Source of the DNA: Bryopsis sp. KO-2023
Taxonomy: Eukaryota > Chlorophyta > Ulvophyceae > Bryopsidales > Bryopsidaceae
NCBI GenBank assembly: GCA_030272585.1
Contig: BSYQ01000010.1
Coordinates: 2,170,001-2,234,000, forward strand
Direction of reading: 5' to 3'
DNA: 64,000 bases
Shown here: positions 1-64,000 of the stretch, piece by piece
Layout of the letters: the number at the start of each line of letters is the position of its first letter
How positions within the stretch are numbered: position 1 is the stretch's first letter
The notes under the pieces: generated by a model
The model's database searches: none
Told to the model about the DNA's origin: nothing
What the model saw: only the letters and a program-made list of their open reading frames with translations
Made by a program: the position numbers and the translations under genes

Positions 1-1174
1 CATATATGTGTTTTTGCTGTTTTGTAAATTGTATGTACTTCGAGTGTGAAATTATGTAAAAATCATGTCCTGTGAAGCACCGTCATGTGCACATGTATTA
101 TTGTTGTAGAGAAGGTGTAAAAAACATGTCGACCACAATTCCTGGAACATATGATAGAAACACGGTTTGAAACAAATAAAAAAAACACACGACTGTCCCA
201 AACTCTTAACCCAGAGTTTTTATAAAAAAACCCTTCAACCAACAACTTCGAATACACACGTCCAAACCCAATACAATATTATATGCGCAGAAGCCCATAA
301 ATCCTTTCGCTATTGCAGTGGTGTGCTCAATTTTGGTGCAACGTTCCAGTTTGCTAGAAATGCGAACAGCAGCCCTTCAGCTCCGACTCGATGATAATCG
401 TCACATGGTGCGACTACAACATTAGTCGGCAAGACATACTGGACAGGCCATAAAACAGGCAAGTTATATGAGTGACTGTCCAAACTCGAAAGGAGAGCGT
501 TCAAATGCCTGAACACTAATTCAGATTGTGATCAAATCATTGTGACTCGTGTAGGTTTGAATCTCTCTGAAGATGCCCGTGACGGTGGCGTTGATGGTGA
601 TGGTGACAATGGTAGTGATGGTAGCGATTGATGGTGCATAGTTTACACTGTAAACAACCCCCATCCAGTTCGGTGAACCAAATTCAGATAGAAATTCCCA
701 CCAGCCTCTGACAAAGAAAAGTTGATGCAACTGGTAAGGAAACTGAAAACGGAGAGCAAACAAACTCGCTTCACCACATACAAACATCACTACATTCCTC
801 CAATTCTCCCCTTTTCCCTTCATGCCTCACTTCTCCTCACCACAGACGTATGCTACTACAGCCCTACAGTTCCACTTCTCACAGCCACCCCCCCTCCAAG
901 AACCACAGCACCTTTACCTGCGAAACAAGCAAAACTTCGCTATGAAAGTCCCACCCAAATTCCTTACTGCAAAATAACTGTACTCACTTCATTGATAACC
1001 AAACGAATGAAAATAAACCCAAATAATCCCCGTTTGTTCCTATTTTGAGCGAATCCATCATACCATGCACCGGAATGGAATGCCAGAAAACTGATGCTAT
1101 AAATTCAGATGATGATGGGTGGTTGGCTTGGTTCATTTATGAGTCATGTGGAGTTTTTCAGCCTTCGAACTTAC
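1..1174. other. Window start, no firm gene
   Basis: No exon could be supported here. The minus-strand Cys-rich gene (1175-2769) should continue into this stretch because its last visible exon ends in a splice donor in phase 0, but I found no further Cys module. Bases 1-150 carry palindromic words (for example ACATGTA and TGCACATG) of the kind that fill 4860-5400, so they may be the edge of another copy of that repeat. Confidence 0.4.
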
Positions 1175-2769
1175 CTGCAGCAGGCAATGGTTGCAGATGG
1201 AAGGATTTGAGCTGTTGGCACATACCGGACAGGTTGGTTTAATATCATCCGTGATTGCACTTCTCAAGCACTCATTGCACATCGCAGGATCAGCTGCACC
1301 CAATGTCAAAACACCGTAAACCACCAACAAACAACGATGCAAACAATACATACATGAACCCAGAAGCTACCCCTGTTAGAACATTTGGGTTCTATCTCCA
1401 CATAGTTGGCACAAGAGAATGCTTGCTTGTTCGAATGGATGTGTTTTTCAATGATGATTTCTTGGAAGGAGCATGTGTTGTGAATTTATCGCATACCAGT
1501 GTCTGAACAAGTCAAACAGTATTCCTCCTTGACGGAGTCGGTGACCGCTAAAGTGAGGCATCCGTTGCACTCTGCATGATTTTTAGTCCCCGCACATTGA
1601 GCGCACAATTTCAACTTGAGAAAATCAGTAATCGCCTGGGGACAGAAACCAACACTCTGGAATCAAAGGAAACTGAAGATGCCTTTTTTTTTTAAACGGC
1701 AAAAAAGGCAAAAGTGTTTCAGATGACATATGACAGGCCAATTCCAACAATCGATTCATAAAACAATATATGCTGCCACAAGCATTGATACAAAATCCAC
1801 TAACCCTGGTGTATCAACGGACTCTTGAGAAGAGCATGTTTCCTAAAAGGAGACAGGGAAAAACCTACCGATGCAAGGCATTCTGTGCATTTGCATGGCT
1901 CAGGGGTTGCTGCACACAGGGGGCAATGTTCCTCCTTGATCGAGTCCTCTACGGCAAAAGAAAGGCAATGGATGCAGGCATTCGGGAGGGAAGTCTCCAT
2001 GCATTTAGCACAAGTAGTGATCTTGAGCTCATCGGTGACTGCCTAGGCAAAAATTGCTCAAATTAAGACACCACCACATGCAGTTTCAGGTCCCCCCCCC
2101 CAAAAAAAAAATAAAAAAAAATCAATTTCCGAGTCCTAACAAAGCCAAATCATAAAACTGTTCTGGATGTTAGATCAAATGCCAATTTCACTCCAAACAA
2201 AACGTTCAAATTATCCTACCTGAGTCAAACAATGGCTGCACATCCCAGGATCGGAACTCTCGCTGCAATCAAGGCATGACGTTTTGACAGTATCGCTCAT
2301 GCCCAGTCTTAAGGATTGAGTGCACATCATGGAATTCGAACTCCCTGCACAGTCCAAACACAGGTTCTTCCCTGATGAGCTCTCTGCGATCCTTGCTGTG
2401 TTGAAAAAAAAATAAAAAAAATGTGTTGTTTGTGCTGCAAAGGCTTTCGAGGAAGAATTGAAGGTGACGATGTTTTTAATTGAGTTTCAGATGTATTTCA
2501 GAGAATATGATATAGTAAATATATTCAGGCTTCACAGTTGAGATATTTTAGTTCAGATATCAATATCACAATGTGATACATTAAAGCAGCCTGCTCCTCA
2601 CCTGAATTTCCAAGAATTCGTATTGCCTCTGCAGAGTTCTCAATTTCGTGTACGGATCGTCATCTTGGGTTTCGACTGCAGCGGCATGAGTTTTCTTCTA
2701 GGGAGGGAGGTCCATCTCCTGGGCCCTCCTCGTGGCAACTGGAACGGGTTTCTCCACCGCCGCAGCCAT
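1175..2769 (-). CDS. Cys-rich repeat protein, partial, seven CxxC-CxxCL modules
   Basis: Five minus-strand exons chain in phase: 2602-2697, 2220-2381, 1869-2042, 1512-1639 (approximate) and 1175-1293, each with GT donor and AG acceptor. The first encodes a short coiled coil (YTKLRTLQRQYEFLEIQ). The other four encode seven repeats of about 27 residues with consensus A-[VI]-T-D-x-[LVI]-K-x3-C-x2-C-x7-9-C-x2-C-L, mostly two modules per exon, with borders close to module borders. The spaced cysteines suggest a zinc- or disulfide-bound fold; I do not recognise the family and assign no function. A good start context (AAAAAATGGCTGCG, ATG at 2769) lies upstream, but its frame meets TAG at 2698-2700, immediately before the coiled-coil exon. 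Either a 48-nt intron removes it or the true first exon is elsewhere. The coiled coil faintly recalls the N-terminus of proteasomal ATPase Rpt3, which I treat as unproven. Confidence 0.6.
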
Positions 2770-3024
2770 TTTTTCAAAAAGCCTCCACTAAGAAACGACT
2801 TTTTCTCGACCCAACTCTGAAGCGAACAAGCCAAAACAATACGATAACGCTGTTTCTTCTGACAGTCTGAATAATTTCCAGGATTCGCAAATGAAAATGG
2901 CACACGATGTTTCTTTTTTAAAAAAAAAAAAAAAAATTGCGGTGCTGCTGTGAAGGTCGATTTGACTGTATCCCCATGGAATCACGAAACACTTGCAATA
3001 CCCTGCCACATTTGCCTCGCTGAA

Positions 3025-4650
3025 GCACCATCCTCTCTGTTCAAAGAGCAACCAAGCATTTCCGCCAGGCTTTCTGCTTCCTAAGACCTGACGACGCGAG
3101 TTTGGCGAGGCCCAAAGACCAGCAGCATGCTGATCTGCGCCTTGTGGAGGAAGTCCTTGCGGATACTAAACCTGGGGAGTGTCGCGTTGGAGTGGACGCG
3201 GTCCGGTTGATCTTCGCGGACGTTTCCACAGCTAGCTTTGGGTCTCTCTTCAGCGGCGTCCAAAGGGGAATACACTGCAGAGCTGCAGAGTACACTGCAG
3301 AGTTTTCTGGCGTTGTTGAGGAGGTCGGGGATGGGAAGTGGATAGGTTGACAGTGAAAGGATATGATCTTGGTTCAGAAGGATCAGCCGCAGTCGGAGGT
3401 GTCGTCCCCAGTGTTTGCCTTGACTGGACAGAAAAATGTCGCCCCAGCAAGTGCAACAGGAATGGAGGCATTGAAAAAGTTCAGAAAAGGTATGCTGGAG
3501 CATAGTATGTTTATCTCAACCATGTTGAGATGTCTGGTTCATTGTATAGCTTGTGGATTCCAGAACCAGCCCACTCAAAATCATGGGAATTCCAGGCTTT
3601 GAAAAAATAGAAAAATGTCATCCATAATTGAATTGAACCTGAGATACTTTTTAGTCTTGCAGGGAAAGGAACGAGCTGTCAATTGGATGAAGGGGAGACA
3701 CAAAAAGAGTGGTCAGCTGATTTGCACGGTGCCCCCAGGCATAACAAAACAGCAAGCTAAAAATTGCTTGATCAAGAAGCTGCACTGTCAGCCATCATGT
3801 TTTCTCTGCACCCTGTTCACACCGAGGCAAGTGAAATGAGTCGTCCATGAAATTAAAATTCGTATGCAGTCCAGTACATTAGCTCTCCCCCCCCAAAAAA
3901 AATAAAATAAATATAATACATTTTTTGCGACCGAACTGATTATATTTTTCTTGTTGATTTACCCATGTAATAGTTGCCAATGATTCCGCACAGCGGTCAC
4001 TGAGCTGGTGGGATTGGTTGAGATTCTATTTGTGAGTTTTTTTTTTTTAAAGGAATTGTTATTTGTGTACTAAATTTTTATGTGTATTGATACTGTGGTA
4101 GGGGTGGTTTTGGCCACCTTCAATTTCTCTTCTTGGCGGTGATGTGTTCAATACTCGCTGCACTGTCCACGAATCACAGCGGTGAGGGGCGAAAAAAATC
4201 TGCAATTGAAAAATGTCACGCTGTGAAATTATGGTTTCTGTATCTTTTTCTTTATTTTACCTGAGTGCATGAATAATGTGCTGTTTGACAGGTGGGGAAC
4301 ATGGCTTTGCTGGATGTGGTGTTTCTTTCGTTCGATGAGACTGGTGGCGGTGAAAAAAAGACAGGCTTAGAAAACACAATACTGAATCCCTCCACGATCA
4401 ACAAGGCCATCACCAGTCTGCTAAGAAATTCCTATGGCTTTGCTTTCCAGCCGGTGTGATATCAAAGGATTAGCCATCGTTGTGGCAGCAGGGGAGAATT
4501 GAGCTTGGAAAACTGCAACTTGCTGTTCGATATCATCAACATGGAGGTCGCCCAAGCAGTCAAGGCCTTCCCTCAAGATTCGTCAATTTCGTCACCGGGT
4601 TTTCTGCTTTGTGCTATTTGCCGTCGCAGAATATGTGGCGGAAATTGTCC
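3025..4650 (+). CDS. Unresolved multi-exon gene, unknown product
   Basis: Several plus-strand stretches read like exons: about 3025-3260 (contains ARPKDQQHADLRLVEEVL), 3378-3489 (acceptor TTCAG, donor GTATGC), 3663-3830 (GKERAVNWMKGRHKKSG), about 4291-4457 (VGNMALLDVVFLSFDETGG) and about 4486-4645 (LSLENCNLLFDIINMEVAQ), followed by TAG. The last two join in phase if the donor is GTGATA. The second and third do not join in phase with the donor seen, and the third would need a GC donor (GAG|GCAAGT) or would stop at QVK. The model is therefore incomplete or the gene is decayed. I recognise no domain. Confidence 0.35.
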
Positions 4651-4859
4651 TTAGCAGTGTGCAATTCAAGCAATCAATTCACACTACACAGTTGATTAGA
4701 ATTTTGCATAGACATGTGGGTTTCGTAGTTTGATGTGAGAGGCTGATGAAGTTGGTCATCGCCAGATTTTCATGGCTGGGTTAGGGTGGGGTAGGGAAGG
4801 GAGATGGTTGTAATAATATTCTTTTCTCTGGTAATAATATTCTTTTCTCTGTCTTCATA

Positions 4860-5400
4860 ATTGAAACACATGTACTTCATCTAAGTGATGTGCATGTGCA
4901 CATGAAATACACAGGGTACAAGATGTACTTTTGAAGTACATTGCACACATGCAAACCACAACAAATTTACAAATTACAAGTGATGTGCATTTGCACATGG
5001 AATATACAAGGTGAATTCCATGTACATTTTGTACATTTCAAGTGTATTCGAGACAGTACAAGCACATAAAGTTCACATCAAAATTTTGTGAAAAGATGTG
5101 AAACGATATGTAAAAACAATGTCCTATCTCAAGAGCACTATATGTAATGAACATGTATTTGACATGTGAAATGATTGTTTTCTTGGATACATGTTTTTGT
5201 GTGTGTATTCCTGTGTCCCAAGCGCACATAAAAGTGTACATGTTTTTTACAAAAGCACATGTAAAATACCCGGATTTTGTGTACCCTGCCACATGCTTTT
5301 TACATAAAAAAACATGTACTTTCGTCGCTGCAGGATACAACATGTACTATTTTACATGCACATGACATTTCAAATACATGTGATGTACAGAATGTGTACA
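4860..5400. repeat. Palindromic GTACAT/ATGTAC-rich repeat block
   Basis: About 540 bp densely filled with short self-complementary words (ACATGTAC, TGCACATG, GTGCACATG, AAACATGT). Open frames occur on both strands only because the block is nearly palindromic. Similar words occur at 1-150. It looks like a foldback or MITE-type repeat, but I could not define ends or a target duplication. Confidence 0.45.
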
Positions 5401-5434
5401 ATGTAAAATGGGGGGTATTTTCACTAGTGAAAAC

Positions 5435-5627
5435 CCATTCTTCACTCTCTTCCAAGTCCCATTCACACGCACGCTTGAAAGCAAACTCCACTCCAAACCC
5501 CTGCATCTCTCTGTACCCTTCCAAGAGTACCAAGACACTCTCAAAGTCTGGCTTCTTGGTAGCTTCTTTCCTTTGCAATGCGTTCTCTATCTCATAGAGG
5601 ACAAGGTAGAGGATTGAGCCCTTTCGA
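5435..5627 (-). CDS. Candidate orphan exon or retroelement ORF
   Basis: A minus-strand frame reads through LYLVLYEIENALQRKEATKK and FESVLVLLEGYREMQ to CEWDLEESEEW, with a possible AG acceptor at its upper edge and a GTTTTC donor at its lower edge. It lies just downstream, in the minus direction, of a primer-binding-site-like motif at 5662-5673. It may be the start of a gag-like ORF of another LTR element or an isolated host exon. No family recognised. Confidence 0.25.
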
Positions 5628-5661
5628 CTATACGACTATCCGAGGTCCAAAGGAACGAACT

Positions 5662-5673
5662 GCTCCGAAACCA
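5662..5673 (-). other. PBS-like motif TGGTTTCGGAGC
   Basis: The same 12-mer follows the 5' LTR of the intact retrotransposon at 22273-22284 and precedes the first ORF of the gag-protease element at 14619-14630. Here it is preceded on the minus strand by a possible LTR (starting TGTTCTAGA near 5815, ending GACA), which suggests the remains of a second minus-strand LTR element. Confidence 0.4.
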
Positions 5674-5949
5674 ATTGTCACGGGAAAGGTTACTCCATGG
5701 GAAAAAGTTAAAAAACGTTCGAATACAAAGAAATATATACTCAGGCGTGCTGTGAACAGAGAGCTATGAAGAACCTGGAGAACCAGAAGTTCCTAGTGAA
5801 CTTCCCTGTTCTAGAACATTCCAAACCTTCTAAACCTTCTGATAGCTTCCTTTAGCTTCCATGACCAAACCTTACGTCCCATTACCTAAAAAAGCTACCC
5901 TGAAGCTACCCAATGTCTTACACGCCTGTTCCAAACGTCTCAAAGGATC

Positions 5950-6103
5950 TTATATCGTAACAATACTCATGACTTCAGTTGGCTTTGGCTGAGTTGAAAT
6001 AGCTAATGGTAATGATAGTTGGCTCCGGCCCCGACGAACCTTAATGGTCCGAGTGCGAAAACACAAATCGGGGTTTTCGGCAACCAACCATGGAATTCCC
6101 AAT
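5950..6103 (-). pseudogene. 3' end of retroelement protease, separated by the hAT insertion
   Basis: On the minus strand this continues the aspartic protease that breaks off at 10884-10891. Across the duplicated target site TTCCCAAT the frame runs on from MILG into a retropepsin-type IPWL..NPD segment and ends at TAA (5950-5952). No reverse transcriptase or integrase follows before the stop, so the host element as seen here encodes only gag and protease. Confidence 0.65.
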
Positions 6104-6114
6104 CAGTGGTAGGA

Positions 6115-6440
6115 CTTTACGGTTACGGTACCGTAAACCGTACCGTAACCTCACTCCGGTCACTTACGGTTACGGTCACTCCGGTCCGGACCGGAGTGGT
6201 TTTCGTGCTCGGAACCGGACCACCGTAAATGTTATCCGTAGTACTACGGCGTCATTACGGCGGTCCGGAGCATGAAATGACGGATTTACGGTTCGGTTAT
6301 CACCGTACACCGGAGCATGCCGTAAACTCACCGTAAATCAACAACCGTAGCACCGTAAATCATCCACCGTAGCGCCGTAATCACATGACCGTAACACCGT
6401 AAACCGCAAACCGGAGTCCGTTCCACCGTAAAGAGGAGTT
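6115..6440. repeat. Left subterminal CCGTAA/TTACGG array of the hAT
   Basis: Dozens of overlapping CCGTAAC, TTACGG and CCGGAC words in both orientations fill this stretch. The right end (10520-10860) and the derivative at 12766-13230 carry the same words. In hAT elements such subterminal repeats bind the BED zinc finger of the transposase. Confidence 0.8.
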
Positions 6441-6567
6441 ACGGTGGAAAGTTGTCCCGTCGTACGCAACCTCCCTTATAACCTAGCCACTCTCCCATCG
6501 CTAGTTTCTCCTTTGGTTTTCTACTGTCTCGCGGTGTGTTTTCGTTTTTTTCCGGAGTGTGTTCAGT

Positions 6568-9500
6568 ATGTCGGCGACGTCGGATGTTCAGTTGATGGGC
6601 GAGGTCAGAAAGGATGCGGGGTTGCGTCCTGTCGACTACGCACCGCTGGCGACCCTGGTGGTGCAGCTCGACGACGGCTCGTGGGAGGCCTATGTAAAAG
6701 GAGAAAAGGGGAAGAAAAAAGAGGACAGGCTGGTCAAGCTGAAGTGTTTGCTGTGCGGACACATGTGCTCTTGGTGTAAGTATTTTGTTTTGTTTTTTTT
6801 TTTCTTTTTCTGGGTTAATATTTCTGGAGTAGTTTTTTATTTTGGTGTGGATGTCTGCAGCCAAGGGGTCCTACAGTGGCATCAAGTCCCACTGCTCTGG
6901 GAGGCATGGTGTGAAAGACCATGATGTCCTCACCACTGCCAAGGGGTGGATCGATGATGCTGCGAAGGATGGGAAGGACTTCCCATTAGAAGAATGGACG
7001 TCGAAAATGGCAGCAGCAGGCCATTTGAAGCCAGGAAAGGGGGGGAAGTCAAGCGAGGACCCATCCGAGACGCTGATATCCAAGTCTCTACACCGGGTAG
7101 GTTTGTGATTGCTTGTGATGTTAATGCATGTGTTGTTGTGTTGCTGGATGCTGGAATTTCCAGCCTGAATTTTGGGGGACTGCATGTGTTGTTGTGTTGC
7201 TGGATGCTGGAATTTCCAGCCTGAATTTTGGGGGACTGCATGTGGTGCTGATGTGCATGTGTGATGTACAGAATGTGCGCTACCAAGCCGGCAGTGCCGG
7301 ATACAAGAGGTTCGTCAGGGAAGCGGCAAAGTGGGTGGCGAGGGACTCCCTTCCTTTTGGGACTCCATGCACTCCAGCCTTCCTCGAGTTCGCCAGGGTG
7401 CTTGAACCCAAATGCCCAAAAGTGGATCCCAAAACCATAAAGCGCGAGATCAGTTCTGTCTACAAGAGCGAGATGGAAAGGTTGACGAGGTCCGTCCCAT
7501 GGAAGGTAACCGCTTTTACGACCGACCTGTGGAAGAGTAGGACTTCATGTGAATATATAACATTCACATGCAGCTGGGTAGATACAGAGTGGGTTTTGCA
7601 GACTAGGACATTAGGATCGCATAGGTTAGAGTATACAAGCATAACCGCAGAGGTTCTTTCGGTGGAAATTCCAAAACTGCTTCAGGGGTACTTTGGGGGG
7701 TCAGCTCAGTTAGGAGAAATGAGGCCGACCATAATTTCAGATTGTGGATCGAATATTAGGAAGGCCCTTCAAGAAGAATTAGAATTTGACTGGCTCAGGT
7801 GCTCCTTGCACATGCTCCACAATGTGGTGCAGCTGGGCTTAGGGCATATAGGCGTTATTGGGAGGGTCAATAAACACACGGCCTTACTACTAGAGGCAAT
7901 AGATGTGTTGAAAGGGGTAGCAGCCCATGTACGGCGCTCCTCTACTTTTAAAACTAAGTTCAGTCAGGCTCAGGTAGAGATGTGGGAAAGGGGGGAAGGG
8001 GGGGAGGGGGGGGAGGTGGAGTACATGCCGGCGGACCTCGGGGAGGAGGAAAGCGAGGACTCGCTGGAGGATGCACAGGATATGGCGCCACAGGTGGATA
8101 AACTCTCCTTTATTTTCTGTTGCTTCCATTCACTTCCCTTTTTCTGTGTTGCTGCTTGCTTCTTGTTATAAGTTGAATTTTTTCTGACATCTAAATGGCT
8201 TGTTTTGGGTGTTGTTTGGCTGCAGGGTCCCACCAGTCAGGATCTTGATGATATTGCTGCAGCTGCTGCTGCTGCTGCTGCTGTGGAAGATCTGACATCA
8301 CAGGTGATTATTGAGTTGTATTTTTTTTTCCAAAATTTTGGTCCGGTTCCGGTTTTTTCCGGTTTTTTACGGTGTTTTACGGTTTTTTACGGGTGTTTTA
8401 CGGGTGTTTTACGGGTTTTTTACGGTTTTTTACGGTTTTTTACGGGTTTTTTACGGTGTTTACGGTGTTTTACGGTGTTTACGGTTGTTTACGGTTTTTT
8501 ACGGTTTTTTACGGTCGAACAAATTTTCACTATCATTGACATGTTGTGTTCCAATCGATTTCAATGCATGTCTGTGAGGTGACAAGTGTTGTGTGATCTG
8601 CAGGGAGAGGGCACGGCAGAGACCATGGATGTGGAAGTGGTTGGCCCTTCTCAACAGGCTGGTGGCCCTTCGCAACAGTCTGGTGCACCATCATCGCAGC
8701 CGGCACCCCCACCAAGAAAACCTAGGGTGCTGCAACTCCCCACGATCGTGAGCACACGGTGGAACAGCACCTTCATCATGCTCCAGAGAGCCGTGAGGCT
8801 CAGGCCAGCAATCGATCGATTGCTAGCTGAGCAACATGGGGAGGGGGATGAGCACCGTGAAATAACACCACGGCAGTGGACGCTGCTGGAGAGCCTGTTG
8901 GAGTTGCTGAAAATTGCGAGGGATGCCACACACCTGTAAGTACAACATTGCAGAAAAAAAACCAAACAAAAAACTTGATTATTGAGAAGATGTATGATTT
9001 TTCAAGTAGTGTGAACAAAACGACAAAAGAAAAAACAGGGAATAACAAACTGAACTGCAGCCCGTTATTTATCAAGTATTCATTCAATGTGATGTCTTGT
9101 TTTAGATTGGAGGCATCGAAAACAGTGACAAGCGGGAGGGTGGTCCTGACGTTCGCGAGGATCCACAGTTTTTGGAAAGACTGGATCAGAACAAATGTGG
9201 AGGCCGTGAAGGAGGGGAGATCCCCCCCACCGAACATCCAGGCGCTGTCGCCAATTGTGTATGCCATAGTGGACAAGCTGGAGAAGGAATGGAGCGACCC
9301 GCAGCTCGGGCTGGCCTGGATGTTGTGCGCTCTTATGGATGTGTCAGTGCGGTGGCGATCCCTCGAAGAAGCGTACCTGTTTTTGCAACTGCTGCCCGAC
9401 AACCAAGCTGATTTTCCTGCTCCCCAGGGGATGCTCCGGTTTTACCCTGAGAGACTCCTCTTCCACAAGTCCTCCATGCTGAGGCACCTAAGGATACTGC

Positions 9501-9913
9501 TTTCGGATCATGCACGTGATCTGATCGAGAAGGGGGAGATCACCGTCCAAGCCACACAAACCAAAAAAAGAAAAGGGAACATAAGCACAGTCTTGTGCAG
9601 CGATGACAGCGATGACGGTGGTGGTGGGGGTGACAGGACCTTGGCTTTGCATGAAATAGACAGATTTCTGGGTGAGAGACAGAATATGGGCAAGTGTAGT
9701 GAACCCCTGGTGTGGTGGCGGGAAAATAAAAGTCGACTTCCGATAGTTAGTGAGTTGGCTCGTCGGTATCTTGCTGTCCCAAGCAGCTCAGCTGCTAGTG
9801 AGCGTGCGTTCTCAAAACTGGGACACATAGTGCGTTCTAGAAGGTCACGGTTATCCGATGATCACATCACCGAGCTTTCACTTTTATCGGGCTGGTGTGA
9901 AGAGCGGGGTTGA
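6568..9913 (+). CDS. hAT transposase with BED zinc finger, 827 aa
   Basis: Six exons chain in phase: 6568-6775, 6861-7096, 7272-8093, 8226-8303, 8604-8935 and 9106-9913. The first two build a BED-type zinc finger (C60, C63, H80, H85). The third holds the first half of the RNase H-like catalytic domain, with TTDLWKS (Asp about 233), SDCGSN (Asp about 305) and the hAT-typical CSLHMLHNVV. The fifth carries RWNSTFIMLQRA. The last contains the C-terminal dimerisation region (WWRENKSRLPIVSELARRYL followed by SSSAASERAFS), which includes the conserved Glu. An Ala run in exon 4 and a Gly/Glu stretch in exon 3 are low complexity. The protein cuts and rejoins the element at its terminal repeats. Length and domain order fit full-length plant-type hAT transposases. 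Confidence 0.92.
7137..7246 (+). repeat. Tandem duplication in hAT intron 2
   Basis: A segment of about 57 bp beginning GTTGTGTTGCTGGATGCTGG and running through CCTGAATTTTGGGGGACTGC is present twice head to tail in the second intron. It does not alter the coding exons. Confidence 0.8.
8340..8515 (+). repeat. Intronic (TTTTTTACGG)n minisatellite
   Basis: About 175 bp of imperfect TTTTTTACGG, GGTGTTTTACGG and TTTACGG units in intron 4 of the transposase. The ACGG core is the one used in the subterminal arrays, so this may be an internal expansion of the transposase-binding word. Confidence 0.8.
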
Positions 9914-9929
9914 TTGGAGGGGGGGGGTG

Positions 9930-10470
9930 ATTCAATGGGGAAAGGGGGGAGGGGGGGGAAGGGGGGGGAAGGGGGGGGAAGTTGGGTGGAAAACCAAAAA
10001 AAAAATAGAATCAAAATGAATCATCCGATGGGATGTTAATGGTTGTGACTCTGTGGGTTTTGGGGCTGTTGGGACTCTGTGGGTTTTTGGGCTGTTGGGA
10101 CTCTGTGGGTTGATGGGCTGTTGGGATTATGTGGGTTGATGGGCTGTTGGGATACTGTGGGTTTATAAACAGTTGGGATTCTGTGGGTTGATGGGTGGGA
10201 TCATGTGAGTTAATGGTTGTGACTCTGTGGGTTCATGACCTGTTGGGACTCTGTGGGTTTTGGGGCTGTTGGGACTCTGTGGGTTTTTGGGCTGTTGGGA
10301 CTCTGTGGGTTTATGGGCTGTTGGGATTATGTGGGTTGATGGGCTGTTGGGATACTGTGGGTTGATAAACAGTTGGGATTCTGTGGGTTGATGGGTGGGA
10401 TCATTTGAGTTAATGGTTGTGACTCTGTGGGTTCATGACCTGTTGGGACTCTGTGGGATGTTGGGCTGGG
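9930..10470 (+). repeat. G-rich tract and minisatellite in hAT 3' region
   Basis: A G/A-rich tract (9918-9990) is followed by imperfect 26-28 bp units containing GGGACTCTGTGGGTTTTTGG and related forms. These are arranged in a higher-order pattern in which GAGTTAATGGTTGTGACTC recurs near 10040, 10205 and 10410. The array is non-coding and lies between the transposase stop and the right subterminal repeats. Confidence 0.8.
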
Positions 10471-10519
10471 TGGGAACAAATATAAATGGTTTTACAACCA
10501 CTCTGTGGATGTTTCTCCC

Positions 10520-10860
10520 TGTATCAGGTGTGACCGTAGCAACCGTAGTGACCCGTAATGACTCCGTACATCCCGTACCGTACTTTGGCAACTACGGTGC
10601 ACTACGGACCGTAAAAACAACCGTAAAAGACTGACCGTAACACCGTAATTGACCCACCGGACCACCGTAAATTCTGACCGTAACACCGTAACCCGTAAAA
10701 CCGTAAACCATAAAAAACCACCGTAACCAGGACCGTAACCAACCGTAAATCAGCCGGACCGTAACCGGAGTAAACAAGTCCGGTTACGGTACGGAGTTAC
10801 GGCCGTAGTACGGTGACCGTAACCCGACCGTAACCGGACCGGACCGGAGCCGGACCAAAA
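10520..10860. repeat. Right subterminal CCGTAA array of the hAT
   Basis: CCGTAA-type words in high density. The last 105 bp or so (10780-10883) is nearly identical to the right end of the 465-bp derivative (13128-13230), which shows the two elements share a common source. Confidence 0.8.
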
Positions 10861-10891
10861 AATCGGCCCAAGTCCTATCTCTGTTCCCAAT

Positions 10892-12765
10892 ATCATTTCA
10901 TATGCCATTCCAGGGAACAAGTGGAAATCAGACACAAAATTAACTGATCCGGACCGGAACTGTAACCGGTCCGCTCGTCCTGTAACCTGTTTCCTGGAAC
11001 CGTCTGCCATAACCAAAGTCCGTTGTTCGGGGAAAACCTTTACACCCACTTTCTCCACTACTTCCTTCGAAAGGTAATTTTCCCAACTGCCCGAATCGAC
11101 ATAAGCCACTACTGGCACGTCATTAATAAAAACCCTTATTTCAAACCCCGTAAAACGACTATTCTTGCCGGCCCCGCCGGTCTTAGCTAAAAAAGAAAAA
11201 TTGTCGGCCGTCGCAGAACCGGTCCGACTAAGTGCCTGCCCTAGCACTTCCCCATCCACCTCGGTAGCTCCTTGACCTTTCCCTGGTTCAAGTGATGCAT
11301 CACGCTCCGAGTGGTCCGATGGCCCCACGGGCTGTTCTTGCCCTTGACCGTCGGTGGCTCCTCTCAAGGGTCCCGTCCCTGGTGACCCGGTCCGCACATC
11401 TGCTGTATCTTGGGGACTGTCTTGCGGACTGGAGCTGTGTTTCGGTTCTTCCGGCTGGTCTTTCCAGCGTACTCTTTTTTCCCTTTGCCCTTGATCTCCC
11501 GGATCGCTGGCCTCATCACCACCCGTTTCCTGGTCCAAGGCTGGTGGTCCTGCGCCTCGGACCTTCAATTTACTGATCTCTTGGCGTCGGACAGTTTCGG
11601 ACAATATCGCACTCCATGGTTGCCTCCACAGAGATAACACGACATTTGTCCCCTGCCGCCGCCTCCTGGATTCCCTCTTCCGCCTTGTCGGCCTCCAGTG
11701 CCACGGCCTCTGCCTCGGCCTCCGCCTCCTCGGCCACGGCCACGGCCACGGCCTCGGTCTCCAATGGCTCCAAGTCGGTCCTCACGCGGTCCATCGCCAA
11801 TGCTGTTGACTCGGCTTCGTCGGTTCCATCTTGGTCTGCCTCCTTGGCCCCTGGCACCGGAATGTGGATGTAGGGTCCGGACACCGTCGAGTCGTTCAGC
11901 CATTTCAATCGCTTCCTGCACATCCCCTCGCACGAATCCAGCGATAGTGGTGCGAAGAGGGTCTCGTAACCCAGCGACGAACGTCGAAAACATTTCCGCC
12001 TCCGTCATATCCGGGATGCGAAAACAAATGTGCTGGAACCGGCGCACGTAGTCACGCACGGTCCCTCCCTGCTTGAGGCCACGTAGCTCGGTCCGGGCCC
12101 GTTCCGTCGAAGTCGTAGGCTCAAATTGGCGTCGTGCCTCCGTTGCCCACTCTTGCCAATCAGCGAAGGGTTGGCGTCTCCCCTCAGCCATGCGAAGCTC
12201 CTGCAAGTTCATCCAACGCGAGGCCGCTCCTCCATCGTGGGCCGACAGCACTCGGATCCACTGGACCTCAGGGACATCTTGGGCCCGCAACCACCTGCCC
12301 ATCTGCATAACCCACTCGGTGACGGACACATCGTGGTCACCGGTGTAGGGTTTGGGCATCTGCAACTTCAAGTGGCGCAGAGGGTTGCGTCCATCCGGTG
12401 GGTTTGGTGCGCCTGGTCCTGGTGGTCCTCCCGGACCTCCTGGTCCGCCTGGTCCACCTGGTCCTGGTCCACCTGGTCCACCCGGTCCTCCTGGCCCTCC
12501 TGGTCCTCCTGGTCCATTGGGTCCTCCTGGCCCTCCTGGTCGCCTCGATCCGTCTGGTCCATCATCATCGTCATCGCCTCCACCGCCTCCGCCGCCTCCC
12601 GCTGGGTGCGTCCCTTGTCGCCGGTTCATCTGTCCAGTTGGGTCTTGTTGGCCCACTGATGCGTATGATCCCATCCCAGCGAATGGGTCCGATCCGGAGT
12701 TGAACCCTCCCCGACCACTCGTCTGCTGCATGGCTCCTGGTGGCACTTGTGCTGCGGGCCATGGT
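10892..12765 (-). pseudogene. Retroelement gag (CCHC) and protease, middle part
   Basis: Minus strand. The gag frame (12757 down to 11565) runs through a Gly/Pro-rich linker, a Ty3-type capsid region (WVMQMGRWLRAQDVPEVQWI, RVLSAHDGGAASRWM) and an RG-rich stretch to a zinc knuckle CYLCGGNHGVRYC. Protease lies in a second frame (11640 down to 10892) that overlaps the gag end by 76 bp and is offset by -1, as in many Ty3-type elements. It has the active-site motif AYVDSGSWENYL. The protease is broken at 10891 by the hAT and resumes at 6103. On the 5' side, gag is broken by the 465-bp element at 12766-13230. Both breaks are clean insertions, and the frame is continuous across each target site. Confidence 0.8.
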
Positions 12766-13238
12766 CAGAGATAGGACTTTACGGTTACGGTCACCGTAAC
12801 CGGACCGTAACCACCGTAACCGGACCGTAACCGGAGTACAATTTTCGTCAGAAAATCGTACTTTTACGGCCGTAACCGTAGCACCGTACCACTCCGTACC
12901 GCTCCGTACCGGACCGTAACGACCGTAACGGCCGTAACAACCGTAAACCGTAGAAAGTGACCCCCGCAGGGTCCCGCGATTCCAAAGGAACCCAGGGGGA
13001 TTCGAACCCGCGACCCTACTGACTGCAGCCTAACGCTTTAGCACTGAACCACGCTACTTCACGGTGATTTAGGGCCTACCGTAGTTATACCGTACCTGTT
13101 CCGTACCGTAAAAACAACATATTACTCCGGTTACGGTACGGAGTTACGGCCGTAGTACGGTGACCGTAACCCGACCGTAACCGGACCGGACCGGAGTCGG
13201 ACCAAAAATTTGGCCCAAGTCCTATCTCTGGCCATGGT
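12758..13238. mobile_element. Non-autonomous hAT derivative (MITE), 465 bp, 8-bp TSD
   Basis: Element 12766-13230, flanked by perfect 8-bp duplications GCCATGGT (12758-12765 and 13231-13238). Its 14-bp terminal repeats CAGAGATAGGACTT match the full hAT at 6104-10883, and its right 100 bp is almost identical to that element's right end. It has no transposase and is presumably mobilised in trans. It interrupts the gag ORF of the minus-strand retroelement. Its centre contains a tRNA-like sequence. Confidence 0.93.
12985..13062 (-). tRNA. tRNA-like sequence (pseudo-tRNA or SINE head) inside the MITE
   Basis: On the minus strand there is an A-box-like TGGTTCAGTGC (13041-13051) and a perfect B-box GGTTCGAATCC (12998-13008) about 35 bp apart, the layout of an internal RNA polymerase III promoter. 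The T-arm can form with one mismatch. The anticodon stem is poor, although the loop could present GCA. I read it as a decayed tRNA or tRNA-derived SINE fragment captured by the transposon, not a working tRNA gene. Confidence 0.55.
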
Positions 13239-14218
13239 CTGCCTTGGTCGGTAGTTTGGTCTCGAATAACGGGACCTGGCCTGCGGTTCAACCTGGGTCC
13301 TGGGTCGGCGGTTCCTCTGGGGGGTAGGAGCACAGGTAAAGGTGCGGCGTTGACGTCCATAGGTGATACCAGCGGTGCTTGAGATTGCCCTGACGAAGTG
13401 GCTACTGTTGGTGGCACGGCCGGTACACCGGTCAGCCCTGTCGTGACCACGGGTACCAAAGGTGGAGCCGTTGGTGCCTGGACCGTCTGCGTTCCAACGT
13501 ACACGGGAACGTGTTGTGGTCCTGTGGGCACCTGCTTGGACCATAGCTTGACGAGTTCTTCCACGTTGGGTTTGGCTTCTGTCTCGCGCCAAAGTCGGTC
13601 CTTGTCCTTCTCCAACTCCTTGGTAACCACGTCGAGTGTAGCTACAGCGACCTTGTTGTCGTTGAGCTGATGTGTGAGATACTCGGTCCTGGCCCCAAGG
13701 TTCTTGACATCGTCTTCTGCCTTGGCGGCCAAACGGTCCTGGCTCAGTTGGAGACGGCGCTCCAGTTCCGCGGTGAGCTGTCCATACTCTTGGCGTTGTG
13801 CCTCCAATCTCTCGGCGAGACCCGCGACCTGTTGATCTACGAGGGCCGCCTGCCGTTCTTCGGCTTCTCTCCTCTGGGCCTCGAGACGGTAGTCGAGATC
13901 TTCGGCTTGCTGTTCCAACAAAGCGGCTGCGTGCTCCTGTTGCTGCTGTAGCTGGCCCCGGACCTCTTCGAGGGCCGCCTGTAGGTTGGCCACGGTCCGG
14001 TCCGCCCATTGACCCGCGTCCACCTCCAGCTGGTTCATGCGTACGTCGGCTTCGTTGTTCTCGACGTGAACCTGCTGTACGTGCTGGTAGTTCTGCTGCA
14101 CGAACATTGGTCCTTGGACCGGTGGTGGAGGGTCGTCTTCGGTCCCCAAACTCATCTCGTCTCCCTCGTCCACATGGTCGGGATAGGCTGGGGCTTCCTC
14201 GTACGGGATAAGGTCCAT
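13239..14218 (-). pseudogene. Retroelement gag N-terminal part with coiled coil
   Basis: Minus-strand frame starting MDLIPYEEAPAYPDHVDEGD. A long Gln/Glu-rich coiled coil (VANLQAALEEVRGQLQQQQE and AQRREAEERQAALVDQQVAG) is followed by a Pro/Val-rich linker. The frame breaks at the target duplication of the 465-bp hAT derivative and continues in register at 12757. It overlaps the upstream small ORF (14152-14577) by 67 bp in another frame. Confidence 0.7.
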
Positions 14219-14577
14219 GCCTGGCGCCTAGCGGTCTCTCTGGCTGCAGCTCTGGCTCGTTGACCCTCGAGTACCTCCAGATACAAGGCCTGGAAATCGG
14301 GGTCGTTCCTCTGTTCCTCCGTGAACACGGAGTCACAGGATCCCACGCTCTCCAAATCTTCGTCTCGCGGTCCACGCGGTACAGGTATGTCGGCCAAGCT
14401 GGGTCCGGAAACAAAAGTCAGAGGTGTGCCACGATAACTTGTTGGGTAGTCCACCTGAAACGCGTTCCAATGCGCGACGGTAGCTGGAGCGGGAACGATA
14501 GGTGCTGCGGACACTGGCACTTGGAACTCCGAGCCAGTGGATGCGTCGGTCAGGTTCGAAGGTGTCGAAGGGTACAT
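14152..14577 (-). CDS. Small ORF upstream of gag, 141 aa
   Basis: First ORF (MYPSTPSNLTDASTGSEF) after the PBS-like site at 14619-14630 on the minus strand. It ends in a different frame inside the start of the coiled-coil gag ORF. It could be the true gag start joined by frameshift, or a separate leader ORF. No domain recognised. Confidence 0.45.
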   Translation of the reverse strand: MYPSTPSNLTDASTGSEFQVPVSAAPIVPAPATVAHWNAFQVDYPTSYRGTPLTFVSGPSLADIPVPRGPRDEDLESVGSCDSVFTEEQRNDPDFQALYLEVLEGQRARAAARETARRQAWTLSRTRKPQPIPTMWTRETR

Positions 14578-14618
14578 ATAGATCTCCTTGGTGATGCGGT
14601 TCGCGAGTCCGGGAACTC

Positions 14619-14630
14619 GCTCCGAAACCA
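14619..14630 (-). other. Primer-binding-site-like motif TGGTTTCGGAGC
   Basis: It lies 42 bp upstream of the first ORF of the gag-protease element. The preceding minus-strand sequence (about 14631-14735, starting TGTTCTAGA and ending ATCA) may be its 5' LTR. I found no matching 3' LTR: the candidate at about 5675-5815 shares only the starting TGTTCTAGA and a CTTTCCCGTG near its end. Confidence 0.5.
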
Positions 14631-14749
14631 GTTGATAAAAACACGGGAAAGTATCGAGTAGTGGTAGACGTTACGTCTAGAACCACGGAAACACGGATAA
14701 GAGTCTTTGCTTACAAGCTTACTCTAGAACATTGTTACCTCGGTCCGGA

Positions 14750-15010
14750 TCCAATAAATATGGGGCCGGACCGACAACCTGGCAAAAGGAACGGTTGAGA
14801 GCTGTCGGACCCAGCGTCCACTGGACCGACAGATCCAGACCAAATCCTTCTCAGGACCGTTGGTTGGATTGTGTGGACACAGTAACTGCCACCGTGTCCA
14901 CCTCTCACTTGGGTCAGTCGGACTGTACCGCTGGACCGGCTCTGGTACCGAACCAGGCACTGATTACCGGACCAGGCTGATCCAGTCCGACTGGATCGAC
15001 TTAGGTGAAT
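14750..15010. other. Intervening sequence, no gene seen
   Basis: Rich in GGTCCGG/CCGGACC words. Open frames on both strands lack recognisable protein features. It separates the minus-strand gag element from the plus-strand DIRS-like element. Confidence 0.4.
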
Positions 15011-15260
15011 GTGTACTCGTTCCAGAGTCCACATTCGTATCACGGGATACTTAAGAAGTTCGCTGGAACGGCGGAGATCGCGGAAGGATTGGAGGAGTTG
15101 TGTCTTGCTCCAGGAAGTGATCCGCCACGGGCGGCTTTGAATCCAGTAGAGGTACCGGCGGCGACAATTTTTGGGCAGTATTTCGACGAGTTGGACACAG
15201 CAGCGGGTGCTAGAGTTGGTGCTGCGCTTGGTGTGAGGTCCGGGTTTTTTGCGGAGTTTA

Positions 15261-15669
15261 GCTCGTGGGCAGTCATGGGCTGCACAGGACAGACCCCTGT
15301 CCTGTGCATCGCATAGGACAGGGTTCTGTGCGGGTTCTGTGCACCCTGTGCTGTCCTGTCCTGTTTTTCGAAAATCCAGGACAGACGTGCACAGGGTCAG
15401 ATCTGTGCTGCACAGGCGCACAGACTGCACAGCACAGCACAGACTCTGCACAGACTCTGCACAGACTCTGCACAGACTCTGCACAGACTCTGCACAGAAC
15501 TGCACAGACTCTGCACAGAAGTTGCACAGACCCTGCACAGACCCGGTCTGTGCTGTGCTGTGCAGGTCTGTGCACCTGTGCAGCACAGGTCCAACCCTGT
15601 GCACAGAACAGACAGTCTGTTCTGTCCTGTCCTGTGCACAGGGGTCTCAGCCCATGTATGCTCGTGGGC
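15261..15669. mobile_element. Foldback element copy 1 with 10-bp TSD
   Basis: Element 15271-15659 (389 bp) between direct 10-bp repeats GCTCGTGGGC (15261-15270 and 15660-15669). Ends are inverted (CATGGGCTG and CAGCCCATG), and the two halves are made of CACAGG/CCTGTG words that are largely complementary, so the whole can fold on itself. The centre has about nine tandem CTGCACAGA-type units. There is no coding capacity. A 10-bp duplication suggests mobilisation by a Mutator-type transposase (inference). It interrupts the gag region of the DIRS-like element; removing it joins the same reading frame. Confidence 0.85.
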
Positions 15670-16219
15670 GCCAGTTGTGGCTTTTGCGTTTGATTGGTTT
15701 GTGCTCTTTGCGCAATTTACGGCGCATTCTGATCAAGGGGACGCAGTGGTAGAAGGCTTTGGAGCTATTTGTGTCTTCGTTTGCGCCGATTTTGGAGTTA
15801 GCCGCAAATACGTTGGAGGTACACCGTTTACACGCAGATCACGTGAATACACCTTTGTCGGAAGCGTTCCGGGCTGTGTCTACGTCGGTTAAGTTAGCAG
15901 CATCGTCGGGGCGCTTTGTCGGAGACACTGCGCAAGCTATGCTGAAGTCTCTGAGGGACCAACAACAGAAAGCTGTTTTTAAGAAACAAGCGGAGGGCTC
16001 GTCGCGGAGCGGCGGGTTCAGGGGAGATTCTTCAGGTGGATATTTTGGTGGTCGAGCTGGTTTTCGTCAGCAGTCGCAGCGCGGTAGAGGTCGTGCGAAT
16101 CCGAACCTTCAACCTTTGGGTAATAGGGGTGGAGCTTATTGTCAAAACCAAGGCTTCTAAGGCAGCTTTGGAGATTGCGCAGGCATTGCAGGAGTTGCGT
16201 ATGCAGGAGTTGAGGCAGG

Positions 16220-17473
16220 GTGAGGATGGTGCACAAGGCAGTCACTCGGAGAATTCACTCGCGGAATTTTCAGTTCAACAAGATTCGGGGGGCTCTCAAG
16301 GCGTGGCGCGAGACAGGGGCCAACCAGACGGTACTCTCATGGCTCAATCAGGGAGTGGTCCCGAACTGGATTTCGTCCGAGCCGCCGAAGTTCCATCATG
16401 GCAACTCGCGTATTCCAACAGCCTTGAAAGACGCTTGGAACGTGTTGAAGGAGCGTTATTTACGGTGCGGGGCGATGAGGGAGGCGCGTTGCAAGGATTA
16501 CGTGTCTCGCGCTTTCCTGGTCGAAAAGAAGGTAGACGACGTCGTGGTCGGCCACAGGCTGTGCGTCGATCTTCGTTTTGTGAACTCCTTTTGCCGCAAG
16601 TTATCGGTAAAATACGAGACTCTCCGTTCCTTTCTCCCTCGTCTGCAACCGCAGGATTGGATCGTGGCCTGGGATTTGGAGGACGCTTATTTCAACATCA
16701 GGTTTCGGGAATCGGAGGTCCGGTTTTTTTGTGCGACGATAGAAGGAGTGACGTACGAGTTCCCGGCACTGATGTACGGATTCGTGAATGGCAATTTTCA
16801 CGAAGGTGATGAGAGCGGTGGTCTCCTTCTTAAGGGCGCCCAGGATGTCGAGGTGGATATGTCCGACGTCCCCAGGATTGAAGAGGTATTGGATGACCAA
16901 CCCACCAGAACGCTGTCGCCTGACCTGGACGATTTTGCGGGCGCAATGAACAGCGAGTCGGTGGCGAACGAATTGGGCGAATTGATTCGTGGCATTCTGG
17001 TGGATCTTCAGTTGCGTTGGAAGGCCAAGAAGTGCCAGTGGAAGGCGGTGCAGCAATTTCGTCATTTGGGCCTTCTGGTCGATACGGCCCAGGGCCTGGT
17101 GATTGCGCCGTCGGAGAAGATTGCGCGGATCCACGGGGAGGCGCGAGTTTTGAAGGAGATGCGCAAGGTATCCATAAGAAGGTTGGCGCGATTTGCGGGT
17201 TGGTGTCAGAGCCTGGGTCTGGCGATTCCGTTGGCGCGCTACCACCTCAGGAGCTTATTTTGGGATATGACCTTGGGAGCGACTTGGGCGTCGCTAAACG
17301 AGTTGTCGTCGGAGACGAAGGAGGATCTGGCAGTGTGGAGTGTGATGAACGAACGTCACACATCGTCGGTTTACTGGAAGGTCCCAGCGACGATCAGTCT
17401 GTATACAGATGCGTCAATGAGTGGTTGGGGGTCCCACCTGGTGGATCCGGTTTCGACCCAAAACTTGAATTGA
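16220..17473 (+). pseudogene. DIRS-like reverse transcriptase with start of RNase H
   Basis: The frame reads through VVPNWISSEPPKFHHGN, DYVSRAFLVEKK, the first catalytic block VAWDLEDAYFNI, the YxDD-equivalent PDLDDFAG (16921-16938, with Leu for Tyr and Phe after the Asp pair) and a thumb resembling DIRS/Ngaro elements (IRRLARFAGWCQSLGLAIPL). RNase H starts with the DIRS-style motif LYTDASMSGWGSHL and is cut off about 8 residues later. The palm between FVNG and LDD also looks altered compared with working elements. I treat it as a 3'-truncated relic. Confidence 0.7.
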
Positions 17474-19985
17474 ATTTGAAAACAATTTTTTTTTTATTTC
17501 TTTAAAAAAATATTTTGGGGACATTTGAGAAAAGAGGAAAAAAAACAAAAAACAGAAAGGGGGATGGTGAGAGGATAGGAAAAAAAAGGGGGGGAGGGGA
17601 TGTAGTAAAGGGGAAAAAAAAACTGCAATGGGATGCAATGGTAAAAAAAAAATAAAAAATGAAATTATATTGGTTTGGGTCTGTTACAGCAATAGTTCAG
17701 CAATCTGTCTATCTATATATATATATATATGTGTGTGTGTGTTTTTTTTAAGATGTTTTGTGTATTTCTCTTGGTCAGGGAATGGGATGGAAAATTAAAA
17801 AGAATTATTAGAAAAGAGAAAAAAAAACATGGAGACAGGAGGTATTGAAAGAATTGTTCATGAGAAATTTTGATTTTTATCAGCCTAGGGGACAGATATA
17901 TTTTTTTTATTCGTTTTCTTTTTTCAACTTTTTTTTTTTTTTTCTTGGATCTCCACAGAAAAGAGGGGAAAAAAGAAACGATAGAAAGAAAAAGACTGTA
18001 TCCTTGCAATTTTTCTTTTTTCATTTTTGGGGTTGGGTGGGCAAAAGTTAAGAAACTCAATGGGGAGGAGAAGTGGCAAAGAATTCTGGAATTACATCAG
18101 GTGCTTTTTTTTTTTCTGAATGGAGAAACAGAGAAAGGATGAAAAAAGAACTTGAGTGGAAATACCCAATTACAGCAGGGCACGATGGATGAAACATTGT
18201 AAATGGAGGAATTAACATCTTGCTGTCAAACATGATGAAAGAATTTTGAAAAATTTGTAGGGGAATAACGAAAGCAAGATTTTGAGAAAGAGATGGGAGA
18301 ACCTGTTCGTTTTAAACCTTTTTCCCTAGGCCCCTTTTTTTTGTAACGTTTTTTGAAATTTTTGCTGGGTGGTAAGGCAAAAAAAAAAATAGAAGAAGAG
18401 ACATTCGGAGACGAAACCCCGTCTTGCTTTTTCTATTAAAAAAGAAATTGTATATGGATATATATCTTGGTTTCCCTTTTTTTGGTTTTGGTTTTATGGA
18501 ATGGAGAAAAAAAATGGGTTTGATTAGGCCCAAAACATGAAGCGATGTTTTTTTATTTTTTTTTTAACCTTTTTTTTTCTTAGAAGAGGAAAAGGGATGT
18601 GTTTTTTTTGTAATCATCATGGTGCGCTGTGTAATTGGATTTTGCATCTATGAACAAACGGGGGTGGGGGAAAAAAAAAACAGAAAGAAGGAAAGAGGCA
18701 AAGATTTGCAAGGAAAGAAAAGGAAAAAAAAACTAAAAACGTGGGGACTAAAAATAGCTGCAAGAAATCAAAATTGATGCTGTTCTCCCCTTAGCCAGGA
18801 GTTGATTATTAAAAGAAGGGAAAAAATAGGGGCAGAGAATAATTAATAATGTGGATGTGTGTGTGTGTGCGAAGAGGAGACAGGAGGCAAAAAAAGAAGA
18901 AGAAGAAGAAGAGTGCAAGAGAATGAGGATCCGAAAAATTCTGTTGAAAAATGAGGGGAAAAAAAAAAATAACCCTCACAGTCAGAATAAAAACTTTCTG
19001 CAACATTCGATATATTTTGCTAGGTCTTCCTAGTTTATTCTTTTTTTTTTGGGAGGGGGGAAAGGAGGGTGTTCGCTAATAGAAGAAAGTCGAAGAATTT
19101 CTTAATTTTTTAAATAAATTAGGTCGAAAAAATAATAAAATCAGAGGTTTGGGGGGGGGGGGGGGGGTTAAGGGGGGAAGCAGAATTGTTTTTCCCTTTT
19201 TTTTAACCAAATGAGTCCAAGGATAAGGGGGGAAAATATAGAGAAGAAAAAAAATCCCAAAATCATCTTCATTTCACAACATGTTTAGTCTTTCGTTTTA
19301 TTTTTTTCCAAACACTTTCGAGGATATATTGTTGGCATTGAAAATAGCACACTTGGATCTCAAAAAGAAAAAAAGAAAGGGAGGGGGTTTTTTAGACGAG
19401 GTTGGGCTTTCGGGGAATAAATACACTTGTGTGGAGAAGAAAAATAAAACTATAGAATTTGGTCAGTGGGCATTCTTCACAATCTGGAGATGTAAATGAC
19501 TCTTGCTTCCCTAGATTTTGCTCAAAAAAAAAAAAAATCTGAAAACTCAATGCTAGTGAGTACACAAGTCCTTGTTTTTCCAACATTTATGCAAAAATAG
19601 AATGCCGGTATATGACTGATGATTTTCAAGTTGTTTCACAGGTGAAATGACATTAAAAAAACGATATCGAGTCCTTACTGTCAAAATAATGTATTTTACA
19701 CAAAATATATCCTTCATATGTCTGTCATATGTCAGACAACAGCACTCTGAAATGCTCACACTGAAAGTAGAAGTGTTGTCTTGAAATGCCTATTCTATAT
19801 CCCTGTTGGATTGTTGGATCCCTGTCTGACTGAAGAGCAACAAAAATTCGTCCCCACGCAAAAGAGGTTGAGAATATGTGACTGGCAAAAAACCATTTCG
19901 CCACATCAAAAAAATTATAGAATAGAAGCCTGGGCTTCTGCGGAGTGATCTATTAACTAAAACTTGGAACCAAAACTTCATTGCA
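17474..19985. other. AT-rich intergenic DNA with homopolymers
   Basis: About 2.5 kb dominated by A and T runs, short (TA)n and (TG)n repeats near 17715-17745, a GT run near 18855 and an 18-bp G run near 19151. Frames here are low-complexity Lys/Phe-rich shadows. No exon, RNA gene or element end could be supported. Confidence 0.6.
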
Positions 19986-20046
19986 AGGAGCCCTGCACAC
20001 TCTCACAAAGAATCAGTCGTCGTCCATTCTTCATCCTGTTGAGTTA

Positions 20047-20755
20047 TTAGTCACCCTCCACGTGTACAACAGCCGTCGACATATTCGGCAACGCAGGCAG
20101 CCCATACGGTGCACCCTCAAGAAGGCGGTCCATTGGAGCGAACTCCTTATGGTAGACCAACACAACCTCCTGGGCACCCACCGCATCTCGGAGGACTGAC
20201 ACCCCAGCAAATTCTTCGAGCAAATAGCGACAAGCCGTCGCCACCGCCTCCTCAGTTGCTTTCCAGCAAGCCTCGAGTCGTTTCCTGTACGTCGCGCCGG
20301 AATGCGTCGTTCGTTTCGTAAGCCATCTCGATCCTCTTTAATGCTGCAACGTAGGAGGGATTCGTCGATCCTCCTGTGACGTCGTCCCAAGCGCACTCCT
20401 TGCAGCGCACGTCGCCAGCGGCTGCGTTGCGTGCGAGTCTGTGCAGTTTCTTACTCCTAATCTTCGCACTGCGAATGGCGCGGTCTTTCGTGTAGCCAAG
20501 GGCTAAGTACGTCCAAACCGACGGCGCCTGTGGAACCAATGGGCGCACGGTCCACCCCTCGGAGAGTGTCGAAAGTATATACTGGAGCCTGCTGGTTACG
20601 TTCTTCTTGTTGTAATGCCCGTTTTTTGGCGACATCGCGAAAATGACCACACCGGAATTGACTGGACGCATAAACGAAAAGGCTTCTCGAGGTACATTTG
20701 TTTCGGGAGGAGCTCCTTCCGTTGTGGCGGCTGCGTGTTGATTATGTGCCCCCAT
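20047..20755 (-). pseudogene. Broken cyclodipeptide synthase-like copy (frameshift)
   Basis: Minus strand, a clear paralogue of the intact gene at 28690-29418. Reading starts at ATG 20753-20755 and keeps the N-terminal half, including the nucleophile motif (FAMSPKNG) and the TYLALGY block. Against the intact copy it lacks 11 nt near 20250, just after RGLLE, which throws the frame to an early TGA. The remaining part, with RYLLEE, VYHKEF and YGLPALP, follows in another frame to TAA. Catalytic codons survive on both sides of the lesion, so the break looks young. Upstream, CTCTTGCAG just before the start codon looks like an intron acceptor, as in the intact copy. Confidence 0.78.
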
Positions 20756-21550
20756 GGCAACAGCTGCAAGAGGCGGTGAAGCTGTTGAAAGTCGCGACTT
20801 TGGGAGGGTTGTGGGTTAGAATGGTGCTGTGCGGTCTGAATTCTTATGGTGTGAAAAGCCTGAAAGTGTCGACTCCCGCTCGGGATGTTTGACAGACTAA
20901 CGGGCTGTGCCGATATCCCCGAGGTAGCACCTCAACCCGCACCCACACTCGTGCTTCTGTGTCACACAACGAGGTTCTGGTTAATGTCCCCTCTCATCCA
21001 TCATCCCACACAGTGTTCCCAGACCCCAATTTACGTGTTTTCTATGAGGAAAGCTTGCCCCATATAACGGATCTGGTATTCGTTTTTCTTATGGGGAGAA
21101 GTTTGGTTGTTTTCCTTTCTTCTTCTTTTTAACCCTCCTTCGGTAGGTTGAATAAAAACAACTGTGCAGAACTGGAGCTTTCAGAAGGTTCCCCCAAAAA
21201 ACAATTGACGTTTTTTTTCGGATTTGAGGAGGGGGGGGGAAGAGGGTTCGAAGAAACTTTTGTTCGGTTCCACGAAAAAACCAAAGCAAGGGAAGATTTT
21301 CTGATTTCTTTATTTTTCAAATGATTTTCAAATCCAGCCAAGAAAATTGCACATTTTTAAATGTGCCGGATGCATTTTAAGTTTTCGTTTTGAATTCATA
21401 TTCATCATTGAACAAAATTTTCTCAATTTTCAAACATGCATGTTATTAGATTTTATGTAATCCTCCAAAACAATTATTTTCCTTTTTGTTCCCATCAGGA
21501 TCAATCCAGACCCTGGGATCTCTAGAATGCAGGCTTCAACATGACTGCCA
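20756..21550. other. Intergenic, no gene seen
   Basis: Contains mixed sequence upstream of the broken CDPS copy (a 5' exon may lie here) and an AT-rich part from about 21060. No supported exon. Confidence 0.4.
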
Positions 21551-21970
21551 GTCATGGGCTGCACAGGACAGACCCCTGTCCTGTGCACCGCACAGGACAG
21601 GGTTCTGTGCAGGTTCTGTGCACCCTGTGCTGTCCTGTCCTGTGCAGCGGAATTGCACAGGCCAGAACAGCACAGACTGTCTGTGCTGTGCACAGGGTCA
21701 GACCTGTGCTGCACAGGTGAGCAGACCTGCACAGCACAGCACAGATCTGCACAGAATCTGCACAGAACTGCACAGAATCTGCACAGATTTGGCACAGAAT
21801 CTGCACAGAACTGCACAGAAACTGCACAGATGTTGCACAGACCCTGTCTGTGCTGTGCTGTACAGGTCTGTGCACCTGTGCAGCACAGGTCTGACCCTGT
21901 GCACAGCACAGACAGTCTGTTCTGTCCTGTCCTGTGCACAGGGGTCTCAGCCCATGTCTGATGACTGCCA
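21541..21970. mobile_element. Foldback element copy 2 with 10-bp TSD
   Basis: Element 21551-21960 (410 bp), flanked by direct repeats ATGACTGCCA (21541-21550 and 21961-21970). It has the same ends (GTCATGGGCTG and CAGCCCATG) and the same CACAG/CTGTG internal structure as the copy at 15271-15659. Cys/Gln-rich ORFs on both strands are products of the repeat. It lies 28 bp upstream of the 5' LTR of the intact retrotransposon. Confidence 0.85.
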
Positions 21971-21998
21971 CCAGGAACCCCCCTTCTCCACCTACTGC

Positions 21999-22272
21999 TG
22001 TGGTGAAAAAGGAGAGTCGATAGTTAGATGAGAAGGGGAATTGGGACGAAATGAGACGCGTGGGTGTTTGCGGCTGAATGGCCGAGTTGTGATGACGGGA
22101 GGAACTTGTGGTTGTGGTGTGTGGAACGTTTGTGGTCGGAAAGTGAAAGGGGCGATACTTATGGGGGCTGTTGTTGTTGTAAGAGATGCCTTATTTGTTT
22201 TGAGTTTACGGAGTAACTTCGTCTGCGAACGTTTGGTTCTATTATCGTGTACAGTTCAAACTTTACACAACA
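21999..22272 (+). repeat. 5' LTR
   Basis: 274 bp, TG...CA ends, same sequence as 27728-28001. A 77-codon open frame runs through both LTRs and is incidental. Confidence 0.95.
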
Positions 22273-24800
22273 TGGTTTCGGAGCGCAACCCCCTGGGGTT
22301 TTTACTCGTGCTATATGGACTTCTCTGGCTTACCATGACAAGTCCTTTTGCACCACACGTTTTGGTCGAAAGGTCGACCCTATTACGTCGCAAGGAGCGG
22401 CGAAAAATATGGAGCGCGTCCCTTGCTCCTCGTCCGGTAACACTTGTCGAGTTTTTGCGTTGGGTTTCGAGGGCGTTGCTGTTAACTCTTCTTCAGATAG
22501 GAGGGGTTGAACAGCATCCTGGACCTTCGTCTGGGGAACGACGCTACTCAGCCTGGACGCAAGAACTGGACCAATGGCTGTGGGCGGTGGTGACTGCGGC
22601 CAACACATCGTTTGGCTCGCGAATTAAAGCATTGCTCAAATACTTTGATCTGAATACCTCGGGCGGCCAAGTTATCGCCAGAATTACCGCAGAAATGGCG
22701 GAAAAGGATGCTACTGAGTTGGTGAACGAGTTTTACGGAGGAGTGGTTCCCGCAGGAGGATTCACGACGACACATCGGTGGGACTGTTTACGAAAACGCT
22801 TGGGGGAAACTCTGCCACATCCGACGACACTGGATGTTGAGAGGTTGCTCACTAATATGAAGAAGGGACCTCACGAATCTTTACGAGGTTTTGTCAAACG
22901 ATTCGTTTTGAGAGCACAATCGTATCCTGCCTCTCAGTTGGATGTGCAACGTGCAGCACACATTTTGTACAGAAAATTGCCCCTGTCCCTTCAACAAGGT
23001 TTGGCGGTCACTCCCTTGACTAATTGTTCTCTCGACAAGTTGGAAGAAACGGTCGTTACTTACGTCAATTGGAACACAGTGTCGACTTCTCCAGGAAAAC
23101 TCCCAGCGCCTGATTATATGGATTTGGATCAGTTACAGTTGGGGGCGCATGGTTTGATGGAAGAGGAAGGATCAGGCATGGATCAGCGAACGGAGGGCTT
23201 AAAGTACCAGCGAGGGAAAACGCGACCTCCAGTTGTGGAAGGCGATAAAATCCACTTTGATCGCATTGACGGTCCTATGTCTTTGGTGGCGGCGTGGAAG
23301 GCGTTGGTAACGACAGGTCGATATTATCGACAGCTTTCTCAGGAACATCTACAGCGCTTGGGAAGTAAAGACATGCATCGTCATATGCAAGACATGGGAA
23401 TTCAGCAATTACGTTTTCGCGATCATGCTGAGGTACTTGGTGATTACTCTGACGAACGATCTGGCCAAGGATCTGATGATGCAGACCGGGTGGGGCGTGT
23501 GACTGAGTTAAACGACGATGAAGCTGATGCATTGTTTCCTATGACGACTGTACCATGTTCCCAACCTCCACAGTCGTCGATCGTGATCCAGGCGGAGACT
23601 CCTTCTATCACGGAATATCATGATGCACGGGAAGACTTCTCGCAAAACAATTGTTCGGTTGCAGTGTCTTGCGAGAACGAGGGTGAAGTGGTGGACAGTG
23701 GGCCTACGTTAACGAATGCACGCTTTTTGGGACTGCAGCTTCGGGATGTGGATCTTTCTACATTGACGATTCCGGATCGTGTGCTACAGCAGCCGTCGCC
23801 TCCTTCCTCTCCTTCAAATCGACCTGTTGTTCGAACTGTCGAGGTTCCTCCTGCATCCCCGTTTTTGTGGACTGCGCCCATCGCTGGTGGATCAGAAGCA
23901 AGGACACATTCGCCTGTGAATTTGAATGATGGGGCGCCCTCGCGTCAGGTGGCTTTCGCTGATTTGGATATTGCGTCGTCTTCTTCTCGCGATGTATCCA
24001 TGTTGGACGCTCCAGTGGTGGAAACGATTTTGGGATCGTCGACGACGACCTCTGATGCAGGCGAACAGGTGGAATTACTCAGCTATCGACTTTCAGATCC
24101 TGTGCCTCCCTTGAAGTGCAACCATGTCCAAGGCAAACCAAAAAAATCACTTCATGTCCCTCTTTGGGCACATGACACACGGCTGTCCGCCTTAGTGGAT
24201 ACAGGCGCGACTCACAGCTTTGTGCAGCTGGCTCTCGTCAAATCATTGCATCAGGAGGGCAGCATGCGCCCCTGTGATCGGAGTGTGATGTTTGGTAACG
24301 GCGAATCCGCTCCTATTCTTGGGCAATTGGAGATGGAGGTTCGAGTCTCGCCTACGGCGAACGAAACATTTGCTTTGTCATTATATGTGCTTTCCGGAAA
24401 AGGGCCGTCATTAATTTTGGGCTTCCCATTCCTAGAACAACATGGATTTTTGGTGGACTGCTCCCGCCGGTTGTTATCACGCGCCCATTCTCCTGTCGTC
24501 CACTGCGATAGGGTGTCCTCCACCTCTCCTCCTGTGCGCCTCCTCTCCACTCTCTCACCTCTCTCGATTCCTGCCGGCTCCACCCTTGCTGTTCCTACTG
24601 ACGCCTCCCTCACCAATGCTGACCTGTGCCATGTTCAAATCCACCCCCAGCTGGCCCAGAATTACCACCTCCACGTGCTTTCCTCGGGCGTCGATCGAGC
24701 TGGCACCTTCAAGGTGGTGCTCCACAACCTGTCCTCCTCCTCCTGTTCCCTCCCCACTGACCTGCCCTTCTGTCAGTTGTGGCTTCGGTCAAAAAACTGA
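22272..24800 (+). CDS. Retrotransposon gag-protease polyprotein, 842 aa
   Basis: The start ATG straddles the LTR/PBS junction (22272-22274). An N-terminal hydrophobic stretch ends in TLLQIGGVEQHPGP (Pro about residue 85), a degenerate 2A-type motif. A capsid-like region follows (RRYSAWTQELDQWLWAVVTA; LRGFVKRFVLRAQSYPASQL). The aspartic protease has active-site LVDTGATHSF (Asp about 643) and flap/core SLILGFPFL (about 715). After it, residues of about 770-840 (PTDASL ... VDRAGTFKVVLHN ... LPFCQLWL) resemble the C-terminal strands of trimeric dUTPases. The frame ends TCA AAA AAC TGA. No CCHC knuckle was seen. Confidence 0.85.
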   Translation: MVSERNPLGFLLVLYGLLWLTMTSPFAPHVLVERSTLLRRKERRKIWSASLAPRPVTLVEFLRWVSRALLLTLLQIGGVEQHPGPSSGERRYSAWTQELDQWLWAVVTAANTSFGSRIKALLKYFDLNTSGGQVIARITAEMAEKDATELVNEFYGGVVPAGGFTTTHRWDCLRKRLGETLPHPTTLDVERLLTNMKKGPHESLRGFVKRFVLRAQSYPASQLDVQRAAHILYRKLPLSLQQGLAVTPLTNCSLDKLEETVVTYVNWNTVSTSPGKLPAPDYMDLDQLQLGAHGLMEEEGSGMDQRTEGLKYQRGKTRPPVVEGDKIHFDRIDGPMSLVAAWKALVTTGRYYRQLSQEHLQRLGSKDMHRHMQDMGIQQLRFRDHAEVLGDYSDERSGQGSDDADRVGRVTELNDDEADALFPMTTVPCSQPPQSSIVIQAETPSITEYHDAREDFSQNNCSVAVSCENEGEVVDSGPTLTNARFLGLQLRDVDLSTLTIPDRVLQQPSPPSSPSNRPVVRTVEVPPASPFLWTAPIAGGSEARTHSPVNLNDGAPSRQVAFADLDIASSSSRDVSMLDAPVVETILGSSTTTSDAGEQVELLSYRLSDPVPPLKCNHVQGKPKKSLHVPLWAHDTRLSALVDTGATHSFVQLALVKSLHQEGSMRPCDRSVMFGNGESAPILGQLEMEVRVSPTANETFALSLYVLSGKGPSLILGFPFLEQHGFLVDCSRRLLSRAHSPVVHCDRVSSTSPPVRLLSTLSPLSIPAGSTLAVPTDASLTNADLCHVQIHPQLAQNYHLHVLSSGVDRAGTFKVVLHNLSSSSCSLPTDLPFCQLWLRSKN
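22273..22284 (+). other. Primer binding site TGGTTTCGGAGC
   Basis: Begins immediately after the 5' LTR, as expected for tRNA-primed minus-strand synthesis. The complement would be a tRNA 3' end GCTCCGAAACCA. It overlaps the first codons of gag. Confidence 0.8.
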
Positions 24801-27705
24801 ACCCTGTCCCGGTGGCCCCCCCGGCCACCGGGACCCCCCCCCTCCCCTTCCCCCTCCCCTTCCCCTTCCCCCTTCCCCTCCCCCCTCCCCCCCTCTCACC
24901 TACACTGAGACCCCTCCCTTTTCCCCCTTTTACCATCACCTCCGTCTCCACTTCCCCTTCGGGCGCAGTTGGGTCCTCCCTCCTCATTCCAGCCGTAGCC
25001 TCACCCTCCCCCTCCGCCTTCCTCCTGGTTCCCTCTCCGACCTCGTCGACTCCCTCCCCCTCTGTGGCGTCCATTTTCGTGTCAAGTCCGATGGCCGCCG
25101 CATCTGGGGCACTCTGACCAACACCACCTCCCGCCCCCTCCACCTCACTCCCCGGATGACCCTCTGCTCCGCCCGTTCCTCCCTGTCCACCTTCGTCGTC
25201 CCCGACTCCCCCTCCTCGTTCCCGATTCCCTCTCGTCCCTCCACCTGTCCTTTCCGCCTCCCCCCGGAGTTGGCAGGGAAGATTTCCTCTCTCCCAGCAG
25301 CCCCAGCACCTACCACCTGTCCTACTCGTGCCTCTCTCGTGCCTCCCCTTCCAGAGCCAGCTCCAGAACCGAGATTTACTCCAGACCCTGAGGTGGCGGA
25401 CTTGATTCGCGAATTCCCCGAGGTGTTTTCCAATACCTTGGGCTGCTGCAAGTCTCACACTGTGGGACCGCTGCCCTTCGAGTTTTTACCCCCTCCTCAA
25501 GAACATGCCAAGTCTTTGCTCAGTGGCCCAGCGGAAGAGGAAAAACTATGGTCCCAAATTCAGGAGTGGGAAAGCCAGGGTATCGTTCGAGAGGTACAGG
25601 AGGAACCATTCTTGATTCCGATTTTTGGTATACCGAAAAAAGATAATACTCTGACTCGGTGGGTTTCCGATTTTCGAAGGCTGAATGCATGTATCGGGAA
25701 AAGGCCTTGTCAGTTGCCGACTGTTGAACATTCAATTGCTAGAGTTAAGCCGTTTTCGATTGGCAGTTCCCTTGATCTCAAGGATGCTTATTTTCAAGTA
25801 AAGATGCATGCTGAAGCATCTCGTTTTATGGGTTTGCAGTGTAAAAATCGTTGGTTTGTGTGGAATAGACTGCCGCAAGGGTATTCTAATGCCAGTTTTG
25901 AGTTTACCCGAGCGATTAGAACCGCTATAGTGCGAGCTCAAAAAAGAATGAATTCTCAGGTGCTATCTTATTTGGATGATGTTATTTTGCTGTCGGAAAA
26001 TAAAGTGCAACACAAGAGGGATTTACGAATTTTGCTGGAAGAATTACGCAGGGATGGTTGGACGGTCGGATACAAAAAGTGTGCTTTCTTTCGGACTGAA
26101 TTCGAGTTTTTGGGGATAAAACTATCGACGCGAGGGATGACGCCTGGTGCCAAGCTTTGGAATAAATTGGAGGAGTTAAAGAAACCGGTCACCAAAACTG
26201 AGTGGCGTTCAGTGAGAGGATGGTTCAATCAGCTAGCACGATTTGTTTATCAAGGACAGAAAGCGCTGGAGAGGTTGCAGCGAGCTGAGTTATTGTCGAG
26301 TGAGGTGATTTGGAAAGAGTTTTTGACCTTTTTACGAGCACACACAGTGCGTTGCAGTTATGTCAGTAAGGATTCTCAGTCTTTCGTTGTGTCAGTAGAC
26401 GCTTCGAAGTTTGGGTGGGGATCAGTTTTGTTACACGAACAAAAAATAATAAAATGTGCCAGTGGGTCCTGGAATAAATCATTTAGACATAAAATGTCTA
26501 ATGAACTGGAATTAGAAGCTCTGTTGCGGGCATTGGAGGTGTTCAGGCCTTGGATTTTTAGTCGGCCAGTGATCGTTATGACTGATAATTCCTCAGTTCA
26601 AAGTTTTATGAATCCGGCAAATACCAGTGATTTTATTAAAAGGCGACTGGATAAAATATTAGCAGTGGCTCCGGATGTCAGATTTATTCCAGGGGCAGCT
26701 AATGTGGTGCCCGACCTGTTATCGCGGTTCGAAGAGGGAAAAAAGGTACACGCAGCAACAGTTAAACCGACAGAAAAGGATTGGCAAGAAGTGCACCAAG
26801 GGCACGTAGGCGTCTACCAATCGTGGGCTCGCGAGCAAAGGTTAAAAAAGGGTTTTTCGCACGAAGAAATAAAACGGAGGGTGTCGGCGTGTGAGGTGTG
26901 TCAGCGTTTTCAGAAACGAACACCATGCGCGGAGTTTGGTTACATACAACAGTCGACAGCGCCGAATGCTGTGGTTGCTCTTGATTTTGTGGGTCCAGTA
27001 CAAAAGTCTGCTGCTGGTAATAAATTCTTTTTAGTTTTGGTTGATACTCTTACACGACAAACACTAGTTCGTGCGTGTAAGCTTAATTCGGCAGCGGCAG
27101 CTGTAGCAGCGTTAAAAGAGTGGGAAGTCAAGTTTGGGAAAATAAAAAACGTGTTGACCGATAATGCCAGTTGTTTCTGGTCCTGGGCATATACTGGATA
27201 TTGTATTTCGCGCGACATCGAAAGGATTTATGTGCCACCATACTCGCACAAATCCAACGGTTTCGTGGAGCGTGCTAATCAGAATGTGATTAGTCGCATT
27301 CGTCGGTTGATGTTGGCAGCGAAAACACAGGATTGGGAAAGTGTGTTAGGACAGGCACAACAAGCTTTAGATACTATGGTGAACAGAGTAACGCAGTTTA
27401 CTCCGACAGAACTCAGGCAAGCAGGGCCATCTATGTGGAAGGTCGCAGTTCGACGTATGATGGCTCACAGACAAAAGGTGAATGCGAAATATCGCAAGGG
27501 CTTGCGAGAACGAGAATGGAAGAACGGACAGAGAGTTTACGTGTACGATTTCAAAAGGGAAACTCGTAAACAGCATAAATTCGATCCTTATTGGATTGGA
27601 CCAGGACTTATTGTGGGGAGGGAATCTAGAACTATTTTGAAGGTGTCAATGCCACATCAAGTGATTAGAGTTCACTCTGATTTTGTTTTTCCTGTGAACG
27701 GTTAG
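24798..27705 (+). CDS. Retrotransposon pol: RT, RNase H, integrase
   Basis: Pol lies in the +1 frame relative to gag and is open from 24442, overlapping gag by about 360 bp. After a Pro-rich and Ser/Thr-rich linker (to about 25380) comes RT: SLDLKDAYFQV, RLPQGYSNASFEF and SYLDDVIL (25966-25989). RNase H follows with SVDASKFGWGS near 26395, ELEALLRAL and VMTDNSSVQ. The integrase has an HHCC finger (HQGHVGVYQ; CEVCQRF near 26890), then the DDE residues in ALDFVGP (about 26980), LTDNAS (about 27158) and SNGFVERANQ (about 27275), and a C-terminal basic/SH3-like part ending VHSDFVFPVNG, TAG. All catalytic residues are present. Confidence 0.9.
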
Positions 27706-27727
27706 AGAAAGAAAGCGCAGGGAAGCG
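27704..27727 (+). other. Polypurine tract
   Basis: Purine-rich run AGAGAAAGAAAGCGCAGGG directly upstream of the 3' LTR, the expected plus-strand primer site. Confidence 0.75.
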
Positions 27728-28001
27728 TGTGGTGAAAAAGGAGAGTCGATAGTTAGATGAGAAGGGGAATTGGGACGAAATGAGACGCGTGGGTGTTTGC
27801 GGCTGAATGGCCGAGTTGTGATGACGGGAGGAACTTGTGGTTGTGGTGTGTGGAACGTTTGTGGTCGGAAAGTGAAAGGGGCGATACTTATGGGGGCTGT
27901 TGTTGTTGTAAGAGATGCCTTATTTGTTTTGAGTTTACGGAGTAACTTCGTCTGCGAACGTTTGGTTCTATTATCGTGTACAGTTCAAACTTTACACAAC
28001 A
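27728..28001 (+). repeat. 3' LTR
   Basis: 274 bp, same as 21999-22272. Followed by target duplication CTGC at 28002-28005. Confidence 0.95.
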
Positions 28002-28374
28002 CTGCCAACTACCAGGGCATGATGAGGTGCAAATTTCGCGTAATAGCTATAAAAAGTTGCGTAATGAGCCCTTCCCCTAAGTGCTTCTTGAATATTTTTT
28101 GCAAAGGAGAGCTTACATACACATTCTTACACGTTATAAGGTGAAATGGGCGCTCCAGGGAAGGATTCTGAAATGTCAATCCTCCTAAATTGCATTCTTA
28201 AATAATCTTAACATGAATATCTTTATATGAAATGTGATTAGAATCCGAAAACATTGTATCAATCTCAAAGAGTGTGTTTTGGGAACACAGAAAAAGAAAA
28301 AGTGATCAAAAGTTTTGACACGATTCACTTTAAACGGAATAAAAATGAAATAATGCGAAAAATGGGACAATTTT

Positions 28375-28530
28375 TTTACGCTTGGGGGTTTGCAGTTAGC
28401 GTAATTACGCGTAAAGTTTACGCAGGAAACGTAACCTCGTAAGGTTACGCTACCCCCCCGCGTAATTTCGCGTAATTACGCGTAAAATTACGCGTAAATT
28501 CTGGCGTAAGACGTAATGTCCCATCCCTAA
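28375..28530. repeat. ACGCGTAA subterminal-type repeat cluster
   Basis: Clustered TTACGCGTAA, CGTAATTACG and CGTAAGG words, then GTAATGTCCCATCCCTA, whose complement TAGGGATGGGACATTAC resembles a hAT-type terminal repeat. Related words occur near 28028-28060 after CAGGGCATGATG. It may be a second hAT-type MITE (about 28010-28530), but I could not find a matching 8-bp target duplication. Confidence 0.35.
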
Positions 28531-28689
28531 TTGTAATTGAATTGTTACCTGTTGTTACTTTTTCCCTTTTCGTTATTGAATTTTTACCTGTTGTAGTCGG
28601 TTCATGTCCCAGCCCACACTTCGTGGCAAGAACAAACAAACAAACACCACCCAATCTCATAAGTATCCAAAAAATAATCAGTCATCATA

Positions 28690-29418
28690 CTAGTACTGCA
28701 CGTTTACAACAGCTGTCGAAATATTCGGCAACGCAGGCAGCCCATACGGTGAACCCTCAAGAAGCCGGTCAAGGGGAACGAACTCCTTGTGGTAGACCAA
28801 CACAACCTCCTGGGCACCCACCACTTTCCGGAGAACTGACAACCCTGCAAATTCTTCGAGCAAATAGCGACAAGCTATCGCCACCGCCTCCTCAGTCGCT
28901 TTCCCGTCCCTTTTCAGCAAGCCTCGAGAAGCTTCCTGTACGTCACGCCGGAAGGCGTCGTTCGTTTCGTAAGCAGTCTCGATTCTCTTTAATGCTGCAA
29001 CGTAGGAGGGATTCGTTGCTCCTCCTGTCAGGTCGTCCCATTCGCAGTCCTGGTAGCGCACATCGCCAGCGGCTGCCTCGCGAGCAAACCGAAATAGTTT
29101 CCTCCATATCTCCCGCGCACTGCGAATGGCGCGGTCTTTCGTGTAGCCAAGGGCTAAGTACGTCCAAATCGACGGGGCCTGTGGAACCAATGGGCGCACG
29201 GTCCACCCCTCGGAGAGCGTCGAAAGTATATACTGGAGCCTTCTGGTTATGTTCTTCCTGTTGTAGTGCCCGTTCCTGGGCGACATTCCGAAAAGGACCA
29301 CACCGGACTTGGCTGGACGCATAAACAAAAAGGCTTCTCGAGGTTCTGTTCCCGTCGCCTTTGTTTCGAGAGGCGCTCCTTCCGTTACGACGGCTGCGTC
29401 TGGATTTTGTGCTTCCAT
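28690..29418 (-). CDS. Cyclodipeptide synthase-like protein, NYH type, 242 aa
   Basis: CDPSs take two aminoacyl-tRNAs and make a cyclic dipeptide (diketopiperazine) through an aminoacyl-enzyme on a Ser. Visible here: nucleophile motif VVLFGMSPRNGHY (Ser46, Asn49), TYLALGY (86-92), RYLLEE (Tyr185, Glu189) and VYHKEF (Tyr209, His210). AlbC uses S37, Y178, E182 and Y202. The spacings here are 139, 4 and 20, against 141, 4 and 20. Asn49, Tyr209 and His210 place it in the NYH subfamily. Length matches the family (about 220-250 aa). The paralogue at 20047-20755 starts at the equivalent Met. CTCTGCAG just upstream looks like an acceptor, so a 5' exon may exist; an open N-terminal extension of 67 codons also runs to 29619. 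Stop is TAG at 28690-28692. Substrates cannot be told from sequence. It probably came from bacteria by transfer (inference). Confidence 0.8.
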   Translation of the reverse strand: MEAQNPDAAVVTEGAPLETKATGTEPREAFLFMRPAKSGVVLFGMSPRNGHYNRKNITRRLQYILSTLSEGWTVRPLVPQAPSIWTYLALGYTKDRAIRSAREIWRKLFRFAREAAAGDVRYQDCEWDDLTGGATNPSYVAALKRIETAYETNDAFRRDVQEASRGLLKRDGKATEEAVAIACRYLLEEFAGLSVLRKVVGAQEVVLVYHKEFVPLDRLLEGSPYGLPALPNISTAVVNVQY

Positions 29419-29876
29419 TGTAACGGCTGCAGAGTGGGTCAAAACGGCGCTGGCACTCTGGATTGTAACGGAGCCGAAAAAGAAATGGGCAAGAAACATC
29501 ATCTTTTCGTGCTTCCATCTTTTTTCCATGTTCTTTTCCATATCTCCATTTCGGATTGGCTTCAAAATGATCACAGCTAAAAAAACAGATCGCCATAAAA
29601 AGGAGTACAGGTCGGCCAAGCAGTTTCCTCCTCACAGATGCAATCCACCCAATTGTGATTCACTGGCAACCACGTGCGCAAACAAAGGGGTGTATTCAAC
29701 ACCAGCTCACACGTTCTCAACTGAGTGACCTGTCTCGATGTCAGACATGGACGACGTCGAAGTGGCGAGGTCGGAGTGATGGGCATAAACCGTCTCGCCG
29801 ACGGCCCAATTTTGCCCAACTTAGGCAGCGGACGACCACCTGTTTCTATTTACGTTCCGGTTCAGCAAATTAGTCG
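29419..29876. promoter_or_regulatory. Shared intergenic region between CDPS and P450
   Basis: 458 bp between the divergent start codons, so the two genes probably share a promoter region. The CDPS 5' UTR intron and a possible leader exon would also lie here. I see no clear TATA box. Confidence 0.45.
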
Positions 29877-32253
29877 ATGGCGTCCCTATTGGTGGAGCTC
29901 CCCTCCGGCCAAGAGACCGTCCAAATTTTGGTCGGTTCGCTGCTGTGCTGGGGGCTGATTCGTTTCGTGTGGAGGCGGTGGAAGTATGACTTGCACCGGC
30001 TCCCTGGGGCCCCAGAGTTTCCAATATTGGGGCATGTGACCCATCTTTCTCTGGAGAAGCCTCAGCTGCATCTGAGTCAGTTCAAATGGTGTCGAGAATT
30101 CGGCGATGTCTTTCGGGTAGGATTTGCTGTTCTGTTAATGGATGTCTCCATGAGAATTTTTGGATTGCTGAGTTTTTTTTGAAGTAGATGTCAGTCCCAC
30201 ACAATTATCGGCGAAAGGGGAGAAGCTATAACACAAGATGCGAAAAGGGTCGCACATGCATATATTGACAAGATATTGATTTTTGTTTTTTTTTAAACGC
30301 AGAGCTGTTTTTTTCCTGTTCTTTCTTCCTTTTTTTTGCCACTTTGCAATGCATCCACCCAGAAAAACCACACTTTTTGTTGGATTTTTTTTTGGGGGGG
30401 GGTGTCCCTAGCACACTTCCACCTCCCCCTTTTTTCCATATCAGATCAAATTTTTGGTTGGATTTTAAGAACCAGTAAACTGATGCCATCCCTCTTTTAA
30501 TATGTGGTTTGTGTGTTTTTTGGATGTGCAGATCAATATGATGGGCATGGTAGTCGTTGTGGTCAATGACCCAGAACTAGCCAGAAGAGAGGTTGCTGCC
30601 AATGGCTCCAAAGACTTACCGAAATCCGTATTCTATCGATCCCTGCTACAGGTTTGCAGTAAAAAAAAAAAGGGAAAAACTGAAATTTAACAAATACAGT
30701 TGAAGAAACAATAAGAATAAAAAAGGGACTGGAGAGTGGAAGTTTTTCCTTCTTTCTCAAATTTTGTTGCATTTTGTTGCATACACTCTGCAAATGAGTG
30801 ACATGACTAATGATTATGTATATATATATATTTATTATTAATAATATATTTGATGAATTAAAAAATGATAAAAAAATGAAATGTATTACACCGAGGCTAG
30901 AAGCCCCAGGTAGCCCATCCACCATGTAAATGACGGGTATCCACCCAGAGCTCATAAGAATAATTGAACGAGTCGCCCACCCCTGCCTGAGCGACATGAC
31001 TAATAATAATAAAATCCAATCAGCTTTGTTATTCTTTCATCAACTTTTTTTTTTTGCACCCCTCTCAGATTTTCGGCCCCAAAAATGAAACCAATATTTT
31101 GACAGCACCCCACGTCAATGAAAGCTACCGAGGCCGTCGCAAGAAACTGGCGCTGGCCTTCAGCACCCACCAGCTAAAGAAAAGCTTCCCCCCAATCCGC
31201 CAAAGAGCAGCAGCTCTTGGAGATTTCATCGCCGGATTGAACGGGGAATCGGTGGATGTCCAAAGCGTGCTCAACCGATATGTGTTCGACGCACTCGGAA
31301 TTTTTGCCTTCGACACCGAATTCCGTGCCGTCGAGAACGAAGGGCACCCCTTTTTGACAGCCCTGGAGACATGCACGGATGAATCCATGGCAGACACCCT
31401 CCTTCCCCCCCGCTCCATGATGAAAAAGGTTTTCCCCTTTTGGGGGGTTGCTCGCAAAGCCAGACGGGCGTTCGAGGAAGTGTACCGACACTATGAGGCC
31501 GTGGGGAGGAAGGTTACCAAACAGGCAGATTTTTATGAAGATGGCGACGATTCCATAGCAGCGAATTTGGGGAGGATGTGGAAAGCTGGGGAGCTGTCCA
31601 TGGATGAGCTCTGTGCTGAGCTGGCAGGGATTTTTGTCGCCGGGGTCGACACCACTGCCCACACTCTGACTTATGCCCTGTGTTTGCTTGCGGAGCATCC
31701 CCATGTCCAAACGAAGCTGAGGAAAGAAATCGAGGAGCACGGTTTCGGGGGGAAATCTGGGAAAGAGCTGACCTATCAGGATTTGAGCGGGTTGAAGTAT
31801 CTGGGGCATGTGGTGGCGGAGACGTTGAGATATTTCCCAGCAGTGCCATACCTCAGTCGAGAAGCGAGTCGAGACATGTGCATTAAGGGCTACCGGATTC
31901 CCAAAGGGACCATCATCAGCGTGACGACCTTAGCTTTCAACCGGGCGGCTCCTTTCGAGAGGCCGGACGAGTTTTGGCCGGAACGGTGGGAGAGGAAGGA
32001 AGACCCCACGGAGGTCACCGATTTTATAAAGGCGGGAAAGCATTTCTCGTTTTCGACGGGCAATAGGGATTGCATTGGGCAGAGGTTGGCGGTGCTGGAG
32101 CTACAGCTGGGGGTGTTTGAGTTGGTGAGGAGGTTTGAAGTGCGATTTGACCCCAGGATGGGGGGGTGGAAGGAGGTCGAAGAGAATTCCTATGGATCCA
32201 TCGCTGTGGCGATAGATGGAGGGGCCTGGCTGAAATTTACCCAATCTGTTTGA
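29877..32253 (+). CDS. Cytochrome P450, three exons, 514 aa
   Basis: Exons 29877-30116, 30532-30651 and 31069-32253, all in phase. The N-terminus carries a membrane anchor (TVQILVGSLLCWGLIRFVW) followed by a basic/proline hinge (LPGAPEFPILGH), typical of ER-bound P450s. Motifs in exon 3: I-helix AGVDTTAHT (about 311), K-helix ETLR (about 371), PERW, and haem loop FSTGNRDCIG with Cys about 455. These are complete, so it should be a working haem monooxygenase needing a P450 reductase. The family cannot be assigned without a search. It is head to head with the CDPS gene, and bacterial CDPS products are commonly oxidised by P450s, so tailoring of a cyclodipeptide is a reasonable guess but not shown. 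Confidence 0.95.
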
Positions 32254-33557
32254 GAAGGCCATTTTTTCTGGTCGTTTTTTCTCTCTGTTTTTTGGAGCAG
32301 AGGGGGAAGGGAATCCTGCCTTATTGTTTTTGTATTTGATTGATTTTTTTTGTGTGTGTTATCACTTGTATGAATGGGAGGAGTTTTTATTCATACATCT
32401 CCGCCTCAGAACAAGAAAGGTGGCTGTGTTGATTTGTTTGTTTATTCTTCGTTTTATTTTTCGTGGGGGATTTTTTTGTTTTCGGTATATTGGTGGTTGA
32501 AGAAAAAGGGAAAAAAAAATCTACCCAGGGAAACTTGAGTTTTTTAATTTTTTTTCTGGATTTATATTTGGCTCTATTTTTACAAAAGAAAAAAACATAT
32601 ATATATACATATATATTTTCCTCTATTGTTGCATTGTGAAACAGAAAAAAAGAATGAAACAGAAAAAATAGTCATCGGTGCCAGAAGTGCTGCTATAATA
32701 AAAAAAAACAGATTAAAAGAAAGGCAATGATGTGGGGGTGTTTTCTCTCCTCAAAGCTGTGAACCCATCCTGAAACTTCGGGAAAATGATGGGTATCTGA
32801 AAGCACTGGATGGAAGATTGTATTGAATGTTGTTGGAGCAAAGAGGCCGCTGACATCATTGCAAAGAGCTTTACAAGAAACTTCAAATCTAGCAAAAACC
32901 CTGAAATCGTATTGAATCGGTTTTGATGGGGGATCTCTTCAAAAATAATGGATTGGATATTTGGATATTTGGAAACTGTACTTTTTGCAAGGGCTTCAGA
33001 AATGATATTAATGGGGTTCAATACTTATTATTTATTTGGGGGGGGGGGGGGCGCGCATAGGTGCCAAAAACTGAAAGAAATATAAAAAGAGGTAGCACAG
33101 AATGTAACACAGATCGAGATAACAGGATAGCCTTTCAGAAAACTATGAGATGAACCCACATTAATTCGAAAAAATCGACCAGCAGAGTATCGCAAAATCT
33201 AAGACCGCATACATGTGGCAGATGTATGCAAGGCACTGTTCGGATTGGCAAAAAAAAAGTTGACACTCTTGAGACATTACAAATTCCCCCCCTTCCAGCA
33301 TGACCCCCTACGTTGCTGTTTCTCTTTTTGGCTATTTTCCCGAAGCCCTCCTCCTCCTTCTGCCGAGGGGGGGACAGACAGAAAGAAACCCCACACAGTA
33401 CACCCCAATTTGGGCATCAGTTTTGACACTTGTACATCCGTACTTCAAAAACTGTCGATCATCAGTTCCCAAAAAAGAAAAAAAAAGAAAAGAAGGGGGA
33501 CGAAACACATCAAATGCACGCAACACACACACGATTCAACCACTGCATGGGCTGGTG
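32254..33557. other. Intergenic between P450 and carrier
   Basis: P450 3' region followed by T-rich and A-rich DNA, a (TA)n stretch near 32600 and a G run near 33040. The two genes converge here. No exon supported. Confidence 0.5.
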
Positions 33558-36267
33558 TCAGAAATCAAGCTTGGATAATTGTTCGATGGCCAATTCCCAG
33601 GTAACCCATTGAGTGGCGTTTGCTGGGAAAGCTCTGATGAGTGTAGGGGTCAATCCAGAATAAAGCGCCTTCCACCGACCTTCCCTCCAAAGCTGAAAAA
33701 TAGAAACATAGCTCCATAAAAAACCCAACAAGAAAACCTGTGGGTGAATTCTTTAATGCTAAATCATTCTCAGTTTTTTTGTAGGGGGGGGGGAGGGGAG
33801 GGGAAGGTAGGATTGAGTTCAGAATTCGATCTCTGAAAGGGTTTTGGCCGTTTTATGTCTGGGAAAACACAAGAATGAGCAAAAAAAAAGAGAGAGGGAG
33901 TGACTCTCGCCCACTCACCATTTTGTAGTGCTGAATCATCCCCACATCGTGCCGAGTTCCTGGGAAAGCGGTTTGCAGTCTAGTCTTTGCGACATCGATC
34001 GGCAAAACCATTGCCCACATCTGTTTCCAGGAAATCCCACAAAAAACCATACATATCAACAAAAGTTTCATCACCTAGAAATCCTAAAAATCGACACTCA
34101 GGGAAAAAAAAAAAAAAAAGACTGAAGAAAATGCACTACGCCAAAAACACCCTTTAGTTAAAAAAAATCAGAACTGCATTTCCAGTTGTCCATATTCGAA
34201 TTCTCACACATTCCTCACTCTTTTCATACCTTCTTTTACACACTTTTGTTCAGAAAAAAAATCCATTAAGAGTTCAACATCTCATCCGTTTTGAAAGTGT
34301 GACACTTCTCACACTTCTGTCCCATCTCACTCTCTTACCGCCGTCCCTGCCACCCCCCCGCAAAAAACTGCAGAGGTGGCATCTCCTGCTAGCCCCAACA
34401 CCCCCCCGTCTTCTTCCCCGGCTTTCCGACGGCCGGGCAAGGTCTGTCTCATGGCTTCATAGATGGTGAAAAAAATTGCATTGCCAGGGACCTCCCTGGC
34501 CATTGTCGCATGCATTCCTCGAGTCAGTCCCCGCAAGCCTTCCGTTTCGTAACATCTTTGCAAGCAATGCATCGGACCGTTGTAGCGGCTGCCGCCCGCA
34601 ACTTGCATGCGACACTGCGATGCAATGCATTTTATCAGTAAAAAAAAGACAAATTTTATTTTTCAGTATTTCATGACTAGCTTTTTTTAGGGGGAATGAT
34701 GGATGGAAAGAGACAGGGAGATTTTAGCAGCAAACAAAGAAAACGATCGTGGGCTCATAAACTGCTACACGGAAAGGGAAAAAAATAGAAAAAGAGTGAT
34801 AAGAATTTCGGATTTTGGCTGCTGGGGGGTGTCCAGCAAAGTAAAACATCTCTGTATTTATTTTTATTTTTTTTCTTTCTTTCTTTCATTTTTTTTTCAT
34901 ATTTTCTGTGGAGCATTTGTTTTGAAAAAGAAGGGAGCAACTGCTCTGCAGACTGGCACCTTGACAAGCTCCGTCGGTCCCAACACTACGCTCAAGAAAA
35001 TCCCAGCGGATCCAGCAGCAATCGGAACGAAATGTAGAGGGGGTTGATCTGCTGGTTTCCCATCCTACATTCCAGAAACTTAAAATGCATTAGATTACCT
35101 CAGCGAAAGCAAACGATGCATCAACAAAAACCCTGAAAAATTGCGATTAATGAAGCACAATGCTCTTGAAAAAATACGTATTTTAAAAAAATGCTACAAA
35201 CCACCTCTACCAAAAAAAAAAGTACATGCAACACATCCTTATTTTCTGCAAAAACTCCAATCACAGATCGAAAGGCTTATTCCCATCCCCGCATTCGAAT
35301 ATCACCCGCTCCATTTCTTTAGGTTTTTTTTTATAAATCGGTAATTTATGTTTTTTGTGGGTAAAAAAAAAACAAATTAATACATAAATAATACAACTAA
35401 ATAATAACTAAATTGTTAACTAAATGCTTGTTTTTTTCTCCTAGTTGTTGTCGGCAGAGTTTTTAATAAAGTAAAGGGAAAAAATGGAAAGGGTGGCATA
35501 CCTGCAAAAGACTGAGAACTCGCCGATACACCTGCCGGCAAGAGCGAAGAGGTTGTCAGCGCTTCCCCATCACATCAGGCTCTTCCCAAAGAAAAAATAA
35601 AAAAAAAAAGCACCTGGGAAATATGTTAAAAAAAAGATTTGGTCAATTCAGATCGATTTTCTGTGTGCTGTCACACCCTTCATATTGCTGAATTCCGAAC
35701 ATTTAGAGTTTCGCCCCCCCTCCCCTTTCCTTTGAAAAAAAATATATCCTTTTGTCAAGATTCGCTTTTCTAGTATTTTTTTTTCCATCACCAGCACCAA
35801 CCCTTTTTGCATTTATTTGCTCAAAAAATTTCTTCCCATGGCCTCTGTGTCTCAAATCAAACGGTCTGGATGTCTGTCTCAAAACGACCCAGGATCCAGG
35901 ATTACTCACCAAGTAATTGATCCCGGTTTCTAGAGCGCCTCCAATCAGCGGTGGGGTCAATCCCCGATAAAGGCCTCGAATCTATCGATTACAAAAACAT
36001 AGCACACAGATAAGTGCAAATCACATCACATGCAACCAGAAATCCATTAAAAATAAGCCAATTTTTTTGGGGGGCGGCAGAATGGCAGCTCACCCCATCA
36101 AATTTGAGGATGTGGCGAAAGCACTGCCAAGCCCCCCTGTACACTCCTCTCTCAGCTTGAAGGCGAACCTTCACGGTATCGAAAGGAAACCCTGACGCGA
36201 TGTTGGCGCCGCCAGCTATAAGCCCTGCACACATCTCTTTCACCACGAGCGCATTTGTATCGCCCAT
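33558..36267 (-). CDS. Mitochondrial carrier (SLC25 family), 297 aa
   Basis: Seven minus-strand exons, all in phase: 36094-36267, 35910-35981, 35502-35531 (10 codons), 34960-35064, 34339-34614, 33919-34020 and 33558-33692. The three carrier repeats are seen from their signatures: FPFDTVKVRLQ in repeat 1, LGPTELVKCRMQ in repeat 2 (split over exons 4 and 5) and LPIDVAKTRLQ in repeat 3, with GLYRGLTPPLIG and ALYSGLTPTLIRAFPANATQ as half-repeat motifs. Length is normal for the family (about 300). Such proteins exchange small metabolites across the inner mitochondrial membrane. The pattern is closest in style to the ornithine/carnitine branch, but the substrate is not determined. Confidence 0.93.
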
Positions 36268-36644
36268 CCTGGCGCACTCACTTTTTTTTTCTCCCTTTTC
36301 TTTGCCTCCTTTTCTCGTTTTTCGGCCCCTTCTCTCACTCTTTATCTTCGAAAAGAGGAACCAAGAACGGCGCGTTGCAGGGGGGGGGAAGTCGCACGCA
36401 AAGGGAAAAACGCGTTGTGTCGACGCTGAGGTGGTGCAGCGAGAAACGCCATGTTGTCTTTTTTTCCCTGTGTGTGAGAGAGAAAACCAAATCGAGTTGA
36501 ACCTGACGGACTGCGTGAACATAGTGACGTACATATTACGTATCCCTGTGCGCGGCAAGATACAAGAAAGTGTGAGGGGCAAAAAGAAGGGGAAATCGTC
36601 GCCAGGCATTTTTGTTTTTCCACCTACTCCGCATATTTTCCTCG
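36268..36644. promoter_or_regulatory. Divergent promoter, carrier and CTU1
   Basis: 377 bp between the start codons of the minus-strand carrier and plus-strand CTU1. Relatively GC- and CpG-rich compared with surrounding introns. It probably serves both genes. Confidence 0.45.
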
Positions 36645-39600
36645 ATGCGGTTGTGCTGCAAGTGTAATGAGCGACGGGCGGTTCTTCGCCGGCCAAAAAC
36701 CGGCGAACAGGTGAGTTTTCATAGTGTTTCGAAACGCTTTGAACGAGAGCAGCCAGGAATGCTGGAAAAAAAAAAAGAGAAATCTCAAAAAAAATATTTC
36801 TGTGGCCACCAGCACCCAAAGAAAAGCAAAAGGCTTTGAAAAAAATTCTCTTCACATTTAGGTGTTTTTTTATGTTTTTTTTTTGGCGATCAAATTACGT
36901 CAAGGCTTTTTTTACATTCCTTCTTCTTCCCTTCAAAACCAATCCTTTTTTTTTCCTCCCCCTTTCCTGCTCCAGGTTTATTGGCCGATGAGAAATAGAA
37001 GCATTATTATTTGAGCGTAATAATATTTTGCTTTTTTCAGCATTGCCGAGAATGCTTTTATTTGGCACTCGAGGATGAGGTGCACGAAACGATTGTCAAA
37101 TATAAGTTGTTCAAACCAGGGGAGCGAGTGGCGATTGGAGCATCCGGGGGAAAAGACTCAACCGTCTTGGCACACTTGATGTCGCTTCTCAACGAACGGC
37201 ATAAGTAAGGGAATAAAATGGAATGAAATGAAGTGAAACGCCCCTGGTGCCCCCCCCCCCCCCAAAAAAAAAGAGAGAGAGAACAAAATATGTAGGGGAA
37301 AAAAATCCGGAATAAAGAAAAAAAAATTGCTAATTCTGAGGTTAAATATCAACTGTTATCTTTTCAAATAACAGAAATTGCTTTTAAAATTGTATGAGGG
37401 GCTAGATCATTGCATCCTTTTTGTTTTCGCCCCCCTCTCCGAAAATTGTGCTGGCTCTACCCACCCAACCCCCAACCCCCTTTGCATAGTTGGTGAGTTC
37501 ATGCTGGTTTCTTGTTTTGATTTTAATATCATTCCTCTATTCAGCTACGGGTTGGACCTTTTTTTGCTATCGATCGATGAAGGCATTTCTGGATATCGAG
37601 ACGACTCTCTGGAAACGGTGAAAAGGAACGAAATCCAATATGGGCTGATGCTGAAAGTGGTTTCTTACAAGGAGCTATACGGCTGGACGATGGACGAAAT
37701 AGTCAAGGAAATCGGGACGAAAAACAATTGCACTTTCTGTGGGGTTTTCCGCAGACAGGTGAGGACTGAAGAGGGGTGTCGGTTTTTTGCTTTCGATTGA
37801 AAGAGAATGCCCAAAACATGAAAATGCCAATGGTGTGGAATGCATGATTTTTTTTTATTTTGAACTGCCTGGTGAAAAGCATTCTTTTAAAGTTTCAACA
37901 AGCTTTTTTTTTTCCCTTTTTTTTCCCCTCTTCATCAAGCTTAGTCTTTCGACTCCTTTTTACTTTTTGACGATATCGTTTTTTTTTCTTTCTACCTTTT
38001 TGCGAAATAGCTTGGCTCTTTCCTGCTTCTCGGTTTTAATTTTTTCAAGTCTCAATTTTTGCTTTTCTGTTTTGTTATATTTCTTTTATTTTTTTCCTAT
38101 TTTGCTCACGACTCAGGCTTTGGATAGAGGTGCTGATATGATGAAAGCGGATAAAATTGCAACCGGACATAATGCCGACGATGTTGCAGAAACCGTTTTG
38201 TTGAACCTAATCAGAGGGGATCTACCAAGGTCAGTTTCAGTTCGAAAAAAATTGAAAAAAAGTGTTTCAATGGCAAGAGAAGCAAGAAAGTGATTTTTTT
38301 TCTTCTTTAATTATTGTTTAATTAAATTTTCAATTGCACGACAAGACAAGAAAAAAAAAAGGCAGCTGTGAGCAGAATGGCACTCATTTTTACTGCCGAT
38401 TTTGTGAGATTATTGTAGGCTTGATAATTTTCTGAATTCAAAAAAAAAATAAATAAGGAAGCAAACGAGTCAATACATGCCCATTTTTACTGCTACTTAT
38501 AGTAAAATAATAATAATGGATAGAATTAAATTGCTGAATGCTTTTTGGTGCAGATTGGGGCGATGCACCAATCCTATCACTGGGGAGGGCAGCACTCTGC
38601 CGAGAGTGAAGCCTTTCAAATACACTTACGAAAAGGAAATCGTCATGTATGCCTATTTCAAGAAGCTGGATTATTTCAGCACGGAGTGCATATATTCGCC
38701 TTTTGCTGCAAGGGGGCTCGCCAGAGATTTCGTCAAAGACCTGGAGGTTTGTGTGTTTCTGTCTGTTGGTGGGTGGGTGGTTATCTTTTAAAAAATAAAA
38801 TAAAATGAATGCTCTGTTGACAAATCGTAGGGCAGCCGATACCAATTCTGACGAAATGAGAAAGAAGGAAGCCCTCTACAAAAAAAAACTGGATAAAAAA
38901 AAATACTGCTGCTTTTTTCTTTTTTTTTTTTATTTCTTGCACCCAAGTCTCCGACACATTTTTTTGAATGTTTTTTTTTTTGGCCTGATTTTTCCAAAAA
39001 AAAAAAAAGGCGACGAGGCCATCAGCGATTTTGGATTTGATTCGATCGGCAGAGCAGTTTCGGATACCTGATATCGTTCAGCAAGAAATGCCACATCCGA
39101 AAAGGTGTGAGAGGTGTGGCTATTTATCCAGTCAGGTGAGGTTGCATACGAGCTGCCCTAAAAAAAGAATCCAAAAATTCCGAGCAAGAGAGATAACACT
39201 GTCAGGTTTTGAAATGTTTATGCATATTATAAATATATTTTTTTCATTTCTGTTTTTTTTTGGAATCCTGCCTGTTTCGTTGTTTTTTTGTTTTTGTTTT
39301 TTTGTATGTTTGTGTCTTTGTATCTGAAGCACCACTTCAAACTTCTTCTTATTGTTTTCTTTTCCCAAGAAAAAATTAATTAATTAATTAATTAATGAAA
39401 AAAAGAAAAATTGCATTCCATGAAAACAAAATGAATGTGTCTTTCAGAAAGTGTGCAAAGCTTGCGTTTTGCTGGAAGGTCTCAACAAGGTGAGAAACCC
39501 GCATCCACTCTTTTTTTTTTCTTTTTATTGTCTGAATCGACAGAACACAAGTTTCTATGTATTACATTTTTTTGTATATTTTCTGTTTATTTGAATCCTG

Positions 39601-39934
39601 AGCAGCTTTTTTCTCTCTTTAAAAAAAAATCAAACCTGGGAATCCTTCACAAATCTTGAGAACTGTGAAATCAAATTTTATCTTCGGTGTAGAATACTGA
39701 AGGGTGAATACTTAACTATTTGCTGTGGTCTATTGCGCCCTGAAAGATATGGCAACCCACAAGCAATTGATCGATTGATTTTATTTATCTAGAGAGTATT
39801 TATTTATTGATTGATTTGTTTCATATATATAGAGAGAGACTTTTTTCTTGAATCTTTTTCAGGGACTACCAAGGCTGGGGGTGAGCAGGACTCGGAAGAA
39901 GCATGTTACCATCAGTCAGACCGAAGATTCGTAA
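36645..39934 (+). CDS. CTU1: Cytoplasmic tRNA 2-thiolation protein 1 (CTU1/NCS6), 329 aa
   Basis: Eight exons in phase: 36645-36710, 37041-37204, 37545-37758, 38117-38229, 38554-38746, 39010-39135, 39448-39489 and 39863-39934. The enzyme adenylates U34 of tRNA Lys, Glu and Gln and inserts sulfur delivered by the URM1 pathway. Seen: N-terminal zinc cysteines (CCKC, then HCREC), PP-loop [10 protein letters not shown] (residues 56-64), [10 protein letters not shown] and the ATGHNADD block, [25 protein letters not shown] segment, and the C-terminal zinc pair [10 protein letters not shown] plus [18 protein letters not shown]. Length and order match the family. The tail is short and basic. Confidence 0.95.
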
Positions 39935-42900
39935 CAAATGACTAATTTTTTTTCTTCTTCTTTTTGTACCGCTTGCTGTCTTGTTTTTTATTCATTTCTG
40001 CTGTCTCAATAGTGAGGGGCATGGATTATTTATCATACAGGATAGCAAGTGTTTCGGAAGCCGTCAGAAATTTGCATGGTTTCTCATTTCGAAGAAAAAA
40101 ATCTCAACAGGTTATAGAAAAAAAAAAAAAACACCAATCGCCTTGACAAAAAAATTTGGGACATTCTTTTTTGGAAGGCAGCAATGAACGATCAAGCGGT
40201 TTGGTTTCATACGAAAACCAAATCACGGTTTTTGTCACGGTTTGCCAAATTCGAATTTGGGATGGTTGTTTCATGGTTTAAAAAAAACTCGTCACAGTGA
40301 GTTGAGAAAAATATCTTGTTGCACCCTCATTGGTTTGAAAGTCTTCCATGCTTCGCACAACAACTGCTTTTCGGCTCCGTTTTCTAAAAAGAGTACATTT
40401 TGCCTTCTCAAAATCCAGTTACCAATCCGAATCATCTCAAAATGCTGCAATCGATTGTCCGCCTTTCTTTTGCATGGTTTAGGGAAATGTGGTTCTGTAG
40501 ACGGGTAGCAAAGCCTTGGTAGAAGAGAGTCAAGCGAGTTTTTTTTTCTTTTCGAATCAATCGAGTAGCCTTACACGTGTTTCGAAGCTTGTTCACAAAG
40601 CCCAGCAGTGAAAAAAATAAAAAAATAAAATAAAAATAAAATAAAATTCCTTGATATAGTCAACTCTTCTCCTCAGAGGCTAACCGTTAACTGACTCTCA
40701 TTAACCCAGTTTCGCATGGTTATTCTCGATGTCTTCTAATGCAATCATCTTATTCCTGGTTATGCTGGTATGTTGGTTTTCACAATTTTCAAGTGGTTGC
40801 AGCAAGAAAGCCCAACAGTGCGTATCCTCTTTAGCCCAGCATGTTGCTTTCGGGACCTCTCCAGTATCTCCGCCTTCCATCCATTTTCTATGGCTCGTTT
40901 ATCCACATATTGCAACAGGGCTTCAACTTTTCCTTGGGATTTTATGAAGTCGAAGTCCATGCCCCAGAGCTCCTACAATAGTCCAAAAAACGCATCATGC
41001 AACGATTCTTTTATTTTCATTTTAACTGGTTCAGGCCGAGTTGATGGTCAATTGCATGTGATTTCCATGAGATGCGAGTGTCCATTGGACACTGTCCAAT
41101 CAAGCACCTTTCGAAGCAAAGGTCCGATTCGTCTTTTTCCCAGACTTGATTCAATCATGCAAGGTTTCCAGGTTTGTTATCAACAAAAAAAAAAACAAAA
41201 AGAAACAATCTGTACAGACAAAAATTCTTAAAAGAGGAAATGTTGCTGCTTCAGAAAAAGTGATTAACACAATCTATCGAAGGATGGTTGGATTGTTTCA
41301 TCTGTTGAAAAAAAAGATGGCCATTTTAAAACACTGCTGACAAATTGCAAACGTTGCTAAGAACAGCATTCAAACATGCAAGCCTATCGTGGGCATACAA
41401 ATTGGAAAATGAAAAGGGGAGAGGGGGTTTGTGGGAATCTAAATTTAAGAGGAAGACAAGCAGTGTTTGTTTGTTTCGAGGAGAAGTCCAGATGGTTTCC
41501 CCAAGGATCGAAAACGCAAGAACCCACAAATCACGTAGAAGTGTCTTTTCAGTTCGTGGAGCTCTCCTTTTGAAAAGCAACCCATTCGTGCCAGACATGT
41601 GAACTCCGATGATTATTCCACCGGATTCCTTCAACATTTCCTTTCGTAGCTAGTAGCTACTAGCTACCGAGGCCGCCCTCCCTTAAAAGAAATTCACCAT
41701 ATGGTGAATAATCCAAGAAACACTTAAGACTTCAAAGGTTCCACAAAAAAAAAAGAAACAGTAAACTTGGATTTGTGAATAATCAACAAAAGAGTTTATT
41801 CCCGTTCAAAAAAGCCGTTGAGTTCAGTTTTTTTGCTTTTTTTGCTTTTTTTGCTTTTTTTTATTTTTTAATAACGGTGGTAACCCATCCTGATCTTTAT
41901 CCCTAAGTCTTTGATTGATTATATGCATGCATGTAGAAGAGATGCTTCGAGCAAAGTTGGATAAGCATTTTTCCAAGATTTACCATGGCTAAATACTGCT
42001 CATGAGAACACTTTGAAATCAAACACTGACGAGGCGACTTCCTCATGTGGTTGCAACCTGATCCAATACTATATGTGAAAGCATGTAAAATAATGTACAA
42101 CAACAATGTATAAAATCATGGAAATCACGGATTATCCTCCGCTTCCTTCAACAATGGGCTGAAACACCAAGTGGGTTGAAAGACATCATGGAACGAGAGT
42201 TTCTTCTTGTGCAATTTGCACGCAAAACCAGACTGAAGGGGGGGGGCTGGGGAAAGATTCCTGAAATCCTCCAGAATACGTAGAATACGCTTTCACCAAG
42301 GGGTTTCAACAACACATCCAAAGATTTTGTACGTCCTGATTCACCCGATCCTGCAGTTTTCGTGTTTATATATATACGTTTTTCCCCTACTTGTTTTCTG
42401 GTTCAGTTTTTTTTTCCCTCCCTCCAAATTTTTCTTTTTGAAAGTGGGAGTCCTTGAATGAGATGTTGGGCTGAAAAAGTGCCAAGCTGCAAGGGAAAGG
42501 ATGATCCACGCACCAATGGCAATAACAAGACTTCAGAATATCCATAAAAAAAAAAAACACAAACGAACAAACGATACTTTCTCAAGCAATGCCAACAATC
42601 GTACATACCAAACAATAACCAGTTGCGAAAACAAAAAAAATCCTTCAGGAGCACAAACCCTCCTTTCCCTTTCGGTCCCCAGTCCTCCTTGGAAATTAGC
42701 GCAGATAACTACACCCTGGCAAAAAAACCCAAGGTCAAATGAAGCACAAGATGAATAACATTGTTTCTAACCGAAAAACAAAAAGTCCAAGAAAACATGA
42801 CAACCAACCGAGAACGTGCCTATTTTTAAAGCTTCCGATATAGAAATCTGTCTGAAGTTTTTTGGGGGGACCCCCCCCCCCCCCCCCCCTAAAAATACCC

Positions 42901-43640
42901 CAAAAAATGTGTTTTTTCCCCCCCAAAAAACTAACATTTTTTCTCTTAGGTTTTTTTTTCCCCTAAAAATATCCAAACAAATGTGTTTTTTCCCAAAAAA
43001 AAAACTAACATTTTTCCTCTTATGTTTTTTGTTTTTTTTTCCCAAAAAGGACGGGACGAAGCTACAATGTCTCATCAAAAAAAGTGATATTCAGAAGAAA
43101 TTGAAAAAAAAAGCAAGTCCTTTACACTGTGGATTCTGTTTGGAATCCACCGTCTACGTGTTTTCCCATATCATGAATTTGATGCAACTAGATGGACAAG
43201 AAACGATGACCAAAACTTCAATTTCCAAAATTTAAAAGAATGTACTTTACACACGACAACAGCCCAAAAAGTACAAGTCCCAAAAATCTTCAAAAAATAT
43301 AATTGAATAACTACCAGTTTGGAACACCCGCCCCCCCCCCCCCCCCCCAAACAAAAAAAAAAAAAAAAACAGAAAAAACAAACAAACAATGCTTTCTCAA
43401 GCAATGCGCACAATCTTGAATACCAAAAGCCAGTAACGGAAAAAAAAAAAAAAAAAAAACATTAAAAAAATGCCTTTCATCGACTTCCAAAAACCATCCG
43501 AAACAAAAAAAGCCTTTTAAAGGGATAAATTACAAATACAATAATGATATCGAATTCAATACATCAAAAATATTTTCACACATAGAACTAAACAAAAAAG
43601 ATGAACCACTTGTTGCTTGTTTCTTTTTTCACTTTTTTTT
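39935..43640. other. Region between CTU1 and the glycosylase, unresolved exons
   Basis: Mostly AT-rich with long homopolymers. Near 40780-41165 both strands are open. Minus-strand ELWGMDFDFIKSQGKVEALL (acceptor TTGTAG near 40974) and plus-strand GSGRVDGQLHVISMRCECPL (41034-41172, acceptor GGTTCAG, donor CAG|GTTTGT) both look exon-like. A further minus-strand candidate lies near 42640-42720. None could be linked into a gene. Confidence 0.3.
42885..43045. repeat. Tandem duplication of about 75 bp, C/T/A tracts
   Basis: The block AAATGTGTTTTTTCCC, then AAAAACTAACATTTTT, then CTCTTA(G/T)GTTTTTT occurs twice in tandem, next to a C run at 42868-42888. Non-coding. Confidence 0.7.
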
Positions 43641-46600
43641 TCAGGGCATCAAAAATTTTGGCAAAGGGGTGGGATGGTTTGAATCCTTTTCTATGCCCCT
43701 GTTACAGACAAAACCGAAATGAAACATTTGGGCGACCTCTCGAGTTTGCATTCCCATGGACATGTGCGAAACGGAGGATCCGAAATAAACGGGCCTCCAT
43801 TTCGGTTTGCTTTCCATCAGATCCGCGATTGGAATGTAGACTGCCGGAATATCGGACAAAAACAATTCGTTCACCTGAGAATAACACACCACATCCCACC
43901 AAAAAATGAAAAAATGAAAAAAAATATAATACACAAATATAAGAATATAAAAATAGGAATACAAATATAATAATATTATTTTATTTTATTTTATTTCAGC
44001 CAATAAGTAAATCAAGCAAGAAAGTTTGGGATCCAGAATCAGGCAAAGAATAAAAAAACCGGAAAAATAAAAATAAAATTTGGGGCATTTTTTGGGTTTG
44101 TGTATATTTGTCTGTGGCTGCCCCTTTTTTTTTCCCGGGGGGCCATCACCGACAGAACCACAAAAAAAAAATCACAAAAAAGGGAATAATCTTAATCTTA
44201 ATCTCGTCAAACATTAAGAAAATTTGATGCGAAAAATCTTGGTTTTTTTCTTCCCAAACGTTTTTTTACTTGCCACAGTTTGTTTTTTCTTCCTTTCTTT
44301 TTTTTTCTCGGCACCTGAAAAAAAGTCCCGTTGAGTGGAAACTTTCCCTTCATCGCTGTGCGCGATGGGGTCAAAATCAAAAATGGAATATCTTGGCGGC
44401 CTTCCTTCAGATATGGCAATATGTCCCATCGAGCCGTCATCAAATCCTCGCTGTCTGCCCTTGCATCCACAGGGAAAACCCGAGGATCGGGCAGCAAAAA
44501 ATAAGGGTTGGGATCTTCTGCGATTCGAGGGGGAAAGCCGAGTTGAATGATTGGGTTCAAAAGCTTGCCCACACCTGTTTTGATTGTCGGAAAATAAACA
44601 ACGAAACGAAACGAATCATGATGAGGAGAAAAAAGTGCTCTTTTCTTAATTTTTTTTTTTTTTAGTTATTTTCAATTGTTCGGGGCCGAATGGATATTAT
44701 CACTTCCCCTCCACGAAAAGAAAAACAAAAACAAATGAAAAAAAAAAAATGAAAAGAAAAACGGAGAACTGTAGGTTTAGGAATTTTTTTCTTTTTTTTC
44801 TCCTGTCGGGAGATCTCATCCGGAAAATAAAAACACACACCTAAACAAAAAACGTAGAAGTTGAATTGAAAACATCGAAATAAACTGCAAAAAAAAGAGA
44901 GTCCGTACCCATGATTGCGAAAAACACTCGCCGAGTGTGTGATTGAGTGGGGGGGCCCGGGTGAATGATTAATTCGTTTGTTTTATCGCAGTCTTCGGCT
45001 GCCTGCCGAACATCATCCCCGTAATCGTCCATCCCCAGATCCGTTAAGAATTCATCTGAAACATACATACATTTGAAAAAAAAAAATACATAAAAAAAGA
45101 ATCAATGCAGTGTATCCAAAACATACATCAACCTCTTGCCTCAATCACTTTGCACCCCCCCCCCCAAAAAAAAACACTACTCAAAAAAAATAAAAACAAA
45201 CAGGGAAAGAAATATATCTATGTATATATTTTTATGTCTATTTATTCTTTTTTTTTAGCTTGACAAGAGAACGGAATCTGTTTTTTTTTTTTAATTTCAA
45301 TCAGAAAAGAAAAAAAGGCCTCAGGAGCTCGACAAGAAAAAGGAATCCGTTTTCGGCACAAACCACTCCTCTGTTCCCTTGCGAAGTATCCAATATTACC
45401 CAACCGTTGATCTTTGACCGATCGGTTACCGGGCCAAACACAAAACACTCCTCTTTCTTTTTGCTCACCATCGGTTTCTCCAGTGGCCACCTGCAAGGCC
45501 TCACTCACCGCAGCGAAAGCCCTGCCTGCATCAGCATTGGAGCACTTATCCGGATGAATCAGCATCGAAATCTTGTGATAGCGTTTCTTGGCGGCTCGAT
45601 GGTCCCCCCTCTGGCTCTCCTCCAACCCCAGAATCAGCTCCGACCTGCACAAATCCATCGCATCAGCCAGCTCCGGAGCGCCCAACACTGATGTAGACTC
45701 CTCCGGCATGTTCTCCACCAACTCCATGATTCGCTCCACCTCCTGATCCCCAGCAGTTTTCGTGGATTCGCCCATCGCTGAAACCGCACCTCCATGACTT
45801 ACATCCTCAGCAAGCTGCTGTCCCATGGAGTTCGAGGCATTTGACTTGGTGTGCTGATGGGGAGCAGGGCTGAGATTCGGCTTGCTCGAGCCAGGTTCAA
45901 TACGAGAAGCCGTCGAAGCATCTCCACCCACGGAACGATTCTTCTCAACGGGCAAGCCCACACTTTCACAGACGCTGGATCTTGTTTTTCCAGCGCTGCT
46001 CCTCTGATTGGACCCCACCGAATCCCTGACTCCATCTGAGCTGCCCAAAACCTCCTCACTGTTGAGCGAAATCGGAACCCCTGAAGGGGAGCTTCCCTGG
46101 TTTCGTTTGGCTGAGGGGGGCGGCGGTGGAGACATCGGCCCCGCCAAATCTTCCACATCAGGCAGGCTGGACCCCACTCGAGCTGGAGTTTGATATTCCC
46201 CACCAGGTGTTGGCACCAGGTTGGTCATTCGGTTAGGGGTTAGGTGGCCAGGTCCGACCCCAGATGCAGCGGAGAAGATTCCTAAGGCCTCCGCCTGTTT
46301 CGCCTGACAAGCTTCGATCTTGGCCGATCGTCTGGGGGTTTCGTAGCCTTCCGATTGGGGAGGGCTGTTGGTGTTCTTTTGAGGGGAGCCCTGGGAGGAA
46401 GCTGGGGATTTCCTGGGTGGCGAATTCTTCTTGAATGGCTTTCTCTTACGCTTTGGGGGTTTCATTGAGGAGGGGTCAAACCTGATACCAAACAGAAATC
46501 CTGCTCAATTCGGTGAACCCCCCCCCCGAGAGGTTACCGAAAAACAAATAAAAAAAAAAACCTGAATCTTTCTGGATCCGGAAATGAATCGAGGTTTTGT

Positions 46601-49600
46601 TTGCATTTGAAACAGAGCCCTGACCTGTTCTGATCAGATTTTAGTCATCCACCCCCCCCCTTTTCAAATTCCACCTATCACCTTCGGCCGCCATATCTGG
46701 AGTATTCGCAGACATCCCTCAATGGGCAATAGCCACATCTTGGGGCCCTCTTGGTGCAGAAAACCTTTCCCAGGGTGATCATCTGGTAGTGCAGCTCGTA
46801 CAAGGTGGCGAAATCGAAATGCATGATTCGTTTGTGCAAATATTTGTGGACTTCTTCCTCCGGGGCGTATTCGTCCAGCTCTTCGATATTGCCCACCGTC
46901 TGCTCCCCCCCCCAAAAAAAAAAAGAAATTAAAAATAGAACAAACAGACAAACACCTTACAGCATTTTTAATTGGTGGGGGTTAGTTTTGCAATAGATGT
47001 CCCCAGTGAGAGAAAAAAAACAAACAAAAAAAAAGCTACAGTAGGCTATTTTGCTGCTTGTTTTGTTTTTTCCCTTGAAGAGATCAATATTCCAGAAAAC
47101 AAACAAAGGAAGAAGCAAATAAACAAAAGTCCCCGAACCGGCTTTCTCCTATTCCGATGCATCCCAGGGGCGGGTGGGGGCCGCACCAACAATTTTCCGA
47201 AAAGGCTCCACATACTTTACTGGTTATCCCAGACGAGATTACCAACTTTTTGGTCAATTTTAAAGGGAAAAGAAAACCACTTCACCCAAAACCTCCCTCA
47301 CCTCCAACGGAATCCATCCCAGTCTGGCGCAAATTCTAGCAACATTCACATCCACCGGAAAATCCTTCCTCCCCATGCACAGCAGCATGACGCAGGAAGC
47401 GCTTTTTCGGCCCAATCCTTCCACGGAGGAGGTCAAATACTCCACAACCTCTTCATCGGGTAAGGAGTGCAGCCAATCCATCGATAACTGCATGAATGGA
47501 TATTAAAAAACAATCAATCGGTCGTATCGCACTTTTTCCAAGCTACATGGAATCCATCGATTGAAAAACAAAAAACGATAACAAAAAAAAACACAGACAA
47601 GAGAGGAGGAAAGCAACCCCCCCTTCAAAAACAAAACAAAAACAAAACGCCAAAACAGCAGGGGGGGGGTGAAGGGATCAGAATCGCACTTCTGGAATCA
47701 ATTGCTCGGCTCACCTTGTCGAAAGGTAGTTTCCGAGAAGCCGAGTCTTTTTGTTTGCTGCCCTTCTTTCCCCCAATCATTTCATCAGGCACCACGATCC
47801 TCTTCTCGAATTCTGGAACCGGGACATGCACAGCAATCTCCCCATCGCAATCGACCTCTTGAACGCCCCCTCCTCCCGTCAAGCTTCCTTCTTTGCACCC
47901 AACAAACCACCCTTTCGCATCCTCGGCACCCTCGATGGAGCCTTCCAGGGTTGCTTTGTTCATGCAAGGGAATTCTGATTGGTTTTCGACCCTTCCATCG
48001 AAATCCTTCCCCTGCTCTGCAACGAGGGGCTCCTCTTCTCCATGGCAGTCATCCAGCACAATCAAAACTTCGCTGACATCACATGCGATCTCCTCCCCTT
48101 CCAGCCCCACACCGATTTCGACATTCTGATCTCCTGCATTTCCCGGCACCAAGGCTCTAAAATACTCCCCCCAGTCAGACATCTCGTCGTCAGAGCTGGG
48201 GACGATATCGATCCCTTGCTCCATCCTTGTTACGCCACCGGGAGCTTCGACTCCAGCCACCGGCCCTTTTGGGGGTGGCCCCATGCAATCCATTCTTCCT
48301 CCGATTGAACCATCGGTTGCTTTGATCTCCTTCTTAGAACCTGCTTCGCGTCTTGGGCTTTCTATTGGGATCACCTGAACTTCTGCAGCATTCACGGCTA
48401 TGATCGCTTCCCCGTCTGTTGGAATGGATGATGGGCTGCCATCCAGCTCAAAAATCTCATGCTCCAGTCTCGAAATGACCCCATGCAGAGAATTGGGCCC
48501 AAAGAGGCGTTCTTGTTCGGCGGCTTCCAATCGCTCCTTCCCTTCGCACACCCAACACACCCCAAAAAAGAAACTTTCAAATAAATTGTCGGTGGAAGAT
48601 GTGGAAAATTTGGTGGGGGTTGGTTGAGACGGGTGAGTGGGGGGATTCGATTGGCTCATACCTCGTTCGATCTGTTTTTTGAGTTCCTCCTCTTTTCGTT
48701 TTTTCTCTTTCCACCACCCCTCCAGATTTTCCTCGGCAATGCGCCCCAAAAACTTCTTGATCCTTGCGGCAAGCGTGTGTTGCATCCCCCGACATCTAAA
48801 ATCCAAAAAAAACACAAAAAATATGAAAAAAAGAATCATCAACGAGCCTAACTGAAATCAATACCCTCCCTCCCCAAGAAATTCTAATTTTGAGACGACA
48901 ATATAGCGTTAAAAAAAAAAAAAGGGGGTTTTCAAAGGGATTTAGCTTTTCCCCTTGGCCCCCTATTTAGTTTTCTGTTTTCTTTCTCACTTGATGCAGT
49001 CAGCCAGAACGCTTTCGTCTGTGTTGTGGATCCCCATCCAATCCACCATGTCTGAACAGTCGCGCGCATTCCACAGAGCTAAGGGCTCGATCTCCGAATT
49101 GAAATCGACAGGGTCGTCTTGCAAAATATCCTGACGGTTCCATTTGGTGCCGTATCTTGGCAGATTTCTGGAAGGAAACCTTGCAGCGATGTTCATGAAG
49201 GCCTTGCTGGAAGAAGTGTCACTCACATTCTGTGTCAAAAACACCCCGGCGACGGAATCCAGGATCGAACCGCCCCAGGGGACGCTCATTCTTCTGTCTC
49301 CGAGAACTGCCCTGAAAACGCACCGAAAACCAGCTACAAATAGATAGTTTTTCCTTTTTTTTTTTTTTTTTCGTTTTTAATATCTCGGTTTAGTTGATAG
49401 TTAATTATTTGACAAGCAGTCAACCTCATTTGCTCTGGGTTTGAATTTTGCGAATTTTCCGAATTAAAAAAAAAAAACGGTTTTTGAGCTGACGTAAAGC
49501 GCAGATGGTGTTACTCAGGGAACGATGCCACACCGAGACGACGCTTCTACTGGCACAAAAAAAATTTGAATATTTAACTTCAAAAAAAGTTTTTCACTAC

Positions 49601-50692
49601 AAATGAAAAACAAGCTCGCAGTTTGGTTTGTATAAACAAACCTCATTCTGGCGGTGAACATGCAAATGCGATGCGTCCAGGTCGTTTGCTCGTCCATCCC
49701 ATAAGGAATTAATGTCAAAATTCCTGGTTTCAAAACGTGGGCACGCTTCTTCGATCTACTCTTTTTCGGTTTCTTTTTCCCTGGGAAGAAAAACAAAAAC
49801 AAAAAAAACTCTGAAAACATACATACATATATTATGACGATTGTTTTGATTCCTTCTGCAAAAAGGGTGGAAAAAAAAGAGAGAAATACAATAACGCACA
49901 CCACCAACCTTGTTTTTCCCTCATCGCATTCAGCTTCACTTTCCTGATGGCCCTGGCAATTTGAGCATTAGTCAAAGAAGTCATGTCCCCGACGACGCTC
50001 CCATATTGACTGATCGCCTCACCACTCTCAGCTTCCAGCAGAACTGACGCCAGCTCCGGATCGAACGGCAGCCCCCCGTTTCCCATTCCCCCCGAAATTA
50101 ACCCATCGCCCCCCACCGAAATCCCTCCTGACTGCGAACCCACCATGCAAACAGCATCACCAGCCCATGCATCGACACCCCGCGTCTCAAATGCTTCCGA
50201 TTGATTGTTCGGCGGTCCGATCGGTTCACTCGTTGCTACGGTGATTTCCCCACCCAGAGAAGGCAGCCCCACGTGGCTGGCTCCTACTATTTTAGCTCTG
50301 AAGGAGGAGCCCTCCAAATCCGGCGTCACGGCAAACCCAGCACACTGGTACAAGGTCTGGTGCACAAAATCAACCCCGACACCATCATTCACCGGAGCGA
50401 GACCTATTTCTTCCCCCAATCGATGCTCCCACGCATCGGGTAAAAACACAACAGGGAATGATCCATAAAGCACCTCATGGCAGATGTTCTGATCATGGTT
50501 CTGTTCAGCAGGCTGGATGTCAGCCTGGGAGGATGCCACCGCCAAGTCCCCCCCCTCCACTAGAACTGACTGCGGTTTCTTGCAATCCAAGGAGAGCCCT
50601 GACATGGCTTGACTGATGTCCACCACATTCATCTCAGTGAACTGTTCGTTGGGGTCGAGCTCTGCCGCCCCATCGGCCATCTGAATTTCCAT
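43641..50692 (-). CDS. DEMETER/ROS1-like DNA glycosylase with inserted J-domain, 1,420 aa
   Basis: Eleven minus-strand exons chain in phase: 49909-50692, 49642-49780, 48991-49311, 48662-48795, 47715-48541, 47302-47487, 46682-46899, 45469-46481, 44909-45055, 44315-44574 and 43641-43874. The family removes 5-methylcytosine by base excision. The HhH-GPD domain is split: WGGSILDSVAGVFLTQNVSD in exon 3, a helical part in exon 4, a 275-residue acidic insertion in exon 5, then GLGRKSASCVML (catalytic Lys about 763) and FPVDVNVARICARLGW (Asp about 781). The Fe-S cluster is C845-x6-C852-x2-C855-x5-C861. Exon 8 encodes a J-domain with HPDKCSN (about 1179). Exons 10-11 hold the plant-type RRM-like domain (SRTAMKGKFPLNGTFFQVNE; VYFGSSVS; GFVCNRG). 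The permuted CXXC unit of land-plant DME is not visible. A 5' exon near 50710-50780 is possible. Confidence 0.93.
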
Positions 50693-52474
50693 CTCGAAGA
50701 TACGTTCTGCTACTCACGGTTGGACTTGGGGGTTTTGACTTTGAAGTTCGGAGTACAGTCGAGGTTTCATCTCCTGCACCTGTCAAAAGACCCCCCCCCC
50801 CAACAAAAAAAAAGGCAGCAAGATATTCATATCAAGAAAACAATGTAAAACATTCATGCTGCTTCCTGGTATCTAGTTCTTGTCATGTTGACCTTCGTGG
50901 AGCCAGGTTCTGGTGTGAAGGGAAGTGAACCGTAAAGTATAGGGCCTTTGCCTTTGTGTGTATGTGTGTCAGACAGACAGAGTGTGAGATGACTCGGGCA
51001 GGGGGTAGAGGGGATTCACGGCACATGGTGGGGTGGTCGATGCCAGAATTTCAAAGCTGGCCACCCTTTTCACTCATCACTCTTCGTCATTCAGGAATGA
51101 AAGCCACAGACTGCCCAAATGTCTCGATGAGACAAACACCACTCAAAACAGTAAACTCCATGCAGGTGCAAGTGCACTGCTGATTACGATAAAGGCTGGG
51201 GTTGGGTCAAAGACGCGCGGGAAACGCGACGAGGGAGGTGTAACTGATTGACTCGAAACACGAGGTTGCATATCTCGTTTGTTTCCCCAAAGGAAAACGA
51301 GGTTTTGAGGTTTTGAGGGTCGGCTCCAGGGTTGGTCAAGGGATACGGTTGATATTACGTAGGAGACGCGCAAAGAGCTTGCTTGTGTGCTTGCGGTGTT
51401 GATGGGGTTCCTTCTTGGCGAGTTTGGGGTGGTTTGGGGGGAGCCACGACGTGACGTCGAGATAAAGCCGTCGAGTACAACCGAACGAGACGTCGTGCCT
51501 GTGTTCCTTTCCTGTGGATACTCGTAGTGTTAACCAGCTTCTTTCCGTTCTTTTTCGTTTCTTAAAAGCGACGATCGGCCATCTCTGCCCTTTCCTGCGT
51601 GTTTGACGCGTGCGTCACTTGCCGACGAACGAGGAGTTTCAACTTCTTCGCGGGTTTTCGTTTGGTCTACGTTCGAACACTCGAAGCCGTACTCACCGCG
51701 GAGTACTCCTACGGTTTCCCCGACCACTGTAACGACGCACTCCTTCCGCCGCCTTCCTCTTTTCGAATACCTATCGAATCTTCCACTTTCCCCTCAAACC
51801 ATTGAATCGATTCGAGAACACACTCAAGCAGCGAACACACACGATTGATTGAAGAAGATATGGACGATGAAGTCGATATGCTCACATTTGCGCTGCGCAT
51901 TCATCGTCTCAGTTACGATTTGCACTGCTCCGCAGCTCAAATTGTAGCTGAGACGTTGAATGCGGAGCGGATATTGTGCAACCATACCCCGAATATAAAA
52001 TCGTGGAGGAATTACTATGGCCAAAGCAGTACCAGTTATTGATAGACAGTTATATATATATATATATGTATGTAATATTGAGTGAGTGAGTGAGTTATTG
52101 ATAGACTTGCAACAACAAACTTTGATTTAAAACTAAAACCTGGACTTGCAATAGCAAACTTTGATTGAAAACTAAAACCTGATAAGGGGGAGAAAAGAAA
52201 CTTTTTTTTTTGGGAAGTTCTTGGTTCATTTCATCCTTTCGGGCATCCACAAGATAAAAATCCTCTCCACATTCTACACTCAATAGAAGAAAAAACACAC
52301 ATAAATAATGATAATGATAAACACAGATAAATAATCAAGAGTATCACGATCCTTTCGAGCTGGGTTGAGGTGACATCGTCGGGCGCATTTGCACCACATT
52401 TTACGCACTCCTCCCTGGCACCCGACTCAAGTCCATGTTCCACCATTTTGGTGAACCCAAGCACTGGGTGGCCA
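50693..52474. promoter_or_regulatory. Divergent upstream region, glycosylase and GDT1
   Basis: 1.78 kb between the two start codons. About 51180-51850 is richer in CG than the surroundings. A short minus-strand frame near 50720-50770 (MKPRLYSELQSQ) with a GTGAGT donor may be a 5' exon of the glycosylase. (TA)n and GAGT repeats lie near 52050-52100. The inverted repeat at 51891-51969 is listed separately. Confidence 0.4.
51891..51969. ncRNA. 32-bp imperfect inverted repeat, hairpin or pre-miRNA-like
   Basis: The arm 51891-51922 (CGCTGCGCATTCATCGTCTC...) pairs with 51938-51969 over 32 bp with about four differences, some able to form G-U, around a 15-nt loop. Size and pairing resemble a short miRNA precursor, but it could equally be a foldback repeat. 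No expression evidence exists in the sequence. Confidence 0.4.
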
Positions 52475-55167
52475 ATGCGATTTGTGGTGTCGACGCTTTG
52501 TTGTGGTTTTCTTCTTCTGGCGACGACTTTCAGTTTCGCCGCTGCCGTTCGTGTTGGGAATTGGGACTCACAGAACTTGGGGAAGAAGAATGCGACCTTG
52601 GTGAGAATCCGCTGGACGACGCTGCGTCATCCTTAAAAATACCAGAGTGAACGACGACTGAGTGGAAACGATAAGCTTTACTTCTGCTTGGCTTCCCATT
52701 GGGTTTTGTCAGGTGGGGGGAAAAACACGGGCTCGCGACTGCGGGCTCGTTTTTTTCTCTCTACGAAATGATTTTTTTTGGGTTTTTTTTGTACAGAATG
52801 TGGGTCGGGATTTTGATTGTTTTTTTTTTCTTTTTTTGAGTTGATGTTAGGAGGCTTAGGGATTTTGGATTTGATCCCAGGTAGACAGCCTTAATTCGGA
52901 CTTACACAATCCATGAATATGCATGCAGAAAAAAAAAACAGTGTGTTGTTGTTCTTATTTTCTGTTTTTTTTTTCTTTCTGTGGGGAAGGATGAAACATG
53001 CGTTAAACGTTGATGGATGAGTTTCTTCGAAAAAAAAAATCGAGTGATGAATGATCATAGTCGAGAGACTGAAAAATTTAACATAGGGATCCAAATTTTT
53101 CTCAGGGTGGTGATAATGACAGCGATGGGTTCTCTCAAGGGGCCATGCAAGGCCTGGCGATGGTACGTTATTCATCATTATACAATATATATATTTCCCA
53201 CTTGTTCAGCAATAAAATAATATCTTGAAATCGTCCCGAAAACCTCCAATTGATTAACTTAAAAATAATTAAAAAAAAGCTTCACCAATCATTTTTCACA
53301 GAAAAAAGCGTGTACGTTGCTGGTTTGAGTTTTTTGTTTCGAATTGTATGTACTCACGGACAATCTTCAATCCACATGAAAAATTGCCAAGCTTGTCTTT
53401 TTTTGTTTCATTTTTTGTTTTGGAGTCGATGCAGTGTCCAATAAATAATGGGGTCGAAGCGGTCGTTGGCTGAGAGTGTGTGTGCGTTGTTTTTTTTTGC
53501 CCCTTGAAAAAGATTCTCGTCTCCGAAATGGGGGATGAAACATTCATCATTGCGGCCATTCTGGCGATGCGACACCCCAAGACAGTCATATTCACTGGAG
53601 CCATCGCTGCATTAGCGCTCATGACTGTAAGCCAAAGCATCATCATCATGAAACCACTGCCAGAATGATTTAATAATAATTTTATTATTTGGGTCAAGAA
53701 TACCATTATTACTTCGGTTGGTTGTGTGCGAATCCTTCAGAAAGTGAATCGAGCCCTATCCTTAAAACCATTGAATTGATTGAATCCATCCCAAAAAAAT
53801 TGTTACTCATCATCTCGATTGTTCGAATATTCCGTCTGCAGCCAAATTTGGAGCCGAATTTCGATCATGTGTTTTGACCATTCATTTTTTTTTGCTTATT
53901 GGTGAGTTCATCTATGCAATTCTCGAGCTAAAAAGCTGATTTGGCACAGGTGATTTCTGCAGCTTTGGGAGTGGTGGTCCCTGCTTTGATTTCCCCAGAA
54001 TTGACTCATCATGCTGCGACGATTCTCTACACGATATTCGGATTTCGTTTGCTGTATGTTGCCTGGAAAGCAGACCCTAATGAAACCCAGGTGATTTGCT
54101 CAAATTTTAACTGAAAAGAGAATTTAAAACCGGAGCAAATTAAACTGAAGAGCAAATTCAACACCGTCCAACACAGTTCGTTAGAATAATAAAATTGAGA
54201 AGTATTTCCCAGCAACGTGTCCCTTTTTTTTATCATTTTTGTGCTGTTTTTTTTTTGTTATGTATGCATATATATAGTTTTGTGCGAACCCTGCACCTCA
54301 CTGTTTTCTTTTTTTGAATTATTTTTATGACTTGTACAGGAAGAAATCAAGGAAGTCGAGGAGAAGCTGAGCGAAACTCATAAATCGTCATCACCTTACA
54401 AGAGATTTTTCCAGAAACTGTGCACGCCAATATTGCTTGAAGCATTCATCTTAACATTCCTAGCAGGTGGAGTATCGTATAGTTGTTTTTTTTAATTCTT
54501 TCTTTACCTTTTTTTTTATGGAGGGGGGGAGGGGGTCGGACTGGTTTTTGCTTGAGATTGGGAAATCCTCGATCAGGTAGCTGCCAACCCTCCCCCCCCC
54601 CCCAACAAAAAAAAAGCGGATTCAGGTTTTCAATGTTTAATTGACGAAGTCCCATTGGCGATGGCTGAGGGGGGTTCCTTTCCTTTTTTTTTTCGATTCG
54701 TTTTTGCAGAATGGGGTGACCGGAGTCAAATTGCCACTATAACCCTTGCAGCACATTTGAATCCAGTGGGGGTCACTGTGGGGGCAATAGTTGGCCACAT
54801 CGCATGTACTGGTCTGGCTGTGGTTGGAGGTAAATAACAAGAATCCTGACTTTTCTATTACTGTTGAATTTTTTTTTCCATTTCCATTTTCTTGTTCTTT
54901 TTTTTGTTTTGAGGGGGGGAGGGAAGCTGAGCTTCTTTCAGTACTGTTTATTGTCGAGCCATTGCTTTCAGTCCGGCCGAAAAAAAAAAGAAAAGCAAAA
55001 ACCTGTTATGTATCTTTTTTTCTGTGATGCTCTTGTGATTTTTTGTGTGTCTTTTTGCCCCCCAACCAGGGGAATTGGTGGCGAGGAAAATTTCCCAGCG
55101 GACAGCCGCAATTGCCGGAAGTGTTTTGTTTTTTGCTTTTGCCGTCCACAATCTTATGACTTCGTGA
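52475..55167 (+). CDS. GDT1/TMEM165-family cation transporter, 260 aa
   Basis: Seven exons in phase: 52475-52600, 53106-53162, 53513-53626, 53950-54090, 54340-54466, 54710-54829 and 55070-55167. The N-terminus is a signal peptide ([20 protein letters not shown]). The two family signatures are both present: [17 protein letters not shown] in the first half and [17 protein letters not shown] in the second, each with the E-x-G-D core that lines the cation path. A charged linker ([17 protein letters not shown]) separates the two three-helix halves. Members move Mn2+/Ca2+ against H+ in the Golgi or thylakoid. A signal peptide, not a chloroplast transit peptide, favours the secretory-pathway form (inference). 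The first signature has Glu where Lys/Arg is usual (GDE for GDK). Confidence 0.92.
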
Positions 55168-56549
55168 GGAAAAAGAAGAAGAAAAAAAAAAAAAAACATG
55201 ACGGAGTGGCTGTGATGTGATCCATTGTATGACTAACAGAGAAAGGCCAACACAAGAGTGCAAGAATGTGGTCCAATCGCGAAGAAATGCAACAGAATCG
55301 TGTTTACACCCTGAGAAAACCAGACATGGAGGGTTTTGAGATGCATCCAATATGTAGACCTCATTCAATGCCACATTTGTCTGACACTCATTACTTCCGA
55401 TGAGATGTCTTGTCAGCAGTGTATTTTGTTTCAATTTTACTGGCCCCAAAGTGGCCCAAAATTTAGCAATTTCAAATCGTTGTGGCCCTTTTTTTGGCCC
55501 CAACGTCAAAAAGGCAAATAGCAAGGCTTGGTTTTTCTGTAGCATCTATTTAATGGCGTTGGTTTTGATGTCTGTGGAATCTCGATTGAAATCTTGGATG
55601 TGGCCCTAGGCCTTACAAACTTTGGGTGGATGTGGCCCTTTTTTGTCCCCAAAATTTGCCATTCTAAATTCGCTGGGGCCACGATGGACTGCACTTCAAA
55701 CCAGTTTTCCACAAGAAGCCATTACAATTTGTTCGAAGTGTCTGTGGTGGTGAATTCTCCAAACCCCCACCCTCACCTCACAGAGAAATGAACGTAACGC
55801 TTTAAGCTACAGAGGAGGGCCCCTCTTCTCCCCTTGCCGGCCAGGAAAAGAGCGGGTGATGCGTGCATTCAATTGCGGCTCTCTCGCTGTGTTTGTTGCA
55901 CTTGCCAGGCTAGCTCTGCGACTTCTTTTTAACTCACGAATTAACTGCAGTTGACATGCTGGGTAGCTGAGTCGAATGGGAAAAGGCCTATGTGGGCACC
56001 TGTGCAGCGGGGTGCACTCTTTGACATGCTCCATATTGAGGTAAGCTGCGCATACCCATACATAATTTATGCTGTTATGGAGATCAATTTCGGGAGCAAA
56101 ATGTCGGCGTTTCCTTTCCACTCGAGGAAAGCGAGGGCGTGGGGATAGAACATATGAGCGGCTTCTCTTGATCGCATCCCCTTTGTAGCCGCCGCCAGAA
56201 GTTTCGCATTAGTCAACGAACCATTTCACGCAGAACCTCAAGACTGTTTGCCCACCCGCGACACAAACACAGTTCTGGGTCTGTGCAACTTTCTGTTTGT
56301 GAATATATTTTTCGCCACTCATTTTCGACACAGTTTCAGCGCAGGTCACTAGCAAATCGTGGTAAGCTGGCATATATTCTCTCCGCGAGCCCCCTGTGCA
56401 GTCATTACTTTTAGACCTTTTTTCGGCCGCTCGTTGTTCTAACCGAAACAACGACGACATATTTGGCATGCAAGAATCGTCAATTCCCAGGCGGCCCCCA
56501 TGCCGACGGCGAAGATAGAGCTTGTTTCTCAACGATTGAGCAGGGTATT
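55168..56549. other. Intergenic, diffuse repeats
   Basis: At 55440-55690 words such as TGGCCCTTTTTTGGCCCC and CCCAAAATTT recur in both orientations, suggesting an old foldback repeat. 55800-56500 has open frames on both strands without recognisable features. Confidence 0.4.
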
Positions 56550-59022
56550 ATGGAGCCAGAAGGTAAAATGAGTTCCGGGCAGCCGCCCAGCCTCACGATG
56601 CAAATCCATCCGAGCGAAGAAGATGTAGGACCTCCACTTGAACATTTTCCAGAATCACATGAACATCGGACTAGTTTAGCCAAAACTGTCGGAACGTAAG
56701 TGACGGGGCCATGACAAGGTGTGGGGGTTGTCGACGTGCTTTCTTGCAATCCTTTCATTTTTCTGCATAACCTGCATCGGCTTCAGACCATGTTGGCTTG
56801 AAACCTTCAGACTGCCAACAGCCAGCTGAATTTGATTTTGTTGTGTTGTTTTGTTGATAAGGATTACCCACTATGCCAAGCTGATCGTCGCGGAGGACCC
56901 AATCGAGGAGCACAAGCAGTATTTGGAAAGCCTCGAAGAAGAGCTTGTTCGGGAGCGCAAAGAAGCAGCGAGGAACAGGTTGGGCCCCACAACAGTTGTA
57001 ATAAATATGCTTGATTGCTGCTCGAATAATTGTAAGAATCGCCACAAAAGTATCGCGGAGTGTTGGTGGTGTTGGTTGCGATGAACAACTCCCCAAGTCG
57101 ATCAAACTTTGATATCACTGTAGAGTGTAGAAAAACGCTGGAAGGGATCGATCTACTTTCTATATAAAAAAAAGGCTGTCGATTGCGCTGCGATGCTTCA
57201 TTCCAATTGTTCAAACACCGTCCTTCAACGAAAAGGGATACTTTCATACTTTTTTTTTTTGGGTAGGTGGCAAGGTGCCACGGTATCCCTGATTTGCAGC
57301 AAGAAAATGGTCAAGGATGCACACTCGCTCAAGAACAAGAAACTCAGTGGGGAAGACAAAATGGCCGCCGCCGTTCGACTCGAAATGGCGTTGAGGGATA
57401 TGGAGCACCCTGAAAAGGGTCTCTTGGTGCGGGCGCTTCAAAAGAGGGCCGAAAACGACTACGACGGGCTTGCGGATCGATTCATGAACGAGATGTTCAT
57501 CACGGGAGAGAAAATTTTCATGTGGTGCGCCGCCAAAGGGTTCGTCGTCTTTCACTGCTGGATGCTTTCTTCAGGAAAGTGCAACTGAACGAGAACTATG
57601 CTACAGGTTCACTCCCGCCAAGACTGGCCATCATAAGGTTCTGTTCACGGCTTCATTCGGGGCAGCCATGTTCATTTGCTTCTTTTTCATGTGCGGGGAG
57701 TTTGATTCATACATGTGGCGTCGGCACCGAGCCCAATACGAGAGTTGCTTGGAACAGGAGTCTGCTGTCGATGGTCCACAACATCTCACCAACTGGATAA
57801 GCGGAGTACGCGGTTTGTACATTTTGCCTTGTATTCCAGGTTATTTTTCTTTTTATTTCTTTTCTTTTCTTTTCCTTTTTTTTTAGCACTGTTCAGTTGA
57901 GAAGCATTTCCCTCTCAAGATAGACACTTTTCCCTGAACTCGTTAACGTCCATTTGAAAAACTGATAGAGAACAGACAATTCACTTTAATGAAATGGTCC
58001 TAATGATAAGGAAACTAAAAAATATCCTTCAGAGAATGAAAGAGAGGGGTAGGGGTAGGCTATTGAGCACGAAGGTGGTTTAAAAGGGGTGGCACCCCTT
58101 AGACCCCCCCAAAAAAATACTTTCGATATTCAGGTAGCTTCGATCCCTTTCGACCTGCTCAACGAAAACGTTGGGCACCATTCTTATCCACTTCTGTGGT
58201 TTGTCGCAGTCCGGGCCGTGGTGTTTTCACGACATCAACAAATGGACGTTCAGCAGTGACTTCATGTTGAAGTGGGGAGCTCGCTACGCCCCACTTCTTG
58301 GCGAGAGCAACAATGGACACCGCTGGTTTACATCCATGTTCATCCATCAAAATTTCAAGCACCTTTTCTCCAACAGCCTTTTGTTTTTTTCCTTGGCCAT
58401 TCAAATCGAAGTAAAATATGGATGGTGGCGTATCTGTTTTCTGTGGTTCACGTCGCACATGGGGGGAGCCTTGTTCAGGTGAGCATACTGTGGAGTTTTT
58501 CACTTCCTGTGTCCAATTGGTGTTTGTTCTACAGAAATGTTCATACAGACCCAAATCTGTTTTTCACTTTCTGTGTTGGGTACCTGTTCGCGAAACCGGC
58601 CCTATTGACTGCGGAGCTTTTTGTTGGTGTGCAGCGCTGTTCTGGAAAACCCATGCACAGCCGTGGTTGGAGCGAGCGGTGGAGTGTTTGGCCTGATGGG
58701 GCTGTTCATCGCGGATATGGTGTTGAACTTTCGAACCATCAAGCGGCCTATTTTCAGGGGGCTCGTCATAACTACGTTCCTTCTGTATTTTGTTATCACC
58801 GGAGCAACCATAAAACATGGGACCTCGCATCTATCCCATCTTGGCGGCTTGGTTTGCGGCCTGTTTCCTTCTTTCTTATTTTTGCCGAAGCTGAAAGGAG
58901 AACGGCTGGAGGCGTGGTTCCCACTCCTGGGCGGAACCGTGATGCTGGTTGTGTTTATTACACTTCCAACGCATTTCTATCTGTCCATCGTAAAAAATTT
59001 AGAGTGCGATGAAGGGAAGTAG
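56550..59022 (+). CDS. Rhomboid-family intramembrane serine protease, 482 aa
   Basis: Six exons in phase: 56550-56695, 56862-56978, 57267-57524, 57607-57805, 58138-58478 and 58635-59022. A long soluble N-terminal region (charged helix EHKQYLESLEEELVRERKEA) precedes a first membrane helix (LFTASFGAAMFICFFFMCG). The core has HRWFTSMFIHQNFKHLFSNS, the nucleophile VVGASGGVFGL (Ser368) and the base in TSHLSHLGGL (His about 422), so the catalytic dyad is complete. Rhomboids cut substrates within the membrane. The 56550 ATG is the first in frame. The exon 4-5 join needs acceptor GGTAG in phase 0 and is the least certain junction. Confidence 0.9.
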
Positions 59023-59639
59023 GATGCCGATAGCGGGGAAATATAAAAAAGAATTTTCGATTTCTTGTTCAGCGTTTTGAATGCATAGTTTGTAGCTGGT
59101 GGGTGATTTGGATGTGCCAATCTTCCGTTCTTTATGTTTGTAAAGTGATGCTGAATTCACAGGTTTGGGGAGGGATTGTAAATTTTGACATTGGCAGAGT
59201 TCCCCCTCGTTTCTTCATGACCTAAAGTTTGTTGGGGTGGTAAAAGATTCAACCATTGCGCCTATTCTCCACAAAAAATCCCAGACATGGCACTGGTAGG
59301 ATAGACAGGCTTCGCCTGCCACCAGTGGCAGACACAGTATTATGTCTGACTGGGTCAGATATACATTTTCGAATATATACATGTACATATTCGATAAGCA
59401 TGCCGATTGTGGGACCTGTGTTGGCTTGTGTGTGTTTTCGGCCTTGGAGCCAAACCCAACGCGGCTTCTCGTTAGAATAACACACAAATGGACAGGGTAA
59501 GCATCACCTAACGACTCGAATCTATCACGGCCACCTGTTGGGGAACCCATCCCACTTGAAAAAAAACAAAAACCTCTACGTTGTGCATAACACTTGTTAC
59601 AACAGGATCGCACGCGAACGAAACTGCTCCGCGAAAAAA
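59023..59639. other. Intergenic, no gene seen
   Basis: 617 bp between the rhomboid stop and the next start. It contains a TATACATGTACATAT-type palindrome near 59370-59390 and nothing else I can support. Confidence 0.5.
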
Positions 59640-61044
59640 ATGTTGCTGGAGCTGTTCGAAAGCGAGGAAGGCCTCGCGTCGAAAGTTTTGGGGTGCCTCG
59701 ACGATGACGACCTGTGCAGGGTTGCTCAACTGTGTACCAAACTCAAGGGCTTCACGTCGGATCTGCGTGCGAAAAAAAAGTTCATCAAGTCTCGCACGAA
59801 CACCGGAAGCAATCTGCATCCTGGGGGCAAGGCTCAGGTGGTTTGCTTGGAGTATCCGGAGATGTGCCCTAGGCCCTTTGGAGATCGAAACTGGGCGGGA
59901 ACTGTCGACATCTTCGTTAATTTCGTCGCGAACGGTACGGACGGTCGCTCCGCGGATCTCTGCGACCGGCTTTCCGGGTTGAAGCCCGCGGATGCCGTGT
60001 TGTTGAGTATGTATCGAGGCACTGCGCTGTGGGTGGCAGCATGGGAATACTTCCCCGGTGAACTGGAGCTGTTGAACGGTTTGACTGGGGGGAGCTGCTG
60101 GGGAGTGGGCTATTGGTTGACCAAAGAATGGCGGCGACGTCTTGACGATTATCGTGACGTCTGTGTTAGAGACGTCGATACCGCGGTGAAGGCGGCTGGT
60201 GAGTTCACGATATCTACAATTTCTTTTTCCCAAATTGGTGGTTTGGGATCCTCATTTTTCTGGTGGAATCATTTACATAAAAAAACTCATGCTTTGATTG
60301 GACTAAAATTTTCACTGAAGAGATCTCCATTCGCAGAAATGTCAAACTGGAACTGCTTGAGGCCAGAGGTAGAGAGTTAAAAAATGAACAAGAACTGGGT
60401 GTCACTGAAATTGCAGCACATACTTGTCCATGAAAGAAACGACCAAAAATTATTCGGGTATACTTCCCTTCAATTTAATCAAGAAACAACTGTCAAAACC
60501 CTTTTTTTTGTCTCCCCAACTCTTCTATTACTTAGTAAAAAAAAAACACAGATAAATTCCGGGGTCTTTTCCTTTCCCCTTCTCAGGGAATTTGAGGTTG
60601 ATTCTGATTCAATCCTACATCGAGTATGGATATTGTCTTCCCATGCCTGCCTGGTCTGCCATGGAGCGTTTCGGCCTGGATGCTTACTACAACCACAAGA
60701 AAGTCGGGGAGGAACTCGACCTCCCCCCACAGCAAGGCACCTTGTATTTGATTCCTCGTGATTTCTGGCAGTACCACTCCCATTTGATAGTGGTCGACCC
60801 CAGCAGCAAGACGTACGAAGCTGTGGCTGCCAGCATTCCTGCCCTGAAAGGACCTACTGAGTCAGATGCGGGTGTTACAGCAGAGGTCAGGAATATGCCT
60901 GTGTTGTGTTTCATCCACCCAGACTACGTCGATCATTATGGGGGGAGCGTGGCCGAGGTGGCCTCCGACTGGGAAGGAAAGGTTCCACAAGAGATATTGG
61001 ATGGACTGGTTTGGCTGACAGGTTTCATATCTCCCCATTTTTGA
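59640..61044 (+). CDS. F-box-like protein of unknown specificity, 338 aa
   Basis: Two exons, 59640-60198 and 60587-61044, joined in phase. The N-terminus (ASKVLGCLDDDDLCRVAQLC, then TKLKGFTSDLRAKKKF) looks like an F-box, which would link it to an SCF ubiquitin ligase through SKP1. The rest contains TALWVAAWEYFPGELELLNG and, in exon 2, GTLYLIPRDFWQYHSHLIVV and VLCFIHPDYVDHYGGSVAEV. This part loosely recalls SMI1/KNR4 (SUKH) domains found after F-boxes in FBXO3-like proteins, a weak comparison. AATAAAG at 61241 could serve as a poly(A) signal. Confidence 0.7.
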
Positions 61045-62088
61045 CGTTTTGATCTGTGTCGGTTGGGCCCAGCTCTGTCGATGGAAATCGTTTTGTTTCT
61101 TTTTTTTGGTTTTTTTTTGTGAGGTTTTATTTGTTTTTTGTGCTTTTGTATAATGTTGATTGCTTGGGTTTTTTTGAAATCCGTGTTCCATAAACTGGTT
61201 AAATCCTGTGTTCGTGTTCTTCCTCATGACTTTAAGTCATAATAAAGTCTATTCCCTGCCCAATTTTTGTTTAAAAACACAATTGTCTGACCCAAGTTTA
61301 CTCGAAAAAAAAATGATGTTTTCAGTTGAATCAATCTCGTCAAAAAACATCATTCAGTTGAAATTGATTCAAGAAGGTGAACAACAGCCATAGATTTTCT
61401 TTTTCTATTTTTGTTTCCTCCCCACCTCGAAATCAGAGTGTGCAATGTTGCAGCACAAGGTTTATCTATCTATATATAGATTCCCATTTTCGAGGAATCC
61501 CCCACTGCTGATGCCATTGAGTGTCCAAAATTTTGCTTGAGATGTAGAGGAAAAAAATTTGTGCTTTTATTTTATACATATATAACCACAGCCCCATCCT
61601 GATGAAACAAAGCGGCGAAATGTTGTTGTTCCTCTACCGACATGCAAAATAGCTGAACAAGCTTGATTCTTGGAAAAAGCTACCCCCTGTGCCGTCAGTC
61701 GGCGATCTTTCTCAAGATATATGCTTTGTATCTGAAAACAACCCACATATATTCTCCAGCATCATGGGGGATTAGGGCTCTGTTTTGCTGTGGGTTGTAA
61801 TTATTGATTGATTGAAAACTGTGTGTCTAGATAGATCCCCTAAAACAACTCATTGCTTCATTAAGAAAAAAAAAATGTGAAAAAAAAATTGCAGATGGAT
61901 TCTTGATTGAAAACGAAAGAACAAAAAACATCGAAATACATTCAAGAAAGAAATACGAGAATCGACTGTGATTGCTTGTTTCCAAAAAAAAGGCAACTGG
62001 TAATAGCTTTGATGGCCGATTCGCCCAGACAGATTGACATATCAGGGACTGGACGTCCCCCCCAAGATGCATTTCTGGCATCGGAGCG
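61045..62088. other. Intergenic with 3' UTR and promoter
   Basis: 3' region of the F-box-like gene, AT-rich DNA with (TATC)n near 61465, then the upstream region of meckelin. No exon supported. Confidence 0.5.
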
Positions 62089-64000
62089 ATGCAGTTTCTC
62101 CTGGCTTTGCTTTTTTTCAGCGTCGCGTTAGTGGATTTTTGCTCCTCACAAGGCATTGTCGTCCCAACAAGCTGCCCTGACACCGCTTTTTTTGACGTCG
62201 CTGGGCTCGAGTGTATTGAGTGCGGAGAGAATGAGGTCAGCAATCTTCTTTGTGCAGGCTCGCTGCCTACGCTTCGCCATTCACCTTCAATGGAGGGTAC
62301 TCATTCTCCGTTTAAACGCGCGTCGAGCATGCAGCGTGCGAAGGAATAGACGTCTCCTTCACTGTCGCAAATCTCGACGCGACTCCGAGACATTCCACAT
62401 ATGTTGTGAAACGCGCAGGGATTCGGCTCTCGCCGAGTTACTCGACGTTATCCTTCTCGTGCGACTCCCACGCTTGAAAACTCTTCGGAGGAGTTTTCTG
62501 TTTTGACGTCTATGGATTTCCTTGCTGACGATGCGCTTTGGGCTGGACAGGAGTATCGTTCAGGAAGGTGCCAGTGCACTTCTGGGACCTTCCGACAGGT
62601 TTCCACCTCCCCCGTGGATGGCTTGGACTTCGGCGAGTGCGTCACGTGCGACGAGGAGGTGAGGTCGCGAAACGAACGATCAAGCTCGAACAGTGTCAAC
62701 TTCTTTGCGGTTTCTCCACCACCACGTGCGTCTGAGAGATCGTAACAGCGACATCACTCATTGCATCATCTAATCCTCCACAATGCATTTCTATGACATC
62801 CATTTCTGCTTTTTTTTATATATTTCTTTGTAATATCTTTTCCAGAAATGGATCATAAGAAACACCTCTCCGGTTTTTAAAAAGCCTGAGCACTTTCACC
62901 AGCATGCTGTTTTTGGATGAAGGGATATGTGGCGTCAGACTCGGGGGCTTATTGTGTAAGATGCAGCAGCAGCTCAGGGGAAGAGGTCATCACGTTGAGC
63001 GGACTGCAGCAAACCACACTTAAGTGGATCCCAGCAGAGAAACAAGGAAATAACTGCAAATGCCAGGGAGGGGGCACAGCGAACACAACGATCGGAGAAT
63101 TCCATGACAATGGTGCCAAATAAATAAGCATTACACGAACTGAAATATTCAGTCCGCCTTTCTGTTTCAGCTAAAAGTGTGATGCCCTTGGGTTGGTCGA
63201 TACTGAGACATAATGCAGCCCATACTGATTTGGATGAAGTGAAAAACTCCCTTTCACTGCACAGAAATGGACGTCTGCTGAAATGATTTCAGTGAAATCA
63301 ATGCTGCCCACATTGTTCTTGAATTTATCAGATTCGACCCGCTCACAGAAACAGGGTGCTCCACAGCAAACGATATTGAAGGTGTGGTGCATCGATCTTT
63401 TACTCCAACTATTCATTTGTGTGAATGCAGGGGTGCCATTTGAGGAAAACGGAGAATTCGTAAAACGTTGCTTGGCTTGTCCATCTGGAACATATCCTGC
63501 CCAGGGAAGATGCGTTGCTTGTCCATACCCGAAAGTTTTATCAGGGGAAACAAGCTGTGTCTGTCCAGAACCCCTCCCGTCGGATGTCAGTCACTGCTCC
63601 AATGATGAGGAGGAGCTTACCTACGTTTCTACTCAGTTGAGTCTGAGCGTCCAAGGTGCAGAACAGGTTTGATATAATGTGTTGCTCTGGGGTGTCCAAG
63701 AAATTGCATGCAAAAAAAAGGATTTCCTCCTCGCTCAAGATTTTCTTCTCGAATTTTGCCACGGCAAGCCTGATGCAGGGATATATTCGGTGTCTGACAA
63801 CCCCTGCTTTCAAGCCTGTGACCTTTGACCTGCAGGCAGTATTTAATTTAGAAAATGGGAGGAGCAAAACCATTGAACAGTCAGAGCCTTTCACGAGATT
63901 GCTTCCCAGTGCAGCATTCCGGTGCATGTCCGAAGGGAACAGGGAGTCCTGCAATGCTTTGGCTAATCTCTGCACCCTCGATGTTTACAGAAGGTGAAAA
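62089..64000 (+). CDS. TMEM67: Meckelin (TMEM67), 5' part, runs off the window
   Basis: Five exons in phase: 62089-62235, 62551-62658, 62923-63112, 63431-63666 and 63836-63993; the last ends in a GTGAAA donor at the window edge. The start is a signal peptide (MQFLLALLFFSVALVDFCSS). The extracellular Cys-rich region follows meckelin: FFDVAGLECIECGENE, CQCTSGTF, FGECVTCDEE, AYCVRCSSSS, RCLACPSGTYPAQGRCVACP and ETSCVCPEPL. A region then matches the family's next block (LLPSAAFRCMSEGNRESCNA, LANLC). Meckelin is a frizzled-like membrane protein of the ciliary transition zone, so the organism makes cilia or flagella (inference). The membrane segments lie beyond the window. Confidence 0.88.

Follow-up and report, generated by a model that had tools for sequence, protein, structure and literature searches.

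Predicted NYH cyclodipeptide synthases encoded on one contig of the green alga Bryopsis, one of them beside a cytochrome P450 gene

Cyclodipeptide synthases (CDPSs) make bioactive rings with amino acids taken from aminoacyl-tRNAs, the substrates of translation, and have been characterised mainly in bacteria. Does a gene that an initial annotation read as a CDPS, in an intron-rich and probably green-algal genome, belong to that family, and is it the alga's own? The window, the whole 64-kb stretch of DNA that was analysed, covers bases 2,170,001–2,234,000 of contig C10 (5,138,194 bases) in the assembly of Bryopsis sp. KO-2023 (Chlorophyta, Ulvophyceae, Bryopsidales), which comprises 91.09 Mb in 28 contigs and is GCA_030272585.1 according to passages of PMC12509668. 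The guess of a green-algal host was therefore right: three further CDPS copies on the same contig are the Bryopsis sp. KO-2023 proteins BSKO_11155, BSKO_11241 and BSKO_10830, each annotated as a hypothetical protein. The annotated coordinates were also correct, and the gene was assigned to the minus strand, which had not been given (Table 1).

Table 1. Features of the locus, in window positions
Feature	Positions	Strand	Description
Cyclodipeptide synthase gene	28690..29418	minus	1 exon, 242 aa; ATG at 29418, TAG 28692-28690, frame uninterrupted
Ser46	29281..29283	minus	Predicted nucleophile carrying the first aminoacyl group (alignment and passages of PMC7566563)
Tyr185-His210 stretch	28789..28866	minus	Catalytic Tyr185, Glu189 and Tyr209; YH of the NYH trio (alignment)
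Broken CDPS paralogue	20050..20755	minus	Two frames (residues 1-167 and 159-239), internal stop; closest to intact L003
Cytochrome P450 gene	29877..32253	plus	3 exons (29877-30116, 30532-30651, 31069-32253), ~514 aa; divergent from the CDPS
Gap between CDPS and P450 start codons	29419..29876		458 bp (measured), head to head; candidate shared bidirectional promoter

Family membership was assessed by profile search, structure prediction and alignment. The translation matched PF16715 (Pfam) at 62.4 bits (cut-off 27, E=6.9e-17) and TIGR04539 (NCBIfam) at 95.3 bits (cut-off 45, E=3.7e-27); as both scores exceed curated cut-offs, the observation is far beyond chance. The AlphaFold2 model (pLDDT 89.1) has the class Ic aminoacyl-tRNA synthetase-like Rossmann fold, and all 43 PDB matches to it at E≤0.001 were CDPSs (Foldseek). 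The profile search and the structure prediction proposed with the initial annotation thus both returned the family that it had named. Class I synthetases carry HIGH and KMSKS ATP-binding motifs, which are absent from CDPSs, and neither exact string was seen by eye in the 242 residues. The six residues singled out at the outset are all present in the translation: S46, N49, Y185, E189, Y209 and H210 align with S37, N40, Y178, E182, Y202 and H203 of AlbC, and the Ser-Tyr, Tyr-Glu and Glu-Tyr spacings of 139, 4 and 20 follow from these positions, with the AlbC counterparts in the same alignment columns. The catalytic Ser/Tyr/Glu/Tyr set (S46, Y185, E189, Y209) and the NYH trio (N49, Y209, H210) are unchanged in all seven intact copies of the genome, which places the protein in the NYH subfamily. 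By each sequence and fold test that was run, the predicted protein is an NYH CDPS.

The family in this genome is larger than the window copy and one decayed paralogue that had been noticed. Searching the genome gave eight CDPS matches of nearly full length; every one is on C10 and scores above the PF16715 cut-off, while the same search gave none in 14 control genomes. The window copy is intact, and so are six others: L002 (88% identical to it), L003 (80–81%), L004 (BSKO_11155; 64–67%), L005 (BSKO_11241; 54–57%), and L007 and L008 (the latter BSKO_10830; 50–54%). All seven share the start methionine and the six key residues, which are retained at paralogue identities down to 48%. Database proteins were retrieved for four of the seven (P0001–P0004) and for none of L002, L003 and L007. 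The entry for the window copy, P0001, has 283 residues and no protein name; given that the first methionine of our model is common to all seven intact paralogues, this entry probably starts 41 residues too early. The eighth match is the decayed paralogue, whose two frames and internal stop bear out its earlier description. It sits in a 3.66-kb segment with 89% identity to the region around L003, a shared segment that points to segmental duplication as part of the growth of the family; similarity between the regions of the window copy and L002 extends over only 864 bp. A further CDPS fragment lies near L005. Near the broken copy an 11-base unit (CTGCACAGACT-like) recurs in imperfect tandem arrays (window 15408–15542 and 21722–21841), and a translated repeat similar to these arrays adjoins the L002 copy (L010, 4317–4898).

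Pairwise dN/dS (NG86) was below 1 in all 21 pairs of intact copies (0.17–0.51), with 0.48–0.51 in the four closest pairs and 0.17–0.44 in the more distant ones; in the 14 pairs with dS above 1, a range near saturation in the older, most distant pairs, it was 0.17–0.37. This pattern indicates constraint that was relaxed after recent duplication.

We know of no CDPS from the green lineage, and none is reported in the titles and abstracts listed by searches of the open-licence PMC literature. The picture of eukaryotic CDPSs given in the initial annotation has to make room for a diatom, since several weakly conserved CDPS candidates from Seminavis robusta are already mentioned in passages of PMC8027222. 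Eukaryotic CDPSs are otherwise in print from fungi and animals, with Nvec-CDPS2 characterised (passages of PMC5816076 and PMC2922099). Both groups belong to other kingdoms and are likened to the Bryopsis proteins by description only: the animal NYH enzymes (Nematostella Nvec-CDPS2, corals, worms) and the fungal XYP enzymes. Among the matches listed, the window protein is 14–22% identical to solved CDPSs. It shares 21–22% identity with AlbC of Streptomyces noursei (NYH; PDB 3oqv, 4q24), but its gene lies in a eukaryotic genome, its P1 and P2 motifs differ, and the algal rows carry a 3-residue insert before the second strand. YvmC and BtCDPS, the Bacillus NYH enzymes (PDB 3s7t, 7azu), are 20% identical and have Phe at pocket positions 185 and 186, where the window protein has Gly and Leu. 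Some prokaryotic CDPSs are fused to PF00497 (16 of 120 among the matches listed), unlike the Bryopsis proteins. Carriers of this solute-binding-like domain include P0016, P0017 and P0030. The CDPS open reading frames of 14 loci (L022–L035, from Patescibacteria, Melainabacteria and uncultured bacteria) span 465–498 residues, a length that suggests that they are probably fused too. The alga thus adds a member to an established enzyme family in a branch of life that is new for it; the kind of enzyme itself is not new.

To place the family we used two trees, both of which leave aside animal, fungal and diatom CDPSs. In the 55-row tree the seven Bryopsis CDPSs and P0005, from a 1,191-base contig, form one clade (100/100). 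A split (100/98) sets this clade, along with the patescibacterial, melainabacterial and archaeal CDPSs, apart from the Streptomyces, other Actinomycetota and Bacillota rows. The place of the clade on its side of the split is weakly resolved (91/75), such that the patescibacterial and archaeal TIGR04539-type CDPSs (L025, L050 and P0006) are either sister to the Bryopsis clade or include it; these share the TYxA(L/I)GY stretch with the Bryopsis proteins at no more than 33% identity, and 33% is also the best identity of any Bryopsis copy to a tree row outside the clade. The Bryopsis branch is long (1.88 changes per column in the 55-row tree and 1.4 in the 18-row tree). P0005 groups with L007 and L008 in the 55-row tree (98/87), so that, on these alignments, the family may have arisen before Bryopsis and the organism behind P0005 diverged. 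We dropped P0005 as proof of an old family, as its position is unresolved in the 18-row tree and a clade of the Bryopsis copies alone also survives the AU test (p 0.069).

Searches for relatives used a Bryopsis profile (A1) and a bacterial one (A5). Among genome contigs, A1 gave no confirmed match from 17 pattern hits and A5 gave 19 loci from 42. In sampled genomes at E≤0.001, A1 matched 3 of 396 in the phylum of G015 (L039, Streptomyces), 1 of 398 in that of G007 (L028, an uncultured proteobacterium), 5 of 379 in that of G004 (L025, Kerfeldbacteria) and 5 of 279 in that of G014 (L037, an archaeon), where each count includes its starting genome and the sample lies outside Bacteroidota and most other phyla. 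The top A1 score was 114 bits (L050, G1224). The archaeal matches among those 279 genomes are L037 (genome DeMMO2_15) and four others, L050, L051, L053 and L054 (one of the four partial). No close prokaryotic relative or nameable donor was found in the collections searched, to which the 50 Bryopsis-associated MAGs do not belong. For the protein search, absence proves little, because P0005, itself a query row, was missing from the matches listed, indicating a lossy search. A viral origin was rejected, with no confirmed match in viral contigs for A1 (24 pattern hits) or P0006 (8 pattern hits) and none in 50,697 phage records. So was a plasmid origin: 6 of 72,556 plasmid records matched, all from Streptomyces and at 24–26% identity. 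As judged from sequence, the alga probably acquired the gene long ago by horizontal transfer, and copies later accumulated along a single chromosome. Such a transfer would be the natural reading of a single-exon gene of a mainly bacterial kind in this genome, where matches to P450 genes come in separate pieces.

The head-to-head neighbour is one of these P450 genes. Its exon borders (GT/AG) were read by eye from the sequence, so the gene model is a predicted one; each exon is a multiple of three, the gene is apparently complete, and the exon 3 open reading frame matches PF00067 at 216.7 bits. Its best named solved relatives are CYP3A enzymes, with a putative P450 also among the best and bacterial CYP102-type reductase fusions ranking lower; the CYP3A-like relatives suggest that it is probably of eukaryotic type. 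The genome holds at least about 18 P450 loci (merged by hand from 33 match rows), and hand arithmetic gives about 0.003 expected by chance for a P450 within 1 kb of any of the seven CDPS genes. This figure was computed after the pair had been seen, and the adjacency is suggestive only. No P450 match lies near the other six intact copies, the sole other one on C10 being at 4.17 Mb. Co-duplication of a P450 with other CDPS copies was rejected on this ground, and on the short extent of the window–L002 similarity. Two inspected Streptomyces plasmid regions (L055 and L056, of the 6 matches) likewise have a P450 adjoining the CDPS, but there the genes overlap on the same strand, whereas the Bryopsis pair is divergent and its P450 has two introns. 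Five clustered P450 matches, 36–37% identical to the window P450, lie on contig C8 (790,978–862,925), where no CDPS match was found. An open reading frame for an NAD(P)-binding protein lies about 3 kb downstream of L004 on the same strand.

Mobile elements are also present in the window. A Ty3-type LTR retrotransposon (21999–28001) with protease, RT, RNase H and integrase domains (open reading frames 22032–24797 and 24436–27702) lies between the broken and intact CDPS copies. It ends 0.7 kb from the 3' end of the window CDPS, and its two 274-bp LTRs are 100% identical, which suggests a probably very recent insertion. Elsewhere in the window are an open reading frame with a hAT-transposase dimerisation domain (8861–9910; PF05699, 66 bits) and a DnaJ-domain one on the minus strand (45245–46504; PF00226, 28.9 bits, cut-off 27.8). 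An Rfam scan of the 64 kb at the gathering threshold and a tRNA scan gave no matches.

Substrate specificity was considered by reading the 8 + 7 motif positions set out in passages of PMC5816076. The window protein has P1 = LGLPDGLL and P2 = AGLRKFV by alignment, in which position 119 is uncertainly aligned, and this combination matches none of the product groups (cLL, cYY, cWW, cFX, others) among the motif rows of that source that were compared. At pocket position 185 each of the seven intact Bryopsis copies has Gly, Ala or Cys, against Leu or Phe in four solved references, and position 200 varies among the copies (e.g., Leu or Trp). Such differences suggest that the copies may not all make the same ring.

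In the AlbC-type cycle, as described in passages of PMC7566563 and PMC5816076, an aminoacyl group passes from its tRNA to a serine, a second aminoacyl-tRNA turns this into a dipeptidyl-enzyme, and ring closure releases the product. All seven intact copies have the residues that those passages name, without variation. By homology with AlbC, Ser46 would receive the first aminoacyl group from an aminoacyl-tRNA while Tyr185 and Glu189 hold the amino acid; another aminoacyl-tRNA would supply the second group, Glu189 acting as the base, and the cyclic dipeptide would then leave, with Tyr209 also contributing to catalysis. Helix 94–116 carries 8 Lys/Arg and probably contacts tRNA. The head-to-head P450 is a candidate tailoring enzyme that probably oxidises the ring, copies with different pocket residues probably make different rings, and the rings could plausibly serve in chemical defence or signalling. 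We therefore propose a two-gene, tRNA-dependent diketopiperazine pathway of CDPS and P450. Overall, we consider it likely that a nuclear Bryopsis gene encodes a working NYH CDPS with AlbC-like ring synthesis, followed by P450 oxidation, in a family that arose by old transfer and multiplication. The activity, substrates, P450 partnership, transfer, cellular place and ecological role in this account are what we infer, whereas the analysis shows the family, the predicted fold, the conservation of catalytic residues, the number of copies, the selection signal and the order of genes. Several observations tell against the account: the low identity to solved CDPSs, pocket residues outside the motifs compared, a P450 beside just one of the seven intact copies, the short window–L002 similarity, the relaxed constraint of recent copies together with dS near saturation in older pairs, database proteins for four intact copies only, and a long branch with no nameable donor in the searches made.

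Other explanations would take the gene away from the alga, or its function away from the gene. Most CDPSs are from bacteria, and many bacteria live with the alga, so bacterial contamination or a misassembled symbiont fragment might be suspected; passages of PMC12509668 report 38 closed bacterial MAGs from the Bryopsis strain. However, intact and broken copies are spread across 2.8 Mb of the 5.1-Mb contig among eukaryotic-type retrotransposons, one pair lies in a segmental duplication, the adjoining P450 bears introns, and the collections searched held no close prokaryotic relative. Because of this contig context and the copy number we judge contamination very unlikely, close to negligible, in agreement with the initial annotation. 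A family that was acquired horizontally, duplicated and is now dying, nonfunctional at the window locus, would account for the broken copy and the fragment near L005, for dN/dS of about 0.5 in recent pairs, and for the young retrotransposon, with its identical LTRs, so close to the CDPS 3' end. Yet seven of the eight near-full-length copies are intact, the six key residues persist at the greatest paralogue divergence, and the pairs with dS above 1 have the low dN/dS given above, all of which makes such decay improbable.

A subtler alternative is that the protein derives from a CDPS and still uses aminoacyl-tRNA but does another job, such as loading one amino acid onto a peptide or small molecule, or producing a dipeptide that stays linear. 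The long branch in both trees, the small residue at pocket position 185 in every intact copy, in contrast to the Leu or Phe of the four solved references, and the short inserts common to the aligned algal rows would all fit this idea. Against it, every residue of the CDPS cycle is invariant, including the Glu base of the second step, and both profile and predicted fold place the protein among CDPSs; we regard the alternative as unlikely.

Returning to the reading of a working CDPS, the seven intact copies under constraint would mean that a photosynthetic eukaryote of the green plant lineage adopted CDPS chemistry and diversified it. The Bryopsis CDPSs form a concrete set of enzymes with unfamiliar pockets, together with a neighbouring P450, and offer a route to learning whether the diketopiperazines of a seaweed are of its own making or come from symbionts. 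Passages of PMC8027222 describe a diketopiperazine as the mating attractant of the diatom Seminavis robusta, which makes a signalling role of Bryopsis rings a testable idea. More tentatively, and as a possibility that we would not quite back, Bryopsis may have its own non-ribosomal diketopiperazine chemistry, with seven nuclear CDPSs of diverged pockets, at least one with a divergent P450, in a family predating the split from the source of P0005. If true, the green plant lineage would have its first CDPS pathway, and such algae, not their bacteria, could be the makers of some of the small cyclic peptides found in them.
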